NCBI RefSeq assembly: GCF_019968905.1 | Contig: NZ_CP079946.1 | Coordinates: 2,728,001-2,792,000 of the forward strand | Source: Corallococcus sp. EGB | GTDB taxonomy: Bacteria; Myxococcota; Myxococcia; Myxococcales; Myxococcaceae | Direction of reading: 5' to 3' | DNA length: 64,000 nt | Shown here: piece after piece, positions 1 through 64,000 of the stretch | Position numbering within the stretch: position 1 is the stretch's first letter | Layout of the letters: the number at the start of each line of letters is the position of its first letter | Notes under the pieces: model-generated | Databases searched by the model: none | Told to the model about the DNA's origin: nothing | Seen by the model: only the letters and a program-made list of their open reading frames with translations | Made by a program: the position numbers and the translations under genes

Positions 1-2
1 CG

Positions 3-677
3 GCGGCGGTGATCTTCTTTGTGGGGCGGGCGGTGATGCCCGACCTGTCGGAGCCCCGCTCGCGCAGGCTCCAGGTGGTCTCCGCGCCCGCGGGGGCGGA
101 GGTGCGCTGGGACGGCAAGCAGGTCGGGATGACGCCGACGGTGCTGAACGTCGCGCCGGGCGAGGACTCGCACCAGCTGGAGCTGCGCTTCGTGGGGTAC
201 CAGCCGTGGACGACGACCGTGTCGCAGGCCGCCGTGCCGGAGCGCGTGCAGGTGACGCTGGAGCGCCTGCCGCCTCCGGCCCCTCCGCCGGACCCGGTGG
301 TGGACGCGCGGGTGAAGGACAAGGAGGCTCCGCCGGAAGCGCCGGTGCGCAGGCGCAGCACGGTGACGGTGGCCCGGGGCGAATCGCGCGAGGCCGCGGA
401 TTGGATGGCGAGGTCTCCCGACGCGGGCGCGGCCTATACGCTGGGGCAGGAGCTGCTCACGGCGGGCAGCGCGATGCAGGCCGGGGAGAAGTTCTGGAAG
501 TGCCTGGAGCTGAAGGAGTCCGCGGCGGAGTGCCACCTGGGCCTGGGCCGGGTGGGCGTGCTGACGGACCGCGACGCCATGGCCCGTGAGGGATATCAGC
601 GCTATCTGGAGCTGCGGCCGAAAGGCCTCGCGGCCGCGGAAGCGCGTAGGTATCTCCAGGCGAAGGCGGCCCGGTAG
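3..677 (+). CDS. PEGA-domain protein, 3' part of a larger gene
   Basis: The reading frame is open to the left edge of the window, so the true start lies upstream; the GTG at 9 is internal. The visible part begins with the end of a hydrophobic segment (VIFFVG), followed by a PEGA domain (about residues 20-85, with the typical GAEVRWDGKQVGMTP core), a Pro-rich linker, and a C-terminal alpha-helical segment that looks like TPR or TPR-like repeats (YTLGQELLTAGSAMQAGEKF, YQRYLELRPKG). PEGA domains are surface-layer/envelope modules; in myxobacteria they often follow the transmembrane helix of serine/threonine kinases, so this could be the extracytoplasmic end of such a kinase. That identity is inference because the N-terminus is missing. 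Only 12 bases separate it from the next gene. Confidence 0.75.
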   Translation, partial: AAVIFFVGRAVMPDLSEPRSRRLQVVSAPAGAEVRWDGKQVGMTPTVLNVAPGEDSHQLELRFVGYQPWTTTVSQAAVPERVQVTLERLPPPAPPPDPVVDARVKDKEAPPEAPVRRRSTVTVARGESREAADWMARSPDAGAAYTLGQELLTAGSAMQAGEKFWKCLELKESAAECHLGLGRVGVLTDRDAMAREGYQRYLELRPKGLAAAEARRYLQAKAAR

Positions 678-689
678 TCAAAGCGGACG

Positions 690-1472
690 GTGATGTTCCT
701 CTTCCTGTCGAAGGTGTTGGACCTGCTGTTGTCGCCGCTCACCTGGGCGCTGCTCCTGGGGGTGGGTGGCATCGTGCTGCGCCGGTGGAAGCGCCTGTCG
801 GTGGCGTCCCAGCTGGCGGCGGTGGGCGTGTTGTACGCGTTCTCCATCGAGCCCACGGTGGCGCTGCTGACGCGCGTGACGGAGCAGGACGCGGTGAGCA
901 CGTACCGGCCGGACACCGTCTACGACGCGGTCATCCTGCTGGGCGGCGGGCTGGACGCGGCGGCCACGGAGCGCTCGGGGCAGCCGGAGTACAACGCCGC
1001 GCCGGAGCGGATGATGCGCACCTTCGAGCTGCTGCACGACGGCCGCGCACGGCAGGTGCTGATTACCGCGGGCAACCTGGATGCGAGGCCGGAGGCGGTG
1101 GTGGAGGCGAACGTGCTGGCCGCGCAGCTGGAGCACTGGGGCATCGCGCCCGAGCGCATCGTGAAGGAGGGCCGCAGCCGCAACACCCGCGAGAACGCGC
1201 TGGAGTCGGAGCCGCTGGTGCGCGCGCACGGCTGGAAGTCGCTGCTCCTGGTGACCAGCGCCGCGCACCTGCCCCGCGCGGCCGGCTGCTTCGCGGCGGT
1301 GGGGCTGAAGGCGGACACGCTCGCGGTGGACTTCCGCTCCTCGACGCTGCCGCCGGCGAAGATGAGCTGGCAGCCGCGCTCGGGGGCGCTCGCCCAGAGC
1401 ACGGACATGCTGCGCGAGCTGGCGGGACGGCTCGTCTACCGGCTGCGAGGCTGGACCGCGCCCTGGCGGTAG
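690..1472 (+). CDS. ElyC/SanA/YdcF family protein (DUF218)
   Basis: 260 residues. Two N-terminal hydrophobic segments (about residues 2-24 and 35-55) are followed by a DUF218 domain: YDAVILLGGGLD near residue 75, the RAxxLLxxGRARxVLITAG-like region, and a late VTSAAHLPRAAGCF segment. In E. coli, ElyC and SanA of this family affect envelope integrity and lipid-carrier dependent peptidoglycan or enterobacterial common antigen assembly; the biochemical activity of the family is not firmly established. The start is GTG at 690 or the directly following ATG at 693; no strong Shine-Dalgarno decides this. It follows the PEGA gene by 12 bases, so the two may be co-transcribed, and it converges on the 5'-nucleotidase with only 8 bases between stops. 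Confidence 0.85.
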   Translation: MMFLFLSKVLDLLLSPLTWALLLGVGGIVLRRWKRLSVASQLAAVGVLYAFSIEPTVALLTRVTEQDAVSTYRPDTVYDAVILLGGGLDAAATERSGQPEYNAAPERMMRTFELLHDGRARQVLITAGNLDARPEAVVEANVLAAQLEHWGIAPERIVKEGRSRNTRENALESEPLVRAHGWKSLLLVTSAAHLPRAAGCFAAVGLKADTLAVDFRSSTLPPAKMSWQPRSGALAQSTDMLRELAGRLVYRLRGWTAPWR

Positions 1473-1480
1473 GTCGCGCG

Positions 1481-3073
1481 CTACTTCATCCTCGGAGGCG
1501 CGCGCGGGCCGCCCGGCGGCGCACCCAGCACCGTGATGCGGCCCTGGGGCTTCGCGCGGGGGGCGGGCTTGCCGGTGCGGAATGCGTCGCTGAGCGCGTC
1601 CCACGGCGACGGGTGCTCCTTGCTGGGGGGCAGCAAGGGGAGGTCCTTGAGCATCGCGTAGCCGTCATTGCCCTGCGCCACGAAGCTGAAGGTGGCCAGC
1701 CGGTACGTCGCCGCGTCATCCAGCGGCTTGCCCTTCACCTCCACCTTCGTCACCCGCGCGCCCGGCGCCTTGCGCAGGTCGAAGGTGAAGCGCAGGCCGG
1801 ACACCTGCGGAAAGCGGCCGGGCGGCTTGCCATCCGGGCTGTTCAGGCTGACGCCGTTCTCCAGCGCCGCGCGCAGCGTCGCCCCCGTGACCTCCAGGGT
1901 GACCAGCTCGTTGCGGTAGGGCATGAGCGAGTACAGCTCGCGCCGGGTCATGATGCCCGCGGGCAGCACCCGGTCCGCGCGGATGGCGCCCCCGTTCACG
2001 AGCGCCACGTCCGCGCCCGTCGCCTCGCGGAACGCATCCGCCAGGAACGAGCCCAGGTTCGTCTCGGCCACCCGGTTCTGCGCGCTGCGCGCATCCAGCG
2101 CCACCGGCGAGCGGCCGATGCGCTCCGCCAGCGTGGCCAGGAGCGGCGCGTAGGGCCTCATCCGCTCATCGAACGCCGGGTCGTTCGGCGTCTTCGCGGT
2201 GATGGGAATCACCTTCCACGCGAGCTTCTTCACCGCGCCCGTCTTCGCGTCCAGGTCCAGCGTGACGCGGCCCAGGTCGATGGCGTCCTCGTCCAGCTTG
2301 AAGATGGGCGTACCCGCGACGGTCTCCTGCACGCGGTCGTGGTCATGCCCGCCGATGATGAGGTCCACGCGCACGCACCTCGCCAGCTCCCGGTCCTGCT
2401 CCACCGCCAGGTGCGTGAGCCCCATCACGAACTGCGCGCCCGCGGCCCGCAGCTCATCCACGGAGCGCTTCGCGGCCTCGCAGAACGGCGTGATGCGCGT
2501 GTCCTTGCCCGGCCTGGAAGAGGTCTGCGTCTCCGGCAGCACCACGCCGAAGATGCCCACCTTCACGCCGCCCACGTCGCGGAGGTCCCAGGCCTTGAGC
2601 CCTTCGAACACCTGCCCCGACTTCACGCTCATCACGTTGGCGCCCAGCCACGGGAAGCGCGACTGCTGGATGCGCGCGCGCAGCACGTCGTCCCCGAAGT
2701 CGAACTCGTGGTTGCCCACCGTGGAGTAGTCCAGGCCGAGCGCGTTCCACGCGTCGATCATCTGCCTGCCCTTGAGCGCCTCGCCCGCCACCTCCGCGGA
2801 GGACTCCACCGAAGGCGAAATCGTGTCACCCGCCAGCAGCGTGAGGACGTGCGGCGACTCCTTCAGCGCCTGCTGCCGGAGCGTGGCCACGCGCGACAGC
2901 CCGCCCCGGTTCTGGGACGTGGGCTGGAATTGATAGACGTCGTTGAGGTGGAGGATCGTGAGGCGGACGGTGTCGGCGGGAGGCGTCGGCTCGGCGGCCC
3001 CGGCGGAACGGGTGGCCAGCACCAGCGCGAGCGTCAGCAGCGCGGCCCAGGTGCTCACGGTCTTCTTCATCAT
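1481..3073 (-). CDS. Exported 5'-nucleotidase / bifunctional metallophosphatase (UshA family)
   Basis: 530 residues from ATG 3073 (a second ATG follows at 3070). The open frame extends further upstream, but the N-terminus from 3073 is a clean Sec signal peptide (MMKKTVSTWAALLTLALVLA, then ...AGA-AEP). The metallophosphatase domain shows LTILHLNDVYQ, the GDTISPS metal site, VGNHEFDFG, GLTHLAVEQD and GGHDHD. The C-terminal 5'-nucleotidase domain carries the LGSFLADAFREATGADVALVNGG motif and a late GNDGY. The family hydrolyses nucleoside monophosphates, 2',3'-cyclic nucleotides or UDP-sugars in the periplasm. The gene is probably monocistronic. A paralogue with a lipoprotein signal lies at 40312-42108. 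Confidence 0.92.
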   Translation of the reverse strand: MMKKTVSTWAALLTLALVLATRSAGAAEPTPPADTVRLTILHLNDVYQFQPTSQNRGGLSRVATLRQQALKESPHVLTLLAGDTISPSVESSAEVAGEALKGRQMIDAWNALGLDYSTVGNHEFDFGDDVLRARIQQSRFPWLGANVMSVKSGQVFEGLKAWDLRDVGGVKVGIFGVVLPETQTSSRPGKDTRITPFCEAAKRSVDELRAAGAQFVMGLTHLAVEQDRELARCVRVDLIIGGHDHDRVQETVAGTPIFKLDEDAIDLGRVTLDLDAKTGAVKKLAWKVIPITAKTPNDPAFDERMRPYAPLLATLAERIGRSPVALDARSAQNRVAETNLGSFLADAFREATGADVALVNGGAIRADRVLPAGIMTRRELYSLMPYRNELVTLEVTGATLRAALENGVSLNSPDGKPPGRFPQVSGLRFTFDLRKAPGARVTKVEVKGKPLDDAATYRLATFSFVAQGNDGYAMLKDLPLLPPSKEHPSPWDALSDAFRTGKPAPRAKPQGRITVLGAPPGGPRAPPRMK

Positions 3074-3239
3074 CGGACAGTCGTTCTCTTGCGGAGGGGC
3101 ACGGGGGAGAAACACCAGCCGTCTCGGCCTAGCGCACTCGGCGCATGAAGGCGAGCGGACCGAACATTTCGCAACGCGCAATGCCCAAGCCCCTCTTCCC
3201 GGAGGATGAAGGGCTTGCTGCCCGCCGTGCGCTCCGCCC

Positions 3240-3986
3240 TCAGACGGTGTAGCGCCGGCCCTGCACCAGCGGCTCGATGACGCTGCCGCTCACGTCGAAC
3301 AGGTCCGGGTAGTGGATGAGGCGCATCTTCGCGCGGGTGGCCTCCGGCAGGGCCGCCAGCTTCTCGTAGGGCGTGTGCACGCCGTAGTTCGTCTCGTGGA
3401 TGACCAGGTCCGCCTCGGACAGCCAGGAGATGAGGCCTTCATCGAACGCGGTGTCCGCGCTGTAGCCCAGGCACCGGCCTCCGGCGCGGATGCGGAACGC
3501 GGTGGTGGGCACGTGGTGATAGGTGAAGCGGCACTCGATTTCGAACGGGCCATGGCGCACCGAGCGCTCCAGGTGCAGCGGCGTGTGCGTGAAGTAGTCC
3601 TCGAAGTGCTTGGGATTGGGGCCCGCGCCGTGCTGCTCGATGAGGCACTCCATGCCGGCGGCGAGGTGTCCCTCCCAGAGGCGGCGCGTGACGCTCGGGT
3701 GCGCGAGCAGCTCCATCTTCCGCTTCAGCACGAAGAAGGAGAAGTACGCCAGGCCCTCCAGGCCGGAGGCGTGGTCCGCGTGCAGGTGCGTGAGGGCCAC
3801 GGCGCTGACGCGGTCCACGTCCAGGTGCATGCCGGTGGACTCGGATGCCTCGCGCATCATCTTGCGGATGGGGTGCGGGCAGTCGAGGAGCAGCACCTGG
3901 TCCTCCGCCTCCACCGCCAGGCATGACGAGTAGTAGAGCGCGGAGAAGGCGTCACCGACGCCCAGGGGAGTGAACGACAGGCTCAT
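3240..3986 (-). CDS. MBL-fold metal-dependent hydrolase (RNase Z-like)
   Basis: 248 residues from ATG 3986; the longer open frame upstream (to 4049) overlaps coaD and lacks conserved features. The metallo-beta-lactamase core is clear: LLLDCPHPI strand, THLHADHASG (the HxHxDH zinc motif), a later ADTAFDEG with the bridging Asp, and IHETNYG with the final zinc-binding His. The layout with a short C-terminus resembles the RNase Z/PhnP branch of the superfamily, but the substrate cannot be read from sequence. Its ATG overlaps the coaD TGA by four bases (ATGA), so it is translationally coupled and is the third gene of the tetR-coaD operon. Confidence 0.88.
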   Translation of the reverse strand: MSLSFTPLGVGDAFSALYYSSCLAVEAEDQVLLLDCPHPIRKMMREASESTGMHLDVDRVSAVALTHLHADHASGLEGLAYFSFFVLKRKMELLAHPSVTRRLWEGHLAAGMECLIEQHGAGPNPKHFEDYFTHTPLHLERSVRHGPFEIECRFTYHHVPTTAFRIRAGGRCLGYSADTAFDEGLISWLSEADLVIHETNYGVHTPYEKLAALPEATRAKMRLIHYPDLFDVSGSVIEPLVQGRRYTV

Positions 3987-4483
3987 GGATGGCTCCGGAG
4001 GGACGAGGCCAGCCGCTCGCGCAGCTTCGCGGCGACGGCGGGCGGGCAATAGGCGGACACGTCCTCGCCGCGGGTGAGGCGCTCCTTGAGGGCGCTGCTG
4101 GACACCTCGGCGAGGTGCGCCTCCGCGGGGAGGAAGAGGGTGGACAGCTCCGGCGCGAGCGCGCGGTTCATCTGCGCCAGCTCCGTCTCGAACTGCGCAT
4201 CGGTGGCGCCGCGCACGCCGCGCAGCAGGACGCTCGCGCCAATCTCCCGCGCCAGCTCCACGATGAGCCCCTCGGTGAAGGTGACGGAGACGTTGGGGTG
4301 CTTCGCCACGGCCTCCCGGACGAGCGCCACGCGCTCATCCGCGGTGAGCAGCGTGCGCTTGTTCGGGTTGACCGCGACCACCACGACGACGTGGCTGAAG
4401 AGTCGCGCCGCCTGTCTCACCACCGACAGGTGTCCCGCCGTCACGGGGTCGAAGCTGCCTGCGTAGAGGGCGATGGTCATCAC
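3983..4483 (-). CDS. coaD: Phosphopantetheine adenylyltransferase
   Basis: About 165 residues, the normal size for CoaD. It transfers AMP from ATP to 4'-phosphopantetheine, the penultimate step of coenzyme A synthesis, in the cytoplasm. Visible signatures are the nucleotidyltransferase motif YAGSFDPVTAGH near the N-terminus, the RGVRGATDAQFETELAQMN substrate-binding block and the VSSSALKERL motif (the ISSTxVRE-like ATP site). The start is GTG 4483 or the adjoining ATG 4480; both overlap the tetR stop (GTGATGA), which means coupling to the upstream regulator. The downstream gene overlaps by four bases. An essential enzyme sitting behind a TetR-type regulator is unusual. Confidence 0.96.
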   Translation of the reverse strand: MMTIALYAGSFDPVTAGHLSVVRQAARLFSHVVVVVAVNPNKRTLLTADERVALVREAVAKHPNVSVTFTEGLIVELAREIGASVLLRGVRGATDAQFETELAQMNRALAPELSTLFLPAEAHLAEVSSSALKERLTRGEDVSAYCPPAVAAKLRERLASSLRSHP

Positions 4484-5097
4484 GACACCTCACGGTCCAA
4501 CGGAGAAGTCGCCGCGTCCAACAGCCCCGCCACCATGCGCTTCACGGTGCCCGCCGCGGAGCCCGCGGGCACGAGTCCGGGCGCGCTCGCGGAGAGGACG
4601 AAGTAGCCCTGGATGGCGGCGAACAGCCCCGCGGCCAGCGGGCGCGCGCGGCGCCTGCCCACCACCGCCGCGACCAGCGCCTCCAGTTGCTCCAGGTCCG
4701 CGCGCACCACCTCCTCGTAGGCGACGCGCACCTCCGGCTGCCGGATGGCCTCCGCGCTGATGGTGACCCAGCCCGCCACCGCTGCCACGTCCGCGTCCGG
4801 CCCGGTGGCGAGGAACGCGTCCACGAACGCCTCCACCCGCCCGCGAGCGTCGTCCGCCGGAATCCTCGCCACGCGCGTGCTGAAGCGCTGCCGCGCGCGC
4901 GACGCCAGCGAGCGCACCAGGGTCAGGAGGATCTCCTGCTTGTCCTCGAAGTGGTAGTGCACCAGCCCCGCGCTCAGGCCCGCGGCACGGGCGATCTCCG
5001 CCACCGACGCGCCCTCGTAACCGCGCTCGGCCATGGCCTTGAGCAGCCCGGCGACAATCTGTTCTCGGCGCGCTTCGGTGTTGGACGGTCGGGGCAT
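4480..5097 (-). CDS. TetR/AcrR family transcriptional regulator
   Basis: 205 residues. The N-terminal helix-turn-helix is typical (ASVAEIARAAGLSAGLVHYHFEDKQEIL, about residues 30-58), closest in style to BetI-type regulators. The C-terminal ligand-binding domain is helical and includes a final amphipathic segment (LFAAIQGYFVLSASAPGLV). A 30-base near-perfect palindrome begins 11 bases upstream of the start (5109-5138), so autoregulation is very likely. It is the first gene of an operon with coaD and an MBL hydrolase, joined by overlaps. The ligand is unknown; a CoA-related or acyl-CoA ligand would fit the neighbour, but that is speculation. Confidence 0.93.
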   Translation of the reverse strand: MPRPSNTEARREQIVAGLLKAMAERGYEGASVAEIARAAGLSAGLVHYHFEDKQEILLTLVRSLASRARQRFSTRVARIPADDARGRVEAFVDAFLATGPDADVAAVAGWVTISAEAIRQPEVRVAYEEVVRADLEQLEALVAAVVGRRRARPLAAGLFAAIQGYFVLSASAPGLVPAGSAAGTVKRMVAGLLDAATSPLDREVS

Positions 5098-5108
5098 GGC
5101 GCGGATTT

Positions 5109-5138
5109 GTTTATAGGTTGTGTGACCAACTTATAAAC
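5109..5138. promoter_or_regulatory. Probable TetR operator (imperfect palindrome)
   Basis: Left arm GTTTATAGGTTG (5109-5120) and right arm CAACTTATAAAC (5127-5138) match at 11 of 12 positions as an inverted repeat around a six-base spacer. The element is strikingly AT-rich in a 70 % GC background and lies 11 bases upstream of the TetR start codon. This size and position are typical for autoregulatory TetR-family operators. Confidence 0.82.
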
Positions 5139-5194
5139 AGGGCCCGCGCGGGCGTCAACCGGACGTGGGGCCGGTGACGCCGGGTGATGGGTTT

Positions 5195-5731
5195 TTAGTA
5201 GCGGAGGAGGGACGTCACCTTGTCCGGCCCCAGCCGCTTCGCGCCCTCGAGGAAGTCGAGCGTGATGAGGAAGCTGAAGCCGACAATCTGCCCGCCCAGC
5301 CGGCCGATGAGCCGCGCCGTGGCGTCGGCGGTACCGCCGGTGGCGAGCACGTCATCCACCACCAGGACGCGCTCGTCCTTGAGGATGGCGTCCTCATGCA
5401 TCTCCACGCCGTCCGCGCCGTACTCCAGCGAATAGCGCTCCACGATGCGCTTGTGCGGGAGCTTGCCGGGCTTGCGGGCGGGGACGAAGCCTGCCTCCAG
5501 CGCCAGCGCGATGGGCGCGCCCAGGAGGAAGCCGCGCGACTCCACGCCCACCACCTTGGTGATGTGCTGGCCCCGGAAGGGAGCGGCCATGGCGTTGACC
5601 ACCCGGCCGTAGAGGCGCGGGTTGGCCAGCATGGGGGTGATGTCCTTGAAGACGATGCCGGGCTTGGGGAAGTCCGGCACATCTCGCAGGGCGGCCTGGA
5701 GGTCGGAGACGAGCGTGGGGTCGAGGGACAT
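5195..5731 (-). CDS. apt: Adenine phosphoribosyltransferase
   Basis: 178 residues, normal length. Converts adenine and PRPP to AMP and pyrophosphate in purine salvage. The PRPP-binding loop [14 protein letters not shown] is at residues 122-135, the [13 protein letters not shown] block at 63-75, and the flexible-loop region [17 protein letters not shown] at 89-105. ATG 5731 is preceded by a GGAG sequence. It is transcribed alone, away from the SNF2 helicase gene, across a 263-base divergent spacer that holds a cluster of palindromes. Confidence 0.97.
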
Positions 5732-5789
5732 GGGGGGCTCCGAAGGGGCGGCGGCGTTTTTCAGCCCGGTGGATGACGCTGGAGGTGGA

Positions 5790-5817
5790 CCTGGGACCCA
5801 GGGTACCCGGCCCGGGT
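5790..5817. repeat. Three contiguous palindromes in the apt/helicase spacer
   Basis: CCTGGGACCCAGG (5790-5802), GGGTACCC (5801-5808) and ACCCGGCCCGGGT (5805-5817) are each perfect palindromes, two with a single central base, and they overlap or abut. The block lies about 60 bases upstream of apt and 180 bases upstream of the helicase start. It could be a compact protein-binding site; no function is visible. The rest of the 5732-5994 spacer shows nothing recognisable. Confidence 0.5.
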
Positions 5818-5994
5818 GACAGCCGGCCTGCCGGGCTCCCGGACGGAAAGTCCCTGGGGCAACGGCCGGAAAGTGGGCGGAGGGGGACGAGAGCCGGGCA
5901 TGGCGGACGTTGATGATCTCACAGCTTCGCGCCGCCCGGCCGCCTCGGCTGGCGGACGCCGTAATTTTTTCCCGCGCGCAGGGAGCCCCTCACT

Positions 5995-8900
5995 GTGTTA
6001 AGCGAGGCGGTTCCCCCCGACCAGGAGTCTGGGGCCTTGCAAGCCGTGCAAACCACCGCTGACACCCGAGACCCTCTCTCCCCCCAGGACGGACTCTGGC
6101 TCCGCGCCCTCAAGGCCGAGGTCCAGCCCGCCACGTTCAAGAAAGGCCGCGAGGTGGCCGAAGGCCGCCGCGTCTTCGGCCTCACGCGTGAACCCGAACG
6201 CATCCGCGCGCAGGTCGCGGGTCCGTCCGGCGAGCGCTACGAAGTGGCCCTGATTCCGGGAGAGGGAAAAGTTGTTTCCTCCTGCACCTGCCCGGTCTGG
6301 AATACCCAGGGCCCGCATTGCGAGCACGTGGTCGCCGTGGCGCTCATCTACGCGGCCCGCTTCCGGCCGCCGCCCCCGCCGCAGAAGGCCGCGCCGCCGC
6401 CTCCGCCGCCCGAACCGGAGGACGCCCCCCCGGACGACGAGGAGGAGGTTCCTCCCGCCGCGATGGGACCGGATGGCGTCAGCCTGCCCGCGCTCGCGAA
6501 GGTGGAGAGCTGGCTGGGCCTGTCGTCGCTGCCCGACTACGAATTCCTCTACCGGCTCACCCCGGCGAGCTCCGGCCCGGGCGGTGTCAACAACCGCCAC
6601 TGGGTCGTGGACGTGCGCCGTCAGGACGCGCAGACCAAGGGCCCCGTGCACGTGAAGCGCCTGCTCCAGGCGGGCAGCCGCATCGCGCCCGCGGACGAGC
6701 GCATCTTCATGGTGCTGTCGCGCCACGAGCACCGCTACGACTCGCGCATCGTCCTGTCCGACGAGGACCTCTGCGAGGTGCTGGAGCTCTTGCGCCAGCG
6801 CCGGGTCATCTACCGGGGCACGCCGCTCGTCTACATGGACCAGCCCGTGCGGCCGCAGATCCACCTGGAGTCGCGTCCGGACGGAGCCACCGCGCAGATT
6901 GAGTTGCTGTTCCCGGACGGCGTGGGCTACCCGCTCAAGGACGTCATCGTGCTGGCGGGCCGCCGCACCTACGTCATCCAGGCGCAGAACCTCCACGCGG
7001 TGGAGCCGGACTTCCCGCCGCGGCTGCTGCGCAAGTGGCTCCTGGAGCCGTCCATGTCGTTCCCGTCCGGGCAACTGGACCGGGTGCTGACGTTCTTCGC
7101 CGCGCACCTGCCGCGCTTCCGCATGTCGCTGAAGGCGGACGACATCGAGGTCGACGAGACGGTGGAGCCGCGCTTCGTCCTCACGCTGGAGGGCGCCGCC
7201 GAGCGCGTGAAGGTGCAGCTGGCCGCGCGCTACGGCCAGACGACGGTGGCGGTGTCCCCCACGGCCACGCACCTGGGCTACGCCAGCGGCGTGGGCGACG
7301 ACGCGCGCAAGCTGTACCGCCGCCGCGACGAGGTGGAGCGCGCCGCGGGCAAGCTGCTGCTCGACCTGGGGCTTCGCTATGACCCGGGCGCGCAGGCGTT
7401 CGACGCGACCGGCGACGTGGCCCTGGAGTTCTGGGCGCGTGGCCTGGCCAGCCTCCCGGCCGAGTGGGAGCGCTACGGCGTGCAGGCGCCCAAGGTGCGG
7501 CTGCGCCCGAAGCTCAAGCCGCGCATCCGCGTGGGCATGAGCGGCGTGCAGTGGTTCGACCTGGACGCGGAGTTCGTCACCGACGACCAGGCCGTGGACC
7601 TGGGCGCCGTGCGCATGTGGCTGGACTCGGGCCGCAAGTTCGTGCCGCTCAAGGACGGCTCCTTCGCGGAGGCGGACGTCGCGGAGATCAAGCGCGTGGC
7701 GGACCTGCTGGAGGAGGCCGGCGCCATGCCGGGCCGCACGCGCACGCGCCTGCCCCTGCACCAGGCGGTGGCGCTGGACCTGCTCGCGGACCTGGGCGAG
7801 TTCACCGAGGTGGAGGCCAAGGCCCGCCAGGCCATGCTCTCCCTGCGCGAGTCCTCCGGCGTGCCGAAGGTGGGCGTGCCGGAAGGCCTGCAGGCCACGC
7901 TGCGCCACTATCAGGAGGCGGGCCTGTCCTGGCTCTGGTTCCTCCGGCGCCACGGGCTGTCCGGCATCCTCGCGGACGACATGGGCTTGGGAAAGACCAT
8001 CCAGTCCCTGAGCCTCATGCAGAAGGTGGCCAACGACGAGGGCCGCAAGCCGTCGCTGGTGGTCGCGCCCACGAGCGTGCTCGCCAACTGGGAGCGCGAA
8101 GCCGAGCGCTTCACGCCGGGCCTCAAGGCCATGGTGTGGCACGGCCAGGACCGCCGCGAGCGCGCGGAGGACCTGAAGGACATGGACCTGGTGCTCACGT
8201 CGTACGCGCTGGTGCGCCGCGACCTGGAGCAGCTGTCCCAGGTGGGCTTCCGCTACGTCATCCTGGACGAGGCGCAGAACATCAAGAACGCGGACAGCGC
8301 CACCGCGCAGGCGTGCAAGTCGCTGCCCAGCGAGACGCGCCTGGCGCTCACCGGTACGCCGCTGGAGAACCGGCTGTCGGAGCTCTGGAGCATCTTCGAC
8401 TTCCTCATGCCCGGCTTCCTGGGCAGCGCGGAGGGCTTCAGCGACCGCTACGAGCAGCCCATCCAGGTGGCCAACGACGCGTCCGCCAAGGACCGCCTGC
8501 GCCGCCGCATCCAGCCCTTCATCATGCGCCGCCTCAAGACGGAGGTGGCCAAGGACCTGCCGCCGAAGACGGAGAGCGTCGCGTGGTGCGAGATGGAGCC
8601 CGGCCAGGCCGCGCTCTACCGCGAGGTGCTGGAGGAGAGCCGCCGCAAGGTGAACGAGTCCATCGAGAAGGTGGGCTTCAAGCGCAGCCGCGTGTCCATC
8701 CTCGCCGCGCTGATGCGCCTGCGTCAGGTGTGCTGCGATCCGCGCCTGCTCAAGATGCCGCCCGGCACGCTCCTGCCGTCCAGCGCGAAGCTGGAGCGCT
8801 TCATGCAACTGGTGGACGACCTGGTGTCCGAGGGCCACCGCGCCCTCGTCTTCAGCCAGTTCACGGAGATGCTGGAGCTGCTCAAGCAGGAGGCGGAGAA

Positions 8901-9297
8901 GCGCGGCCTGCGCTACCTCTACCTGGACGGCCGCACCAAGGACCGCATGGGCAAGGTGGACGAGTACAACCGCCCTGACGGCCCGCCGCTCTTCTTCATC
9001 AGCCTCAAGGCGGGCGGCACCGGCTTGAACCTCACCGCCGCGGACTACGTCATCCACTTCGACCCGTGGTGGAACCCCGCCGTGGAGGACCAGGCCACGG
9101 ACCGGACGCACCGCATCGGCCAGACGCGCGCGGTCATCAGCTACAAGCTGATTACCCGCGGCACGGTGGAGGAGAAGATCCTCAGCCTCCAGCGCCGCAA
9201 GCGCGACCTCGCCGCCGGCGTGCTGGGTGCGGACGGGGACGACATGGGCAGAAACCTCACCGAACAGGACATCCAGGAGCTGTTCACCGAAATCTGA
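5995..9297 (+). CDS. SNF2-family DEAD/DEAH helicase with SWIM zinc finger
   Basis: 1100 residues from GTG 5995. A SWIM zinc finger lies near the N-terminus (C97-x-C99 ... C109-x-H111), followed by a Pro-rich acidic linker, a roughly 450-residue middle region, and the Swi2/Snf2 ATPase core: motif I DDMGLGKT (about residue 660), Ia VAPTSVLANWE, II DEAQ (about 759), III LTGTPLENRLSELW, V FISLKAGGTGLNLT and VI QATDRTHRIGQ (about 1033). Bacterial SNF2 proteins with SWIM domains are ATP-dependent DNA translocases that remodel nucleoprotein complexes; the partner here is unknown. The GTG start is accepted because no better in-frame start with a ribosome site lies downstream before the SWIM domain. 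Confidence 0.93.
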   Translation: MLSEAVPPDQESGALQAVQTTADTRDPLSPQDGLWLRALKAEVQPATFKKGREVAEGRRVFGLTREPERIRAQVAGPSGERYEVALIPGEGKVVSSCTCPVWNTQGPHCEHVVAVALIYAARFRPPPPPQKAAPPPPPPEPEDAPPDDEEEVPPAAMGPDGVSLPALAKVESWLGLSSLPDYEFLYRLTPASSGPGGVNNRHWVVDVRRQDAQTKGPVHVKRLLQAGSRIAPADERIFMVLSRHEHRYDSRIVLSDEDLCEVLELLRQRRVIYRGTPLVYMDQPVRPQIHLESRPDGATAQIELLFPDGVGYPLKDVIVLAGRRTYVIQAQNLHAVEPDFPPRLLRKWLLEPSMSFPSGQLDRVLTFFAAHLPRFRMSLKADDIEVDETVEPRFVLTLEGAAERVKVQLAARYGQTTVAVSPTATHLGYASGVGDDARKLYRRRDEVERAAGKLLLDLGLRYDPGAQAFDATGDVALEFWARGLASLPAEWERYGVQAPKVRLRPKLKPRIRVGMSGVQWFDLDAEFVTDDQAVDLGAVRMWLDSGRKFVPLKDGSFAEADVAEIKRVADLLEEAGAMPGRTRTRLPLHQAVALDLLADLGEFTEVEAKARQAMLSLRESSGVPKVGVPEGLQATLRHYQEAGLSWLWFLRRHGLSGILADDMGLGKTIQSLSLMQKVANDEGRKPSLVVAPTSVLANWEREAERFTPGLKAMVWHGQDRRERAEDLKDMDLVLTSYALVRRDLEQLSQVGFRYVILDEAQNIKNADSATAQACKSLPSETRLALTGTPLENRLSELWSIFDFLMPGFLGSAEGFSDRYEQPIQVANDASAKDRLRRRIQPFIMRRLKTEVAKDLPPKTESVAWCEMEPGQAALYREVLEESRRKVNESIEKVGFKRSRVSILAALMRLRQVCCDPRLLKMPPGTLLPSSAKLERFMQLVDDLVSEGHRALVFSQFTEMLELLKQEAEKRGLRYLYLDGRTKDRMGKVDEYNRPDGPPLFFISLKAGGTGLNLTAADYVIHFDPWWNPAVEDQATDRTHRIGQTRAVISYKLITRGTVEEKILSLQRRKRDLAAGVLGADGDDMGRNLTEQDIQELFTEI

Positions 9298-9403
9298 GGC
9301 CGCCTTGAGCGCGGGAGATGGTTGTGGCGCCAACAGGCCACGCCCTCCCACTCGCCCCCCCTCCGTCCACACGACCCGAACACCTGTGCAGTGTCAGCGA
9401 GAC

Positions 9404-9420
9404 CTGCTAGGGTGTTCAGG
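9404..9420 (+). promoter_or_regulatory. Candidate LexA (SOS) box upstream of recN
   Basis: The 17 bases CTGCTAGGGTGTTCAGG match 15 of 17 positions of the Myxococcus xanthus LexA motif CTRHAMRYBYGTTCAGS as I recall it from the literature, including the whole GTTCAGS end. It also has the CTG-N10-CAG symmetry of E. coli SOS boxes. It lies 35 bases upstream of the recN GTG and overlaps a TAGGGT -10-like hexamer (9408-9413), a good position for repression. Confidence 0.7.
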
Positions 9421-9455
9421 TGTTGGGGCCGTCGTACGGACCGCGGAGGGCGCGC

Positions 9456-11192
9456 GTGCTGCTGGGTCTTCGGATTTCGAACGTAGCGGTGATTGAGGAG
9501 GTGGAGGTCGCGTTCGGCGCGGGCCTCACCGTCCTCACGGGTGAGACGGGGGCCGGCAAGTCCATTCTGGTGGACGCGCTGGGCCTCCTGCTCGGGGGCA
9601 GGGCGGATGCGGACGTCATCCGTGCGGGCTGCGAGGACGCGGCGGTGGAGGGCGTGTTCGCCCGGACGCCGGTGCTGGCCGCGCGCCTGGAGGAACTGGG
9701 CCTCCCGGACCTGGGGGAGGAGGTGCTCGTGCGCCGCGTGCTCGGGCGCACCGGGCGCGGCAAGGTCTACGTCAACGGCGCGCTCGTGACGCTGGGCGTG
9801 CTGGGCAAGCTCACGCGGGGCGCGGTGGACATCGCCGGCCAGCATGAGCACGTCAGCCTCTTCGACCCGGGCCTGCACCGGGTGCTCCTGGACAAGTACG
9901 GCGGCCTGGATGAAGCGCTGGCCGCCTACGGCCGCGAGTGGGCGAACCTGCGCGAAGTGGACTCGCGCATGGACGCGCTGGGCGGCGACGACGCCAAGGT
10001 GCGCGAGCGCGCGGAGTTCCTGCGCTTCCAACTGGACGAAATCACGCGACTGGAGCCGGAGGCCGGCGAGGACGTGAAGCTGGACGCGGAGCGCCGGCGG
10101 CTGGGCAGCGCGCAGAAGCTCAAGCGTCAGGGCGCGGAGGCGGAGCTGCTGGTGTCGGGCGAGGCGCCGTCCGCGCTGGAGATGGTCGGCCGCGCGCTGG
10201 GGCTCGTGCACGAGGGCGTCAAGTGCGACGCGACGCTCCAGCCGGTGGCGCAGTCGCTCAGCACGGCGCTGTCGGAACTGGAGGAGGCCGCGCGCCTGCT
10301 CAACCGCTATGTGGAGGGGCTGGAGTCCGACCCGGGGCGGCTGGGCGAGGTGGAGGAGCGGCTGGACGCGCTCAAGCGGCTGTGCCGCAAGCACGGCACC
10401 ACGCTGGAGGGCGTCCTCAAGAAGCGCGGCGAGCTGGAGGCGGAGCTGGGCACGCTGGAGAACCGGCGCGAAATCCTGGAGGAGCTGAACCAGGAGCGGA
10501 AGCGCGTGGAGGACCGGGCGCGAAAGGCGGCGCTGGCGCTGTCCCGCGCGCGAAAGACGTCCGCGGGCGCCTTCTCCCAGCAGGTGCGCGACGGCCTGGG
10601 CGGGCTGGCCATGGGCAAGGCCGCCTTCGAGGTGCGCGTCACCGCCGGGGAGACGCTGCGCCCGGACGGCCTGGACGAGGTGGAGTTCTTCTTCAGCGCC
10701 AACCCGGGAGAACCGGCGCGGCCCCTGGCCAAGGTGGCCTCGGGCGGTGAGGCGAGCCGCCTGCTGCTCGCGCTCAAGCGTGCACTGGCGGACAGTGACG
10801 CCTGCGGCTGCTACATCCTGGACGAAGCGGACGCGGGCGTCAGCGGCGCCATCGCGGACGTGGTGGGACGGATGATTCGCGAGGTCAGCACCCACCGTCA
10901 GGTGCTGTGCATCACGCACCTGCCGCAGGTGGCGGCGTACGCGGACGCGCACCTGCTCATCAGGAAGAGCGTGAAGGGCGAGCGCACCGTCTCCCAGGTG
11001 CTGCCGCTCGCGGCCGGCGCCGAGCGCACCCAGGAGCTGGCGCGCATGATGTCGGGCGTGGAGGTGACGCGCGAGGCGCTGGGCGCGGCGGAGGCGCTGG
11101 TGCGCTCGGCCCACCGGGCCACGCCCCGCGCGCGGCGGGAATCCGGCCCGGAAGGCAATAGCCCCCGGGGCCGGCTGCGCCGGACGGCCTGA
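9456..11192 (+). CDS. recN: DNA repair protein RecN
   Basis: 578 residues from GTG 9456, which has a GGAGGG ribosome site six bases upstream and gives the family-typical N-terminus MLLGLRISNVAVIEEVEV; the frame also permits GTG 9420 but that overlaps the LexA box. RecN is an SMC-like ATPase that acts in double-strand break repair. Visible: Walker A GETGAGKS (about residues 29-36), long central coiled coils, the ABC signature ASGGEAS (about 428) and Walker B YILDEADAGVSG (about 455), ending with the ITHLPQVAAYAD His-loop. The upstream LexA-like box predicts DNA-damage induction. Confidence 0.97.
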   Translation: MLLGLRISNVAVIEEVEVAFGAGLTVLTGETGAGKSILVDALGLLLGGRADADVIRAGCEDAAVEGVFARTPVLAARLEELGLPDLGEEVLVRRVLGRTGRGKVYVNGALVTLGVLGKLTRGAVDIAGQHEHVSLFDPGLHRVLLDKYGGLDEALAAYGREWANLREVDSRMDALGGDDAKVRERAEFLRFQLDEITRLEPEAGEDVKLDAERRRLGSAQKLKRQGAEAELLVSGEAPSALEMVGRALGLVHEGVKCDATLQPVAQSLSTALSELEEAARLLNRYVEGLESDPGRLGEVEERLDALKRLCRKHGTTLEGVLKKRGELEAELGTLENRREILEELNQERKRVEDRARKAALALSRARKTSAGAFSQQVRDGLGGLAMGKAAFEVRVTAGETLRPDGLDEVEFFFSANPGEPARPLAKVASGGEASRLLLALKRALADSDACGCYILDEADAGVSGAIADVVGRMIREVSTHRQVLCITHLPQVAAYADAHLLIRKSVKGERTVSQVLPLAAGAERTQELARMMSGVEVTREALGAAEALVRSAHRATPRARRESGPEGNSPRGRLRRTA

Positions 11193-11233
11193 AATGGCGG
11201 CCTACAAGGTAGGGGTGACCCAGGGGGAGGGGC

Positions 11234-12100
11234 ATGACGCACCGCAAGTTTTCGTGCGCGTCCTTGCCCCCACTTATGGGCTCACATAGCATCCGGCGCG
11301 TGTCCAGCACCGCAGGGCAGACCGCGGCCCCCCGCCATAAAGTCATCTCCGCTGGCCTGACGGACGTCGGGCGCAAGCGCAATCACAACGAGGACAGCTT
11401 CCTCATTGACGATGAGCTCCAGCTCTACGTCGTGGCGGACGGCATGGGTGGGCACGCGGGTGGCGGTACCGCGTCGCGCATCGCCGTCGAGACCATCGAC
11501 AAGGAGCTGCGGCGCGCGCGTGAAGGGCGGGACAACCCCTTCATCAGTGTTCCCAACCTCCAGGAGTCACCCATCCCGGAAGCGCTCCGGAGCGCGGTGG
11601 AGAAGGCCTGTCAGGCCATCTACCTCACCGCCCAGGACGACGCGCGCCTGTCCGGCATGGGCACGACGGTCATCTCCCTGGTGGTCCGCGACGAGCACGC
11701 CTTCTTCGCCCACGTGGGCGACAGTCGCGCGTACCTCATCCGCGGGGACCTCATCCAGCAGATCTCCGAGGACCACTCGCTGGTCAACGAGCAGATCAAG
11801 GCGGGGATGATCACCCCGGAAGAGGCCAAGCACTCCCGCTACAAGAACATCATCACCCGCTCCGTGGGCTTCGAAGAGGAGGTCCAGGTGGACGTGATGG
11901 GGCTCGTGTCGGAGCCCGGTGACGTGTTCCTGCTCTGCTCGGACGGCCTCGCGAACATGCTCGAGGACCGCGAAATCCACGACGCCGTCGCGCGCCACGC
12001 CAACCTGGATGAAGTGCCCAAGCACCTCATCGACCTGGCCAACGACCGCGGCGGCGACGACAACATCAGCGTCATCGTGGTGCGCATGCAGGGTGGGTAG
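11234..12100 (+). CDS. PP2C-family serine/threonine phosphatase
   Basis: 288 residues if started at ATG 11234, which has a GGGGGAGGGG stretch just upstream; ATG 11276 or GTG 11300 would shorten it and also keep the whole domain. The bacterial PP2C (Stp/PrpC-type) core is complete: GLTDVGRKRNHNEDSF, VVADGMGGHAGGG, GMGTTVISLVV, FAHVGDSRAYLIRG, LLCSDGLANML and DRGGDDNISVIVV, which include all the metal-binding Asp residues. It removes phosphate from Ser/Thr in proteins, opposing Hanks-type kinases, which are abundant in myxobacteria. It is cytoplasmic; no transmembrane segment is seen. Confidence 0.93.
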   Translation: MTHRKFSCASLPPLMGSHSIRRVSSTAGQTAAPRHKVISAGLTDVGRKRNHNEDSFLIDDELQLYVVADGMGGHAGGGTASRIAVETIDKELRRAREGRDNPFISVPNLQESPIPEALRSAVEKACQAIYLTAQDDARLSGMGTTVISLVVRDEHAFFAHVGDSRAYLIRGDLIQQISEDHSLVNEQIKAGMITPEEAKHSRYKNIITRSVGFEEEVQVDVMGLVSEPGDVFLLCSDGLANMLEDREIHDAVARHANLDEVPKHLIDLANDRGGDDNISVIVVRMQGG

Positions 12101-12148
12101 GGCCCGGACTCCGCGGCGCGATGGGGCGTGCCCGGGAGTCTGTTGACC

Positions 12149-12175
12149 TTGACACTCTTCAAATGCGGATGATAG
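12149..12175 (+). promoter_or_regulatory. Possible sigma-70 type promoter
   Basis: TTGACA at 12149-12154 (preceded by a second TTGACC at 12143) and TGATAG at 12170-12175, separated by 15 bases. The spacer is short, so confidence is low. It would serve the M23 endopeptidase gene with a 5' leader of about 145 bases. Confidence 0.35.
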
Positions 12176-12190
12176 CTGCCCAAACCTTTC

Positions 12191-12216
12191 CACCCACTGA
12201 GAATCACCAGTGGGTG
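12191..12216. repeat. Perfect 9-bp inverted repeat in the leader of the M23 gene
   Basis: CACCCACTG (12191-12199) and CAGTGGGTG (12208-12216) form a perfect nine-base stem around an eight-base loop. There is no T-run, so it is not a typical intrinsic terminator. It may be an operator or a leader hairpin between the putative promoter and the GTG at 12326. Confidence 0.55.
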
Positions 12217-12325
12217 ACGGTGAGGGAGGGGCGGCGGGCGGGGGAGGTGTTGCGCGCGCGGGGAGCGACTTAGCTTCTGGCGCCGGAAGTCCCACGTTGC
12301 GAAAGAGTTTCCCCAGGAGTGGTCC

Positions 12326-13243
12326 GTGGCCAAAAAGTCCTTCACCCTGATGGTCATCCCGGACCACGACGCTCCGGTGAAGCGCTACACCATCCAGCGC
12401 TCCTGGCTGACGCAGGTGGGCATGGGGCTGATGCTGGTGGCGGGCCTCGGCGTCGGTGCGAGCATCCACTACCTCCAGGTGGCGGCGGACGCGGCGGAGA
12501 ACCGCATCCTGCGTGAGGAGAACCTCACGCTGCGCACGCAGCTGAAGTCGGTGCGCGAGCGCATCGAGCACATCGGTTCGACGCTGGACCGCGTGGAGCG
12601 CTTCGACCAGAAGCTGCGCGCGGTGACGCTGCTGTCGGATCCGCAGCGCAACCTGGCCATGGGCCCCACGGAGCCGGAGACCAGCACCACGGCGCCCGCC
12701 ACGGACACGCAGTTCACCCAGCTGACCACCACGGACACGCCGAAGATGATGCTGAGCCGCCTGGACCGGCTCTCCGCGGAGGCGACCCGTCAGGAGCTGA
12801 GCCTCCAGGACCTGCAGGCCTACTTCCAGGACCAGAAGTCGCTGCTCGCCTCCACGCCGTCGGTGTGGCCGGCGCGCGGCTGGGTGACCAGCGATTTCGG
12901 CCAGCGCCTGGACCCGTACACGGCGGACCGCGTGACGCACGCGGGCCTGGACATCGCGGCGCCGCACGGCAAGGAGGTCACCGCGCCGTCGGACGGCACG
13001 GTGGTGTTCGCGGGGCTGGAGGGCGGGTACGGCAACGTGCTCGTCATCGACCACGGCTACGGCATCAAGACGCGCTACGGCCACCTGTCCAAGATTCTGG
13101 TGAAGGCCGGGGACCGGGTGAAGCGCGGCTCGCCCATCGCGAACGTGGGCAACACCGGCCGCTCCACCGGCCCGCACCTGCACTACGAAGTGCGCGTGAA
13201 CGGCGTGCCGCAGAACCCGCGCAAGTTCATCCTCGAAGAGTAG
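12326..13243 (+). CDS. Membrane-anchored M23 peptidoglycan endopeptidase with coiled coil
   Basis: 305 residues from GTG 12326, with AGGAG upstream. A short cytoplasmic N-terminus is followed by a transmembrane helix (about residues 29-47), a coiled coil (about 50-95), a Thr-rich linker and a LytM/M23 domain. All zinc ligands of an active enzyme are present: H205 and D209 in THAGLD, and H284/H286 in GPHLHYE. The enzyme should therefore cut peptide cross-links in the periplasmic wall; the architecture resembles DipM/NlpD-class and bactofilin-linked M23 proteins. It ends 34 bases from the convergent gene, with a GGCGCC...GGCGCC hairpin between them (13244-13263). Confidence 0.93.
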   Translation: MAKKSFTLMVIPDHDAPVKRYTIQRSWLTQVGMGLMLVAGLGVGASIHYLQVAADAAENRILREENLTLRTQLKSVRERIEHIGSTLDRVERFDQKLRAVTLLSDPQRNLAMGPTEPETSTTAPATDTQFTQLTTTDTPKMMLSRLDRLSAEATRQELSLQDLQAYFQDQKSLLASTPSVWPARGWVTSDFGQRLDPYTADRVTHAGLDIAAPHGKEVTAPSDGTVVFAGLEGGYGNVLVIDHGYGIKTRYGHLSKILVKAGDRVKRGSPIANVGNTGRSTGPHLHYEVRVNGVPQNPRKFILEE

Positions 13244-13277
13244 GCGCCGAAGGGGAGGCGCCGGGGTGCCCGCGCGC

Positions 13278-13982
13278 TCAGGTCCCTTCCGGCTCCGGGA
13301 GGAACGCATCCAGGCGCAGGCGCCGCCGCTGCAGGCCGTGCGTCCGCCCGGTCCGCTCCATGATGTAGGCCCGCTCCACCTCCGCCCACAGGAGCGGCCC
13401 CAGCACCTGCCAGTGTGACGGCTGGTGCACCGTCAGCTCCAGCAGCGCCACGGTGAAGCCCGGCACGTCGGTGTCGGAGGCGCCCGGAGGCAGCGCGGGG
13501 CGCAGGTCCTCCGCCAGCTTCGCGCGCGTCGCGTCCGCGCTGTCCTCGCGCACGGTGAGCTGGGACGTGGGCAACAGCAGCGCCGCGAAGCCGTCCGGCT
13601 GGAAGCGAACGATGCGCGCGCCCGGGTACTGCGCGGCCAGTGACGCCACGGTGGCCTTGAGCAGCGCGTCCCCGGCGGGGAAGCCGAAGCGCGCGTTGAA
13701 GAGGATCATCTGCTTCACGTCCACCATCACCGCGCCCACGCGCCAGCCGTCGTGGTGCGCGTGCGTGGACAGGTCGAACTCCTCCTTGAGGAGCGAGCCC
13801 TGGGTGAGCGCCAGCACGTGCATGGCGCCGGTGGCGTCCGGTTGGCCTCGCCGGCGCTGCTCGGCGGCGATGAGCTCCTGGGCGGCGGCTTGCGGCGCCT
13901 CCTGGGCGTGCCCCGGGCGCGCGGCCCGGGGATGGAGGGCGACGAGGGCGGTGGCGGTGGCGTCGTCGATTGTGTAGGGCAT
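13278..13982 (-). CDS. Degenerate GGDEF-like domain protein
   Basis: 234 residues. I recognise a GGDEF fold by pattern: AVMVDVKQMILFNARFGFPAGDALL (about residues 84-108) corresponds to the Asp-x-Asp...FKxxND..GHxxGDxxL block, and RFQPDGFAALLLP (126-138) corresponds to R.GGDEFAVLLP. The catalytic GGDEF motif is replaced by QPDGF (residues 128-132) and the second metal Asp is not evident, so cyclic di-GMP synthesis is unlikely. No sensory domain or membrane segment is visible. It could be a structural or nucleotide-binding relic that controls another protein. The N-terminal 45 residues are Ala-rich and low in complexity. Convergent with the M23 gene; no operon partner. Confidence 0.72.
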   Translation of the reverse strand: MPYTIDDATATALVALHPRAARPGHAQEAPQAAAQELIAAEQRRRGQPDATGAMHVLALTQGSLLKEEFDLSTHAHHDGWRVGAVMVDVKQMILFNARFGFPAGDALLKATVASLAAQYPGARIVRFQPDGFAALLLPTSQLTVREDSADATRAKLAEDLRPALPPGASDTDVPGFTVALLELTVHQPSHWQVLGPLLWAEVERAYIMERTGRTHGLQRRRLRLDAFLPEPEGT

Positions 13983-14057
13983 CGTGTCCGCGTGTGTAGC
14001 GCGGACCGGCCCCGGGCGCAGGAAAGCGGCGCTCGGCGCCCTCCTCGGCCGCTCCTT

Positions 14058-15353
14058 TCAGCGCATGCGGTGCGCTGTCACCGTCACCTCGTCCCGGTCA
14101 TGGTAGAGCTGGCGGACGGTGAGGCCCTCCCAGCCCCCGTCCTCCTCGAGCGTCTGGCGCACCCGCAGGAGCAGGGGGTTCTTGTCCTTCATGGGCAGCT
14201 TGATGTTGGCCACCAGGTTGCGGGCCCAGCGGCGCCGGCCCCACTTGGCCAACAGCTGCGCCACCTCCAGGGGCCGCCACGCCATGTCGCAGAAGAGCCA
14301 GTCCGCGGGCTCCTCCGGGGCGTAGGCGAAGGCGCTCTCCTGCACGTGCTGGACGCGCGGGTTCCTGGCCAGCTCCGGCATCAGCTTCGCGGGGTCCACC
14401 GCCACCACCCGCGCCCCGCGCGCCACCAGCCGCTGCGTCCAGCCGCCGGGCGCCGCACCCAGGTCCACGCAGACGTCGCCGCGCCCGGGCTCGTGCGCCA
14501 GCCCGTCCAGCGCCTCCTCCAGCTTCATGGCCGCGCGAGAGGGGGACTCGCCCGCGCGCTTCATCCGCCGCCGCCCGCCCGGAGCGAGCGACAGGGCCTC
14601 GCGGGCGCTCACCGCGGTCAGCATCAGCACCCCGTCCGGCGCGACGCACAGGCCCACCAGCAGGGCCCCCGCCTCCTTCGCGCGGTGGTCGTCCTCCAGG
14701 GTGCGTCCCGAAGGGAGCGCGGTCCGCACCGCCGCCTCCAGCGCCTCCGCGCGGCCCGCCTGCGTGTTGCCCCTCGCGCTGTCCGGCGTGTAGGCGCGAA
14801 GGAGCCAGGGCACGCGCGAGGGCAGCTCCGACAGCGCACCCAGGATGTCTTCCACCGGCACCTGTGCCCCACCCGGAGGCGCCCACGTGGCGATGACCTT
14901 CTCCGCCGCCCGGCCAAAGGCGGGGGGCACGTCCGGCCGGCGCTCGGACTCCACCAGGGCCGGCCCCAACAGGCGCGGGCCCGCGCCCGCCCAGGTCAGC
15001 TCCTCGAAGAGGTGCGGCTCGAAGCCCTCCCGGCACGTCCACAGCCACCGGCCCGGCTGGGCCGCCAGCGTCTGTGCGGGCATGGAGGGTACTCGCGCCC
15101 GAGGTGGGATGCGTGGCGGGGGCGACGCGGTGGGCGCCGGGGCTGCGCGTCCGGGCCCACCAGCACGAGGGGTGGAAGGGGGCTTGCCGCCGGCGCGGGG
15201 GCCGGGCCTGGTGCCGGGCCTGCCGCCCGAGGGAGGACCGGCGCGGGGGGCCTTGCCGGGCCGGGAGGAGGTGCCTGGCCGACGAGGGCCCGGGGAGGAG
15301 CGCCCGGATGAAGTCTTCGCGGCGCGGGGAGGGTGTTTCTGCTTAGGGGACAT
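14058..15353 (-). CDS. rlmM: RlmM-like SAM-dependent 2'-O-methyltransferase with basic N-terminal tail
   Basis: 431 residues from ATG 15353, or 341 from ATG 15083; no ribosome site decides. The C-terminal RrmJ/FtsJ-type fold shows AAMKLEEAL (first catalytic Lys), [11 protein letters not shown] (SAM site), FCDMAWRP (Asp), NIKLPMKDK (second Lys) and DRDEVTV (Glu), that is the K-D-K-E tetrad of 2'-O-ribose methyltransferases. The domain in front ([19 protein letters not shown]) matches the THUMP-like N-terminal part of RlmM, which methylates C2498 of 23S rRNA in E. coli. The optional first 90 residues are almost only Pro, Gly, Arg, Lys, Ser and Ala, like the disordered tails of RNA-binding proteins. 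Divergent from secA. Confidence 0.85.
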
Positions 15354-15520
15354 TGCGTGGACTCGGTTCCGCTTTACTCTGGGCCACCGCGCGCCGGGCG
15401 GCCAGCCGAGAGGAAGTTTCGGGGGGCGCGCGTGGTTTCCGTCTGGTTCTCCCTTACATCTCCTGGGAATTCCCTTCACTCGCCGCGCTCCTTCGAGGAT
15501 CCTCCGGCGAGAGAGCCAAC

Positions 15521-18343
<2,823 letters not shown>

Positions 18344-18346
18344 GGC

Positions 18347-18680
18347 CCTGAAGTCCTGATGGAAGCGCCCTCCGGCGCGGTCGCCCTCCCTGTCCCAGGG
18401 GAGCGGGGCCGCGCCGGTCGCCTTCCTGGAGGGGAGGGGGGCGGCCCCGGGGCGCGAGGGGCCGCACGGAGGGAGTCCCGAAGCTTGCGCCCCTCTGGAG
18501 CGTTCTGCTAAGGACGCCGCGCCCCGTTATAGAGGGGCCGGGCTTCACCGCCCGAGGCAGTCGGCAGCACCCACTACTCACACGCGTGTCACCGGTCCCC
18601 GGTGCCCCTCCACGGTGGAGGGGCCAGGACTGGCAGCTGTCTCAACGCGCGTGGCGGAACAACCGGAAGGTACACGCACC
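18347..18680 (+). other. secA-rpsB intergenic region / rpsB leader
   Basis: 334 bases without a gene. The first half is GC-rich with no clear terminator. A TATAGA hexamer at 18528-18533 with a weak TTCTGC 19 bases upstream may be the rpsB promoter. The second half contains a strong hairpin (18604-18624), given separately, and the GGAAGG ribosome site of rpsB at 18665-18670. Confidence 0.5.
18604..18624 (+). promoter_or_regulatory. Hairpin in the rpsB mRNA leader
   Basis: GCCCCTCCA (18604-18612), loop CGG, TGGAGGGGC (18616-18624): nine perfect base pairs. It is not followed by a T-run, so it is not a terminator. It lies 57 bases upstream of the rpsB start. In many bacteria S2 represses its own mRNA through leader structure, so this is a candidate S2-binding or stability element; that role is inference. 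Confidence 0.5.
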
Positions 18681-19655
<975 letters not shown>

Positions 19656-19696
19656 CCCGCCCGTCCTCATCGCTTCCCCACGCAGCTTCCGGAGTC

Positions 19697-19744
19697 GGCC
19701 GGGCGGCACCTTTCAAGGCCCGCTGTCCGGCCGTCTCCGTTTTT
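19697..19744 (+). terminator. Attenuator-like hairpin between rpsB and tsf
   Basis: GGCCGG (19697-19702) pairs with CCGGCC (19727-19732), extended inside by GCGG/CCGC with a three-base bulge, and a run of five T follows at 19740-19744. It lies in the 178-base gap between rpsB and tsf. A partial terminator in this gap would set the S2:EF-Ts ratio, as known for E. coli rpsB-tsf. Confidence 0.5.
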
Positions 19745-19833
19745 CGTTCCAGCGGTTTTCCCCCCTTTGAACTCAGGCCTCCGCCCCCGGCGCACGCCGC
19801 CAGGCTCGGAGCAGACGAAGAAAGAGACACGAC

Positions 19834-20487
19834 ATGGCTGAAATCACCGCCCAGATGGTGAAGGACCTCCGCGAGCGCACCAACGCCGGCATGATGGACT
19901 GCAAGAAGGCGCTGGCCGAGTCCGGTGGCGACTTCGAGAAGGCCGCCGAGTGGCTGCGCAAGAAGGGCATCTCCAAGGCCGAGGGCAAGGCCGGCCGCGT
20001 CGCCGCCGAAGGCGTCGTGACCTCCTACATTCACGGCGGCCGCATCGGCGTCATCGTGGAGGTCAACTGCGAGACGGACTTCGTCGCTCGCAACCCGGAC
20101 TTCCAGGACCTGGCGAAGGAAGTGGCCATGCAGATCGCCGCGGCCAACCCCAAGTACGTCCGCCGCGAGGAGGTCCCCTCCGAGGCGATGGACAAGGAGA
20201 AGGAGATCCAGCGCGAGCTGCTCAAGCAGCAGGGCAAGCCCGAGGCGATGCTGGAGAAGATCCTCGTGGGCAAGATGGAGAAGTACTACGAGGGCGTCTG
20301 CCTGGTGGATCAGCTCTGGGTGAAGGACGACAAGAAGAAGGTCGGCGAGATGATCAACGAGCGCGCCGCCAAGATTGGCGAGAAGGTCTCCGTGCGCCGC
20401 TTCGTCCGCTACGAGGTGGGCGAGGGCATCGAGAAGAAGAAGGACGACCTGGCCGCCGAGGTCGCCAAGACGCTGGGCCAGGCGTAG
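19834..20487 (+). CDS. tsf: Translation elongation factor Ts
   Basis: 217 residues, the shorter EF-Ts form. It catalyses GDP release from EF-Tu. Visible: the N-terminal UBA-like segment (AQMVKDLRERTNAGMMDCKKAL), the TDFV motif in VEVNCETDFVARNPDF that inserts near the EF-Tu nucleotide site, and the C-terminal VRRFVRYEVGEGIEKK. The ATG is preceded by AAAGAGA. It follows rpsB after an attenuator-like hairpin. Confidence 0.98.
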   Translation: MAEITAQMVKDLRERTNAGMMDCKKALAESGGDFEKAAEWLRKKGISKAEGKAGRVAAEGVVTSYIHGGRIGVIVEVNCETDFVARNPDFQDLAKEVAMQIAAANPKYVRREEVPSEAMDKEKEIQRELLKQQGKPEAMLEKILVGKMEKYYEGVCLVDQLWVKDDKKKVGEMINERAAKIGEKVSVRRFVRYEVGEGIEKKKDDLAAEVAKTLGQA

Positions 20488-20688
20488 AGCCTCCCGCCGT
20501 CCCGCGGTCCCCCTGGGTCGCGTGCCCGGAGTTCTTCCTCACAACAGGGGAAGGGCGCCGGGGGCGCGGCCCTTGGTATTCCAGGACCCGCTCCACTCGC
20601 GTCCGTCCGCCCGGCACCGGACGGTGCGGCGCGCGTCACGACTTCCGTCGTTGCTTGGGCGCGGGGCGGGGGATAGAAGCGGACGCGT

Positions 20689-21432
20689 ATGTCCGAATCC
20701 ACCTCTCCCTACAAGCGCATCCTCCTCAAACTGTCGGGCGAAGCCCTGATGGGCGAGGGGAAGTACGGCATCCACCCGCCCACCCTCACGCGCATCGCGG
20801 AGGAGGTCTCGGAGCTCTCCAGAACCGGCCTGGAGATCGCCATCGTCATTGGCGGCGGCAACATCTTCCGCGGCGTGGCGGGCGCGACGGAAGGCATGGA
20901 CCGCGCGAGCGCGGACTACATGGGCATGCTCGCCACCTGCATCAACTCCATGGCGCTGCAGGACGCGCTGGAGAAGCAGGGGCTGAAGACGCGCGTGCAG
21001 TCCGCCATCAAGATGGAGCAGATCGCCGAGCCCTACATCCGCCGGCGCGCCGTGCGGCACCTGGAGAAGGGCCGCGTCGTCATCTTCGCCGCGGGCACGG
21101 GCAACCCGTACTTCACCACCGACACGGCCGCGTCGCTGCGCGCGATGGAAATCAACGCGCAGGTCATCCTCAAGGCCACCAAGGTGGACGGCGTCTACAA
21201 CGCGGACCCGAAGAAGGACCCGACCGCGAAGCGCTACCGGACGCTCACGTACATGGACGTCCTCAAGCAGAACCTCAACGTGATGGACTCCACGGCCATC
21301 TCGCTGTGCATGGACAACAAGCTGCCCATCATCGTGTTCGACCTGGGCACGCGCGGGAACATCCAGCGCGCTGTCACGGGCCACGGCGAGTTCGGTACCG
21401 TTGTCGGCGCATCCGAGACGGTCTGGGCCTGA
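20689..21432 (+). CDS. pyrH: UMP kinase
   Basis: 247 residues. Phosphorylates UMP to UDP with ATP; member of the amino-acid kinase fold. Visible: [10 protein letters not shown] at the N-terminus, [11 protein letters not shown] (UMP/ATP binding), [32 protein letters not shown] and [19 protein letters not shown] seven-base stem (20603-20609/20618-20624) and a TTGCTT...ATAGAA promoter-like pair precede the gene, so it may have its own promoter within the cluster; the ribosome site is weak. Confidence 0.98.
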
Positions 21433-21486
21433 AGCCCCCGGACAGGGCACGACCGAGACACACTCACTTCTGACAGGAGACGCACA

Positions 21487-22041
21487 ATGGCTGACGCCGC
21501 CGCGGAACTGAAGAGCCGGATCGACAAGTCGGTGGAGGACCTCAAGAAGGAACTCACCAAGGTGCGCACCGGCCGCGCGAACACCAACATCCTGGACGGC
21601 ATCAAGGTGAACCAGTACGGCACGCCCACGCCGCTCAACGGTGTGGCCAGCATCAGCGCGCCGGAGCCCCGCCTCATCGTCATCAAGCCCTGGGACAAGG
21701 GCGTGCTGAAGGACATCGAGAAGGCCCTTCGCGAGGCGAACCTCGACGTCAACCCGATGAACGACGGCGAGATGATCCGCCTGCCCTTTCCGCCCCTCAC
21801 CGAGGAGACGCGCAAGAAGATCGCGAAGCAGGTGAAGGAGAAGGGCGAGGAGCACAAGGTCGCCATCCGCAACATCCGCCGCGACGCGAACGAGGCCCTC
21901 AAGGCTCAGCTGAAGGACAAGAAGATCACCGAGGACGACCTCAAGCGCCGCACGGACGAGGTCCAGAAGGCGACGGACGCCGGCATCAAGCAGGTGGACG
22001 ACCTGGTCTCCAAGAAGGAGAAGGAAGTGATGACGGTCTGA
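21487..22041 (+). CDS. frr: Ribosome recycling factor
   Basis: 184 residues, normal length. With EF-G it splits post-termination ribosomes. Visible: VRTGRANTNILDGIKVNQYGTPTPLNGVASI, the conserved KALREANLDVNP segment, and the C-terminal helix (AIRNIRRDANEALK...LKRRTDEVQKATDAGIKQVDDLVSKKEKEVM). ATG 21487 has GGAG nine bases upstream. Last gene of the translation run; a strong hairpin follows. Confidence 0.98.
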   Translation: MADAAAELKSRIDKSVEDLKKELTKVRTGRANTNILDGIKVNQYGTPTPLNGVASISAPEPRLIVIKPWDKGVLKDIEKALREANLDVNPMNDGEMIRLPFPPLTEETRKKIAKQVKEKGEEHKVAIRNIRRDANEALKAQLKDKKITEDDLKRRTDEVQKATDAGIKQVDDLVSKKEKEVMTV

Positions 22042-22057
22042 GCCGTCCTCACGCGCG

Positions 22058-22082
22058 GGCCCGTGGTCAGGTGCCACGGGCC
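22058..22082 (+). terminator. Probable terminator after frr
   Basis: GGCCCGTGG (22058-22066) and CCACGGGCC (22074-22082) form nine perfect pairs with a seven-base loop, 17 bases after the frr stop, in the convergent gap with cyaY. The T-tract is poor (TGCTTC), as is common in this GC-rich genome; it may work in both directions. Confidence 0.55.
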
Positions 22083-22131
22083 TGCTTCAGGCTTCACCGG
22101 AGGCATCTTCCGTGAAGGCCCGGCCGGGCGC

Positions 22132-22464
22132 TCAGGACGGGTAGACGAGCGGCTCGCCGGTGAGGTGCTTCACCACGTCCGACACGAAGCCGAACAGCTC
22201 CAGCCCCTTGCCCTTGTCGTCCTTCCAGGCGCGGGTGGCGTCGTCGTGGCTGAAGTGGATGCCCTGGCCCTGGCCGGCGACCCAGATCTGCCAGACGGCG
22301 CGCTGGGTGTTGATGATGCACTTCTCGCCGGAGGCGGCCGTGAGCGTCACCTTGTCCCCGGTGGCTTCGGCTTCCAGCACGTCCGGGTCGAAGGCGTCCG
22401 CGGCCGCCAGGATGCGCTTGAACGCGGCGGCCACAAGGGAGTGGTAGCGGGCTTCATCCATCAT
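22132..22464 (-). CDS. cyaY: Frataxin-like iron donor protein CyaY
   Basis: 110 residues from ATG 22464 (or ATG 22461); the open frame further upstream overlaps sixA and lacks conservation. Frataxin signatures are the acidic first helix (ARYHSLVAAAFKRILAAADAF), the beta strands with CIINTQRAVWQIWVAGQGQGIHF (family NxQxPxxQIWxxSPxxGxxxF), and the closing ELFGFVSDVVKHLTG helix. CyaY binds iron and modulates IscS-dependent Fe-S cluster assembly in the cytoplasm. It lies 17 bases downstream of sixA on the same strand, so the two are probably co-transcribed. Confidence 0.9.
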   Translation of the reverse strand: MMDEARYHSLVAAAFKRILAAADAFDPDVLEAEATGDKVTLTAASGEKCIINTQRAVWQIWVAGQGQGIHFSHDDATRAWKDDKGKGLELFGFVSDVVKHLTGEPLVYPS

Positions 22465-22481
22465 GGCCGCGCTTCCGGACG

Positions 22482-23024
22482 TCACTGGATGACGTCGAGG
22501 ACCTGCTGGCCGGGGGCGGCGTAGAACAGGAACTTCAGGTGCTGCGCCGGGGGGTTCTCCCCCTTCTCGCCGGGCACCTGGTCCTCCGTGGTGCTGGGCG
22601 TGTCCGGCCACTCCATGGCGATGACCGTGCCGGGGTTCACCGGCTTGGGGAACGATTGCATCCCCAACAGGTGCGCCGCCAGCGCGCCCATGGAGGGCTG
22701 GTGGCCCACCAGGACGAGGTTCTCGTCGGAGTACTCCTTGAGCACGGGCTCCACCGCGCCCACCGGCATGTCCGGCAGCAGGCAGCGGTGCACCCGCAGG
22801 AGGCCTTCATGCTTCACGGAGTTGGAGAGGATCTGCGCCGTCTGCACCGTGCGCACCAGCGGGCTGGTGAGGATGAGGCTGATGGGCCCCATGCGCTCCG
22901 ACAGCGACGCGAAATGCGCGGCGACATTCGTACGGGCCTTCGCGGTCAGCGCGCGCGCCTCGTCGCCGAGACCCTCGGGGATCTCCGCGTCCGCATCGCC
23001 GTGCCTTACCAGGAAAATCCTCAA
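22482..23024 (-). CDS. sixA: Phosphohistidine phosphatase SixA
   Basis: 180 residues from TTG 23024, which has GGAGGG five bases upstream. The histidine phosphatase fold is clear: IFLVRHGDAD (R7-H8-G9 with the phospho-acceptor His), LTSPLVRTVQTAQIL with the substrate Arg, and VGHQPSM with the second catalytic His. SixA removes phosphate from phosphohistidine, for example on HPt domains or NPr. A 30-residue loop with DTPSTTEDQVPGEKGENPP near the C-terminus is an insertion relative to E. coli SixA. Probably co-transcribed with cyaY. Confidence 0.9.
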   Translation of the reverse strand: MRIFLVRHGDADAEIPEGLGDEARALTAKARTNVAAHFASLSERMGPISLILTSPLVRTVQTAQILSNSVKHEGLLRVHRCLLPDMPVGAVEPVLKEYSDENLVLVGHQPSMGALAAHLLGMQSFPKPVNPGTVIAMEWPDTPSTTEDQVPGEKGENPPAQHLKFLFYAAPGQQVLDVIQ

Positions 23025-23210
23025 AGTCCCTCCACCGGTCGCGACAAGACCGCGGTTCGTACATGACCGTGGCCCGGTTGGTCAAAGGTAATGAGGCGAA
23101 TGTTCAGTGCCCGGAACAGCCTGCCCGTGACGGGCGTTTCGGGAACCGCCGTTCGCGGGGAGCCAGCCGGAGCATACACTGGCCACCCATCGGCGTTCAC
23201 GGGAGGTGAC

Positions 23211-23891
23211 ATGCGCAAGTCGTGGGGGTGTCTGGCCGTCGTCCTGGCCCTGTCCGCGTGTCGCAAGGACGCGACGGAAGGGGGCCCGGAAGCGGCGGGT
23301 GACGCCAGGGAGTCGGTTGCCCGGCTGGAGGGCGGGGAGGGTGGAGAGGACGGCCCCTCCGGTCAGTACACCCTGACCCAGGCCAAGCTGGAGGCCTACG
23401 TGGGCTATCAGCGCAAGATGCTGGAGGTGTACGGGTCGCTGATGCGAGGCCTGCAGGACATGGGGCCGCTGATGGACGCGGGCACGCCCCAGGCGCTGGA
23501 GAAGGCGAAGAGCGGCCTGAAGCTCATCGAGCGCAAGGCGCAGGCGGAGGCCGACGCGCGCCAGGCGGCGGGGCTGTCCACGGAGGAGGTCAACCGCATC
23601 GCGGAGGTGGTCACCGCCGTCATCAGCCAGCGGCAGATGGGCCGCACGCTCCAGTATGAGGACGAGCTCAAGAAGCTGGAGGCGCTCCAGGCCCGCATGC
23701 CGGAGGAGCAGCAGCGGGAGCTGGCGCCGCAGGTGGAGTCCATGCGCCAGCAGGTGGAGTCCTTCCAGAAGCTCCCGGAGGCGCGCCGCGAGTTCGGCGA
23801 CGCCAACGTGGACGCGGTGCTGGCGCGCGAGGCGGACCTGACGAAGAACTATCAGGACATGCTCAAGGCCTTCGCGGGCGTGCGGCGGTAG
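23211..23891 (+). CDS. Coiled-coil lipoprotein of unknown function
   Basis: 226 residues from ATG 23211 with a good GGGAGGTG ribosome site; the frame is open upstream to 23091 but the signal sequence starts here. The lipobox LSAC places the lipidated Cys at residue 17 (MRKSWGCLAVVLALSAC), followed by a charged linker and a largely helical region with Gln/Glu/Lys-rich heptads (about 85-215). No enzymatic motif is seen. The residue after Cys is Arg, so the usual inner-membrane retention Asp is absent and outer-membrane location is likely. Divergent from sixA, convergent with the large flavoprotein (stops directly adjacent). Confidence 0.85.
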   Translation: MRKSWGCLAVVLALSACRKDATEGGPEAAGDARESVARLEGGEGGEDGPSGQYTLTQAKLEAYVGYQRKMLEVYGSLMRGLQDMGPLMDAGTPQALEKAKSGLKLIERKAQAEADARQAAGLSTEEVNRIAEVVTAVISQRQMGRTLQYEDELKKLEALQARMPEEQQRELAPQVESMRQQVESFQKLPEARREFGDANVDAVLAREADLTKNYQDMLKAFAGVRR

Positions 23892-26800
23892 CTACACCCG
23901 CCTGAGGTGCGGGGCCTTCTTGAGCAGCTGCGCGAGGAAGGTGTCGCCCTGCTTCTCCAGCACCGTGTTGCCCCGCAGGCGCTGGTTGAGGCTGACGAAG
24001 TCCACGTGGTCCAGCCGCTGGTCCTGGTTGTAACAGGAGAAGACCCACGTCTCCTTGCCGGTGACGGGGTCCACGTGGCGCTGGAGGCACTGGGCGCAGA
24101 TCTCCTTCATCATGCACTGCATGGGGGAGTTGATGGACCCGATGGCCTCGTGGCCCGGCTTGAGGAACGGCTGGAGCACCCCGTGCCGCGCCTCCGCCAC
24201 CGCGCGCATCATCCGGTCCGAGCCGATGGCGATGATGCGGTCCACCTCGCTCAGGGAGATGACGGGCGTTACGCCCAGCGTCCCTCGTGCGTACGCCACC
24301 ATGGCCTGCACCACGTTGCCCCGGAAGGCCGCGTCCTGCGGGCGGCGCACGTCCAGCACGTCCCCGGAGTCCACGGACCAGATGACCTGGTCGGTGCCGG
24401 CTTCAATCTCATCCTGCTTGAACGCGTCCGACTTCAACCGGTAGCCCGCGAAGTACACCACGCGGCAGCCCGCCGCCTTGAGCGAGCGCGCGATGGAGAA
24501 GAGCACCGCGTTGCCCAGGCCGCCGCCCACCAGCACCACCGTCTCGTGGTGGCCAATCTCCGTGGGCGCGCCCGTGGGGCCCATCAGCACGACGGGCTCG
24601 CCGGGCCGGAGCGCCGCGCACAGGCGCGAGGATGAGCCCATCTCCAGCACGATGGTGCCCATCAGCCCCTGCGCCTTGTCCACCCACGCGCCCGTGAGGG
24701 CCAGGCCCTCCATGGTGAGGCGCACGCCGTCCACGAGCGGCGCGTTCCGCTCGAAGTTCTGGAGCCGGTAGAACTGGCCGGGGGAGAAGTGGCTGGCGGC
24801 GAAGGGCGCCTTCACCACCACCTCCACGATGGTCGGCGTGAGCCGGTTCACTCCGACGACCGTGGCGAGGAGCGCCTCGTCCAGCTTCGCGAAGTGGGCG
24901 GCGCGCTTCGCCTCGCGCACCTCCAGAGCTGCCGTGTCGTGGAGGTCCAGGGCGGCCACCTCCTTCGCGAACAGGCGCACCACCTCCGGGTGGCCGTCCT
25001 TCGCGCTGGCCATGGCCTTCACCACGTTGCCCGCGTAGGTCGGGTGGTTGTCGCCGTAGAAGGACACGAAGTGGCCGTCGCGCTGGTAGGACGTGAAGAA
25101 GCCCACCTTCGCTTCGGGGTCCTCCTTCGCCTCCACGGGCTGGAGCTGGAAGCCGCCGCCGTCCTCCACCAGCTCGTGGCCCTGGAAGTACTCGTTCGCT
25201 TCGTCGAGCCGGAAGGTGCCCGGGTATTCCTTCTCATATGTGACGTTGGGGGACGTGCCCGCGGCCACGCAGACCGTCTTCGCCGGCAGCTCGAAGAACT
25301 GGCCGCTTCCCTTGAGCTTGCCGTCCACCGTCACCATGCGCTCGAAGCGGATGGCGCGCACCGCGCCGGTGTCGTCCGGCAGCGCCTCCGTGGGGCTCAT
25401 CCGTTCGATGAAGCGGATGCCCTCCTCCAGAGCCTTGGACACCTCTTCGTGGTTGAGGCGGTAGGCGGGGGACTCCGTGAGGCCCCGGCGGTACACCAGG
25501 CTCACGCCGCCCCAGGCGCGCACCAGGTGGATGAAGTCCGGGGCTCGGCCTTCTTCCTGGGCCTTCTGGCGCTCTGCCCGGATGGCGCGGCCGTGCTCCA
25601 GGAAGGTCTGGTAGGTGGCGCGCTCCTCGGCGTCCAGGCGCGCGAGGAGGGCGGCTTCACTCCCGTCCGCCACCAGCTTCTCGTGGCGCTCCAGCGTCTT
25701 CTCCACCTGCACCGGGTAGTACGCCATCAGCTCCGTGGCGGTGTCGATGCCGGTGAGCCCACCGCCGATGACGATGGCTGGCAGCTGCACCTGGAGGTTC
25801 GCCAGCGAATCGCGCTTGAAGGCGCCGGTGAGCTGCAGCGCCATCAGGAAGTCGGACGCCTTGCGGATGCCCCGGATGAGGTTGTTCTTCATCCCGATGA
25901 GGGTGGGGCGGCCCGCTCCCGCGGCGATGGCCACGTGGTCGAAGCCCAACGCCCACGCGTCCTCCACGGTCAGCGTGCCGCCGAAGCGGATGCCACCGTA
26001 GATGCGCAGGCCCTCGCGGCGCGCGAGCGTCAGGTGGATGAGCGTGAGGAAGTTCTTGTCCCAGCGCACGGTGATTCCGTACTCGGACACGCCGCCGAAG
26101 CCCTCCAGCACGCGCTCGTCCAGCTCTCGCGTGAGGGCGCGCCAGTCGCGGATGGGCTGGAGCGCGTGGCCGTTGCGGCCCACGAGCGCGTCCGGGAACG
26201 GCTCGATCTTGAGCCCGTCCACGCCCGTGACGGCGAAGCCTTCGTTGAGCAGGTAGTGCGCCAGCGTGTAGCCGGCGGGGCCCATGCCCACCACCAGCAC
26301 GTTGCGGCCCACGTAGGGCAGGGCGTACGGGCGGCGGACGTTGAGCGGATTCCAGCGCGTGAGCAGGCCGTAGATCTCGAAGCCCCACGGCAGGTCCAGC
26401 ACGTCGGTGAGCGTGGCGGTCTCCGCCAGTGGGATGTTCACCGGCTCCTGCTTCTGGAAGATGCAGGCCTTCATGCAGTCGTTGCAGATGCGGTGGCCGG
26501 TGCCCGGACACATGGGGTTGTCCAGCGTCACCATGGCCAGCGCGGCCACGGCGTCTCCCTCGCGCTTGAGCGCGTGTGCCTCGGAGATGCGCTCGTCCAA
26601 GGGGCAGCCGGTGAGCGGGATGCCCAGCGGGTTCTTCTTGAACGAGTGCCCCTCCGCCACCGGATCCTTCGCGGGGAAGCCCTTGCTGCACGAGTCCTTC
26701 TGCCGCTCGTGGCAGAGGACGCAGTAGTCCACCTCGTTCATCACGTCGCGCGAGGTGCCCCGGCGGTCGGTGAGCTTGAAACCGTCGCGGTGGCGCAGGT

Positions 26801-27665
26801 GGTGCTCCAGGCCCTCCGTCATCTCCTCCATCCGGGCGTCCGGGCGCTGCAACTGCACCAGCTGGTCGAACACCAGGGGCTTGGGCAGCCGCAGCGTGGG
26901 CCAGGTGTGGAAGAGGGCCCTGGTCTCCGGATGCAGCGCGCGGGCGTACGTCCACCGGTCCGCCAGCGACAGCAGCGCGCGCACGGACTGGAGCTCCGCC
27001 GCGTCATCGCCTCGGGTCACCAAGCTGGAGCCGAACGCCTCCAGGCCCTCGCGCGTGCCTGTGAGCGCGGTGCGCAGGGTGGCCCAGCGCTCTCGCAGGG
27101 CAGGGGCGCGCTCTTGTTGCCCGGGGGGCAGGTTGCCGGTGAACAGCCGCTCCAGGTCGAGCAGCGTGAGGATGGACTCCGCGAGTCCTCGCTCCAGGTC
27201 GCCGTGCGCGAGCGCATCCGGGAAGCCCAACCGCATGAGCAGGCGCATGCGCGCGTCCAGCGACGGGAACTCCGCGAGCGTCGGGCGGTCCTGCGCGCCC
27301 TTCTTGAAGACGCGGCGTGTGACGAACTCGCGCTTGAAGTCGAAGAGGGGCAGCTCCGCGCGCAGGTGGCGCGACAGTCGCTCGGACTCCGGGGTGATGC
27401 CGAAGAGCGTGGCGACGAAGCGCGAGACATGCCGGGCCACCTGGATGAGCAGGTCGGATGCGGCCGGGCCCGAAAGGTGGGCGCCGCCGGATTGACGGTA
27501 GGTGTCGAACGTCTGGAACAGGCCGGGTGCGTCGGCCTGGAGCCGAGCGTCGAAGCGCTCTGTCAGCCGGCGAAGTCCAGAGGGGCGATACAGGTCTTCA
27601 AAAGTGAACCCGGGGAGCCCCAGGTGGAGCGTGGGAGCGGGGGCGGAGTCGTTCAGGGCGCGCAT
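23892..27665 (-). CDS. Fused GltD/NfnB-like and FNR/NfnA-like flavoprotein (1257 residues)
   Basis: From ATG 27665 the protein is 1257 residues; the frame is open to 27788 without conserved features. Order: residues 1-310, helical domain I do not recognise; 315-401, eight cysteines in two groups (C315, C318, C326, C354; C386, C394, C397, C401) aligned with the two [4Fe-4S] sites of GltD/NfnB; about 455-900, FAD/NAD(P) pyridine nucleotide oxidoreductase (VVGMGPAGY at 458-466, GGGLTGIDTA later); about 960-1190, ferredoxin-NADP reductase fold (FSPGQFYRL, VLVGGGLGNAVLFSIA); about 1200-1235, a PyrK/NfnA-type [2Fe-2S] site (CMMKEICAQC...C). This is the cofactor set of NADH-dependent ferredoxin:NADP oxidoreductase (NfnAB/SudAB) in one chain. 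Electron bifurcation is a hypothesis; the fold assignments are firmer. Monocistronic, divergent from the methyltransferase at 27852. Confidence 0.85.
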   Translation of the reverse strand: MRALNDSAPAPTLHLGLPGFTFEDLYRPSGLRRLTERFDARLQADAPGLFQTFDTYRQSGGAHLSGPAASDLLIQVARHVSRFVATLFGITPESERLSRHLRAELPLFDFKREFVTRRVFKKGAQDRPTLAEFPSLDARMRLLMRLGFPDALAHGDLERGLAESILTLLDLERLFTGNLPPGQQERAPALRERWATLRTALTGTREGLEAFGSSLVTRGDDAAELQSVRALLSLADRWTYARALHPETRALFHTWPTLRLPKPLVFDQLVQLQRPDARMEEMTEGLEHHLRHRDGFKLTDRRGTSRDVMNEVDYCVLCHERQKDSCSKGFPAKDPVAEGHSFKKNPLGIPLTGCPLDERISEAHALKREGDAVAALAMVTLDNPMCPGTGHRICNDCMKACIFQKQEPVNIPLAETATLTDVLDLPWGFEIYGLLTRWNPLNVRRPYALPYVGRNVLVVGMGPAGYTLAHYLLNEGFAVTGVDGLKIEPFPDALVGRNGHALQPIRDWRALTRELDERVLEGFGGVSEYGITVRWDKNFLTLIHLTLARREGLRIYGGIRFGGTLTVEDAWALGFDHVAIAAGAGRPTLIGMKNNLIRGIRKASDFLMALQLTGAFKRDSLANLQVQLPAIVIGGGLTGIDTATELMAYYPVQVEKTLERHEKLVADGSEAALLARLDAEERATYQTFLEHGRAIRAERQKAQEEGRAPDFIHLVRAWGGVSLVYRRGLTESPAYRLNHEEVSKALEEGIRFIERMSPTEALPDDTGAVRAIRFERMVTVDGKLKGSGQFFELPAKTVCVAAGTSPNVTYEKEYPGTFRLDEANEYFQGHELVEDGGGFQLQPVEAKEDPEAKVGFFTSYQRDGHFVSFYGDNHPTYAGNVVKAMASAKDGHPEVVRLFAKEVAALDLHDTAALEVREAKRAAHFAKLDEALLATVVGVNRLTPTIVEVVVKAPFAASHFSPGQFYRLQNFERNAPLVDGVRLTMEGLALTGAWVDKAQGLMGTIVLEMGSSSRLCAALRPGEPVVLMGPTGAPTEIGHHETVVLVGGGLGNAVLFSIARSLKAAGCRVVYFAGYRLKSDAFKQDEIEAGTDQVIWSVDSGDVLDVRRPQDAAFRGNVVQAMVAYARGTLGVTPVISLSEVDRIIAIGSDRMMRAVAEARHGVLQPFLKPGHEAIGSINSPMQCMMKEICAQCLQRHVDPVTGKETWVFSCYNQDQRLDHVDFVSLNQRLRGNTVLEKQGDTFLAQLLKKAPHLRRV

Positions 27666-27851
27666 GTCACGGGGCTTCCGGAAGGTGGACCCGGGGCGGC
27701 GGTCCAGAGGGGGGGCCTGTTGTCGCGGCGTGTCGCTTGGGGGCAGGGAGCTTAGGGCTTGGACGCCGCTCCGTGCGATGGACGCCATGGGCCAGATGGG
27801 TTCCGGCCGACGTATTGAGGCGGTGCGCTCCAGCGGCTACGGTGCGCCGCC

Positions 27852-28787
27852 ATGATGGATAACGCCGCCCGCCGAGCCTCCGAACCCCGCCTGGCCCCCG
27901 TGCCGGACGCCTGCTACCTGTGCAAGAGCAGGCGCTTGCGGCTGCGCCACCAGGCGCGCGGTGGGAGTTCGCCCCAGGGCGCGGCGGCCTACAACTGCAC
28001 GTCCTTCGGCCACCGGAGCCACCCGCCCATCTGGGGCTGCGAGGACTGCGGGATGCTGTTCCAGTGGCCCCTGCAGTCCCCGGACGCGCTGCTCCAGGCG
28101 TATCAGGACGTGGAGGATCCGCTCTACGTCGCGGAGAAGGACAACCGCTACCACACCTTCCGCCGCGTGCTGCGCGAGCTGGGCGCGGCCCAGGGCCGCA
28201 CGCTGCTGGATGTGGGGGCCTACTGCGGCTACTTCCTGGACGTGGCGCGCGAGGCGGGCTTCCGCCCGGAGGGATTGGAGCTGTCGCGCTGGGCCGCCGG
28301 CAACGCGCGGAGCCTGGGCTTCACGGTGCACGGCATCCCCTTGCGCGAGCTGGCGGCGAAGGGGCACCAGTACGACGTGGTGACGCTGTGGGACGTGGTG
28401 GAGCACTTCGCGGATCCGCGCGAGGAGCTCAAGGCGGCGTTCAAGCTGGTGCGCCCCGGCGGCCGCATCTACCTGTCCACCATCGACGCGGGCAGCCTGC
28501 TGGCGCGGCTGATGGGCGGGCAGTGGCCGTGGCTGATGGACATGCACCTCTTCTATTTCGGCCGCCGCACCCTGGCGATGCTGCTGGAGGAGGTGGGCTT
28601 GCGCGTCACGGACGTCCGGACGTACACGCACATCATCTCCGCGGACTACCTGCTGCGGAAGGTGGGGGCGAGCTTCACGCCCTCGGCGCCGGTGCTGGAG
28701 CTGGTGCGCCGGGGCGTGCCGTCCAACTGGTCCATCCCGTTCAACCTGGGCGACAACATGCTGATGGCCGCCGAGCGGCCCCTCTGA
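27852..28787 (+). CDS. SAM-dependent methyltransferase with N-terminal zinc ribbon
   Basis: 311 residues, start ATG 27852 (a second ATG follows). Two CxxC pairs (C21/C24 and C63/C66) form a probable zinc ribbon, followed by a class I methyltransferase domain: LLDVGAYCGYFLDVA (about 118-132), acidic post-II Glu in LELSRW, YDVVTLWDVVEHFADP and LVRPGGRIYLST. This architecture (UbiG/COG2227 type) is common among methyltransferases of polysaccharide and natural product clusters that act on sugar or lipid-linked glycans. The next gene, a membrane glycosyltransferase-like protein, starts 17 bases downstream, so the pair is probably an operon. Confidence 0.88.
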   Translation: MMDNAARRASEPRLAPVPDACYLCKSRRLRLRHQARGGSSPQGAAAYNCTSFGHRSHPPIWGCEDCGMLFQWPLQSPDALLQAYQDVEDPLYVAEKDNRYHTFRRVLRELGAAQGRTLLDVGAYCGYFLDVAREAGFRPEGLELSRWAAGNARSLGFTVHGIPLRELAAKGHQYDVVTLWDVVEHFADPREELKAAFKLVRPGGRIYLSTIDAGSLLARLMGGQWPWLMDMHLFYFGRRTLAMLLEEVGLRVTDVRTYTHIISADYLLRKVGASFTPSAPVLELVRRGVPSNWSIPFNLGDNMLMAAERPL

Positions 28788-28804
28788 GTCGTCCTCCCGC
28801 GCCT

Positions 28805-30709
28805 ATGTCCCCCCTGATGCGGCGGGTGCTGCACCCGCTGGTGCTGCTCGCGTTCTTCGCGCTGTCTGCGTTCCACACCTGGCCGCTCGTGTCCCAGATG
28901 CAGGGGGCCGTGCTGGGGGGGCGCGAAGACGTCTTCATGAACATGTGGCACCTGTGGTGGATGCGGCAGGCCCTCTGGGTGCAGCCGCAGAACCCGTTCT
29001 TCGTGCCGTTCCTCCACTGGCCCCTGGGGGCGGAGCTGTACTGGCACACGCTGGCGCCGGCGAAGACGCTGTGGGGCGTGGTGCTGCTGCCGTTCATGTC
29101 GGTGGAGACGGCGTACAACGTGGTGCTGTTCGGCTCGTTCGTGCTGACGGGCTACACGTCGTGGCTGCTCTTGCGCTACCTGCTGGAGCGCGCGGGCCAC
29201 GGGCCCTGGCTCGCGGCGGCGGCGGCGATGGCGGGCGCGTGCGTGTTCAACTTCTCGCGCTACCACCTCGCCCACGCGGTGGCGCACCTGAACCTCATCG
29301 CGCTGGAGGGGCTGCCGCTCTACCTGCTCTGCTTCTTCCGCTGGCTGGATGAGGGCAAGCGCAGGTGGCTGGTGGGGCTGGCGCTGTGCGCGTTGTACGT
29401 GTTGCTGTGTGACTACTACTACCTCGTCTACATCGCGCTCTTCTCGCTCCTGTGGGTGGTGGCGGAGCGGTGGAGACGGGGGCCGCTGGTGTCCGTGGAC
29501 ACGTGGAAGGATCCGCTCGTGCGCCGGGCGGCGGTGGCGGGCGTGGCCGCGGGGCTCGCGTGCTTGCCGCCCATGGTGCCGCTGCTGCTGCATGCGTTCC
29601 CTGCGCCGCTGCAGATCCACCACGGTGACTCGGACTACTTCTCGGACCTGTATTCGTTCTTCATCCCGGACACGCGCTCGGCGTGGATGACGGAGCTGCC
29701 CGTGGCGGCGCGTGAGTTCTCGCTGAACATCGTGCGCGCGAAGATGTCGACCAACGCGGAGGAGAGCGGCAACTTCCTGGGCTGGTTGACGCCGCTGCTG
29801 GCCATCTTCGCGCTGTGGCGCGGCGTGCCGGACGGGCGCCGGTGGCTGGGGCTGGGGCTGGGCTTCGCGGTGCTGTCCATGGGCACGGTGCTCAACATCG
29901 GCCTGGAGGACCGGGTGTCGCCGGTGGTGTTGCTCATCTGCGTCACGGCCGCGGTGGCGCTGGTGCCCGCGTGGCGGGAGCGGGCGTGGCAGCGGGACGT
30001 GCTGGTGGTCCTGGCGCTGGCGGTCGGGCTGGCGCTGTCGGAGCCGCTGACGGCGTTCGGCGCGCCGCTCAAGGTGCAGATCCCCATGCCCTATGTGGTG
30101 TTCAAGCACGTGGTGCCGCTGTTCTCCCGCGGGGGCATGCCGGTGCGCTTCGTGCTGCTCACCTACCTGTCACTGGCGGTGCTGGCGGCGTTCGCGGCGG
30201 CGCACGTGGGCGCGTGGGCGGGCCGGCGTGACGCTCGGTTGGGCGTGGCGTTGGCGCTCGCGGTGGCCCTGGTGCCCAACGTGGAGTACCGGGGCCTCCA
30301 GATGCCGATGAGCCGGATTCCCACGCTGCCGCCGGTGTTCGATGAGATCCGCGACGCGCCCATGCCGGCGGCGGTGCTGACGGACAACGTGATGGGGCAG
30401 TGGGAGCAGCTCTACCACGGCAAGCCGGTGTCCTACGCCCGGCTGTCCCGGTTGCCGGTGCGCGAAGCGGCGTTGGTGGACTCGCGGGTCATCCGCGCGG
30501 CGGAAGGGATGCGCAACGCGTTCGGCCCCGTCACGCCGGAGGAGCGCGAGTCGATGCGGCGCTACCTGAAGGAGCACCACTTCAAGTGGTACGTGACGCA
30601 CTACTTCCACCCCACCCGCCACGCGTTCATCACGGACGAGCTGGGGGGCGAGGTGGTGCACCAGGAGCCCTACGTCACCGTGTACCGCTTCCCGGACGTG
30701 GACCGCTGA
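28805..30709 (+). CDS. Multi-pass membrane protein, GT-C glycosyltransferase-like
   Basis: 634 residues from ATG 28805 (17 bases after the methyltransferase). At least ten hydrophobic helices, beginning with MRRVLHPLVLLAFFALSAFHTWPL, then a first periplasmic loop GGREDVFMNMWHLWWMRQAL whose acidic residue sits where GT-C enzymes carry the catalytic Asp. The C-terminal 150 residues form a soluble domain with FDEIRDAPMPAAVLTDN and YVTHYF segments. The layout (many helices, acidic first loop, periplasmic C-terminus) suits a polyprenyl-phosphate-sugar dependent transferase, but no subfamily can be named. Neighbours are glycan genes. Confidence 0.75.
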   Translation: MSPLMRRVLHPLVLLAFFALSAFHTWPLVSQMQGAVLGGREDVFMNMWHLWWMRQALWVQPQNPFFVPFLHWPLGAELYWHTLAPAKTLWGVVLLPFMSVETAYNVVLFGSFVLTGYTSWLLLRYLLERAGHGPWLAAAAAMAGACVFNFSRYHLAHAVAHLNLIALEGLPLYLLCFFRWLDEGKRRWLVGLALCALYVLLCDYYYLVYIALFSLLWVVAERWRRGPLVSVDTWKDPLVRRAAVAGVAAGLACLPPMVPLLLHAFPAPLQIHHGDSDYFSDLYSFFIPDTRSAWMTELPVAAREFSLNIVRAKMSTNAEESGNFLGWLTPLLAIFALWRGVPDGRRWLGLGLGFAVLSMGTVLNIGLEDRVSPVVLLICVTAAVALVPAWRERAWQRDVLVVLALAVGLALSEPLTAFGAPLKVQIPMPYVVFKHVVPLFSRGGMPVRFVLLTYLSLAVLAAFAAAHVGAWAGRRDARLGVALALAVALVPNVEYRGLQMPMSRIPTLPPVFDEIRDAPMPAAVLTDNVMGQWEQLYHGKPVSYARLSRLPVREAALVDSRVIRAAEGMRNAFGPVTPEERESMRRYLKEHHFKWYVTHYFHPTRHAFITDELGGEVVHQEPYVTVYRFPDVDR

Positions 30710-30733
30710 GCGCAGCCGGGGCCGACGTCGTCG

Positions 30734-30766
30734 CCCGAACCTATCCGACTGCCGGACAGGCTCGGG
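30734..30766. terminator. Long hairpin between convergent genes
   Basis: Positions 30734-30747 pair with 30753-30766: twelve pairs and two A-C mismatches in a 14-step stem (CCCGA/TCGGG, CCT/AGG, TCCG/CGGA) with a five-base loop. It lies in the middle of the 73-base gap between two converging genes. There is no T-run, so it may act by a non-canonical or bidirectional route. Confidence 0.45.
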
Positions 30767-30782
30767 TGCCAGGCCCGAACGC

Positions 30783-31622
30783 TCAGGCCTTCTTCGGCCC
30801 GCCGCGCTTCGAGCGCGAGCCGCGTGGGGCGGAGGGAGGGCCCTCCGCCGGGGGCATCTGCTCACGCGAGGCCTTCGCGGGCCGCGCGCTCTTGGGATGG
30901 GCGGGCTTCGCCGGGGGACGGCGCTCGTCCTGCGCCGCCGGCTTCGGGGACGCGTTGAGGTCGCTGCGCGGAGGCGCTGTCGGGCGGCCCTGCTCCGCGG
31001 GTGCGGTCTCGGCGGCTCGCGAGGGCAGGGCGCTTGACGGCGGCTTCGGGGGACGGACCGGGGCCTCACGCCGAGGCTTCGGCGGACGGCCGTATTGGAT
31101 GGCCGGGAGGGGCCTCTCCCTGGGAGGTGGGCCTTCGTCCTCGTCGTCGTGAGGCCGGGACGCGGGCCGGCCGTGGCTGAGGGCTGGGGGCGGCTTCGGC
31201 GGCCTGGGGGCTTCCGGCGGCGGCGCCTTCGCGGCCTGGGCCCTCAGCGTGTCCACCTCCCGGCGCAGCCGGAGGACCTCCGCGGAGAGCTGGGCGTATG
31301 AGTCCCGCACCAGCCCGTTGAACACGCGCTGCCGCCCCAGGGTCTCGTTGATCAACACCTGGCACGTCTTGCGGAAGGCCCACTTGGCCAGGAGCACCGC
31401 CTGCCCCATGCCGGCGCGGTGCGTGTGCAGCGGCAGGGCCCGCGTCGGGTCCGCGTTGTCCTCCAGCGCGTGCATGTTGAACGTCAGCGGATCCACGCGC
31501 GGCTCGACGCCGTCCTCCGGCACCTCCGCGGCCTCCGACGTGGGCAGCCCGCGGATGCGCAGCCGCTCCTCGATGCGGGCCATCAGGGCCCCCGTGGGAA
31601 TGTCCCGTCCGAGCAGCTTCAT
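30783..31622 (-). CDS. Protein with conserved N-terminal helix region and Pro/Arg-rich disordered tail
   Basis: 279 residues from ATG 31622, which overlaps the TGA of the upstream glycosyltransferase by four bases (ATGA), so it is coupled to it. Residues 1-135 look folded and helical (MKLLGRDIPTGALMARIEERLRIRGL, then a segment with AVLLAKWAFRKTCQVLINETLGRQRVFNGLVRD and a short coiled coil LRLRREVDTLRAQ). Residues 140-279 are Pro/Arg/Lys/Ala-rich and probably disordered. The N-terminal part resembles the small helical proteins often found beside polysaccharide glycosyltransferases, but I cannot name a family. No membrane helix or signal peptide. Confidence 0.7.
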   Translation of the reverse strand: MKLLGRDIPTGALMARIEERLRIRGLPTSEAAEVPEDGVEPRVDPLTFNMHALEDNADPTRALPLHTHRAGMGQAVLLAKWAFRKTCQVLINETLGRQRVFNGLVRDSYAQLSAEVLRLRREVDTLRAQAAKAPPPEAPRPPKPPPALSHGRPASRPHDDEDEGPPPRERPLPAIQYGRPPKPRREAPVRPPKPPSSALPSRAAETAPAEQGRPTAPPRSDLNASPKPAAQDERRPPAKPAHPKSARPAKASREQMPPAEGPPSAPRGSRSKRGGPKKA

Positions 31623-33856
31623 CGGTGTGTCTCCTCCACGATGCGCGCCATCTCTTCCCGGTACATCGCGACCACCTGGGGCCACGTGTGCCGCTGCGCG
31701 TAGATGCGGGCCCGCTGGCCCATCGCGTCCCGGGCTTCACCCACTTCGCGCAGCCCTTCGATGAACGACGCCAGCCCCCGGTACACCCGGCCAGCGCCAC
31801 TGCGCTCCACCTGACCTACCAGCACGTCCGACTTTCCGTTCACCAGCACCGGCGTCCCCTGGGCGAACGCCTCCAGCGTCAGCAACGACAGGCTCTCGAA
31901 CTTCGATGGCACCACGACCGCGAGCGCTCCCGCCAGCGCGTCGTGCTTGTCCTGTTCGGAAATGCGCCCCACGTGCCGCACGCCGCCGCCGCTCACGTCC
32001 ATGTGCGCCTCGCCCGCGAGCACCAGCTCCGGCGCGTCCTGGTAGCGAGCCCGCAGCTTGCGGTGGAACTTCAAGAGCTCCGGCACGCCCTTGCCCGGCT
32101 CCAGCCGACCCACATAGAGCAGGTAGCGGCCGTGCACGCCGTACTTCGCGCGGAAGCGGTCCGGCACCGCCGGCAGCGCGTCCACGCCCACGCCCACCAC
32201 GCGCGCCCGCGCATGGGCCGGGTGGAAGCGCCCGATCATCTCCACCTCCTCCGGCGTGTTGCACATCAGCACCCGGGGGCGGTTGAACACGTCGCCGTAG
32301 ACGCCGAAGCGGATGGGCGGCTCGTCGTGCGCGGTGGGCACCAGCATCGCGCGGTCCGCCACCAGCGGGACCCCCCACGCCGTGGGCGCGTAGAGGTACG
32401 TGAAGAACAGGTAGCCGTCGTACGCGTCCTGCGTGGTGGCCAGGTGCTCCAGGAGCCCGGGGCTCAGCGGGCCCTGCTCGGCCACCCACTGCTCCTCGCG
32501 CAGCCGCTCGTTGCCGTGGCCGAACAGCTTGCGCGACAGGCCGTTGAACGCGTGGATGTTGCGTCTGCGCGTCACCGGGAAGCGCAGCACCTTCACCCGG
32601 CCCACCCGGTCCTCGCCGGGCGGGAACGCGTTCTCCCACGTCTGGTGGTTCTTCGCGCAGGTCGTCACCACCGTGATGTCCCAGTGCGGCGCCAGGCGCT
32701 CCGCCACCTGCGCGGCGTGGCTCTCCGCGCCGCCGGTCACCTCGCCGTAGCGCTGCACCACCAGCGCCACGCGCGGCCGCTTCGCCGGGGCCTTGCGCGG
32801 ACGGGGCGGCGGCGCCACCACGCCCTGCAGCGCGCGCGTGAGCGCCACCTGCGCGGCGGCGGGGGAGAAGTGCTGGAGCCTGCGCGCCTGCCCGTCGAGC
32901 ACCGCCTTGCGCAGGTCGCGGTCCTCGGTCAGGTCCACCACCAGCTCCGCGAGGAACGCGTAGCGCTTCTGGTCGAACGCGATGCCCGCCCCGCCCAGCG
33001 TCTCCGGCACCGCCGCCGCGGCGTACGCGAGCACCGGGACCTCGGCGGCCATGGCCTCGATGATGGGCACGCTGAAGCCCTCATGCTCGCTCATGGAGAC
33101 GAACACATCCGCGGAGCGGTACACGGCCACCAGCTGTGGATGCGTCAGGCGCCCCAGGAAGTGCACTCCCGTGAGGCCCTTCATCTCGCGCTGGAGCAGC
33201 TTGAAGTAGCGGCTGCCCGGCTCGTAGCCGCCGACGATGAGCAGCCGCGCCTGGGGCCGGATGCGCAAGAGCTCCCGGTGCAGCGCGAGCAGGTCCTCGA
33301 AGCGCTTGTGCGGCATCACCCGGCTCACCGACACCAGCGTGGGCCCTGGCCCGGCGAGCTTCGTGAGCTGCTTCGTGTCCGCCACGGACGCGGCGAAGCG
33401 CTCCTTTTCGATGAACAGCTGCACCGTGTGCACGTTGCGGTGGCCCGCGACCTTCAGCTCCTCGCCGTTGAAGTCCGAGTCCCCGATGGACACGTCCAGG
33501 AAGGGCGCCATCGCGGCCACCTGCGCGCGGCCCGCCACCAGCGCGTGCTCCAGCGGCGTGTCCCGGTAGAAGCGCGCGGGGCTGATGTTGTGGAACACCA
33601 CGCCGCGCTTGCAGTCCATGTGCATCAGCCGGCCGCTCAGCGGCGACGCGATGCCGTGGTGGTACAGCACCAGGTCGTCCGGCCTCGGCTTCAGCGTGAA
33701 GACGTGGCGGGCGAGGCCCTGGAGCCCGGAGGCGACCTCCTCCGCGTAGATGTCGCCCACGTGCCCCATGCGGCGCAGCAGGAGTTGCAGGTGCAGCGCG
33801 GCCTGACCGGAGGCGTCGCCGGGGCCGAAGCTTGGGATCAGCTGATGGACCGCCAT
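31619..33856 (-). CDS. Two-domain glycosyltransferase family 4 protein
   Basis: 745 residues from ATG 33856 (ATG 33883 is an alternative nine codons upstream). Two complete GT-B/GT4 modules are joined in one chain. Module 1 (about 1-365): MAVHQLIPSFGPGDASG at the N-terminus, SRVMPHKRFEDLL, SMSEHEGFSVPIIEAMA (the E-x7-E motif). Module 2 (about 385-745): VALVVQRYGEVTGGAESHA, LYVGRLEPGKGVPELL, PSKFESLSLLTLEAFAQGTPVLV. The conserved Glu of the donor site is visible in both modules, so both may be active and add two sugars in succession. The gene starts 30 bases from a divergent GT4 gene and is coupled to the 279-residue protein downstream. Confidence 0.92.
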   Translation of the reverse strand: MAVHQLIPSFGPGDASGQAALHLQLLLRRMGHVGDIYAEEVASGLQGLARHVFTLKPRPDDLVLYHHGIASPLSGRLMHMDCKRGVVFHNISPARFYRDTPLEHALVAGRAQVAAMAPFLDVSIGDSDFNGEELKVAGHRNVHTVQLFIEKERFAASVADTKQLTKLAGPGPTLVSVSRVMPHKRFEDLLALHRELLRIRPQARLLIVGGYEPGSRYFKLLQREMKGLTGVHFLGRLTHPQLVAVYRSADVFVSMSEHEGFSVPIIEAMAAEVPVLAYAAAAVPETLGGAGIAFDQKRYAFLAELVVDLTEDRDLRKAVLDGQARRLQHFSPAAAQVALTRALQGVVAPPPRPRKAPAKRPRVALVVQRYGEVTGGAESHAAQVAERLAPHWDITVVTTCAKNHQTWENAFPPGEDRVGRVKVLRFPVTRRRNIHAFNGLSRKLFGHGNERLREEQWVAEQGPLSPGLLEHLATTQDAYDGYLFFTYLYAPTAWGVPLVADRAMLVPTAHDEPPIRFGVYGDVFNRPRVLMCNTPEEVEMIGRFHPAHARARVVGVGVDALPAVPDRFRAKYGVHGRYLLYVGRLEPGKGVPELLKFHRKLRARYQDAPELVLAGEAHMDVSGGGVRHVGRISEQDKHDALAGALAVVVPSKFESLSLLTLEAFAQGTPVLVNGKSDVLVGQVERSGAGRVYRGLASFIEGLREVGEARDAMGQRARIYAQRHTWPQVVAMYREEMARIVEETHR

Positions 33857-33886
33857 GGGGGGCCGTGTGTACCACACGGGCATGGT

Positions 33887-34996
33887 ATGAGGCGGCCCGT
33901 GTCGACCCCCGGACCCATCGCCTTCGACGCCACCCTGTGGGACGAACCCACCACCGGCATCGGCCTGTACACCCGCTGCCTCGCCGAGGCGCTCGAGGCC
34001 CAGGACATCCGCCTGGTCCGCATGGGCGCGCGCAAGTCCGGAGAACATCCGCGAGGCGTTCAGAAGCGGACGCCGTGGACGCTGGCCACGCTGCCCAGGC
34101 TGCTCAAGGCCTCACCGCCGCCCGTCTACCACGCGCTCAGCAACTTCAACCTGCCGCTGCGGCGCACGCCGGGCACCGCCTACGTGCTCACCGTGCACGA
34201 CCTGGTGCCGTTGGATTTGCCGCATGCCGTCTCCACGCCGTACCGGTGGCAGTTCCGGCTGTGGCTCGCGCGCAGCCTGATGCTCGCGGACCGGCTGGTG
34301 TGCATCAGCGAATGCACGCGCCAGGACCTGGTGCGCCGCTTCCCCCAGGTGGAGCCGCGCACCGTGGTGGTGCACAACGGCGTGGACCACGTGAACGCGC
34401 CCGCGCTGGACGCGGCCGGCGAGGACTTCCTCCACGCGCTGAACCTGCCGAAGGACTACGTGCTGTACGCGGGCTCGCTCGACGTGCGCAAGAACGTGGA
34501 CCTGGTGCTGGACGCGCAGGAGCGGCTCCAGGCGCGCGGCCGGCCCTTCACGCTCGTGCTCGCGGGCCAGAGCTGGTACGGCTCCGGGAAGGTGGAGGCG
34601 CGCATCGCGCGGCTGCGCTCGGAGGGGCTGGACGTGCGGCCCCTGGGCTACCAGACCCCCGCCATCTTCTACGCGCTGATGCGCCGCGCGGCGCTGTTCG
34701 TCTTCCCCTCGCGCTACGAGGGCTTTGGCCTGCCGCCCCTGGAGGCCATGCGCCTGGGGACGCCCACGGTGGTGTCCTCGGCGGGCTCGCTGCCGGAGGT
34801 ATGCGGCCACGCCGCGCCCGCGGTGGACCCGGACGACGCGGAAGGGCTGGCCGCGGTCCTCGACCGGCTGCTGCGCTCGCCCGAGGAGCGCCGGGCCCTG
34901 TCGGAGGCGGGCCAGCGCCAGGCCGCGAAGTTCACCTGGGCCCGCGCCGCGGAAGGGACGCGGGCCGCCTACGATGCGGCGCTGCGCCACCGGTAG
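33887..34996 (+). CDS. Glycosyltransferase family 4 protein
   Basis: 369 residues from ATG 33887; GTG 33899 is possible. GT4 features: IAFDATLWDEPTTGIGLYTRCL (acceptor-side Gly-rich loop), VYHALSNFNLPLR, VLTVHDLVPLDLP, ISECTRQDLVRRF, YVLYAGSLDVRKNVDLVLDA and FPSRYEGFGLPPLEAMRLGTPTV (E-x7-E donor motif). Retaining sugar transfer in the cytoplasm onto a surface polysaccharide is the likely role, given the neighbouring gmd-rmd pair and glycosyltransferases. It is divergent from the double GT4 gene with about 30 bases between start codons, so the promoters must overlap the opposite coding regions. Confidence 0.92.
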   Translation: MRRPVSTPGPIAFDATLWDEPTTGIGLYTRCLAEALEAQDIRLVRMGARKSGEHPRGVQKRTPWTLATLPRLLKASPPPVYHALSNFNLPLRRTPGTAYVLTVHDLVPLDLPHAVSTPYRWQFRLWLARSLMLADRLVCISECTRQDLVRRFPQVEPRTVVVHNGVDHVNAPALDAAGEDFLHALNLPKDYVLYAGSLDVRKNVDLVLDAQERLQARGRPFTLVLAGQSWYGSGKVEARIARLRSEGLDVRPLGYQTPAIFYALMRRAALFVFPSRYEGFGLPPLEAMRLGTPTVVSSAGSLPEVCGHAAPAVDPDDAEGLAAVLDRLLRSPEERRALSEAGQRQAAKFTWARAAEGTRAAYDAALRHR

Positions 34997-35032
34997 GCAC
35001 TCAACCGGCCCGGGAAGGGCCCCTGGAGGAAC

Positions 35033-35590
35033 ATGCGACAGCTCGTGTGGAGTGGAATCGTCTGCGGAATGCTGCTCGGGTGCGCTGGGTCGAACGCCGC
35101 GCGCAAGGACGAGGCCCAGGAGCCGGCCCCCACGGCCGAGCAGGAGGCGCCGCCCACCTCCGTGACGCCCCCCGGGCGGCCGTCGCGGTCCCCCGCGGCG
35201 GAGGCGGAGAACCCGGAGCCCGCCATCGTCATGCCCCTGGAGGTGACGGAGACGCCCGCCCCCCGCGACCCGCTCTCCATCGAATCGCAGAGCGTGAAGG
35301 GCAGCGTGCTGACCCTCCACGTCCGCCACGGCGGCGGCTGCAAGGAGCACCGCTACGGGCTCGCCTGGGACGGGCGCTTCACCCAGACGGCGGAGGGCGA
35401 GCCGCGCGCGGAGCTCACCGTGCTGCACGACGCGAACAACGACCGCTGCAAGGCCCTGGTCTACAAGGAGCTGGCGTTCGACCTGTCCACGCTGAAGCAG
35501 GAGTGGAGCGAGAAGGGCCGCGGCGACCACGCCACGCTCCACCTGGACTTCAACGGCGCGCCGGACCAGTCCGCCCGCTTCAAGTTCTAG
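35033..35590 (+). CDS. Lipoprotein of unknown function
   Basis: 185 residues from ATG 35033. The lipobox LLGC puts the lipidated Cys at residue 17. A disordered Pro/Glu/Ala linker (about 20-80) leads to a small beta-rich domain (about 85-185) with the notable pattern GGGCKEHRYGLAWDG and NDRCKALVYKELAFDLSTLK, in which two cysteines may form a disulphide. I recognise this as a recurrent myxobacterial lipoprotein type but cannot name a function. It follows the GT4 gene by 36 bases and its stop overlaps the convergent NADAR stop by four bases. Confidence 0.8.
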   Translation: MRQLVWSGIVCGMLLGCAGSNAARKDEAQEPAPTAEQEAPPTSVTPPGRPSRSPAAEAENPEPAIVMPLEVTETPAPRDPLSIESQSVKGSVLTLHVRHGGGCKEHRYGLAWDGRFTQTAEGEPRAELTVLHDANNDRCKALVYKELAFDLSTLKQEWSEKGRGDHATLHLDFNGAPDQSARFKF

Positions 35591-36093
35591 AGCGGTGCCC
35601 GCCCCTGCGCGAGGAGGTCCTCGCGCAGGCGCGTCAGCACCTTGCCCAGCAGGTTCAACCCCCGCCACGAGGCGGGGTCCTGGATGCGAGGGTCCTCCGC
35701 GGACAGCCCCACGCCCCAGATGCGATCCGTCGGGCTGGCCTCCACCAGCTGGGTCCCCCGGGTGGCGAGCAGCGCCTCCAACAGGTGCGGGTGCTGGGTG
35801 AACTTCGCGTGGTTGCCCTCGTAGACGATGCGCTCGCGCTCACGCTCCCAGAGGGCCGCGTCGAACGGCGTCACCTTGCGGCCCAGCGCCTTGTGCTGCT
35901 TGGGCGTGGCGGCGCGCAGCAGCTGCTCCAGCACGCGCGCGTCACCAAAGAGGCGCGCCTTGCCCGCCATCATGTACTGCTCCGCGCAGGTGTAGCGCAC
36001 GTCCTCCACGACGAACACGCACGGGTGCCACTGCGAGAAGACGGAGTCCTCCCTCCAGAAGAACGTGAACCTCGGCGTCGTCGTCGTGCCCAT
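35587..36093 (-). CDS. NADAR (YbiA-like) family protein
   Basis: 168 residues, full NADAR domain: FFWREDSVFSQWHPCVFVVEDVRYTCAEQYMMAGKARLFGD at the N-terminus, GRKVTPFDAALWERERERIVYEGNHAKFTQHP in the middle, and LVEASPTDRIWGVGLSAEDPRIQDPASWRGLNLLGKVL at the C-terminus, with the family's conserved W, E and DxxWG residues. Members cleave the N-glycosidic bond of ribosylated intermediates of riboflavin synthesis, and recent work links some to removal of ADP-ribose from nucleic acids. Here there is no riboflavin gene nearby. Single gene, convergent with the lipoprotein. Confidence 0.93.
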   Translation of the reverse strand: MGTTTTPRFTFFWREDSVFSQWHPCVFVVEDVRYTCAEQYMMAGKARLFGDARVLEQLLRAATPKQHKALGRKVTPFDAALWERERERIVYEGNHAKFTQHPHLLEALLATRGTQLVEASPTDRIWGVGLSAEDPRIQDPASWRGLNLLGKVLTRLREDLLAQGRAPL

Positions 36094-36140
36094 TCCAGGT
36101 CTCCGTTGAAAGCTTCGTGTAATGATGACACGAACGTGCG

Positions 36141-36923
36141 GTGATGGAGGAACCTGACGCGGGGGCCTACAATGGCCGCCCGCTCCCCATGCGACTTCAC
36201 GAAGCCCAGAAGCTGTTGGACCGCTGTTTCACCGGCACGCGGGAGGGCGCGCCGCGCCTGCACGAGCCCTCGGATCCGCGCTTCGCGGAGCGGGGAGGGG
36301 CGGTGTGGCTGGAGTACCGCTGGTACGTGCGCGAGCGCGGCCTGGCGGAGGTGTTCCTCAAGTGGGACCGGGTGCCGCCGGGCGGGGAGAAGAACGTGGA
36401 GGCCACGGTGCTGCGCACGCACCTGCTGGGCCAGTCCCCCATGCTGGCCCAGCGCGCGCTGCGCACGGTGGAGGGCGGCACGCCCGCGCCGGAGCGGGTG
36501 CTGGACGTGCTCAAGAACGACGGCATCCGCCGCGAGTGCGTGGCCCGGGGCCGCACCACCATCACCGTGGAGCACTGGGAGAGCCGGCGCCCCGCGGCGC
36601 TCATGGACGAGGCGCGCTTCGCGGAGCTGGCCGCGCCCCTGGAGTCGGAAGACTCCACGCCGGAGGCCCGTCGCGAAGCGGTGATGCGGCTGGCGGACGC
36701 GGAGCGGAGCCCGCGCGTGACGGACGTGCTCCTGCGGCTGGTGGCGCGCAAGCCGTCGCTGATGGCCCTGCGCATCCTGTCCGAGTGGGGCGAGGTGCAG
36801 GCCCGCGAGTACCTCCAGCGGGACCTGGCTGCCGTGACGCCGGGCAACGCGGCGGACCTCTGGGCCCTCACCGCGTTGGACCGGCGCCTGGAGGCGTGGC
36901 AGTCGCTGGCGCGCCCCGCTTGA
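36141..36923 (+). CDS. Uncharacterised protein, possibly HEAT-like C-terminus
   Basis: 260 residues from GTG 36141 (next codon ATG 36144; ATG 36189 is a further option with no better ribosome site). No signal peptide or membrane segment. The N-terminal half is mixed alpha/beta (VWLEYRWYVRERGLAEVFLKW, EKNVEATVLRTHLLGQSP); the C-terminal half is a run of helices (ARREAVMRLADAERSPRVTDVLLRLVARKPSLMALRILSEWGEVQAREYL) in a pattern like HEAT repeats. I do not recognise a family. The start lies 47 bases from the divergent NADAR start. Confidence 0.65.
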   Translation: MMEEPDAGAYNGRPLPMRLHEAQKLLDRCFTGTREGAPRLHEPSDPRFAERGGAVWLEYRWYVRERGLAEVFLKWDRVPPGGEKNVEATVLRTHLLGQSPMLAQRALRTVEGGTPAPERVLDVLKNDGIRRECVARGRTTITVEHWESRRPAALMDEARFAELAAPLESEDSTPEARREAVMRLADAERSPRVTDVLLRLVARKPSLMALRILSEWGEVQAREYLQRDLAAVTPGNAADLWALTALDRRLEAWQSLARPA

Positions 36924-36943
36924 GGCGCGCGCAAGCGGTGCCG

Positions 36944-37870
36944 TCAGTGCTGCGAGCCCACCCTGGGGCCCAGCACGTCGCGCAGCGCGTCCGCGACGGT
37001 GAGCTTGGGGGCCCAGCCCAGCGCGCGCAGCTTCGTCGTGTCCGCCACGAGGCTGGGGATGTCGGACGGGCGCAGCCGCGCGGGATCCAGCTCGATGCCC
37101 GCCTGTACGCCGGACAGCTGGAGCATCTCCTCCAGCAGGCCGCGGATGGTGCGGCCCTCGCCGCTGCCCACGTTGTAGGCCTGGCCCGCCTCGCCCTTGA
37201 GGAGCAGCAGCCGGTACGCGTCCACCACGTCCTTCACGTGGGAGAAGTCCCGGATGGCGTCCAGGTTGCCCGTGCGCAGCACCGGGTCCACCGTGCCCAA
37301 CGCGATGGCGCGGATCTGCGCCGCGAACGACGGCACCACGAAGGTGGGGTCCTGCCCCGCGCCCAGGTGGTTGAAGGGCCGCGCGAGGACGACCTCCATG
37401 CCGTAGCTGCGGAAGAACTGCTCGCCCGCCAGCTCCCCCGCGGACTTCGACGCCGCGTAGGGGCTGAGCGGCACGTGCGGGTGGGACTCCGCCGCGCGGG
37501 TGCCCTCCGCGACGGGGCCGTACACCTCGCCGGAGCCCACCAGCAGCACGCGCGCCTTGGGGGCGCTCTCGCGCAGCGCGGTGAGCAGGTGCACCACGCC
37601 CATGGTGTTCACCGCGAAGACGCGCGCGGGGTTCTGGTGGCTCTTGGCCACCGAGCTGAAGCCGGCCAGGTGCAGCACGGCCTCCGGCTTCACCTCGGAG
37701 ACCGCCGCCTTGACCTTCGCCTCGTCGGCGATGTCGAAATGCAGGGCGGTGCTGCTGATGCCCTCGCCGCGGGGCCCATGCACCTCCACCACCTCGTCGC
37801 CGGCCGCCCTCAGGGCAGCGCACGCATGCCGGCCAACGAATCCATCCGCTCCCGTGACGAGGACGCGCAT
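36944..37870 (-). CDS. rmd: GDP-4-dehydro-6-deoxy-D-mannose reductase
   Basis: 308 residues, SDR-extended fold. TGADGFVGRHA forms the nucleotide-binding Gly motif at residues 6-16, the catalytic SxnYxxxK is VGSGEVYG...SPYAASKSAGE, and RPFNHLGAGQDPTFVVPSFAAQI is the sugar-nucleotide binding block typical of Rmd rather than of fucose synthase. It reduces the 4-keto sugar made by Gmd to GDP-D-rhamnose. Its ATG is one base after the gmd stop, so the two form an operon. Rmd and Fcl are related, so the product (D-rhamnose) is likely but not certain. Confidence 0.85.
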   Translation of the reverse strand: MRVLVTGADGFVGRHACAALRAAGDEVVEVHGPRGEGISSTALHFDIADEAKVKAAVSEVKPEAVLHLAGFSSVAKSHQNPARVFAVNTMGVVHLLTALRESAPKARVLLVGSGEVYGPVAEGTRAAESHPHVPLSPYAASKSAGELAGEQFFRSYGMEVVLARPFNHLGAGQDPTFVVPSFAAQIRAIALGTVDPVLRTGNLDAIRDFSHVKDVVDAYRLLLLKGEAGQAYNVGSGEGRTIRGLLEEMLQLSGVQAGIELDPARLRPSDIPSLVADTTKLRALGWAPKLTVADALRDVLGPRVGSQH

Positions 37871-37871
37871 C

Positions 37872-38918
<1,047 letters not shown>

Positions 38919-38927
38919 TCAGGGAAC

Positions 38928-38956
38928 TTGAACGGGAACGGGCCCGTGCCTAGGTA
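38928..38956 (+). promoter_or_regulatory. Possible promoter of the phytase-like gene
   Basis: TTGAAC (38928-38933) and TAGGTA (38951-38956) with a 17-base spacer, 26 bases upstream of the ATG at 38983. It is back to back with the gmd promoter. Confidence 0.45.
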
Positions 38957-38982
38957 GGGAGCGACCTGCCCAGGAGCCGCCC

Positions 38983-40245
38983 ATGCGCAACCTCTCCCTC
39001 CCAGCGTTGACGGCCGTGCTCGTGAGCACCGCGGCGACCGCGCAAAACCCTCCTCCCTTCGAGGTGCCCTACACCGTGCAGACGCAGCCCGGGGCGCGCT
39101 CCGGTGGCGGCACGGTGAACGACTTGGCGCTGTGGGTGAACCCCACCGACCCGGGCGCGAGCCGGCTCATCACGGCGGACCAGAACAACGGCCTCTTCAC
39201 ATATGCCCTGGACGGTGGAGAGCTGCAGGCCAGCACCGAGGGCACCTCCGCGAGCGTGGACGTGCTCGGCGGCTTCCCGCTGGCGGGCGGCACGTCCGCG
39301 TCGCTGGTGCTCAGCGCCAACCCCACGCTCACGGGGCTCGTGCCCTACGTGATGGATGCCACGGCGGATGGCGGCGGACTCACCCGCCTGTCGCCCACGG
39401 TGGCCCCGCTGGACGTGGGCGTGACGTACGGGACGGTGCGGATGACCCGCCTGGCGGACGGCTCCATCCAGGCCTTTGGAGGATTGGCGGCCGGCGGCGT
39501 GCGCCAGTTCGCGCTGACGCCCACGGATGGCGGCGTCACGGCGACCCGGCTGCGCGACATCCCGGCTGGCACCGTGCTGGGGCTGGTGGTGGACCCGGCG
39601 TATCGCGCGCTCTACGTGGCGCAGCAGGGGCAGGGGCTCTTCCGCTACGACGCGAACGCGGACGCCGGCATCAATGGCACGCAGGTGGTGGGGCTGGGGG
39701 ATGGGGGCCTGACGTCCGTGGGGCGCATGGCGCTGTACGAGGCCTCCGGGGTGGACGGCTACCTCATCGCGTCGGATCCGAACGCGAACACCTTCGTCGT
39801 CTTCGACCGGCGCACGCTGGGCCGGGTGGGCGCGTTCCAGGTGGTGCAGGACGGCGGCACGGACGCGGTGCAGCAGTCGCGGGGGCTGGTGGCGTACTCG
39901 GGCGCGCTGGGCAAGGCCTTCCCGGAAGGGCTCTTCGCCGCGCATGACGGCGTCAGCAGCAGCACGTTGGGCGACAACGTGAAGCTCACCTCGTGGGGCA
40001 ACGTGGCCCGGGCGTTCACGCCGCCGCTCGTCATCGCGCAGCAGGCGGACGCCGGCACCGAGGACGGCGGCACGGTCCGGGACGGCGGTGGCGGTGTCAT
40101 CATCCAGCCAGGCGACGGCAACGCGAGCGGCGGTGACGGGACGGACGAGGGCAGCAGCTGCGGTTGCACCAGTGCTTCCGTACCGGCCATGGCGACGCTC
40201 GGCCTGTTGGCGCTGTCGCTCCTGGGGCGCCGGCGCCGCGGCTGA
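38983..40245 (+). CDS. Phytase-like beta-propeller protein with MYXO-CTERM sorting signal
   Basis: 420 residues. N-terminal signal peptide (MRNLSLPALTAVLVSTAATAQ), then a beta-propeller with the thermostable-phytase pattern: VNDLALWVNPTDPGASRLITADQNNGLFTYALDG near the start, VRMTRLADGSIQAFGG in the middle and YLIASDPNANTFVVFDRRTLGRVGAFQV later, ending in GLVAYSGALGKAFPEGLFAAHDG. The usual DDPA of phytases is NDLA here, so phytate hydrolysis is uncertain. The C-terminus has an Asp/Gly-rich linker, then SSCGCTSASVPAMATLGLLALSLLGRRRRG, the MYXO-CTERM layout (Cys, hydrophobic helix, basic end), which predicts surface anchoring by a rhombosortase-like enzyme. Confidence 0.8.
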   Translation: MRNLSLPALTAVLVSTAATAQNPPPFEVPYTVQTQPGARSGGGTVNDLALWVNPTDPGASRLITADQNNGLFTYALDGGELQASTEGTSASVDVLGGFPLAGGTSASLVLSANPTLTGLVPYVMDATADGGGLTRLSPTVAPLDVGVTYGTVRMTRLADGSIQAFGGLAAGGVRQFALTPTDGGVTATRLRDIPAGTVLGLVVDPAYRALYVAQQGQGLFRYDANADAGINGTQVVGLGDGGLTSVGRMALYEASGVDGYLIASDPNANTFVVFDRRTLGRVGAFQVVQDGGTDAVQQSRGLVAYSGALGKAFPEGLFAAHDGVSSSTLGDNVKLTSWGNVARAFTPPLVIAQQADAGTEDGGTVRDGGGGVIIQPGDGNASGGDGTDEGSSCGCTSASVPAMATLGLLALSLLGRRRRG

Positions 40246-40311
40246 ACCGGGGGGCGCCGACACGCGAAGCGGGTTGAAAGCGGCGGGGGGGCGGGATGAA
40301 GTGCGCGCCCC

Positions 40312-42108
40312 ATGCGCTTCTTCCGTTCCACGGCCCTCGCGCTCGCGGTGCTCGCCTCCGCCTGCAAGGGCGGTCCGACGCCCGCTCCCGCCTCCCCGCA
40401 GCCCTCCGTGCCCGCCCCGGCCGAGCCCGTGCGGCTCACGCTGGTGGGCACCAACGACTTCCACGGCTGGGTGATGCCCCACCGCGCCGCGCTGCCGGAC
40501 GGGCAGAAGGTGGAGGAGGGGGGCGCGGCGCTCTTCGCGTCCTACGTGGCGCGGCTTCGCGAGGACAACCCGGGCGGCGTGCTGCTGGTGGACGGCGGCG
40601 ACCTGTTCCAGGGGACGCTGGCGTCCAACCTGGTCGAGGGCGCCATCGTCATCGACGTGTACAACCTGCTGGGCTACTCGGCGGTGGCCATCGGCAACCA
40701 CGAGTTCGACTACGGGCCGGTGGGCCCCGAGCCCGTGGCCCGGCGTCCGGACGAGGACCCGCTGGGCGCGCTCAAGGCCCGCGTGGCGCAGGCGAAGTTC
40801 CCCTTCCTGTCCGCCAACGTGCGCGAGAAGGACGGCCGGCACCCGGCGTGGCTGGGCAACGACGGCACCACCGTCGTCACCGTGAAGGGCGTGAAGGTGG
40901 GCCTCCTGGGCCTGTCCACGCTGCAGACGCCGCAGACGACCAACCCCGCGAACGTCGCGAGCCTGAAGTTCGAGTCCCTGGCCGACGCCGCGAAGGAGGC
41001 CGCGAAGTCGCTGCGAGAGCAGGGCGCGGAGGTGGTGGTGGCCGTCGCGCACGCGGGCGGTAAGTGCACGGACCTGGCGAACCCGCACGACACGTCCGGT
41101 TGCGAGAGGGACGACGGCGAAATCTACGCGGTGCTGGACGCGCTGCCGAAGGGCGCGGTGGACGCGGTGGTGGCGGGCCACACGCACCAGGTGATGGGGC
41201 ACTTCTTCGGCGACGTGCCGGTCATCGAGACGACGGGCCTGGCGCGCTCGTTCGGCGTGGTGGACCTCTACGTGGATGCAACGACCCACCGCGTGCTGCC
41301 CGGGCGCACGCGCATCCAGGCCGCCATCCCGGTGTGCGGCGCCGTGGATGCGACGCTGAAGACGTGTGACGCGCGGAGGCTCAAGGACGCGAAGGACGTG
41401 CGGATGGTGCCCGCCACGTTCCTGGGCCAGCCGGTGACGCCGGACGCCCGCGTGGAGGCGCTGGTGGCCCCCGCGGAGGCGCGCGTGGACGCGGAGCAGC
41501 GCCGCCCGGTGGGCGTGGAGACCCAGGCCCGCATGCCCCAGGTCTACGAGGGCGAGAGCGCGCTGGGCAACGTCATCGCGGACGCGATGCGGGAGTCGGC
41601 CCGCTCCGACGCGGCGGTGATGAACGCGGGCGGCATCCGCTCGGACCTGCCGCAGGGGCCGCTCACCTTCGGCAAGCTCTACGAAATCCTGCCCTTCGAC
41701 AACACGCTCGCGGTGCTGGACCTGAGCGCGGACGAGCTGCGCCGCTTCCTCGCGCTGGCCTACGGTGGCCGCAAGGGCGTCTTCGCGGTGTCCGGGCTGG
41801 AGGTGACGCTGGGCGCGTGTCCCGGCCCGGAGCGTTTCCAGGGGGTGACGCTGCCGGGCGGCAAGCCGCTCAAGGCGAAGGGGACGTACCGGGTCGCGGT
41901 GCCCGACTTCCTCCTGCGCGGCGGCGACGGGGTGGGGCCGCTGACCTCCACGCTGCCACGGGAGCGTATCAACCTGTTGCAGGGACAGGACCTGCGCGAG
42001 GTGCTCGTCGCCTACGGCCGCGCGCACGGCAACGCGCTGAAGCCGCCGGCGCTCGGGCGCGTGCACCTGCGCAAGGCGGAAGGGCCCTGCGTGGACGCGA
42101 AGCCCTGA
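40312..42108 (+). CDS. Lipoprotein 5'-nucleotidase / 2',3'-cyclic phosphodiesterase family
   Basis: 598 residues. Lipoprotein signal with LASAC (Cys at residue 18). Metallophosphatase domain: LTLVGTNDFHGWVMP, LLVDGGDLFQGTL, VAIGNHEFDYGP, VAHAGG and AGHTHQVMGHF with the metal-binding His pair. C-terminal nucleotidase domain: LGNVIADAMRESARSDAAVMNAGGIRSDLPQGPLTFGKLYEILPFDN and DFLLRGGDGVG. It hydrolyses nucleotides outside the cytoplasm; substrate choice is not readable. It is a distant paralogue of the gene at 1481-3073, which has a cleavable signal peptide instead. The stop is followed by the structured region at 42109-42342. Confidence 0.93.
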   Translation: MRFFRSTALALAVLASACKGGPTPAPASPQPSVPAPAEPVRLTLVGTNDFHGWVMPHRAALPDGQKVEEGGAALFASYVARLREDNPGGVLLVDGGDLFQGTLASNLVEGAIVIDVYNLLGYSAVAIGNHEFDYGPVGPEPVARRPDEDPLGALKARVAQAKFPFLSANVREKDGRHPAWLGNDGTTVVTVKGVKVGLLGLSTLQTPQTTNPANVASLKFESLADAAKEAAKSLREQGAEVVVAVAHAGGKCTDLANPHDTSGCERDDGEIYAVLDALPKGAVDAVVAGHTHQVMGHFFGDVPVIETTGLARSFGVVDLYVDATTHRVLPGRTRIQAAIPVCGAVDATLKTCDARRLKDAKDVRMVPATFLGQPVTPDARVEALVAPAEARVDAEQRRPVGVETQARMPQVYEGESALGNVIADAMRESARSDAAVMNAGGIRSDLPQGPLTFGKLYEILPFDNTLAVLDLSADELRRFLALAYGGRKGVFAVSGLEVTLGACPGPERFQGVTLPGGKPLKAKGTYRVAVPDFLLRGGDGVGPLTSTLPRERINLLQGQDLREVLVAYGRAHGNALKPPALGRVHLRKAEGPCVDAKP

Positions 42109-42342
42109 AAAAAGTGCGCCCGGGGTTGGAAATTTTCCCTCCGCGCTGATCCGCTGGGGCTGGATCGAAGGCGCAACCCAGCGGAAGATCAGCAAAAGGC
42201 GCCCAGGGCCGAATTTTCGGCCTGGGATCAGTTTCCAACGGAGGGAAACCTCCCTACTCTAGGGCACGCGAGATCCCTTGCAGGCGCGGCCCTCCAGCCA
42301 GCGCGAGCAAGTTGGAGCCCGTGCGTGGGAGGGACAGAAGAG
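42109..42342 (+). other. Highly structured intergenic region / candidate leader RNA
   Basis: 234 bases between the nucleotidase and the zinc-ribbon gene, full of inverted repeats. Hairpin 1: 42145-42151 with 42187-42193 and 42152-42158 with 42177-42183 (14 pairs, three-base bulge). Hairpin 2: 42202-42206 with 42222-42226 and 42208-42212 with 42217-42221 (10 pairs, one bulge). Outer arms: GTTGGAAA (42125-42132) can pair with TTTCCAAC (42232-42239), while TTTCCCTCCG (42134-42143) can pair with CGGAGGGAAA (42239-42248); these two cross each other, so they would be alternative forms or a pseudoknot. GATCAG occurs twice (42187, 42226) against one CTGATC (42146), again giving alternatives. The GGGAGGG before the next start is at 42328-42334. 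Function unknown. Confidence 0.6.
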
Positions 42343-42774
42343 ATGCTCTACAAAGTGACCCCGATGATGGTCCCGGTGGCGCCCGAGAAGAAAGAGGCGC
42401 GCGAGCCGGGGCAGCCGCGCAAGCGGCGCAAGTCCTCCGTCTACGACGCCGACGGCCACGAGGTGTTGATCTCGCTGATGTGCCTGAAGTGCAAGACGCT
42501 CAAGCCGCTGGCGCAGTTCGGCCTGCGGAAGATGGCGGACGGAGCCATCCGCAACCAGCCGTGGTGCCGGGGTTGCCGCTCGGGCGCGGGCACGAAGAAG
42601 CCGAAGAAGGACGAGTCCCAGGTCGCCACCGTCGAGGTGCCCGCGGTCGCCGCCGCGGAGCCCGTGCTCCAGGTCGTCGCCAACGTGCCGCTCGACGCCG
42701 CGCCCGTGGCCCCGACCCTGGTCGACGCCCCGTCGGCCGTCGCCGCCGAAGTGACGGCCACCGCGCAGGTCTGA
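42343..42774 (+). CDS. Small zinc-ribbon protein
   Basis: 143 residues from ATG 42343, with GGGAGGG at 42328-42334; an in-frame GTG at 42325 is less suitable because it precedes that ribosome site. After a basic N-terminus (EPGQPRKRRKSS) comes a Cys4 ribbon, SLMCLKCKTLKPLAQFGLRKMADGAIRNQPWCRGCRSG, of the CxxC-x-KPLxxF-xRK...CxxC type seen in phage-like and HNH-associated proteins. No HNH residues follow. The C-terminal half is Ala/Val-rich and low in complexity. A nucleic-acid binding role is plausible. It is preceded by a structured region and followed by two hairpin repeats. Confidence 0.72.
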   Translation: MLYKVTPMMVPVAPEKKEAREPGQPRKRRKSSVYDADGHEVLISLMCLKCKTLKPLAQFGLRKMADGAIRNQPWCRGCRSGAGTKKPKKDESQVATVEVPAVAAAEPVLQVVANVPLDAAPVAPTLVDAPSAVAAEVTATAQV

Positions 42775-42784
42775 TCCACCGTCC

Positions 42785-42900
42785 GGGATGATCCGCCCCG
42801 TGGGGGTGCGCGCTGTTCGCGCCCCGCACGTGACGGCTCTATCCGACGCCCCCTGCTCGAAGCGCCCGGGCGGGGATGATCCACCCTGCCGGGGTGCGCG
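42785..42900 (+). repeat. Two imperfect 28-base repeats with conserved hairpin
   Basis: Copies at 42785-42812 and 42873-42900 agree at 24 of 28 positions (start GGGATGATCC, end GGGGTGCGCG). Each can fold CxCCC...GGGTG; the stem differs by G-T in copy 1 and A-T in copy 2, so pairing is kept while the five-base loop differs. They lie between convergent genes, 10 bases from the Hsp70 stop. Possibly a dispersed repeat family or a double terminator. Confidence 0.6.
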
Positions 42901-42909
42901 AGCCTCGCC

Positions 42910-45690
42910 TCAGGACAGCCGCAGACCCGCCGGCAGCGTGTCGCCGAGCGCCCGGGCTTCGTCCGCCGCCTCCAGGGCCACCACCTCACGCACCATCCGC
43001 ACCCAGGTGTCCGCGGCCTTCGCGGCCCCCAGCGCCTGGGCCGTGCGCTCGCGCAGCGCCGGATCCAGATCGCGTGTGCGGTCGCCGGTGAGGCGCGCCA
43101 GCTGCGCGGCGGCGAAGGGGGCACCGTCCACCTTGCGCAGGTCCAGCGACAGGAGCAGCTCCAGCCACGCCTCCGCCGTCTCCACGTCCACGACCTTGTG
43201 GCTGCTGCCGTACAGCGGCACGCGCGCGCCCAGCCGGCCCAGGGCCCACGCCCACGGGCCGCCGGAGCGGGAGTCGGCCTTCACGCGCGCGGCGATCCAC
43301 CGCCCCACCTCCGCCTTGTCGCCCGGCGCCAGGTGCTCCAGCGAGGCGACCGTGCGGATCATCTCGTCCAGGCCTTCCGGTTGGATGCCCTTGAGCTTGC
43401 CGCCTTGCGTGGGCGCGTCCGGGGGCACGCGCCGGGCCAGGTGCGGCTGGAGGTAGCCGTACAGCTTCTGCTGCTGCGCTTCGGTGAGGCCGCCCGCGAT
43501 GCGGCGCCACATCACCCAGAACTCCGTCCACACCGCCTTGTCTGTGTGGTGCTGCACCAGCGCGTCGAAGAGGCTGAAGGTCTGCTCCGCGCGCCAGCCG
43601 TCCAGCGGATAGCCGAAGCCGGGGCGCAGGCAGAACCCGGTGAGGCTGTAGAAGACGCGCTCGTGGTCATCCGAGCGGCGGCGCTTGCTCGCGCCCGCGT
43701 AGAGCGTGCTCCACAGCTCGCGCAGCACCGGCACGCGCCACGTCTCACGCGGGCCCAGCACCTTCTCCAGCGTGCGCGACAGCTGCTTCACGTCCTTGGG
43801 GCCCAGGGGCAGCGGCTTGTTGCCGTAGACGCGCTCCACGTTGTCCTTCGCCTCGGCGAAGCGCGCGGGCATGGACTCGGTGACGGTCAGCTCGTGCGAG
43901 CCGCCGGTGCCGCGCAGCTCGAACTCCAGGCGCCAGCGCTCGTCCGCGATGTCCGACACGCAGAACAGCTCCAGCGTGCCGATCTCCGTGAGCGCCGCCT
44001 GCAGGTGCACCGGCACCTCGCTGACCTTGCCGGACGCGCCCTTGAGCAGCGTGTGGATGGGCGGCAGCGGCTTCAGGTCCTCCGCCAGCGGCACCAGGTC
44101 TCCGGGCTTGTCGATGCGGTCGCTTGTCGTGGAGTAGAGCGCGAACTGGACCGGCCGGCCCAGGGTGAGCGTGAAGGGGCGCTCGCCCAGGTCCACCTTC
44201 TGGCCCTCCTCGAAGCCGCGGGGAATCAGGCACAGCGTGGGCTGCTCCGCGCTGTCCGGGCCCCGCTGCAGGCCCACGTAGTACGCGCGCGCCGCTCCGC
44301 CGCCAATGCGCAGGCCGTGCCCGCGCCGCACCAGCCCGTAGTACGCCGCGCCCCGGGCCACCGCGAGCTCCAGCGACTCGTGCTTGAGCAGCGGGATGCG
44401 CGGCGCCTGCGGCCACCACGCGGACAGCGCTTCCACCAGGCGCGCCGAAATCTGCGGCGAGTTGAAGACGCCGCCGTTGAGCAGGATGGCGTCCGGGCGG
44501 GGCAGGGCGCCTTCATGCGCTGGCGCCTCGCCCAGCGCGGCGAAGCCCGCCGCCGCGTGCTGCGCGAGGAACGCCGCCAGGTGCCGCGTGACGGCGGGGT
44601 CCTGCACGTACGGCAGGCCCAGCTCCTGGAGCGCCATGCGCGCCGAGCGCCGGGGCCGCTCCCCGGGCGCGGACAGGGGGAAGAAGCCGTCCAGCACCAG
44701 CGCTTGCGCCTCGTCGCGGCCCAGCTCCGTGGACAGCGTGCCGCCCAACAGCCGGCTGCCCTCGCCGATGAGCGACACGCCGTACTTCTCCGGCGGCGCG
44801 CGCCCCAGGAGCTCTTCCTTCGCGGTGCGCGCGGCCTGGATGGCCTGCGTCCACTGCGTCGCGGACAGGCGGCGGCCGTTCTGGGTGAGCTTCTCCTCCA
44901 TGCGCCGGGCGAGCGCCGCGTCCATGTTGTCGCCGCCCAGCATCAGGTGGTCGCCCACCGCCAGCCGCCGCAGCATGGGCCCTTCCGGCGACACGCCCGC
45001 GTGCACCAGCGTGAAGTCCGTGGTGCCGCCGCCCACGTCCACCACCAGCACCAGCCGCACCTGGGACAGCGTCTGCTCCAGGTCGGCGCGGTGGCGCGCC
45101 GTGTAGTCGTAGAAGGCCGCCTGCGGCTCCTCCAGCAGCGTGAACTTCTCCAGCCCCGCCTTGCGCGCCGCGCTCACCGTGAGGGCGCGCGCCGCCTCGT
45201 CGAACGAGGCGGGGACGGTGATGACCACCTCCTGCTTCGACAGGGGCTCGTCCGGGTGGGCGTAATCCCATGCCCGGGCCATGTGCGTGAGCAGCAGGGC
45301 GGACGCGTCCACCGGGGACAGCTTCCGCACGTCCGCGGGAGCGCCCCACGGGAGGATGGGCGCGGAGCGGTCCACGCCGGGGTGACACAGCCAGCTCTTC
45401 GCGGAGGCCACCAGCCGGCCCGGCACGCGCGCGCCCTGCCAGCGGGCCAGCTCGCCCACCACGTAGGGGCCGCCGTCGTCGCCCCAGGGCAGGCGGAGCA
45501 CCTCCGGCGCCAGCTCGTGGCCGGCGGGGACGTAGACGGTGGACGGCAGGAGGGCGCGCGGAGCCACCTCGCCCTGGCGGACGAGCTGGGGCAGGGGGAA
45601 GTCCTCGACGGGAGCCCCCGAGCCCTTCGTTGGATCCACGGATGCCACCGCGCAATGGGTGGTGCCCAGGTCGATGCCGACGATTCGCAT
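42910..45690 (-). CDS. Hsp70-family protein with long C-terminal extension (DUF3731-type)
   Basis: 926 residues. The N-terminal Hsp70 ATPase domain has IDLGTTHCAVAS (phosphate 1), VITVPASFDEAARALTVSAARKAGL, LLEEPQAAFYDY, LVVDVGGGTTDFTLV (phosphate 2), GGDNMDAALARRM and ILLNGGVFNSPQISARLVEAL (adenosine site). No regular DnaK substrate domain or EEVD-like tail follows; instead about 450 residues run from 480 on, containing a beta-rich part and a helical part (KQLSRTLEKVLGPRETWRVPVLRELWSTLYAGASKRRRSDDHERVFY), which I assign to DUF3731 from memory. It is the third gene of an operon with another Hsp70 and a DUF2760 protein; 25 bases separate it from the gene upstream. Probably a specialised chaperone; client unknown. 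Confidence 0.88.
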   Translation of the reverse strand: MRIVGIDLGTTHCAVASVDPTKGSGAPVEDFPLPQLVRQGEVAPRALLPSTVYVPAGHELAPEVLRLPWGDDGGPYVVGELARWQGARVPGRLVASAKSWLCHPGVDRSAPILPWGAPADVRKLSPVDASALLLTHMARAWDYAHPDEPLSKQEVVITVPASFDEAARALTVSAARKAGLEKFTLLEEPQAAFYDYTARHRADLEQTLSQVRLVLVVDVGGGTTDFTLVHAGVSPEGPMLRRLAVGDHLMLGGDNMDAALARRMEEKLTQNGRRLSATQWTQAIQAARTAKEELLGRAPPEKYGVSLIGEGSRLLGGTLSTELGRDEAQALVLDGFFPLSAPGERPRRSARMALQELGLPYVQDPAVTRHLAAFLAQHAAAGFAALGEAPAHEGALPRPDAILLNGGVFNSPQISARLVEALSAWWPQAPRIPLLKHESLELAVARGAAYYGLVRRGHGLRIGGGAARAYYVGLQRGPDSAEQPTLCLIPRGFEEGQKVDLGERPFTLTLGRPVQFALYSTTSDRIDKPGDLVPLAEDLKPLPPIHTLLKGASGKVSEVPVHLQAALTEIGTLELFCVSDIADERWRLEFELRGTGGSHELTVTESMPARFAEAKDNVERVYGNKPLPLGPKDVKQLSRTLEKVLGPRETWRVPVLRELWSTLYAGASKRRRSDDHERVFYSLTGFCLRPGFGYPLDGWRAEQTFSLFDALVQHHTDKAVWTEFWVMWRRIAGGLTEAQQQKLYGYLQPHLARRVPPDAPTQGGKLKGIQPEGLDEMIRTVASLEHLAPGDKAEVGRWIAARVKADSRSGGPWAWALGRLGARVPLYGSSHKVVDVETAEAWLELLLSLDLRKVDGAPFAAAQLARLTGDRTRDLDPALRERTAQALGAAKAADTWVRMVREVVALEAADEARALGDTLPAGLRLS

Positions 45691-45715
45691 ACGCCTCCGG
45701 TGTGCGGGGCCCCTT

Positions 45716-47578
45716 CTACTCCTTCATGCGCACGTTGAGCTCCAGCTTCCAGCGCCCGTCGCCGTTCTTCTCCAGGCACCGCAGCTCCAGCGTGCCCACC
45801 TCCGTCACCGCCGCCTGGAGGTTCACCGGCGTCAGGTCGCCAAAGGGCGTGGCCTGCCCGGGCAGCGTCGTCTCGATGGGCGCCACCTCCTCCAGCCCCC
45901 CCGACGCCAGCTCCGACTCCACGTCCTCGAGCATCTCGCCCACCTTGTCGTCGCGCCGCACGGACGACGCGAAGAAGCGGAAGCTGGTGGGTTCCCCGGT
46001 GACGAGCCCGAACTCCTGGGGCGGCACGTCCGCCTGCGTCCCTTCCTCCATGCCGAAGGGCGCAACGCACAGCGCCTTCACGGGCGGCTCCATGCCCGGC
46101 ACCGCCGGCATCGCCGTCTCCACGCCCACGTAGTAGGCGCGCGCCGTGCCGCCGCGGATGCGCAGGCCGTGGCCCTGGCGCACCCAGCCGTAGTACGCCG
46201 CGCCCCGCGCCACCGCGAGGTCCAGGTCGGAGCCCTCCAGCTCCTTCGCTGGGGGCGCCCCTTCCGCGGCGAGCCACTGGTTGAGGACCTCCATCACCCG
46301 GTCCTTCAGCGGCCCGGCCTTGAAGACGCCGCCGTTGAAGAGCACCGCGGTGGGGTGCAGGAAGCCCTTTCCCGTGACGTCCACCGGCGAGTCCGCGCTG
46401 GCCGCCAGCGCCTGGGCCTGCCGGGTGAGGAACGCCGCCAGGTGCTTCGTCACCGCCGGGTCCTGCGCGTACGGCAGCGCCATCTGCGCCAGGCCCGTGC
46501 GCCGGGCGGTGCGCGGCAGGTCCGCCACCTCCGTCACCGGGAAGAAGCCGTCCGTGAGGACGCGGTCCAGCTCCTCGCGCGTCAGCTCCGTGCGCAGCGT
46601 GCCGCCGATGAGCGACGAGCCGCGGCCCGGAATCGCGATGGGCACCTTCTCCAGCGAGGCGTCCGCGTACAGCGTCTCCTTCGCGTGACGGCAGCCGTAG
46701 GTGAGGCCGTTGAACTGCCACGCGTCCAGCTTGCGCCCCTCGGCCGCCATCCGCTGGTTGAGGGTGTGCGCCAGGGCGAGGTCCATGTTGTCGCCGCCCA
46801 ACAGGATGTGGTCGCCCACCGCCACGCGCAGCAGCTCCAGGTCGCCCTCGCGGTCCTTCACGGTGATGACGGAGAAGTCGGACGTGCCGCCGCCCACGTC
46901 CACCACGAGGATGACCTCCCCGGGCTGCACCTGCTTGCGGAAGTTCTCCCCCATCGCCTCCAGCCACGCGTACAGCGCGGCCTGCGGCTCCTCGAGCAGG
47001 GTGATGTGCTCGATGCCCGCCGCCTTCGCGGCCTCCAGCGTCAGGTCGCGCGCCGCCGCGTCGAAGGACGCCGGGACGGTGACGATGACCTCCTGCTGGG
47101 CCAGCGCGTTGCCGGACTCCTCCCGGGCGCTCGCGAAGGTCTGGTCCCACGCCTCCTTCAGGTGGCGCAGGTAGCGCGCGGACGCATCCAGCGGCGACAC
47201 GCGCTGCACCTCCGGCGGCGCCTGCCAGGGCAGCAGCGCCGAGCGCCGGTCCACCCCCGGGTGCGACAGCCAGCTCTTCGCGGACGACACCAGCCGCGTG
47301 GGCACCTTCGCCCCGTGCGAGCGGGCGAAGTCACCCACGATGACGCCCGGCTCCGCGTTCCACGGCAGCGCGAGGCTGCCCTCCGGGAACTCCTGCGCGC
47401 TGGGGATGTAGAGGAAGGAGGGCAGGAGCGGACGGGCCTCCACGGTGCCGGGCGCCGTCACCTGCGGCACGGGCAGCATGGACTGGGAGGGGCCGCGCGG
47501 CTTGCCGTCCTCGAGGTTGAAGTAGGACACCGCGGAGTGCGTGGTGCCCAGGTCGATGCCGATTGCGTATCGGGCCAT
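45716..47578 (-). CDS. Hsp70-family protein (DnaK paralogue)
   Basis: 620 residues. Hsp70 ATPase motifs: IGIDLGTTHSAVSYF, VIVTVPASFDAAARDLTLEAAKAAGI, LLEEPQAALYAW, ILVVDVGGGTSDFSVI, GGDNMDLALAHTL and VLFNGGVFKAGPLKDRVMEVL. A short beta-rich domain replaces the normal substrate-binding domain: FRFFASSVRRDDKVGE and LQAAVTEVGTLELRCLEKNGDGRWKLELNVRMKE at the end. It shares with its neighbour the motif AVTEVGTLEL / ALTEIGTLEL and PWxAxP, so the two arose by duplication. No J-domain or GrpE gene is visible nearby. Middle gene of the DUF2760-Hsp70-Hsp70 operon. Confidence 0.9.
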   Translation of the reverse strand: MARYAIGIDLGTTHSAVSYFNLEDGKPRGPSQSMLPVPQVTAPGTVEARPLLPSFLYIPSAQEFPEGSLALPWNAEPGVIVGDFARSHGAKVPTRLVSSAKSWLSHPGVDRRSALLPWQAPPEVQRVSPLDASARYLRHLKEAWDQTFASAREESGNALAQQEVIVTVPASFDAAARDLTLEAAKAAGIEHITLLEEPQAALYAWLEAMGENFRKQVQPGEVILVVDVGGGTSDFSVITVKDREGDLELLRVAVGDHILLGGDNMDLALAHTLNQRMAAEGRKLDAWQFNGLTYGCRHAKETLYADASLEKVPIAIPGRGSSLIGGTLRTELTREELDRVLTDGFFPVTEVADLPRTARRTGLAQMALPYAQDPAVTKHLAAFLTRQAQALAASADSPVDVTGKGFLHPTAVLFNGGVFKAGPLKDRVMEVLNQWLAAEGAPPAKELEGSDLDLAVARGAAYYGWVRQGHGLRIRGGTARAYYVGVETAMPAVPGMEPPVKALCVAPFGMEEGTQADVPPQEFGLVTGEPTSFRFFASSVRRDDKVGEMLEDVESELASGGLEEVAPIETTLPGQATPFGDLTPVNLQAAVTEVGTLELRCLEKNGDGRWKLELNVRMKE

Positions 47579-47665
47579 ATCGGTCTGGAACCCCGGGAAG
47601 GGGCCTTGTGGTTCCTCGAAGGAAGGGGACTTCGGAGGATGCGCCGGCTGCTCACCAGGCGGGCA

Positions 47666-48280
47666 TCAGGCCAGCTCGACCTCCGCCGGGGCCAGCACGC
47701 GCGGCTCCATGGCGGGGCTGACGGATGGGAACTTCACCTCCGTGGTCACCCAGCCGTGGTGCCGGAGCGTGCCGCCATAAGGAGGCTCGCCCGCGACGTT
47801 GCCGGTCAGCCGGATGCGCTGCGCGTCGAAGCCCGGGGGCACCGTCACCGCGTCGCCCTCGCCCTGCGGCAGCACCGGCTGGAGCGTGAGGTACTGGTGC
47901 ACCACCTTGCGGCAGCCCTCATGGACGATGCGCGCCGCCGCGCCCACGTCCGCGTCCGGGAAGGCCGCGACGTTCTCCTGCACGAAGTCCAGGAAGCGGC
48001 CTTCGCGCTGGAGCATGGCCAACAGCGACAGGGCGCTGGCGTGCTCGCGCTCGGGCGGCGGGGGAGGGGGCGCGACGGGGGCCTGGACGGCGGGCGTCCT
48101 CACCGGCGGCAGGGCCTGCAGGTCCCCTGACGGAAGCTCCTTGAGCTGGCCGGCGTCATAGGCGCGGCTCGTCGGGAGCACGGCCTGCGCGAATTCGCGG
48201 GACACGAGGCAGCGCCAGAAGCAGAGCCAGGCGAGCCAGAAGCGGGCGAAGAACGACAGGGAGGCGGACGGGTCGGTCAT
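47666..48280 (-). CDS. DUF2760 domain protein
   Basis: 204 residues from ATG 48280; the upstream extension to 48337 is rejected because it runs into the tRNA terminator. The N-terminus has a hydrophobic helix (SLSFFARFWLAWLCFWRCLV, about 7-26), which probably binds the membrane, then a Pro-rich linker and the DUF2760 core from about residue 75: LLAMLQREGRFLDFVQENVAAFPDADVGAAARIVHEGCRKVVHQYL, LPQGEGDAVTVPPGFDAQRIRLTGNVAGEPPYGGTLRHHGW. DUF2760 genes typically sit beside the two atypical Hsp70 genes, as here. It is the first gene of the operon. The family's biochemical role is not known to me. Confidence 0.85.
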   Translation of the reverse strand: MTDPSASLSFFARFWLAWLCFWRCLVSREFAQAVLPTSRAYDAGQLKELPSGDLQALPPVRTPAVQAPVAPPPPPPEREHASALSLLAMLQREGRFLDFVQENVAAFPDADVGAAARIVHEGCRKVVHQYLTLQPVLPQGEGDAVTVPPGFDAQRIRLTGNVAGEPPYGGTLRHHGWVTTEVKFPSVSPAMEPRVLAPAEVELA

Positions 48281-48336
48281 CGGCCCCGGATAACAAAGCC
48301 GGAAGCCTTTGCAATTCGCCAATGGCCCGAAATGCA

Positions 48337-48366
48337 AAGGGCCTCACGGTTTCCCGTGAGGCCCTT
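48337..48366 (-). terminator. Strong intrinsic terminator after tRNA-Ala
   Basis: AAGGGCCTCACGG (48337-48349) and CCGTGAGGCCCTT (48354-48366) make 13 perfect pairs with a four-base loop. Read on the minus strand it begins 11 bases after the tRNA 3' end and is followed by TTGCATTTC. It should end the tRNA transcript before the DUF2760 operon. Confidence 0.85.
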
Positions 48367-48376
48367 CGGTACTTCA

Positions 48377-48452
<76 letters not shown>

Positions 48453-48514
48453 ATATGGGGACTGCTGACTGCCTGCCGCGCCTCGCGGGGGTTGGGTCCC
48501 GCGAAGTGAGTGGG

Positions 48515-48543
48515 CTAGTACCGGAGCCCCACCCCGCTGTCAA
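48515..48543 (-). promoter_or_regulatory. Promoter of tRNA-Ala
   Basis: On the minus strand TTGACA (48543-48538), a 17-base spacer and TACTAG (48520-48515); the tRNA 5' end follows about 60 bases later. A near-consensus housekeeping promoter. Confidence 0.85.
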
Positions 48544-48572
48544 GCAGCTCGTTTCCAGCACCAACCCTGCGA

Positions 48573-48601
48573 TTGACGTGCCGCACTGTGGATGCCATAA
48601 A
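48573..48601 (+). promoter_or_regulatory. Promoter of the TPR gene
   Basis: TTGACG (48573-48578), 17-base spacer, CATAAA (48596-48601), 53 bases upstream of the ATG at 48655. It is back to back with the tRNA promoter, with 29 bases between the two -35 boxes. Confidence 0.68.
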
Positions 48602-48654
48602 AACCGCCTTCCGGTATCGCATCCTTCCCGGCCATTCCGGGCCCCTTCTGGTTC

Positions 48655-51021
48655 ATGTCCACCTCCCCATCGAAGACGTTGAGCCCCACCGAGCTCGCGA
48701 AGCTTGAGCATTCGTTCGCTTCCGACCCGTCGTCGGATGCGTACAAGCCCCTGGCGGAGGCGTATCTCGACCTTGGCCGTTTCATGGAAGCAATGGTCGT
48801 CTGCAAGAAGGGCGTCAAGGCGCACCCGAACGCAGCCGACCCCCGCCTGCTTCTGGCGCGCGTCTACGCGGCGCAGAACAAGGACAAGAAGGCGCTCGAA
48901 GAGGTGATGGGCGCGCTCCAGGTCCAGCCGGAGGACAAGGCAGCCCTGCGCATGGCGGGCGTGCTCCAGCTGAAGAACGGCGAGCCGGACGCCGGCCGCG
49001 CCAACCTGCTCAAGGCCTACCAGGCGGACCCGGGTGATCCGGAGACCGTCACGCTGCTCCAGCAGTACAAGGTGGAGATCCCCCGCCCGGCCGCCCCCGC
49101 GCCGGTGCTCGCCCCCGTGGCCGCGCCGCCCCCGGCCGCCGCGGAAGCGCCCGCCGCGGCGACCGTCCCCGTGGCGGCCCCGCCCGCCGCCGTTGCCCCG
49201 CCTGCCGCCACCCCGTCCGCGGGTCAGGCCGTGGGCCGCATCAACGCTCCGTCCCAGCAGGCGGCGCGCACGGCGCGTGCCGAGGACTCCGCCGCGCGCC
49301 CCGCCCAGCGCCGTCCGCAGGTGGTGGTGCAGGAGGTCGAGGACGACGACGACGAGCCCTCGCCGCGCCAGCGCAAGGCGGCCAAGAGCAACGGCAGCAA
49401 GATGCTGTCGTTGATCCTCCTCATCCTCATCCCGCTGTTCGCGGGCGGATACGGTTGGTACTCGGCGCAGGTCAAGAAGCGCGGCCGCGAGCTCAAGAAG
49501 AACCTGGACGTCGCCACCGAGCAGCTCAAGCACGACTCGTTCGCCAGCTACAAGAAGGCGTGCGAGGCGGCGGACCTGGCCCTGGAGGTGGACCCGGACT
49601 CCACCGCGGCCCACGGCTACCTGGCCTACGCGTTCGCCATCCGCTGGGGTGAGCACGGCGGCGGCGACGACGCGCGCCGGCAGGCCGAGGAGCACCTGGC
49701 GGCGGCCCAGAAGGGCAAGGAGCTGTCCAGCCACCTCATCGCGGCGCAGGCGTTGATCAAGACCTACAGCGGTGATGGCAAGGGCGCGCTCGCGTCGCTG
49801 GAGACGCAGGTCAAGGACCTCAACGACCAGAACAAGGCGTCCTCGCTCCTGTACCTCACGCTGGGCCTCATCCAGATGAACGCGGGCGACCTGGAGCGCG
49901 CGCGGGACAGCCTGGAGCGCGCGCAGGCGCTGGCGCCGGATGACCCGCGCGTCTACGCGGGCCTGGGCGCGGTGTACCGCCGGCTGGGCCAGGACAACAC
50001 CGCCTGGAAGAACTACGACTTCGCCCTGCGCTACGAGAAGGACCACCCGGAGTCGCTGCTGGGCCGCTCGCTGCTGATGCTGGAGCAGGACGAGCCGAAC
50101 TACGCGGTGGCCAGCCGGGACATCAAGAAGCTGCTGGAGGCGGAGCCGCCGCCGAGCCCCCGTCAGCTCGCCACCGCGCAGCTGGCGCGCTCGCTGCTCA
50201 TCGCCCGCGTGGCGCTGGCCATGCCCAACCTCAAGCCGGACGTGCAGCAGAAGCTGTCCGAGGCCACGGGCGTGCCGGTGGATCCCGCCAAGGCGAAGCA
50301 GGAGGTCATGAAGGCGGAGGAGACCGGCTTCGCGCTCGACAAGCAGAACCCGGAGCTGAACCTCATTAAGGGCCGCCGCCTGCTGGCGGAGGGCAACTAC
50401 GACGCGGCCGCGGAGGAGATCCGCAAGGCCATCCGCGTGGACGGCAGCCGCGCGCAGTTCCACGTCGAGCTGGCCAAGGCCCTCATGGGCAAGCCGGGCG
50501 GTGAGAAGGAGGCCTCCGAGGCGCTCGTCACCGCGCTCAAGACGATGGGCGACAGCCCCAAGCTGGTGGTGATGCTGGGCAACGCCTACCGCCGCCAGAA
50601 CAAGCTGGAGGACGCGCTCGCGCAGTACCAGCGCGCGGTGAAGGACCCCAAGTCGAAGAACCCGGAGGCCCGGCTCGCCATGGGCGCCATCTACCGGGAG
50701 CGCTCGGAGTGGGACAAGGCGAAGGAGCAGCTGGAGAAGGCCAGCCAGGAGTTCTTCGGGCAGCCGGACCGCGTGGCCAACGCACTCACGGAGCTGGGCC
50801 GCGTCTACCAGGGCAAGGGCGACACGGCGAAGGCGGACGAGACCTACCAGCGCGCGCTGCAGGCGGATGAGAACTACTCGCCGGTGTACTACTTCTACGC
50901 GTCGCTGCTCTCCAAGGACGCCAAGCAGTCGGGCAAGGTGAAGACGCTGGCGCAGGAGTACGTGAAGCGCGAGCCCAAGGGCGAGTACCTCGCCGACGCG
51001 CAGCGGCTCGCGGGCAACTGA
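48655..51021 (+). CDS. Large single-span membrane TPR protein
   Basis: 788 residues. Residues 8-135 hold three or four TPRs (DAYKPLAEAYLDLGRFMEAM, PRLLLARVYAAQNKDKKAL), followed by an Ala/Pro-rich linker (about 145-210), an acidic-basic stretch (EDDDDEPSPRQRKAAKSNG), one transmembrane helix (MLSLILLILIPLFAGGYGW, about 247-265) and a long C-terminal TPR solenoid (LYLTLGLIQMNAGDLERARDSLERAQALAPDDP, AGLGAVYRRLGQDNTAWKNYDFAL and others to the end). TPRs are on both sides of the membrane, so it may link cytoplasmic and periplasmic partners. No enzyme motif. A promoter lies upstream and a clear terminator follows. Confidence 0.85.
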   Translation: MSTSPSKTLSPTELAKLEHSFASDPSSDAYKPLAEAYLDLGRFMEAMVVCKKGVKAHPNAADPRLLLARVYAAQNKDKKALEEVMGALQVQPEDKAALRMAGVLQLKNGEPDAGRANLLKAYQADPGDPETVTLLQQYKVEIPRPAAPAPVLAPVAAPPPAAAEAPAAATVPVAAPPAAVAPPAATPSAGQAVGRINAPSQQAARTARAEDSAARPAQRRPQVVVQEVEDDDDEPSPRQRKAAKSNGSKMLSLILLILIPLFAGGYGWYSAQVKKRGRELKKNLDVATEQLKHDSFASYKKACEAADLALEVDPDSTAAHGYLAYAFAIRWGEHGGGDDARRQAEEHLAAAQKGKELSSHLIAAQALIKTYSGDGKGALASLETQVKDLNDQNKASSLLYLTLGLIQMNAGDLERARDSLERAQALAPDDPRVYAGLGAVYRRLGQDNTAWKNYDFALRYEKDHPESLLGRSLLMLEQDEPNYAVASRDIKKLLEAEPPPSPRQLATAQLARSLLIARVALAMPNLKPDVQQKLSEATGVPVDPAKAKQEVMKAEETGFALDKQNPELNLIKGRRLLAEGNYDAAAEEIRKAIRVDGSRAQFHVELAKALMGKPGGEKEASEALVTALKTMGDSPKLVVMLGNAYRRQNKLEDALAQYQRAVKDPKSKNPEARLAMGAIYRERSEWDKAKEQLEKASQEFFGQPDRVANALTELGRVYQGKGDTAKADETYQRALQADENYSPVYYFYASLLSKDAKQSGKVKTLAQEYVKREPKGEYLADAQRLAGN

Positions 51022-51049
51022 CCCCTCCCGCCCGCCGCTGTCTCCCACA

Positions 51050-51091
51050 CGCCGCGACGCCTGCTTCCCGGGCCTCGCGGCGTTTCGTTTT
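51050..51091 (+). terminator. Intrinsic terminator after the TPR gene
   Basis: CGCCGCGA (51050-51057) pairs with TCGCGGCG (51075-51082) and is followed by TTTCGTTTT. It lies 28 bases after the stop codon. Confidence 0.75.
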
Positions 51092-51230
51092 CGACGGGGG
51101 GCGACAAGGCAGGCTGATGTGCCGGGGCGCCCCAGCCTTGCCACCCCTTCCGGGGGACGGTATGGGAGGGTCCACCCCACACCCCCTGGCCGGTAGCGAC
51201 CACGGTCCAGGGCCACCTGCTGGAGTCCGC

Positions 51231-52115
51231 TTGAGCGCGCGTGCCCTGTCCCTGTCGTCCACCGCGTCCGACCTGATCTCCCTCACCAAGCCGAGGCTGT
51301 CATCGCTGGTGCTCATCACCGCGGCGGGGGGCATGTTCCTGGCGCCGGGGCACTTCACGCCGATGCGGGCGCTGGTGACGCTGCTGGCGACGGCGGGGAC
51401 GGTGGGCGCGGCGAACGCGTTCAACTGCTACTGGGAGCGCCACAGCGACCAGTTCATGGCGCGCACGCGCAACCGGCCGCTGCCCGCCGGGCGCATGGAC
51501 CCGAGCACGGCGCTGTGGTTCGGCCTGTCGCTGGCGGCGGTGTCGCTGCCCGCGCTGGTGATGGGGGCCAACCTGCTCACCGGCGTGCTGGGGCTCATCG
51601 CGCTGCTCAGCTACGTGCTGGCCTACACGCCGCTCAAGGCCCGCACGTCCGCGGCGATGCTGGTGGGCGCCATCCCCGGCGCGCTGCCGCCCTTGATGGG
51701 CTGGACGGCGGTGACGGACCAGGTGGACGCGGGCGGCTTCGCGCTGTTCGCCATCATGTTCCTCTGGCAGATGCCGCACTTCATCGCCATCGCGCTGTTC
51801 CGCAAGGACGAGTACGCGGCGGCCGGGCTCAAGTCCGTGCCGCTGGAGCGCGGGGACGAGTCCAGCCGCGCGCAGGTGGTGCTCTACCTGGTGGCGCTGG
51901 TGCCCATGACGCTCCTGCCGTTCCAGCTGCACATCGCCGGCACCTGGTACCTGGCGGCGGCGGTGGTGCTGGGGCTCGGCTTCCTGGGCCTGGGGGCATG
52001 GGGCTTCTTCAAGCACCTGGGAAAGCCCTGGGCGCGCCAGACGTTCCTGTATTCGCTCGTGTATCTCACCGGCCTGTTCGCCGTGATGGCGCTGGACCGC
52101 ATCCCCCGCGGCTAG
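51231..52115 (+). CDS. cyoE: Protoheme IX farnesyltransferase (heme O synthase)
   Basis: 294 residues from TTG 51231, chosen because GGAG lies five bases upstream and the conserved region (SDLISLTKPRLSSLVLITAAGG) starts soon after; ATG 51162 is possible. About eight membrane helices. UbiA-family features: NCYWERHSDQFMARTRNRPLPAGR, where the first Asp of the NxxxDxxxD polyprenyl-diphosphate motif is Glu, and the second conserved region YTPLKARTSAAMLVGAIPGALPPLMGW, then ALFRKDEYAAAGLKSVP. It attaches farnesyl to heme B to make heme O for terminal oxidases. No oxidase subunits are in the window. Followed closely by an ABC transporter and a cupredoxin-like lipoprotein. Confidence 0.92.
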   Translation: MSARALSLSSTASDLISLTKPRLSSLVLITAAGGMFLAPGHFTPMRALVTLLATAGTVGAANAFNCYWERHSDQFMARTRNRPLPAGRMDPSTALWFGLSLAAVSLPALVMGANLLTGVLGLIALLSYVLAYTPLKARTSAAMLVGAIPGALPPLMGWTAVTDQVDAGGFALFAIMFLWQMPHFIAIALFRKDEYAAAGLKSVPLERGDESSRAQVVLYLVALVPMTLLPFQLHIAGTWYLAAAVVLGLGFLGLGAWGFFKHLGKPWARQTFLYSLVYLTGLFAVMALDRIPRG

Positions 52116-52154
52116 CGTCCTCGCGCGGCGTCCGGGCGCGAGGCCGCCTTCCGC

Positions 52155-53144
52155 ATGCCTGACACCACCGTTCCGACCCTGCCCCCGCCGCTGCTTCGCA
52201 TCGAGGGGCTCACGCGCCGCTTCGGCGGGCGCACCGCCGTGGACGGGCTGTCGCTGTCCGTGCAGCCGGGCGAAATCCTGGGCCTGCTGGGGCCCAATGG
52301 TGCCGGCAAGTCCACGACCTTCCAGTTGCTCGCGGGGCTGCTCGCGCCGGACGCGGGGCAGGTGCACTTCGCCGGCAAGGTGCTGTCCCTGAGCGACCCC
52401 GCGCTGCGGCGTCAGATGGGGATCATCTTCCAGAAGAGCAGCCTGGACGACCTGCTCACCGCCCGGGAGAACCTGCTCCTGGGCGCGCGGCTGTACGGCC
52501 TCACGGGCGCGGACGCGAAGGCGCGCGTGGAGACGATGCTGTCGCTCATCGGCCTGTTGGACCGGGGCGATGAGAAGGTGGGCACCTGGTCGGGCGGCAT
52601 GCGCCGGCGGCTGGAGCTGGCGCGGGCGCTGGTGCACCAGCCGCGCGTGGTGTTGATGGACGAGCCCACGCAGGGCCTGGACGAGGCGGCCTTCCGCACC
52701 TTCTGGACGCACCTCAAGCGGCTGCGCGACGCGCAGGGCGTCACCGTGCTGCTCACCACGCACCGGGCGGATGAAGCGGAAGGGTGTGACCGGCTGGCGG
52801 TGCTGGACGCCGGGAAGCTGGTGGCGTGCGACACGCCCCGGGCGCTCGCCTCGCGCATGGGCGGCGACATCCTGACGCTGGAGGGCCCGGAGCCGGAGGC
52901 GCTGGCCGCGCAGGTGACGGAGCGGCTGGGGCTCATGGCGAAGGTGGTGGAGGGGCGGGTCCAGGTGGAGGCTTCGCAGGGACACGCGCTGGTGCCGCGG
53001 CTGGTGGAGGCCTTCCCCTCGGGACGGTTCGCCTCCGTGTCGCTGCGCCGGCCCACGCTGGCGGACGTGTTCCTCCAGCTCACCGGGAAGGCCCTGGGGG
53101 CGGATGCTCCCTCGCCCACGCCCGCGCCGAGGAAACGCCGATGA
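52155..53144 (+). CDS. ABC transporter ATP-binding protein
   Basis: 329 residues. Walker A GPNGAGKST (about residues 49-57), Q-loop FQKSSLDDLLTARENLLL, signature WSGGMRRRLELARAL, Walker B VVLMDEPTQGLD and a H-loop TTHRADEAE; the C-terminal 90 residues form the accessory domain found in DrrA/NodI/CcmA-type ATPases, ending with RRPTLADVFLQLTGKAL. It energises the ABC-2 permease encoded next, whose ATG overlaps its TGA (ATGA). The position between cyoE and a cupredoxin suggests a role in respiratory-chain maturation or copper handling, which is inference. Confidence 0.92.
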   Translation: MPDTTVPTLPPPLLRIEGLTRRFGGRTAVDGLSLSVQPGEILGLLGPNGAGKSTTFQLLAGLLAPDAGQVHFAGKVLSLSDPALRRQMGIIFQKSSLDDLLTARENLLLGARLYGLTGADAKARVETMLSLIGLLDRGDEKVGTWSGGMRRRLELARALVHQPRVVLMDEPTQGLDEAAFRTFWTHLKRLRDAQGVTVLLTTHRADEAEGCDRLAVLDAGKLVACDTPRALASRMGGDILTLEGPEPEALAAQVTERLGLMAKVVEGRVQVEASQGHALVPRLVEAFPSGRFASVSLRRPTLADVFLQLTGKALGADAPSPTPAPRKRR

Positions 53145-54004
53145 GCGCTGACATCCCCGTTCCGTCCTCTCCCCTGGACGCGCCCGTGGCCCCGGCACAG
53201 CGCCGGGAGCCGGGGACGCTCGCGCTGCAGTGGGCCACCGTGTGGGTGCTGCTGTCGCGCGACGTGGTGCGCTTCTTCCGGCAGCCCAGCCGCGTGATTG
53301 GCGCGCTGGCGCAGCCCATCCTGTTCTGGTTCGTCATCGGCTCGGGCTTCGCGGGTTCCTTCCGCGTGGAGGGCGCGCAGGGGCTGGGCTACCAGCAGTT
53401 CTTCTTCCCGGGCGTCGTCACCATGGTGGTGCTCTTCAGCGCCATCTTCGCGACCATCACCGTCATCGAGGACCGCAAGGAGGGCTTCCTCCAGGCAGTG
53501 CTGGCGGGGCCGGGCTCGCGCCTGGCGGTGGTGCTGGGCAAGGCGCTGGGGTCCTCCTCCATCGCGCTGATGCAGGCGTCGCTGTTCCTGCTCTTCGCGC
53601 CGCTGGCCGGCGTGGACGTGAAGGCGGTGGACTACCCGCTGCTCGCGGCGGTGATGGTGCTGTCGGCGCTGGCGCTCACCGGCATGGGCATGGCGCTGGC
53701 GTGGTGGGTGAAGTCGAGCGCGGGCTACCACGCGGTGATGAGCCTGGTGATGCTGCCCATGTGGGTGCTCTCCGGGGCCATGTTCCCGGTGAAGGGCGCG
53801 GGGCCGGTGCTGTCGTGGGTGATGACGCTCAACCCGATGCGCTTCTCCGTGGAGGGCGTGCGGCGCGCGCTGTACGGGGCGCAGGCGTCGCTGGCGGTGG
53901 GCTCGCGGGGTGGGGCGGCGGTGGGGTGGGAGGTGCCCGCGCTGCTCGCGTTCGCGGCGGTGTTCGTGGGGCTGGCCGCGTTCAGCGTGAGCCGCCGCGA
54001 GTAG
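53141..54004 (+). CDS. ABC-2 type transporter permease
   Basis: 287 residues from ATG 53141, overlapping the ATPase stop by four bases. Six hydrophobic segments in the ABC-2 layout: ALAQPILFWFVIGSGFAGSF, QFFFPGVVTMVVLFSAIFATITVIEDRKEGFLQAVLAGP (the conserved EDR/KEGF coupling region), VVLGKALGSSSIALMQASLFLLFAPLA, PLLAAVMVLSALALTGMGMALAWWV, HAVMSLVMLPMWVLSGAMFPV and ALLAFAAVFVGLAAFSV. The substrate is unknown. Confidence 0.92.
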   Translation: MSADIPVPSSPLDAPVAPAQRREPGTLALQWATVWVLLSRDVVRFFRQPSRVIGALAQPILFWFVIGSGFAGSFRVEGAQGLGYQQFFFPGVVTMVVLFSAIFATITVIEDRKEGFLQAVLAGPGSRLAVVLGKALGSSSIALMQASLFLLFAPLAGVDVKAVDYPLLAAVMVLSALALTGMGMALAWWVKSSAGYHAVMSLVMLPMWVLSGAMFPVKGAGPVLSWVMTLNPMRFSVEGVRRALYGAQASLAVGSRGGAAVGWEVPALLAFAAVFVGLAAFSVSRRE

Positions 54005-54096
54005 CCGCGCGCCGGGTGTGGATGGACTTGCCTGGTGCCTTCCACTACGACGGCGGGCACCGCATCACGGAAGAACACTCCAGAGGAGACCGCCTC

Positions 54097-54921
54097 ATGA
54101 AGCTGCGTCTTTTTGGCCTGTCGATGGTCGGTGTCGCGGGGCTTTTGGCCCTGCCCGCGTGCAAGAAGGAGGAGGCGCCCGCCGCGCCTCCGGCGGCCCC
54201 CACGCACGAGGCCGTGCCTCCGGCGCCCACGGTGGGAGCGGGGACGGGTGAGGCGGCGGCTCCGGCGCCCGCGGGCAACGGCGTGGTGAAGGGCACGGTG
54301 TCCTTCACCGGCACGCCTCCGGCGATGGGGGACCTGGCGCCCAGCGCCGACCCGGCGTGTGACGGGCGCCCGGAGAAGGAGCAGTCCGTGCTGGTGAAGG
54401 ACGGCAAGCTCCAGAACGTGCTGGTGCGCGTGAAGGGCCCGGTCGCCGGCGCGCCCACGCCGCCGCCGTCCACGCCGGTGGTGGTGGACCAGTCCAAGTG
54501 CACCTACGTGCCGCGCGTGCAGGGCGCGGTGGCGGGGCAGCAGGTGGTGTTCAAGAACAGCGACGGCACGCTGCACAACGTGCGCGGCGTGGTGGGCACG
54601 CGGCCGGTGTTCAACGTGGCGCAGCCGCCCTCGGGCGCGCCGGTGCAGAAGCCGCTGCCGTCGGACGCGGAGGTGCTGCGCCTCAAGTGCGACGTGCACC
54701 CGTGGATGACGGCCTTCGTGGTGAGCAACCCCAACCCGTACTTCGCCACCACCGGCACGGACGGCACCTTCACGCTGACGGGCCTGCCCGCGGGCACGTA
54801 CACGCTGGAGGCGTGGCACGAGACGCTGGGCACGAAGACCGCGGAGGTCACCGTGAAGGACGGCGCGCCCGCGGAGGCGTCGTTCACCTTCGCCGCGACG
54901 GACGCGCAGGCGAAGCAGTAG
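54097..54921 (+). CDS. Cupredoxin-like lipoprotein with carboxypeptidase-regulatory-like end
   Basis: 274 residues from ATG 54097 with AGAGGAG upstream. Lipoprotein signal MKLRLFGLSMVGVAGLLALPAC (Cys 22), Ala/Pro linker, then a beta domain with VFKNSDGTLHNVRG and LKCDVHPWMTAFVV. The set His (TLHN), Cys, His and Met (CDVHPWM) is the type 1 copper ligand pattern of cupredoxins. The final 60 residues (YFATTGTDGTFTLTGLPAGTYTLEAWHETLG) match the carboxypeptidase regulatory fold. Copper binding is therefore likely; an electron transfer role is inferred. It follows the ABC exporter by 92 bases. Confidence 0.87.
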   Translation: MKLRLFGLSMVGVAGLLALPACKKEEAPAAPPAAPTHEAVPPAPTVGAGTGEAAAPAPAGNGVVKGTVSFTGTPPAMGDLAPSADPACDGRPEKEQSVLVKDGKLQNVLVRVKGPVAGAPTPPPSTPVVVDQSKCTYVPRVQGAVAGQQVVFKNSDGTLHNVRGVVGTRPVFNVAQPPSGAPVQKPLPSDAEVLRLKCDVHPWMTAFVVSNPNPYFATTGTDGTFTLTGLPAGTYTLEAWHETLGTKTAEVTVKDGAPAEASFTFAATDAQAKQ

Positions 54922-54931
54922 CCGGGAAGGG

Positions 54932-54960
54932 AAGGGGCCCGCGCTCGCGAGCGGCCCCTT
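54932..54960. terminator. Hairpin terminator between convergent genes
   Basis: AAGGGGCC (54932-54939) and GGCCCCTT (54953-54960) form eight pairs, extended by GCT/AGC inside after a three-base bulge. TTTCACC follows on the plus strand. It directly abuts the histidine kinase stop codon, so it can serve the cupredoxin gene. Confidence 0.55.
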
Positions 54961-56352
54961 TCACCCCTGCGGGTTCGTCAGGGGCCCGGCCTTGCGCACC
55001 GTGAAGCCCACGCGCGCGCCGCCGCCGGGCCGGTTCGCCGCGAAGACCTCGCCGCCGTGGGCCCGGGCGATGCGCTGCACCAGCGCGAGCCCCAGTCCCA
55101 ACGAGCCGGCCTCGCGCGCCTCGCCGCCCCGGTCCTTCCGGTAGAACGGCTGGAAGATGCGCGTCTCCTCGCCAGGCAGGAGCCCCGGGCCCCGGTCCTC
55201 CACGCTGAAGGCCAGGTGCTCGTTCCCCTGCTCCTGGATGCGCAGCGCCTCCACGCCCACGCCGTGCTTGCGCGCGTTGTCGAGCAGGTTCACCAGCGCC
55301 CGGCCCAGCAGCGTCGCGTCCGCCATCAGCGCCATGTCGTCCGTCTCCGGCTGGAGCAGCGTCGCGGACAGCCCCACGCGCTCCAGCGCCTGCGCCGCCA
55401 GCACGCCCGCCTCCAGCGCCTTGGGCGTCAGCTGCCCGAAGTCCAGGCGGGAGCTGGCGAGCAGCTCGCCCACCAGCGCGTCCAGCTCCACCACCTCGCG
55501 GTCCACCTGGTCCAACGTGCGCGGGTTGCCGCCGCCGTCGCGCAAGAGCTCCGTCAGCACCCGCAGCCGGGCCAGCGGCGTGCGCAATTCATGGGACACC
55601 GCCGCCAGGAGCTCGCGTTGATCCGCCAGCTGCTTCTCGATGCGCGCCGCCATGTCGTTGAAGGACTCGGCGAGCACCGCGAACTCGCCGGTGAGGTGGC
55701 GATCCAGGCTCGCCCGCGCGCTCAGCCTGCCCTCGCCCAGCTCCTGCGTGGCCTTCACCAGCGTGTCCACCGGCCGCGCCAGCCGGAACGAGATGCCGCC
55801 CGCCGCCGTCCACAGCACCAGCACCGCGATGCCCAGCGGCAGCACCGCGCGCCAGGGGCCCCGCGAGCGGGTCTGCAGGTAGCACGCCTGCAGCGTCCCC
55901 AGCTGCGTGTCCTGCCGCATCACCGGGAGGGCCGCGTCCGGCTTCGTGCACGGGTTGCCTGCGTGTGCCACCACCGCGCCGGACAGGTCCGTCAGCACGA
56001 CGTCCACGTCCAGGTCGTCGGAGATGCTCCGCATCAGCTCATCGCGCTCGGCGGGCGCGTCCCACACCTCCGCGAAGCGGTGCCCCACGAACGTGCGGAT
56101 GCGCTCCGTCTCCTGCCGCCAGCTGTTGCCGCCGGTCAGGTTCATCACCCACGACACCACGAACACCGTCACCAGGATGGTGATGCCGAACATGACGAAC
56201 AGCCGCCGCCTGAGCCGCTCCTGGACGTAGGAGCCCAGCCGGCCCAGGTGGAACATGCGCCGGTGGCGCCGCGCGTGGCGGCCGAAGCCGCGCCGCATCC
56301 CCGGCGCGCAGCGGTCTCCTTGCGGAGGCCAGTGGTGGTGCCCCCAGCCCAT
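54961..56352 (-). CDS. Sensor histidine kinase (Cpx/Czc-like)
   Basis: 463 residues. An unusual His/Arg-rich cytoplasmic N-terminus (GWGHHHWPP...RHARRHRR, 1-35), transmembrane helix 1 (about 51-71), periplasmic domain with two Cys (about 72-165), helix 2 (about 168-187), HAMP (188-240), HisKA with phospho-acceptor His254 (LLAAVSHELRTPLARL), and HATPase with NLLDNARKHG (N box), EDRGPGLLPGE (G1) and GSLGLGLALVQRIA (G2). Its ATG overlaps the response regulator TGA by one base. Together with the periplasmic CpxP-like protein upstream it should sense envelope or metal stress. Confidence 0.95.
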   Translation of the reverse strand: MGWGHHHWPPQGDRCAPGMRRGFGRHARRHRRMFHLGRLGSYVQERLRRRLFVMFGITILVTVFVVSWVMNLTGGNSWRQETERIRTFVGHRFAEVWDAPAERDELMRSISDDLDVDVVLTDLSGAVVAHAGNPCTKPDAALPVMRQDTQLGTLQACYLQTRSRGPWRAVLPLGIAVLVLWTAAGGISFRLARPVDTLVKATQELGEGRLSARASLDRHLTGEFAVLAESFNDMAARIEKQLADQRELLAAVSHELRTPLARLRVLTELLRDGGGNPRTLDQVDREVVELDALVGELLASSRLDFGQLTPKALEAGVLAAQALERVGLSATLLQPETDDMALMADATLLGRALVNLLDNARKHGVGVEALRIQEQGNEHLAFSVEDRGPGLLPGEETRIFQPFYRKDRGGEAREAGSLGLGLALVQRIARAHGGEVFAANRPGGGARVGFTVRKAGPLTNPQG

Positions 56353-57032
56353 CAGGCGCCTTCCTTGGCGAAGACGTAGCCCACGCCGCGCACCGTCTTG
56401 ATGAGGCGCGCGCCCACGTCCCCCAGCTTCTGGCGCAGGTGGGAGATGTGCACGTCCACCGTGCGCTCGCTCACCACCGTGTCGTTGCGGCCCGCCTCTC
56501 CCAGCAAAGCGTCGCGCGGAATCACCCGGCCCGCGCGCCGCACCAGCGCGAGCAGCAGGTCGAACTCCAGGCCCGTCAGCTCCACGGCCCGCCCCTCCAC
56601 CTTCACCTCGCGCCCGGACACGTCGATGGAGACGCCGCTGGACTCAACGCGGTCCGCCACCGCCGCCGGCTGCGCCCGCCGCAGCACCGCGCGCAGGCGG
56701 GCGAGCAGCTCGCGCGGGCCGAAGGGCTTGGGCAGGTAGTCGTCCGCGCCCAGCTCCAGGCCCACCACGCGGTCCGTCTCGTCGCCTTTGGCGGTGAGCA
56801 TCAACACCGGGATGCGGCTCTTGGCCCGGATGCGCTTGCACACCTCCAGGCCGTCCATGCCCGGCATCATCACGTCCAGGAGCACGGCGTCGTAGGTGTT
56901 CGCCTCCAGCGCCGCCAGCCCGCGGCCTCCATCGGGCGCGTGGCTGACGGTGATGCCGTTCTGCCCGAGGTACTCCGCGAGCAACTCGTACATCCGGGTG
57001 TCGTCATCGATGAGCAGGACGCGGGTGGGCAT
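56352..57032 (-). CDS. OmpR-family response regulator
   Basis: 226 residues. Receiver domain with acidic pair D10/D11, phospho-acceptor D53 (VLLDVMMPGMDGLEV), conserved T and Lys (LMLTAKGDE), then a winged-helix DNA-binding domain (about 130-226: LTGLEFDLLLALVRRAGRVIPRDALL, RTVDVHISHLRQKLGD, IKTVRGVGYVF). It is phosphorylated by the overlapping kinase and binds DNA as a dimer at direct repeats. Three phased GTGAAG motifs upstream of the operon (57906-57943) are the best candidate site. It lies 15 bases downstream of the small exported protein. Confidence 0.96.
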   Translation of the reverse strand: MPTRVLLIDDDTRMYELLAEYLGQNGITVSHAPDGGRGLAALEANTYDAVLLDVMMPGMDGLEVCKRIRAKSRIPVLMLTAKGDETDRVVGLELGADDYLPKPFGPRELLARLRAVLRRAQPAAVADRVESSGVSIDVSGREVKVEGRAVELTGLEFDLLLALVRRAGRVIPRDALLGEAGRNDTVVSERTVDVHISHLRQKLGDVGARLIKTVRGVGYVFAKEGA

Positions 57033-57047
57033 GGGCGGACGTGAATC

Positions 57048-57260
57048 CTAACGCGCTCCCGGTGCGTCGGAGGGGCCCGCGGTGCCCTGCGGCCGGGGGG
57101 CGTGCCAGTCCCAGTACGGCGGCATCCCATTGTTGTAGGCGGGGCCCCAGTCGCCCCGCTGGCAGTGGCCGCGGTGGTGGCGGGCGAGGCTCGCGAAGCC
57201 GGAGGCATAGCCTCCGATGGCACCCGCGGCGAGGAGGACGACGAGCAGACGGTGTCTCAT
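57048..57260 (-). CDS. Small exported protein of the Cpx-like operon
   Basis: 70 residues. Signal-like N-terminus (MRHRLLVVLLAAGAIGGYASG) and a short mature part rich in His, Trp, Tyr and Pro (ARHHRGHCQRGDWGPAYNNGMPPYWDWHAPRP), with one Cys. His and Cys may bind metal. No family recognised. It lies between the periplasmic sensor (31 bases downstream of it) and the response regulator (15 bases upstream), so it is probably part of the same transcript. Confidence 0.65.
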   Translation of the reverse strand: MRHRLLVVLLAAGAIGGYASGFASLARHHRGHCQRGDWGPAYNNGMPPYWDWHAPRPQGTAGPSDAPGAR

Positions 57261-57290
57261 GGGAAGTCTCCAGGAAGAGGGCAGGGGTTT

Positions 57291-57824
57291 TCAGATGAAG
57301 GACGAGGGGCGGTCATCGTTGTGGGGGTGACCACCCCAGCGGCCGTACCCGCCGCAGCGCCGGCCGTGCCAGCCCCGGCCCTCGCCGCGCCAGCCGTAGC
57401 CCCAGCCGTGCTCGATGATGTCCGCGAGCTCGCGGCGCTGGTTGGGCTCCAGCGCCTCGTGCATCTGGGACAGGGCGTCCTGCACGGCGTTGCGCAGCGT
57501 CTCCAGCGCCACGTCGTGGCGGCTGAAGAGCTCGCGCAGCATGGCCCCGTCGAAGTGCTCTCCGCGCAGCGAGCCCGCGAGCGACGTGCGGCTGGGGCCC
57601 CACTGGTCCTTCACCTTGGCGAAGGCCTCGCGCACGTTCTCCACGGCCTTCACGATGACCTTCTCCTGGCCGGGCGACGTCTCCAGCCGCTCGAAGAGCC
57701 AGCGCAGCCGGGGGCGCATGCCCCAGCGGCCCCCGCGGCCGTGGTGGTGGTAGCCGTAGCGCCCCCGGCGCAGGGTGGCGAAGAGACCGGCGAGGCAGGC
57801 GGTACCGAAAACGAATCCGAACAT
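57291..57824 (-). CDS. Periplasmic heavy-metal sensor (CpxP/Spy/CzcE-like)
   Basis: 177 residues. N-terminal hydrophobic anchor (MFGFVFGTACLAGLFATL), then a His/Gly/Arg-rich stretch (YGYHHHGRGGRWG), and a helical domain: RLRWLFERLETSPGQEKVIVKAVENVREAFAKVKDQWG...LREALFSRHDVALETLRNAVQDALSQMHEALEPNQRRELADIIE. The closing LEPNQRREL corresponds to the LTxxQ motif of CpxP/Spy proteins. The C-terminus is again Gly/His/Arg-rich. Such proteins bind metals or misfolded proteins and restrain the sensor kinase. First gene of the operon; three GTGAAG boxes lie 80-120 bases upstream. Confidence 0.82.
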   Translation of the reverse strand: MFGFVFGTACLAGLFATLRRGRYGYHHHGRGGRWGMRPRLRWLFERLETSPGQEKVIVKAVENVREAFAKVKDQWGPSRTSLAGSLRGEHFDGAMLRELFSRHDVALETLRNAVQDALSQMHEALEPNQRRELADIIEHGWGYGWRGEGRGWHGRRCGGYGRWGGHPHNDDRPSSFI

Positions 57825-58178
57825 GGTCTTGGCTCCAGGAAGCAGGCGAGCACCGCACCGGCGGGCCCGTGTCGTTGCTGACGGAGCGGAAGGTAGAGGG
57901 CGGGTGTGAAGCCCACGCCCGGCGGCGGTGAAGAAGTGTGAAGGGCCGGGGAGGGGGGCCGGAATGCCCGGCGGGGCATGGGAGTTTCATCGCCGGGCCT
58001 CGTCCGGGTCCGCTGTGTCGGATGAAGGACGGCTGCCTGCTGGATTCTGCCCTCGGTGGTGGTGTTCGCGCAGGAAGTGGGTAGAGTGCCCGGCATGCCG
58101 GGGCGATGTGCGTTCCGGCATGGGTGACAGGCGAGAGCCGGTTACCCGCACAGAGCAGAGAAAGAGAAGAGACTCACA
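57825..58178. other. Divergent spacer between the Cpx-like operon and cspA
   Basis: 354 bases without a gene. It holds the phased GTGAAG boxes (57906-57943), an ATGCCC...GGGCAT inverted repeat (57971-57986 region), a perfect 14-base palindrome CCCGGCATGCCGGG (58089-58102), and a third GGCATG (58116-58122 region). The last 30 bases are purine-rich (AGAGAAAGAGAAGAG) and serve as ribosome site for cspA. Confidence 0.55.
57906..57943 (-). promoter_or_regulatory. Candidate response regulator binding sites (phased GTGAAG boxes)
   Basis: GTGAAG (plus strand) at 57906-57911, 57928-57933 and 57938-57943; distances are 22 and 10 bases, about two and one helical turns. Two tandem copies ten bases apart is the usual arrangement for OmpR/PhoB-type dimers. 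The sites lie 80-120 bases upstream of the periplasmic sensor gene. Confidence 0.55.
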
Positions 58179-58379
58179 ATGGCAACTGGTACCGTGAAGT
58201 GGTTCAACGACGCGAAGGGCTTCGGCTTCATCGCGCAGGACAATGGCGAGGACGTTTTCTGCCATCACACTGCCATCAACATGGATGGCTTCCGCACCCT
58301 GGCCGAGGGCCAGAAGGTGGAGTTCGAAGTCACCCGCGGCCCCAAGGGCCTGCAGGCGCAGAACGTCCGCGCCGCCTGA
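58179..58379 (+). CDS. cspA: Cold shock protein
   Basis: 66 residues, one cold-shock domain. [28 protein letters not shown] contains RNP1 (KGFGFI) and RNP2 (VFCHH, with Cys where Val/Ile is usual), and it ends QAQNVRAA. It binds single-stranded RNA and DNA as an RNA chaperone. Ribosome site AGAGAAGAG upstream. It is followed by a clear terminator and is monocistronic. Several paralogues are expected in a myxobacterium, so the symbol marks the family only. Confidence 0.95.
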
Positions 58380-58421
58380 GCGAGCTGAACCGTCGACTCG
58401 CCCCCTGAGGTGAGTCCCCGA

Positions 58422-58459
58422 AGCCCAGTCTCCCTTGCGGAGGCTGGGCTTTCGTCTTT
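58422..58459 (+). terminator. Intrinsic terminator after cspA
   Basis: Positions 58422-58433 pair with 58439-58450: AGCCCAG/CTGGGCT plus TCTCC/GGAGG (12 pairs, one G-T), loop CTTGC, followed by TTCGTCTTT. It lies 43 bases after the stop. Confidence 0.85.
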
Positions 58460-58576
58460 CCGGACGCAGGGCGGGCGAGCGGCCACCTCGACGCGGTCCG
58501 CCACGGCCGGGGGCCTTGCCTACCTTCTCCGCAGGAGGAGCGCGGCGCCGCGCGCCGCCCCCAAGGAGAGGCGAAC

Positions 58577-58942
58577 ATGGGCGACACCAGTGTGAAGAAG
58601 GTCGAGAGCCGCCATTCCCCCAAGGGGGAGATGGGCCAGAAGTACCTCGCGTCCGGCGTCCGTGTGGCCATGCGGCTGTGGGAGGACGAGCCGCCCGCCG
58701 AGGCCAAGCCCGCCAGCACCCGCGACTACGAGACCGTGGGCTTCGTGCTCAAGGGGCGCGCGGAGCTGCACCTGGAGGGGCAGATCATCCTGCTCAACCC
58801 CGGCGATTCCTGGCTCGTGCCGCGAGGGGCCCGCCACACATACAAGGTCCTGGAGACGTTCTCCGCCGTGGAGGCGACCAGCCCCGTGTCCTCCGTGCAC
58901 GGCCGCGACGAGCACGAGGCCACGAAGGGTGCCAAGGCCTGA
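58577..58942 (+). CDS. Cupin-domain protein
   Basis: 121 residues; AAGGAGAGG ribosome site ahead of ATG 58577. A single small cupin barrel: RDYETVGFVLKGRAELHLEGQIILLNPGDSWLVPRGARHTYKVLETFSAVEATSP. Of the usual metal ligands, one His (RGARHTYKV) is kept, but the first His-x-His pair is replaced by Tyr-Glu, so metal binding and catalysis are doubtful. Function unknown. It lies between cspA and the phosphoesterase gene, both on the same strand, 70 bases from the latter. Confidence 0.85.
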   Translation: MGDTSVKKVESRHSPKGEMGQKYLASGVRVAMRLWEDEPPAEAKPASTRDYETVGFVLKGRAELHLEGQIILLNPGDSWLVPRGARHTYKVLETFSAVEATSPVSSVHGRDEHEATKGAKA

Positions 58943-59012
58943 CGCGTCGGTGAGGCCGGGGCGCAAGGCCCCGGCCCATGTCAGCCCCACGGGCAGGTCT
59001 CGTCCGGGGCGC

Positions 59013-59828
59013 ATGCGAATCCTCTCTGTCGATGAGAAGCCCCTGCATGAGTGGTGGTACCTGAACGCGGCGCCACGCGGGGGCAGCCGCCCGGAGCGGC
59101 TCCCCTTGCTGAGCGGCTGGGTGGACACCCTCCCGAACGAACTCGATGCGCTCATTGCGCTGTCGGACCTCCAGGGGATGGCACCGCATGCCGCGCAGGA
59201 CTGCGCCGCGGCGCTCCTGGGAGAGGTCCTGGCGGATGAACTGGCGATGATGGGCGAGGCAGGAGACCTGCCCCCCGCGAGCCGCACCGGCATCCTCCTG
59301 GCGGGAGACCTCTACTCCAACGACACCGCGGACGAACGCGGCGCGTCTGGTGACGTGCGGAGCGTCTGGAGCGCCTTCACCCGGAACTTCCGCTGGGTCG
59401 TCGGCGTGGCGGGAAATCACGACACCTTCGGCCGTGACCAGGAACGCGAGCGCTTCTTCCTCGAATCCGGACGCGAGCTGTTGGATGGCGGCGTCGTCAC
59501 TCCGGACGGACTTCCAGTGGGCGGGGTGAGCTACATCATCGGGCGCCCGGACAAGCTCAACCGGCGCGAGCAGTCCGCCCAACTGGAACGGCTGGAATCC
59601 GTGTTGCTCGAGGAGCCGGAGGTGCTGGTCCTCCACGAAGGCCCGGACGCTCCGGAGAAGGGGCTGCGCGGCAACCCCGTCATCCGCGAGGCCGTGGAGC
59701 CCTGGAGCAAGCTCGTCGTCATCTGCGGCCACTGTCATTGGGACGTGCCCCTCGTCACGCTCGCGAGCGGGACCCAGGTCCTCAACGTGGACGCGCACGC
59801 GGTGATCCTCAGGCGTGCCGGGGCTTGA
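59013..59828 (+). CDS. Calcineurin-like metallophosphoesterase
   Basis: 271 residues from ATG 59013. Metal motifs are LLAGDLYSND (about residues 93-102), VAGNHDTFG (about 131-139), VLVLHEGPD and ICGHCHWDVPL (about 240-250). The usual first D-x-H motif is not obvious at the N-terminus (MRILSVDEKPLHEWWYL keeps Asp and His but not the standard spacing). Such enzymes hydrolyse phosphodiesters or protein/nucleotide phosphates; the substrate is unknown. The 3' end overlaps the convergent DoxX gene by 20 bases. Confidence 0.87.
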   Translation: MRILSVDEKPLHEWWYLNAAPRGGSRPERLPLLSGWVDTLPNELDALIALSDLQGMAPHAAQDCAAALLGEVLADELAMMGEAGDLPPASRTGILLAGDLYSNDTADERGASGDVRSVWSAFTRNFRWVVGVAGNHDTFGRDQERERFFLESGRELLDGGVVTPDGLPVGGVSYIIGRPDKLNRREQSAQLERLESVLLEEPEVLVLHEGPDAPEKGLRGNPVIREAVEPWSKLVVICGHCHWDVPLVTLASGTQVLNVDAHAVILRRAGA

Positions 59829-60246
59829 TGGGAGCGCCAGCGCGGCGTCCCCAGGAGACGAAGAGCGACAGCGCGACGAGGAAGAAGTTGAAAGGCGTGT
59901 TCGCCGCTTCGCCGCGAGAGAAATGGAAGACGATGGCGCTCAGTTGAAGCAGCGCGCACCCCAGGGCGGCGAGGACCGTCAGCCCCGGCTTGATCCGCGT
60001 CAGCGAGGGCAGGACGACGCCCAGCCCGCCCGCCACGTCGACGAACGCAATGAAATACAGGAACGCGGCAGGCACCTGACCCGCCCAGGGAATCATCGCG
60101 GCGAGCTCCGGCAGGGGCGTGAAGGCCTTCCACAGGCCTGAGCCGACGAAGGTGATGCCCAACAGGGCCTGGACGATCCACAGCCCAACGTGAAGGCCCT
60201 TGGAGGACTTCGCGCCGGCGCTGACGGCAGGAGAGGGCGGATTCAT
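59809..60246 (-). CDS. DoxX-family membrane protein
   Basis: 145 residues from ATG 60246. Four hydrophobic segments: VGLWIVQALLGITFVGSGLWKAF, VPAAFLYFIAFVDVAGGLGVVLPSL, LTVLAALGCALLQLSAIVFHFSRG and TPFNFFLVALSLFVSWG. The GSGLWKAF, FxAFVDVAGGLGVVLP and FHFxRG patterns are typical for DoxX. Members are linked to thiol and quinone redox stress. Divergent from an HxlR regulator with 90 bases between, which suggests control by it. Confidence 0.88.
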   Translation of the reverse strand: MNPPSPAVSAGAKSSKGLHVGLWIVQALLGITFVGSGLWKAFTPLPELAAMIPWAGQVPAAFLYFIAFVDVAGGLGVVLPSLTRIKPGLTVLAALGCALLQLSAIVFHFSRGEAANTPFNFFLVALSLFVSWGRRAGAPIKPRHA

Positions 60247-60274
60247 CGTGGCTCCATGGTTACTTCCGTGTGCT

Positions 60275-60293
60275 TGGTTACGGTTTGTGACCA
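60275..60293. promoter_or_regulatory. Candidate HxlR operator
   Basis: TGGTTACGGTTTGTGACCA (60275-60293) is a palindrome with seven-base arms and one mismatch. A further direct TGGTTAC lies at 60257-60263, 18 bases before. The element is in the 90-base spacer between the doxX and hxlR starts, where a shared operator is expected. Confidence 0.6.
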
Positions 60294-60336
60294 TGTCTCT
60301 CTGGCATACCGTGCGGAGGCTGGACAAGGAGGCACA

Positions 60337-60726
60337 TTGAAGTCACCTGGGCACGGAAAGATGACCGGGCGCTACGACGACGACTGCGTCGCCACGCGCG
60401 AAATCCTCAGCCTCGTCGGGGACAAGTGGAGCGTGATGGTCATCGTCAACCTGGGCGAGGGCCCTGTGCGCTTCAGCGACCTCAAGCGCGCCATCGAAGG
60501 CATCTCCCAGCGCATGCTGACCCTCACGCTGCGCAACCTGGAGCGGGACGGGCTCCTGACGCGCACCGTGCACCCGACGACGCCGCCGAGCGTGGACTAC
60601 GCGCTCACCCGATTGGGACGCACGCTGCTCGAACCCGTGTCCGCCCTGGCGATGTGGGCGCAGAAGCACCGCCCGGAGATGGAACGCGCCCGCGAGGCCT
60701 TCGAACGCAGCCACCGGGCGAAGTGA
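60337..60726 (+). CDS. HxlR-family transcriptional regulator
   Basis: 129 residues from TTG 60337, chosen because a full AAGGAGG ribosome site lies four bases upstream; ATG 60361 would give 121 residues and has no such site. Winged helix of the HxlR family: YDDDCVATREILSLVGDKWSVMVIVNLGEGPVRFSDLKRAIEGISQRMLTLTLRNLERDGLLTRTVHPTTPPSVDYALTRLGRTLLEPV. The Cys in the YDDDC motif is at the place where redox-sensing members carry their reactive Cys. It is a likely regulator of the divergent doxX gene. Confidence 0.92.
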   Translation: MKSPGHGKMTGRYDDDCVATREILSLVGDKWSVMVIVNLGEGPVRFSDLKRAIEGISQRMLTLTLRNLERDGLLTRTVHPTTPPSVDYALTRLGRTLLEPVSALAMWAQKHRPEMERAREAFERSHRAK

Positions 60727-60782
60727 ACCTTCATCCCGGGGTGGGGTTCCGTGGCGTCCCGTGAAAATGATATGGCCATGGG

Positions 60783-61169
60783 ATGGACGCAGCGCCCGCA
60801 GCTCTTTGTCCCAGACATCCTGAAACGCTCGCGGAAGGAACCTGCACCCGGTGTGGGACTTTCAAGTGTGTCCTGTGCCGCAAGGGGCCCGGGAAGACCG
60901 GGTTGTGTCCCGACTGCCATGTGTTGAGCCGGGCCGAGAAGCCCTCCGGGCGGGCGGTGCTCGCATTGGTGTTCGCCACCGTGGGCTTCTGCGGCTTCGT
61001 TCCTGGCATCGTCGGCCTGGTGCTGGGGCAGAAGGAGCTCAACGCCATCGAGGCGGGCCAGGCGCCCGTGTCCGGACACGAGCCGGCGGTGATCGCTCGC
61101 AACGTGGGGTGGTTCCACGTGGTGATGCTCTTTCTTCTCTGGCTGGGCCTCTACAATCACTTCCTCTGA
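60783..61169 (+). CDS. B-box zinc finger membrane protein
   Basis: 128 residues. Residues 9-46 carry a Cys/His-rich B-box-like ribbon (CPRHPETLAEGTCTRCGTFKCVLCRKGPGKTGLCPDCH). Two membrane helices follow (about 58-82, VLALVFATVGFCGFVPGIVGLVLGQKEL with DUF4190 flavour, and 109-126). Small proteins with this layout are common in myxobacteria; function unknown. It is followed after 20 bases by another membrane protein on the same strand, so the two are probably co-transcribed. Confidence 0.8.
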   Translation: MDAAPAALCPRHPETLAEGTCTRCGTFKCVLCRKGPGKTGLCPDCHVLSRAEKPSGRAVLALVFATVGFCGFVPGIVGLVLGQKELNAIEAGQAPVSGHEPAVIARNVGWFHVVMLFLLWLGLYNHFL

Positions 61170-61189
61170 GCTGGGGCAGGAGTTCGTCG

Positions 61190-61909
61190 ATGGGTGTGAT
61201 GAATCTGGCGTTGGAGGAGGGGGGACCCCGGAGCCTGAAGGTGTTCTGGCGCGACGACTGGCGGGACCTCCAAATCGAATTGGAGGGCCAGCCGGTGGGC
61301 TCGGTGGCGGACCCGCTCCAACTGGAACAGGGGGTGGAGTTCACGCTGCCGGATGGGAGCGTGCTGCACGTCCAGCTCGTCCACGTCGTCGCCACGGAGC
61401 TGCGGGTGAGGCGCAACGGCGTGCCGCTGCCTGAAAGCTCCACGGACCCCGTGCAGCAGGCCCGTTCCGCGACGTACATGCTCTACACGATGGCGGCCCT
61501 CACCACGGGGGCCGCGATGGTCTCGTTCGTCATCACGAACAACCTGAAGAAGCAGCTTCCGGTCTCCCTGGTCACCCTCCTGATGGGAGGCTGCGGGGCC
61601 GTCCTGGGCTTCTTCATGTTCAAGCGCTCTCGCGCGGCGGCGCTGGTGGCCGTCCTGTTCTTCGCCGCCGACAGCCTCTCCACGGCCTACACGAAGCTGA
61701 TGGCGAAGGACGGACCGGGGGTCTCCATCGTGATCTGGCTCATCGTCCGCGCCCTCATCTTCGCGGTGCTCGTCAGGGGGTTCCTGGGCGCGCGAGAGCT
61801 GGCGCGCAGGAAGAAGCAGGGCCCGGGCACCGTGCCACCCGCCGTGGGCCCGGTGGCCGGCTCCCCGGCAACGAGTGCTTCTCTTCACGCGGGGACCGGC
61901 CCAGGATGA
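61190..61909 (+). CDS. Membrane protein with FHA-like N-terminal beta domain
   Basis: 239 residues from ATG 61190, with GGCAGGAG upstream. The N-terminal 85 residues are beta-rich and soluble (LKVFWRDDWRDLQIELEGQPVGSVADPLQLEQGVEFTLPDGSVLHVQLV), followed by three or four membrane helices (about 100-122, 127-145, 148-165, 178-198) and a disordered tail. The beta part may be an unusual sandwich; I do not claim a family. It is 8 bases upstream of the DTW-domain gene start, so these genes form a transcription unit. Confidence 0.72.
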   Translation: MGVMNLALEEGGPRSLKVFWRDDWRDLQIELEGQPVGSVADPLQLEQGVEFTLPDGSVLHVQLVHVVATELRVRRNGVPLPESSTDPVQQARSATYMLYTMAALTTGAAMVSFVITNNLKKQLPVSLVTLLMGGCGAVLGFFMFKRSRAAALVAVLFFAADSLSTAYTKLMAKDGPGVSIVIWLIVRALIFAVLVRGFLGARELARRKKQGPGTVPPAVGPVAGSPATSASLHAGTGPG

Positions 61910-61916
61910 CGGGAGG

Positions 61917-62489
61917 ATGCCTCCCCGTGCTGCCCGTCCCCCCCGCTGTTCGCGCTGCAACCTGGCGAAGCACCTGTGCCTGTGCGCGGAGATTCCCCGG
62001 GTGGAGACCCGGACCCGGTTCGTCTTCCTCCAGCACGTGATGGAGGTCTCGAAGCGGAGCAACACCGGAGGCGTGGCCGCGCACGCCCTCGCGAACTCGA
62101 AGCTGCTCATCCACGGCTCCATGGCGGAGACCTTCGACATGGAGGCGCTCACCGAGCCGGGGACGTGGTTGCTCTTCCCGGATGGCGCCCCCGCGCGGCC
62201 GGACGCGCCTCCACCCAGGCAGGTGGTGGTGCTGGACGCGAACTGGTCGCAGGCGCGGAGGATGACCCAGCGGCTCTCCGAGCTGCGGGCGCTCCCCCGG
62301 CTGGTGTTGCCTCCGCCGGAGCCCGGGCTGCTCCGGCTCCGCGAGCCCTCGCATCCCTCCGGGATGTCCACCCTGGACGCCGTCGCCCGCGCGGTGGCCC
62401 TGCTGGAAGGGCCGGAGGTGGCGGCCCCCCTGGTGCGGCTCGCGTCACTCCGGGTGCAGCGCATCGCCGACTGCGGGACGCTGAACTGA
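61917..62489 (+). CDS. tapT: tRNA-uridine aminocarboxypropyltransferase (DTW domain)
   Basis: 190 residues from ATG 61917; GTG 61875 would overlap the gene upstream. Zinc-binding Cys group at the start (CSRCNLAKHLCLCAEIP), RFVFLQHVMEVSKRSNTGG (the conserved HPxExxKxxNTG region, with His-Val here), and LDANWSQARRM, the DTW motif with Asn replacing Thr spacing (D-x-x-W). It moves the 3-amino-3-carboxypropyl group of SAM to uridine 47 of tRNA. The closing SLRVQRIADCGTLN differs from shorter homologues. The two neighbours on the same strand appear to share the transcript. Confidence 0.85.
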   Translation: MPPRAARPPRCSRCNLAKHLCLCAEIPRVETRTRFVFLQHVMEVSKRSNTGGVAAHALANSKLLIHGSMAETFDMEALTEPGTWLLFPDGAPARPDAPPPRQVVVLDANWSQARRMTQRLSELRALPRLVLPPPEPGLLRLREPSHPSGMSTLDAVARAVALLEGPEVAAPLVRLASLRVQRIADCGTLN

Positions 62490-62511
62490 GGCCCGCGAAG
62501 TGAGAGCACCC

Positions 62512-63141
62512 ATGGCCTACCGGCTGATCATCTTCGACTTCGACGGGACGCTCGCGGACAGCGCGGACTGGTTTCGCGGCATCTTCAACGAGGTGGCCCG
62601 GCGCTACGGCTTCCGCGGCGTCAGCGCGGAGGAGCTGGAGTCGCTGCGCGGCCAGGACCACCGGGCCCTGCTCGCGACGCTGGGCGTGCCCATGTGGAAG
62701 CTGCCCTTCATCGCCGCGCACGTGCGCAAGCTCGCGGCGCGTGACGCGCACCGCATCCCGCTCTTCCCGGGCGTGGAGGCGATGCTGGAGCAATTGCAGG
62801 CGCGGGGCCTCACCCTGGCCGTGGTGAGCTCCAACGCGGAAGCGAACATCCGGCGGGTGCTCGGGCCGGTTGCCTCCGAGCGCATCCGCCACTACGCCTG
62901 TGGCGCGGGCCTCTTCAGCAAGCGCGCGAAGTTCCGCAAGGTGTTGAAGGCCGCGGGCGTGCGTGCCCACGAGGCCCTCTCCGTGGGAGACGAGGTGCGC
63001 GACATCGAGGCCGCGGCGGCCGAGGGCATCGCCACCGCCGCGGTGACCTGGGGCTACGCGACGGAGGCGCTGCTGCGCTCGCGCGCGCCCACGGTCGTCC
63101 TCACCCGCATCGAGGAGCTGCTGCAGGCCGTCGCGGCGTAG
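62512..63141 (+). CDS. HAD-family phosphatase
   Basis: 209 residues from ATG 62512 (GTG 62500 is possible). HAD motifs: I, IFDFDGTLADSA (nucleophile Asp and acid Asp); II, AVVSSNAE; III, the Lys near FSKRAKFRKVL; IV, SVGDEVRDIEAA with two Asp. The cap is an alpha-helical C1 type (about residues 20-90). It resembles phosphoglycolate phosphatase-like members (Gph/PgpB class), but substrate cannot be read. It starts 22 bases after the DTW gene. Confidence 0.92.
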   Translation: MAYRLIIFDFDGTLADSADWFRGIFNEVARRYGFRGVSAEELESLRGQDHRALLATLGVPMWKLPFIAAHVRKLAARDAHRIPLFPGVEAMLEQLQARGLTLAVVSSNAEANIRRVLGPVASERIRHYACGAGLFSKRAKFRKVLKAAGVRAHEALSVGDEVRDIEAAAAEGIATAAVTWGYATEALLRSRAPTVVLTRIEELLQAVAA

Positions 63142-63147
63142 GCGCGC

Positions 63148-63999
63148 TCAGCGCGTGGTGTTGCGCAGGTACTGCGCATAGAAGCGGATGGCGGCGGCGT
63201 GCTCCTCCACGGAGAGCCGCTCGTCGCGGCCGTGCATCCGCGTGAGGTCCTCCCGGTTCAGCCGCACCGGCACGAAGCGGTAGACGCTGTCGCTCAGCGG
63301 ATGGAAGTAGCGGGCGTCGGTGGCCGCCACGGTGAGGAAGGGCCCCACCAGCACGTCCGGGAACACCTGCCGGATGGTGCGTTGCAATTGCCGCCAACCC
63401 TCCGTGTCCAGGCGCGACACCGGCGAGGCCTCATCACCCTCCACGGCAATCTCCACGCGCTCGTCCTCCACCACCTTCCGCACGTGGTCGCGCACGTCCT
63501 CCAGGCTGTCGCCCGGCAGGAGGCGGACGTTGAGCACCGCGCGCGCCTGCGCGGGCAGCACGTTGGGCTTGGGGCTCGCTTCGAGCATGGTGGCCGCGAG
63601 GGTGGTGCGGATGCTGGCGTTCGTGGAGGGGGACGCGGCCATCCGCCGCTCGAGGAGGGGGGCGAAGAGCCAGGTGTTGGCGAAGAGCAGGCGCATGCCG
63701 AAGCCCATCTCCGGCCCCACGGACTCGAAGAGCGCCCGCGTCCCGCCTCGCAGCGCGGGAGGGAAGGGGTTGTCCTCCAGCCGCACGAGCGCCTGGGCCA
63801 GGGTGTTCGCGGCCGTCTGCGGGGGCGGCATGGAGGCGTGTCCGCCCGTGCTCCGCACCGTCAGCTCCACGCGCCCGGAGCCCTTCTCCGCCACGCCCAC
63901 CAGGGCCACGGGCGCGGCCACGCCGGGCACCAGCCCCACGCCAATGGGGCCTCCCTCGTCCAGCACCGACTCCAGGCGCACGCCCCGCTCGCGCAGCAG
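63148..63999 (-). CDS. M20-family peptidase, 5' end outside the window
   Basis: The frame runs off the right edge (the preceding visible residues are LLRERG), so only about 284 C-terminal residues are seen; the GTG at 63981 is internal. The visible part covers the late catalytic domain (SVLDEGGPIG with the metal-binding Glu/Asp region), the dimerisation lid (GRVELTVRSTGGHASMPPPQTAANTLAQAL), PNVLPAQARAVLNVRLLPGDS, and the C-terminal VAATDARYFHPLSDSVYRFVP with the late metal His. This is the M20 group of carboxypeptidase-S/PM20D1-like enzymes. Function: hydrolysis of peptides or N-acyl amino acids. Confidence 0.9.
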   Translation of the reverse strand: MLRERGVRLESVLDEGGPIGVGLVPGVAAPVALVGVAEKGSGRVELTVRSTGGHASMPPPQTAANTLAQALVRLEDNPFPPALRGGTRALFESVGPEMGFGMRLLFANTWLFAPLLERRMAASPSTNASIRTTLAATMLEASPKPNVLPAQARAVLNVRLLPGDSLEDVRDHVRKVVEDERVEIAVEGDEASPVSRLDTEGWRQLQRTIRQVFPDVLVGPFLTVAATDARYFHPLSDSVYRFVPVRLNREDLTRMHGRDERLSVEEHAAAIRFYAQYLRNTTR

Positions 64000-64000
64000 C

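Follow-up and report, generated by a model that had tools for sequence, protein, structure and literature searches.

The closest described systems include the two-subunit Nfn enzymes (NfnAB or NfnSL, such as P. furiosus 5jca and T. maritima 4ylf), which two surveys regarded as nearly restricted to anaerobes, a single aerobe excepted (PMC6085437, PMC6405883). The [2Fe-2S] cluster of Nfn is bound by an Asp and three Cys residues, and the second survey attributes the +80 mV of this cluster, which lies in the high-potential branch, to the Asp ligand (PMC6405883). The premise of the original prediction that this enzyme is normally made of two separate subunits was incomplete, given that three fused arrangements were described in 2019 (PMC6405883). 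Of these, Pattern B (the C. autoethanogenum type) includes AadN of Rhodopseudomonas palustris, a fused Nfn that the bacterium requires to grow on benzoate and that, in a variant form, can feed nitrogenase (PMC9973337). Pattern C (the Mobiluncus curtisii type) is described as exceeding the 2,274-bp Clostridium fusion by approximately 200 residues, with a total of about 950 residues (Liang 2019, PMC6405883), and it probably corresponds to the NCBIfam model PRK12779 (944 positions).

The window, the whole stretch of 64,000 nucleotides of Corallococcus sp. EGB that was analysed, encodes on its minus strand (23892..27665) a 1257-residue single-chain Nfn-like flavoprotein (P0001), defined by its open reading frame, homologue searches and alignment. 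The frame comprises 1257 codons, from an ATG start to a stop at 23892, and the plus frame over the same interval is interrupted by an internal stop; the interval originally proposed is correct, and the strand, which had been omitted, is minus. A second candidate ATG farther upstream would yield 1298 amino acids, but comparison of sequences makes this start unlikely: in the closest relatives the open frame can reach hardly beyond the shared Met, extending 12 codons upstream of it in one of them (L002). The gene is more than a chance reading frame, given that 28 of the 39 genomes searched, its own included, show a match with a best E of 0 and that an 18-sequence alignment (A1) contains long invariant blocks.

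The phyletic pattern is wide, with relatives in nine named phyla and at least 559 loci confirmed in one scan; phages showed no family match at 1e-10. Within the Myxococcota the gene occurs in 102 of 193 genomes, all but two of which (100/102) also encode a haem-copper oxidase. The expectation that such a fusion would stand out in an aerobic myxobacterium was mis-scaled, since 86 of the 95 genomes sampled from the window's family carry the gene. In a phylogenetic tree a very long branch (4.57) leads to the fused family, which forms its own clade inside neither Nfn nor GltD. Our literature searches, in a library short on subscription journals, found the term PRK06567 in no paper and recognised nothing as the fused family in myxobacteria. 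Fused Nfn proteins as such are already described, and the window protein is no lone oddity, being a member of a widespread, unstudied family.

The predicted order of an N-terminal domain, an NfnB-like half and an NfnA-like half is upheld by sequence and profile matches in the PDB and by the fold. Residues 1-290 (26796..27665, on the minus strand like all features below) constitute a helical domain lacking a Pfam or usable solved-structure match. This is followed by two predicted [4Fe-4S] sites in residues 315-415 (26421..26723; C315, C318, C326, C354, C394, C397, C401 and E415) and by an NfnB/GltD-like FAD and NADP core in residues 450-885 (25011..26318), typified by the motifs GMGPAG, GGGLTGID and GDNHP. 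The NADP domain of this core holds a helical insertion (residues 648-715, 25521..25724), located between GGGLTGID and YRR, which was unaligned to the Nfn chains shown. The C-terminal half comprises an NfnA/PyrK-like FAD and NAD domain in residues 932-1175 (24141..24872; EGLALT, GPTGAPTEI, GGGLGNA) and a four-Cys [2Fe-2S] site in residues 1180-1212 (24030..24128; C1184-x5-C1190-x2-C1193-x17-C1211). Pyr_redox_2 is the sole Pfam family over its cut-off, and the NfnB half is GltD-like in Pfam and NCBIfam searches. The best PDB sequence matches of the entire protein are P. furiosus Nfn chains (5vj7_A 3e-17, 5jca_S 3e-16, 5jca_L 4e-15), and a profile search of the PDB returned the same chains (5vj7_A 9e-26, 5jca_L 2e-23, 5jca_S 2e-19).

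A whole-chain structure was predicted for a full-length homologue that is 58% identical to the window protein (L105; pLDDT 91.6, pTM 0.92), and it folds in an Nfn-like manner in both halves. Compared chain by chain with solved structures, the model matches the S chain of Pyrococcus NfnI (5jca_S) with a Z of 34.4 over 277 of 279 residues at 1.8 A and its L chain (5jfc_L) with a Z of 28.1 over 438 residues at 2.5 A, whereas other families give lower values (PyrK 26.9, GltD 26.6). The cofactor motifs and Nfn-like fold originally ascribed to both halves are thus supported by the PDB searches and the predicted structure of the homologue; motifs and fold together are consistent with the predicted placement of the Cys sites beside FAD and of FAD and NAD sites in the FNR-like portion.

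Both halves are predicted to fold like those of NfnAB, with which the window protein also shares two [4Fe-4S] sites that include a Glu at position 126, an N5-type Arg, and an FAD/NAD half with a [2Fe-2S] site. It differs in being one chain in the order B-A, in its extra 290-residue N-terminal domain and the helical insertion in the NADP domain, and in a longer loop of the first cluster. Pattern B resembles it as a single chain with the full cofactor set, but has the order A-B, with NfnA first, and no N-terminal helical domain as described. Pattern C, which was compared by description only, likewise has its NfnA part C-terminal, but by that description is too short for the N-terminal domain of the window protein. 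The NCBIfam family NF005128/PRK06567, named "putative bifunctional glutamate synthase subunit beta/2-polyprenylphenol hydroxylase", shares the domain order including the N-terminal domain, and the window protein scores 571.7 bits against it versus 102.8 bits against PRK12779. However, this score lies under the curated cut-off of 1072 bits, which no genome reached among the 193 of Myxococcota and the 398 searched from the other phylum, and the family name does not denote a tested function. The hydroxylase part of the name was set aside as a label only, with no hydroxylase family scoring over its Pfam cut-off.

The ligand constellation is strongly conserved. The seven [4Fe-4S] Cys (C315, 318, 326, 354, 394, 397, 401) are invariant in 68 of 68 aligned rows, and the spacing predicted for the first cluster (x2, x7, x27; C315, C318, C326, C354) is correct. 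Of the eight Cys proposed in two groups, the two sites and seven invariant Cys stand, while the eighth ligand is, from the alignment, probably Glu415, which in a profile alignment falls on residue 126 of P. furiosus NfnL (5jca_L), the Glu126 ligand; the Cys in the MCPGTGH stretch is variable among the 18 sequences of A1. Arg534 (codon 26064..26066), in a segment YGITVRWDK one residue shorter than the GIPEFRLPK of P. furiosus NfnL with whose Arg it aligns, is likewise invariant (68/68). An Arg is found at this position in all 10 NfnB rows, whereas the two GltD sequences compared, of a family that stands alone without an NfnA half, both have Lys. The glycine motifs of both NAD(P) sites are retained in the 68-row alignment, with a candidate counterpart of the two conserved NADP-phosphate Arg of NfnB in Arg726 (68/68) and residue 727 (Lys in 53, Arg in 15). 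In the Pseudomonadota set the ligands are kept in all rows that have a letter there, which are 17 of 18 for the [4Fe-4S] ligands and R534 and 16 of 18 for the [2Fe-2S] ligands.

Two features of the NfnA half depart from Nfn. All four [2Fe-2S] Cys (1184, 1190, 1193, 1211) are invariant in 68 of 68 rows, and Cys1184 stands, with a one-residue offset, in the place of the Asp ligand of Nfn (DGTGMCGxCR); Asp was found at this ligand in 10 of 10 NfnA sequences, which had been chosen by a pattern that allowed Asp or Cys. The ERxPLT of Nfn, more generally the ERxPxT of the NfnA FAD site, is replaced by EGLALT, which retains the Glu and Thr but loses the Arg and Pro.

The reading we favour, and consider fairly probable, is that the protein is a single-chain NAD(P)H:ferredoxin-type oxidoreductase, with an NfnB-like half followed by an NfnA-like one, a family-specific N-terminal domain and a lineage-dependent acceptor. 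NAD(P)H would reduce the flavin in the NfnB half (FAD core, residues 450-885). From there some electrons would travel via the two [4Fe-4S] clusters to a small acceptor of low potential, for instance a ferredoxin, and others via the [2Fe-2S] cluster to the NfnA half with its FAD/NAD site. For an aerobe the use might be to produce reduced ferredoxin, or a comparable donor, at the expense of NADPH, to balance NADPH against NADH, or both. The fused AadN is a precedent for such an enzyme. Weighing against this reading are the missing Asp ligand and the reduction of ERxPLT to EGLALT, the position of the family in the tree outside Nfn and GltD, the lack of matches to the linked partners in the window's genome and the lack of a neighbour shared across phyla in the 80 loci clustered.

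True electron bifurcation is possible, and a genuine bifurcase performing NfnAB chemistry in one chain, in which one FAD oxidises NADPH and shares out the electrons between NAD+ and ferredoxin, is tentatively suggested by the invariant Arg534 and Glu415 at the Nfn arginine and Glu126 places, the retained glycine motifs of both NAD(P) sites and the Nfn chains being the best fold matches. However, E. coli GltD also has a Glu at the 126 position (VTIGNIER), which is hence not bifurcation-specific. Bifurcation, implied in the original prediction, is not established, because the [2Fe-2S] Asp ligand said to set the high-potential branch is replaced by Cys throughout the family alignment.

Gene neighborhoods suggest candidate partners in particular lineages. 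Three Pseudomonadota sulfate-assimilation loci hold the fused gene: one in the order cysI-siroheme gene-cysH-cysD-cysNC-fused gene, with the last two 2 bases apart (G260), one with cysD-cysNC-fused gene overlapping by 4 bases (G552), and one with cysH-cysD-cysN, two further genes and then the fused gene (G299). These are among the 14 of 17 fused-positive Pseudomonadota genomes in which no CysJ match was found (1e-10); a literature search on CysI without CysJ returned no paper. In three of four Planctomycetota loci NirA/CysI-like genes, which score below NCBIfam cut-offs, lie near the fused gene, being divergent from it at 344 (L083) and 163 bases (L093) or about 7.7 kb away (L108). These associations favour a dedicated donor of siroheme sulfite (or nitrite) reductases that replaces the CysJ flavoprotein. 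Against this, 10 of the 13 Pseudomonadota loci examined with wide flanks contain no cys gene, and a CysJ-like protein scoring 513 bits is encoded in the fused-positive genome G311. In the 193 Myxococcota genomes NIR_SIR is unassociated with the fused gene (58/102 with it versus 44/91 without, p = 0.25), and in the window's genus each of the 16 genomes sampled, the window's own included, carries the fused gene and shows no NIR_SIR match. We consequently rejected this as the general role and retain it as a lineage-specific one, which as an account of the protein is unlikely.

Ferredoxin provides another link: on the Acidithiobacillus caldus plasmid pTcM1 the gene for the ferredoxin FdxA lies 148 bases upstream of the fused gene, and in a 1.4 Mb genome FdxA is about 3 kb from it. 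FdxA is found in 96 of 102 fused-positive versus 42 of 91 fused-negative Myxococcota, counts that are clumped by family; this clumping and the lack of an FdxA match in the window's own genome led us to reject FdxA as a general partner. Searches of the window's genome for the partners linked elsewhere, namely sulfite/nitrite reductase, CysJ and FdxA (DUF3470), gave no match. A conserved operon was also rejected, since the A. caldus neighbours, sought in 81 loci, were not recovered outside that locus itself (L051). Clustering the neighbours of 80 loci yielded no gene conserved across phyla among the largest clusters listed, the widest of which, with 14 and 11 loci, seem to be kinases and epimerases. 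Two neighbours are lineage-bound, a YggX-like gene immediately upstream of the fused gene (5 loci) and a ThiG-like gene close to it (6 loci).

An NADH:NADP transhydrogenase without a ferredoxin partner, in which the [4Fe-4S] clusters are purely internal, appears quite improbable: such a reaction would need no more than a [2Fe-2S] cluster joining two flavins and a pair of pyridine-nucleotide sites, but both [4Fe-4S] sites are strictly retained in rows from nine phyla, and a ferredoxin gene adjoins the fused gene in one genome and lies within 3 kb of it in another. A role as the beta (small) subunit of glutamate synthase, or of a different GltB-type enzyme, would agree with the database name and with the GltD-like NfnB half, but is so improbable that we ruled it out, because the own genome encodes a separate GltD-like protein (1092070-1093461), position 534 shows the Lys/Arg difference and the tree splits the two families with 100/98 and 100/100 support.

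Returning to the favoured oxidoreductase, its acceptor would vary by lineage, and the fast-evolving N-terminal domain would dock it. This domain is family-wide, and its mean column identity is 31% (residues 1-290; A3, 68 rows) versus 71% in the C-terminal 250 residues (A4, 20 rows); the 68-row alignment shows no conserved Cys or His and no conserved metal ligands in it. The original description, an unassigned helical domain of about 310 residues, holds for residues 1-290: HMM, profile and fold searches gave no usable match, with none in Pfam, two matches only in the PDB by profile (E 0.95 and 5), none in Foldseek with E <= 0.001 and a best VIA-align Z of 4.9. Such weak or absent matches do not show that the fold is new. 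The window's domain alone matches NF005128/PRK06567 with just E 0.14; of four N-terminal domains tried alone, two matched, including that of L062, which is colinear with the model (E 5.5e-7). Two relatives span positions 3-924 (L169) and 2-1026 (L172) of its 1031, and the domain is common to the model and the fused family.

On a broader and more speculative view, which we hold with considerable reserve, the family might represent an overlooked major low-potential electron supply in aerobes: a possibly bifurcating single-chain NADPH:ferredoxin oxidoreductase replacing Nfn, with a fast-evolving docking domain whose fold is unmatched among solved structures, a differently tuned [2Fe-2S] branch, and different consumers, which in some Pseudomonadota and Planctomycetota would be siroheme sulfite/nitrite reductases and in Acidithiobacillus FdxA-linked flavoenzymes. 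The fused family presents the same cofactor set as Nfn at hundreds of loci, in many oxygen-respiring bacteria. It bears on how aerobes such as myxobacteria obtain low-potential reduced ferredoxin, and on what feeds CysI where CysJ is missing. The natural exchange of Asp for Cys in the cluster that first accepts electrons on the high-potential branch, while the Arg and the Glu ligand persist, offers a test of the determinants of flavin bifurcation.

The fused gene (window 27665 down to 23892, minus strand; 1257 residues), the sole gene of its interval, is real and well conserved, and belongs to a widespread uncharacterised family. The third-position G+C of its frame is 0.94, as in the neighbouring genes, and we regard the long plus-strand open frame antisense to it (24789-27755, 988 codons) as a shadow of high G+C. 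The gene stands alone, in a genome consisting of a single contig of 9.43 Mb. At lower coordinates, about 18.6-22.0 kb, lie the genes for ribosomal protein S2, EF-Ts, an amino-acid-kinase-family protein (probably pyrH) and ribosome recycling factor, followed by a histidine-phosphatase-like gene and by another gene, ending at 23891, for which Pfam gives no match. On the other side, a divergent methyltransferase gene starts at 27852. No functional link to these flanking genes (about 18.6 kb to 27852) was seen.

At least 559 relatives were confirmed among genome contigs, and 80 of their loci, many of them MAGs with possible contamination, are assigned to Myxococcota (37), Acidobacteriota (22), Pseudomonadota (5), Planctomycetota (4), Ignavibacteriota (4), Actinomycetota (2), and Nitrospirota, Chlorobiota and Armatimonadota (1 each), with 3 unassigned. 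In Myxococcota, 102 of 193 genomes match the NCBIfam model PRK06567 at E <= 1e-30, none above its cut-off, and none of 14 control genomes does so. With these numbers, the fused version in an aerobic myxobacterium, originally regarded as notable, is no lone oddity. The gene is present in 86/95 genomes of the window's own family, f1, including three of 2.1-2.7 Mb (G069, G119, G146), and in 0/24 of family f5, 23 of which have NfnA (PRK06222) instead. Across the 193 Myxococcota genomes NfnA exceeds its cut-off in 40 and accompanies the fused gene in only four (G035, G147, G154, G176). The resulting counts (both/fused only/NfnA only/neither, 4/98/36/55; Fisher p = 5e-10), like that of haem-copper oxidase in Myxococcota (100/102 fused-positive vs 70/91 fused-negative) and the other co-occurrence counts from this phylum, cluster by family and cannot count as independent events. 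The genome G193, which holds the Methylomagnum locus L113, belongs to a phylum taken as Pseudomonadota; 17 of 398 genomes of that phylum match at 1e-60, one of them 1.4 Mb in size.

Pfam places Pyr_redox_2 alone over its cut-off, while the best NCBIfam match is PRK06567 (571.7 bits, short of the cut-off of 1072), followed by PRK12778, PRK12775 and PRK12779, all named GltD/PyrK-type fusions. Both halves match Nfn chains in the PDB by sequence search and also with a profile. A structure predicted with 68 sequences for the full-length homologue L105 (1177 aa, 58% identical to the window protein; pLDDT 91.6, pTM 0.92) was compared by VIA-align: its residues 851-1172 align with 5jca_S (Z 34.4, 277 aligned, 1.8 A, 28% identity) and residues 203-823 with 5jfc_L (Z 28.1, 438 aligned, 2.5 A, 24% identity), both Pyrococcus Nfn chains. 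Since the competing matches score lower (PyrK Z 26.9, GltD Z 26.6), both predicted halves are closest to Nfn, with a small lead (1.5) over GltD; the Nfn-like domain set originally proposed is thereby borne out by prediction and PDB searches.

The N-terminal domain, which had been described as of unknown kind, indeed has no Pfam family and no PDB match with E <= 0.001 (best VIA-align Z 4.9); residues 1-300 alone are predicted as 13 helices (pLDDT 92.4). The family has a further element of its own in the NADP domain, a helical insertion at residues ~648-715 of the window protein. By sequence, the N-terminal domain is also present in the PRK06567 model: that of L062 matches the N-terminal part of the model at 5.5e-7, and the matches of L169 and L172 begin at model positions 3 and 2, while the window's domain alone reaches 0.14 and two further domains tried gave no comparable match. 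As it diverges fast (mean column identity 31% over 68 rows vs 71% for the C-terminal 250 residues over 20 rows) and has no Cys or His conserved in 80% of its 68 rows, a docking or structural rather than redox role would fit.

The cofactor ligands are far more constant. C315, C318, C326, C354, C394, C397, C401, E415, R534, C1184, C1190, C1193 and C1211 are each present in 68/68 aligned proteins (the window's and those of 67 of the 80 loci), and in a Pseudomonadota set of 18 rows including fragments the same ligands recur in every row with a letter (17 or 16 of 18). By profile alignment E415 corresponds to residue 126 of 5jca_L, the Glu that ligates the proximal cluster; replacing it with Cys uncoupled the branches according to the accessible text of PMC9503767. 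E. coli GltD has Glu at this position as well, so the residue cannot distinguish Nfn from GltD. R534 aligns with the Arg of GIPEFRLPK in the profile alignment, a position with Arg in 10/10 NfnB rows and Lys in both GltD rows. We take this Arg to be Arg 201, the N5-bonded Arg of Nfn. An N5-bonded Arg is reported as conserved across all Nfn in the accessible part of Liang 2019 (PMC6405883), which also ascribes the +80 mV potential of the Nfn [2Fe-2S] cluster to its Asp ligand. Compared with 10 NfnA rows, the corresponding motif DGTGMCGxC reads MQCMMKEICAQC in the window protein, with Cys for Asp, offset by one residue. Given the retention of E415, R534 and the [4Fe-4S] ligands and the replacement of this Asp, the low-potential branch looks Nfn-like and the high-potential branch tuned differently. 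True electron bifurcation by the fused protein is doubtful.

When NfnB and GltD rows are included in a tree, 16 members of the family group together in a single clade (100/100), which lies outside both on a branch of 4.57; the output warns of long branches, which leaves the exact placement unsure. Since it has Cys in place of the Asp ligand and no intact ERxPxT motif, the family is regarded as Nfn-like but not filed as Nfn. The four Nfn arrangements listed in the accessible text of Liang 2019, as there described, do not include a chain with a 290-residue N-terminal domain; in Pattern C, as here, NfnA forms the C-terminal part, but the chain comprises ~950 residues as reckoned from that text, against 1257 (PMC6405883). 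The same text names Koribacter as the sole aerobe known to have Nfn, and Poudel 2018, as far as accessible, likewise excepts Koribacter alone (PMC6085437). A functional precedent of a fused form is AadN (Pattern B), described in the accessible text as required for growth on benzoate and, as a C38W variant, able to feed nitrogenase (PMC9973337). Three loci of family f5 (L138, L139, L141) carry an NfnA motif and a GltD-like part within a single open frame, arranged A-B, the reverse of the window gene, and are probably of the PRK12775 type.

On the best reading, which we consider probable, the protein transfers electrons in an Nfn-like way between NAD(P)H and an acceptor of the ferredoxin type. 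No neighbour is conserved over phyla across the 80 loci. A short same-strand gene, presumably YggX-like, lies 26-91 bases upstream in L072, L075, L076, L085 and L096, and an opposite-strand gene that we take to be ThiG-like lies within ~3 kb upstream in L068, L091, L105, L116, L120 and L130, five of them labelled Acidobacteria. Of 72,556 plasmids one carries the fused gene at 1e-30, pTcM1, a mobilizable plasmid of Acidithiobacillus caldus, in a cassette (L051 4728-12402) of GntR, an FrdA-type flavoprotein (PRK08275, 1044.9 bits; somewhat similar to AprA), a small 4Fe-4S protein, a HEAT protein, FdxA and, last, the fused gene. Among phage records there is no match at 1e-10. Just one other plasmid-borne nfn is named in the accessible part of the review PMC6405883.

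In three genomes from the Pseudomonadota set the fused gene sits at a sulfate-assimilation locus: G260, after cysI (PRK13504, 676.8 bits, above the cut-off of 457), a siroheme-synthesis gene, cysH, cysD and cysNC; G552, after cysD and cysNC, with a four-base overlap; and G299, after cysH, cysD, cysN (each above cut-off) and two regulator-looking genes. In G299 two short genes ahead of cysH, matched by no model, seem to resemble the end of cysI and a DUF934 protein. Loci of this kind ending in or adjoining the fused gene span L169 2187-11446, L176 7112-13749 and L173 869-11475. At 1e-10, CysJ is without a match in G260, G552 and G299 and in 11/14 other fused-positive genomes of the set; the last three of the set reach at best 513, 364 and 46 bits, below cut-off. 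The fused protein at these sulfate-assimilation loci is a candidate feeder of CysI. Three Planctomycetota loci carry NirA/CysI-like genes (PRK09567 the best match at 258-270 bits, below the cut-off of 523), divergent from the fused gene at distances of 344 bases (L083 7082-8836) and 163 bases (L093 3404-5248), or ~7.7 kb from it (L108 546-2273); none was found at the fourth locus, L115. These cys loci and NirA/CysI-like genes favour a role as dedicated donor to siroheme sulfite or nitrite reductases in those lineages, but as an overall explanation this is improbable: NIR_SIR is not associated with the fused gene in Myxococcota (58/102 vs 44/91, p = 0.25), and within the window's genus all 16 genomes sampled lack a NIR_SIR match.

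Among Myxococcota, FdxA is found in 96/102 fused-positive vs 42/91 fused-negative genomes; FdxA (DUF3470) has no match in the window's own genome, vs 14/15 other genomes of its genus. Six matches to Fer2, the [2Fe-2S] ferredoxin domain, occur in the window's genome, one of them within a frame of just 126 residues. Thus, with cys/NirA loci and FdxA neighbours in some lineages, no NIR_SIR association in Myxococcota and no FdxA match in the window's genome, the consumer of the electrons most likely varies between lineages.

Follow-up and report, generated by a model that had tools for sequence, protein, structure and literature searches.

A co-inherited DUF2760 and twin-Hsp70 module in Corallococcus with a conserved ATPase site and replaced J-domain contact residues

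Results

Three neighbouring genes of Corallococcus sp. EGB, encoding a DUF2760 protein, an Hsp70 without an alpha lid (Hsp70-A) and a larger Hsp70 that carries a DUF3731 region (Hsp70-B), belong to a set whose members are jointly retained or lost in at least three bacterial phyla; their standing as one system is well supported. We read them as a module in which a J-domain-independent Hsp70 pair would be regulated by the DUF2760 protein, with Hsp70-B as an Hsp110-like or regulatory partner, and we give this reading a probability of roughly 0.6.

Gene organization

The window analyzed is a stretch of 64,000 nucleotides from the Corallococcus sp. EGB genome, which consists of a single contig of 9.43 Mb. 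The following features were located in it.

47666..48280, minus strand: DUF2760 gene, 204 aa (PF10816, E 1.9e-50)
45716..47578, minus strand: Hsp70-A gene, 620 aa (PF00012, E 5.7e-19)
42910..45690, minus strand: Hsp70-B gene, 926 aa (PF00012, E 8.2e-17; PF12531/DUF3731, E 2.7e-93, residues 673-925)
42913..43863, minus strand: all-alpha C-terminal region of Hsp70-B (residues 610-926), at the position of the Hsp70 lid
48377..48452, minus strand: tRNA-Ala (CGC), immediately upstream in the same orientation, given as context and lying outside the module

The open reading frames and Pfam matches bear out the triplet described in the first-pass annotation, with its coordinates, its strand and both spacings of 87 and 25 bases. 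The DUF2760 gene product scored 170.3 bits with PF10816 and residues 673-925 of Hsp70-B scored 312.9 bits with PF12531, the gathering score being 25 in each case, and PF00012 was above its cut-off in both Hsp70s. With the NCBIfam equivalogs prok_dnaK or HscA, Hsp70-A and Hsp70-B reached 62-91 bits and thus fell below the cut-offs of 708-823. A total of 21 PF00012 matches were found in the host genome, some of them being pieces of one gene, together with only one DUF2760 and one DUF3731. The nearest locus belongs to Corallococcus sp. AS-1-6, with 95% identity in the DUF2760 protein. As had been claimed for the locus, no J-domain or GrpE gene was found in the window, nor in 85 related flanks.

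A scan for sigma-70-type promoter and terminator patterns, which is poorly suited to DNA of high G+C, found none. A defence system was considered and rejected, as PADLOC returned weak matches to one candidate model only.

Co-inheritance across genomes

The DUF2760 and DUF3731 families were profiled over 787 whole genomes from three phyla. Both were found in 182 genomes, a single one in 10 and neither in 595. The first-pass annotation had regarded the set as one system conserved as a neighbourhood and had asked whether the homologues occur alone as often as together; these counts bear out the one system and show that they do not, with many of the pairs being unlinked. In the Myxococcota (195 genomes), 122 have both families, one has DUF2760 only, seven have DUF3731 only and 65 have neither. 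The corresponding numbers are 27, one, none and 370 in the Pseudomonadota (398 genomes), and 33, none, one and 160 in a Lentisphaerae/Verrucomicrobia-type phylum (194 genomes). At least three of the eight Myxococcota singles look like fragmented assemblies with the gene at or near a contig end, and the lone DUF3731 case in the Lentisphaerae/Verrucomicrobia-type phylum is a 100-residue remnant with a stop. Fisher's test on co-occurrence gave p ~1e-166, a value that is descriptive only because the genomes are related.

The stronger evidence for one system, over the Fisher statistic, is the retention of the genes after the operon has broken up. Nineteen of the 122 Myxococcota pairs do not lie within 6 kb of each other (17 on different contigs, some of which may represent assembly breaks, and two more at 6-9 kb), and the same holds for 15 of the 33 pairs in the Lentisphaerae/Verrucomicrobia-type phylum. 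All eight of the split Myxococcota genomes that were checked have the A gene beside DUF2760 and the B gene elsewhere. In seven Verrucomicrobiota-type genomes the three genes are kept but are all in different places; one of these genomes (G686) has them far apart on a single contig, at 4157770, 2101491 and 3899516. DUF3731 was also present in all 12 genomes that represent 12 of 14 chosen loci, including seven that lack a B gene within the flank. Since the pairs are retained even when unlinked, a common system is well supported.

The DUF2760 and A genes often share a stop/start overlap of 4 nt (48 of 82 loci). No fourth gene conserved across genera was found in the 85 flanks, as the clusters observed there represent lineage-specific synteny or generic proteins. 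Among plasmid records, the 11 with DUF2760 are the same 11 that have a full-length A gene, and 10 of them have a full-length B gene as well. The triplet is mobile, being carried by Bradyrhizobium plasmids typed as conjugative and by Burkholderiales megaplasmids. This mobility would fit three stress proteins that are each useful in their own right and are found together simply because an operon is inherited or transferred. However, the genes are co-retained after operon break-up in at least 30 genomes, including the seven with all three apart, and we disfavour that explanation as very improbable.

Domain architecture of the two Hsp70s

The AlphaFold2 model of Hsp70-B (alignment of 44 sequences; mean pLDDT 85.6) consists of an NBD (residues 1-455), an SBD-beta (approximately 460-590) and an all-alpha region (610-926). 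Residues 1-596 superpose on DnaK and BiP as far as the end of SBD-beta, at about chain residue 505, with Z 32-37 over approximately 470 residues. As the alignment runs through the SBD-beta of both references, to which residues 460-596 or thereabouts align, Hsp70-B has a substrate-binding beta domain and lacks only the alpha lid; in place of the lid stands the all-alpha region of some 317 residues, which contains DUF3731. An extension of 450 residues had been attributed to this protein, whereas the model leaves only about 320 residues after SBD-beta. Hsp70-A is homologous to Hsp70-B along its full length and ends after SBD-beta, without an alpha lid, and by this homology SBD-beta appears to be retained in Hsp70-A too. 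The earlier view that both proteins lack a normal substrate domain thus holds for the lid, which is absent in one and replaced in the other, but not for SBD-beta, which is kept in both.

The C-terminal region of Hsp70-B was found to have no relative among PDB sequences, and the structural matches of the protein are confined to residues 1-596. Its structure is not specifically nearer to Hsp110 than to DnaK. In a joint tree that also took in E. coli DnaK, HscA and HscC and 12 other Hsp70s from this genome, Hsp70-A and Hsp70-B form one clade with support 100/100 and long branches, and this clade stands away from all the other proteins included.

ATPase site, linker and J-domain contact residues

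In DnaK, the J-domain docks through its HPD motif, where D35 binds R167 and Q378, H33 binds L391 and P34 contacts P419 (PMC8215388). The linker is locked by contacts of D393 with N170 and T173, and a D393A mutant does not reach the ATP state (PMC12406271). We surveyed the equivalent positions in 91 proteins (47 A and 44 B) using DnaK numbering. The equivalents of K70, E171, T199 and D201 are invariant in all 91, and it is these conserved residues that support the predicted ATP binding by Hsp70-A and Hsp70-B.

The coupling positions are uniformly different. N170 is replaced by E in 91 of 91 proteins and T173 by Q in 88, while none of the 91 (and so none of the 44 B proteins) has D at the position of D393. 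The LLL of the linker is replaced by RGG in A and by GGG-like sequences in B; in the Hsp70-A studied here, RIRGG stands where DnaK has VLLLD. A linkers carry a net charge of +2.2 and B linkers one of +0.9, compared with about -1.5 in the other Hsp70s of the genome. Most of the docking residues are also changed: every sampled A and B protein has another residue at Q378, and L391 and P419 are replaced throughout. At R167, 36 of the 47 A proteins have T, but half of the B proteins (22 of 44) retain the arginine, and Hsp70-B may thus have kept a residual J-domain contact. The loss of J-domain contact points in both Hsp70s suggests that they probably work with a different switch. Changes at the substrate-pocket positions M404 and V436 were apparent in the MAFFT alignment but were set aside, as that region aligns ambiguously.

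The host is expected to have J-proteins and GrpE elsewhere in its genome, which counts against the J-independent reading. Hsp70-A and Hsp70-B might be a specialised but conventional pair that uses the ordinary unlinked J-proteins and GrpE of the cell, with DUF2760 serving only as a client-side or membrane adaptor. Unlinked co-chaperones are common for Hsp70s, J-proteins and GrpE encoded elsewhere are the candidate co-chaperones of the M. xanthus PilZ-DnaK chaperones (PMC10313047), and the R167 present in half of the B proteins would agree with such an arrangement. We nevertheless consider it unlikely, because hardly any A or B protein retains N170, T173, D393, L391, Q378 or P419, whereas R167, N170, T173, D393 and P419 are kept in the 12 other Hsp70s examined from the same genome, as they are in DnaK, HscA and HscC.

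The DUF2760 protein

The AlphaFold2 model of the DUF2760 protein (pLDDT 89.9) shows an N-terminal helical hairpin at residues 10-42, followed by a Pro-rich linker and a domain of helical and beta elements. The conserved domain covers approximately residues 76-204 and the protein ends in APAEVEL. This motif or a near variant of it terminates 78 of 85 DUF2760 homologues, and at most one residue follows it in 81. A membrane anchor had been proposed for this protein. Several homologues do contain unmistakable transmembrane helices (KD approximately 2.9-3.5), but in the present protein residues 10-42 are hydrophobic with a borderline hydropathy (KD 1.41) and do not make a clear transmembrane helix. 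The protein is probably membrane-associated.

Neither a J-domain nor a catalytic motif that would make DUF2760 an obvious effector was apparent. A structural search of the PDB gave no credible match (best Foldseek E 0.62, best VIA Z 3.6), a sequence search of the PDB gave none, and no DUF2760 relative was confirmed in a scan of viral contigs. As no fold match was recognisable, it is linkage that points to the activator role proposed for this protein.

DUF2760 might instead be the main client, a membrane protein that is stabilised by Hsp70-A and Hsp70-B rather than one that regulates them. Such a client-dedicated module would also account for DUF2760 and A being strictly co-inherited and translationally coupled, and it has a precedent in M. 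xanthus, where the two DnaK-type chaperones CsdK1 and CsdK2 stabilise one small protein, CdbS (PMC10313047). The confident fold of DUF2760, its invariant residues and its nearly invariant C-terminal peptide look more like those of a working partner, however, and a role as client seems rather improbable to us.

Discussion

Comparison with known Hsp70 systems

The DnaK-DnaJ-GrpE system shares with the triplet an NBD with intact K70, E171, T199 and D201 and an SBD-beta, and the Hsp70-B model superposes on DnaK and BiP over approximately 470 residues. The triplet differs in having no J-domain or GrpE gene nearby and in the replacement of the VLLLD linker and the D393-N170-T173 triad. Unlike in canonical DnaK, the alpha lid is missing in A and replaced by the DUF3731 region in B. 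HscA-HscB and HscC-DjlC resemble the triplet in that a diverged Hsp70 serves a narrow task together with its own co-factor, which is often linked to the membrane. HscA and HscC, however, keep R167, N170, T173, D393 and P419, use J-domain partners and fall outside the A/B clade.

The eukaryotic Hsp110/Grp170-Hsp70 pairs likewise combine a large Hsp70 that has an extended C-terminal region with a smaller Hsp70, and their linker is hydrophilic and divergent. D393 is generally kept in Hsp110 linkers (PMC6843406) but always lost here; the triplet also differs in having DUF3731 as the C-terminal domain and in the common clade of A and B. The fungal Ssb-Ssz1-Zuo1 system (PMC8476630) also joins two Hsp70s with one tethering co-factor; Zuo1 is a J-domain protein that works at the ribosome, whereas no J-domain is apparent in DUF2760, whose N-terminus is of the membrane type. 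CsdK1/CsdK2-CdbS, the PilZ-DnaK system of M. xanthus (PMC10313047), is likewise myxobacterial and likewise combines one small protein with a pair of non-canonical Hsp70s, but it differs in its PilZ domains, c-di-GMP and heat induction.

Published observations on related genes

We found neither DUF2760 nor DUF3731 named among the open-access papers searched, and to this extent the statement that the function of the set is not described stands. It does not stand for the apparent M. xanthus orthologue of Hsp70-B, MXAN_5323, which has a published single deletion (PMC8265645). This apparent orthology is based on length (925 aa) and class; the Myxococcus B proteins at three of our loci (L031, L034 and L036) are also of 925 aa. 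Deletion of MXAN_5323 lowers sporulation and peroxide survival, while the mutant is normal in motility, predation and temperature tolerance; the gene fails to complement E. coli dnaK (PMC8265645). The accessible part of that paper makes no mention of an operon. In V. cholerae, VC1373-1375 have been called 'DnaK-related' genes (PMC9201469, PMC5816637) and the VC1375 promoter is activated by HapR (PMC10328515). These three genes may be the same triplet and are candidates for it.

Proposed mechanism

In a J-domain-independent module regulated by DUF2760, Hsp70-A and Hsp70-B would be ATP-driven Hsp70s, each with an NBD and an SBD-beta, that belong to a single deep clade and function without canonical J-domain and GrpE control. 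In place of the D393-N170-T173 triad and the VLLL linker, through which DnaK couples its NBD to its SBD and which the J-domain reads, these proteins have an E/Q pair and a Gly-rich linker of positive charge. The concerted occurrence of N170E and a positive linker suggests a charge-swapped latch that would replace the D393-N170 contact. DUF2760, the partner with the tightest coupling to A (in most cases at the level of translation) and presumably tethered to the membrane through its hydrophobic N-terminus, would act as a targeting and activating co-factor in place of a J-protein, perhaps by means of an invariant helix and the C-terminal APAEVEL peptide. Hsp70-B would be the large partner of A and, like Hsp110 or Ssz1, could serve as exchange factor, holdase or scaffold. 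The output would probably be protein maintenance near the membrane during stress or in the stationary or developmental phase. The independence from J-domains, the roles of DUF2760 and Hsp70-B and the location near the membrane are all what we infer.

A more detailed version can be put forward tentatively. The NBD-SBD switch would have been rebuilt, with a charge-reversed Gly-rich linker set against an N170E/T173Q surface; J-domain and GrpE control would have been abandoned; and a membrane-associated DUF2760 protein with APAEVEL as its docking peptide might then drive a lid-less Hsp70 and its DUF3731 partner.

Significance

To our knowledge, J-domain control is treated as near-universal in Hsp70s. 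What appears to be new here is that the ATPase residues are invariant while, across phyla, other residues stand at the coupling triad, in the hydrophobic linker and at most J-domain contacts. A widespread clade with a perfectly conserved ATPase site, but with both its J-domain surface and its linker lock uniformly replaced, would offer a natural experiment on what is essential in Hsp70 allostery. It would also assign functions to DUF2760 and DUF3731, Pfam domains so far without one. Since the triplet occurs in genetically workable myxobacteria, the prediction is directly testable.

C-terminus and linker of the DUF2760 protein

The DUF2760 protein ends in a nearly invariant APAEVEL-type peptide, which is followed by only 0-1 residues in 81 of 85 homologues and is reminiscent of a docking tail. 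The features of this gene and of the region directly upstream of the triplet are as follows (window coordinates):

47669-47692, minus strand: APAEVEL-type peptide, C-terminus of DUF2760
about 48050-48075: C-rich stretch CCCCCTCCCCCGCCGCC in the Pro-rich linker of DUF2760
48320-48365: terminator-like hairpin after the tRNA gene, GGCCTCACGG-gaaa-CCGTGAGGCC, then TTT
48377-48452, minus strand (as the triplet): tRNA-Ala(CGC)

Many draft assemblies break within this Pro-rich linker, so that the match begins at contig position 1-40 (loci L032, L033 and L036; genomes G122, G125, G129, G135, G139 and G152).

Related loci

The plasmid-borne loci include L025 (pCC829_3), L026 (pCB82_1) and L027 (pTs485). 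On Bradyrhizobium plasmids typed as conjugative, the triplet adjoins conjugation (trb) genes or sits upstream of groES-groEL, and on the Thiodictyon plasmid anti-phage genes adjoin DUF2760 and Hsp70-A.

The record titled 'Comamonas sp. KCTC 72670' (L030, BNCN01000001.1) is probably a mislabelled myxobacterium, as its proteins are 75-91% identical to those of the window and its synteny is of the myxobacterial type. A MAG titled Akkermansia muciniphila (L041, CAMAUZ010000153.1) encodes a DUF2760 protein 69% identical to that of the window; its binning or name calls for checking. In a Verrucomicrobiales MAG (L043), both Hsp70 genes are seemingly interrupted, with split frames and the Hsp70-B pieces about 2 kb apart, which may reflect decay, an insertion or an assembly error.
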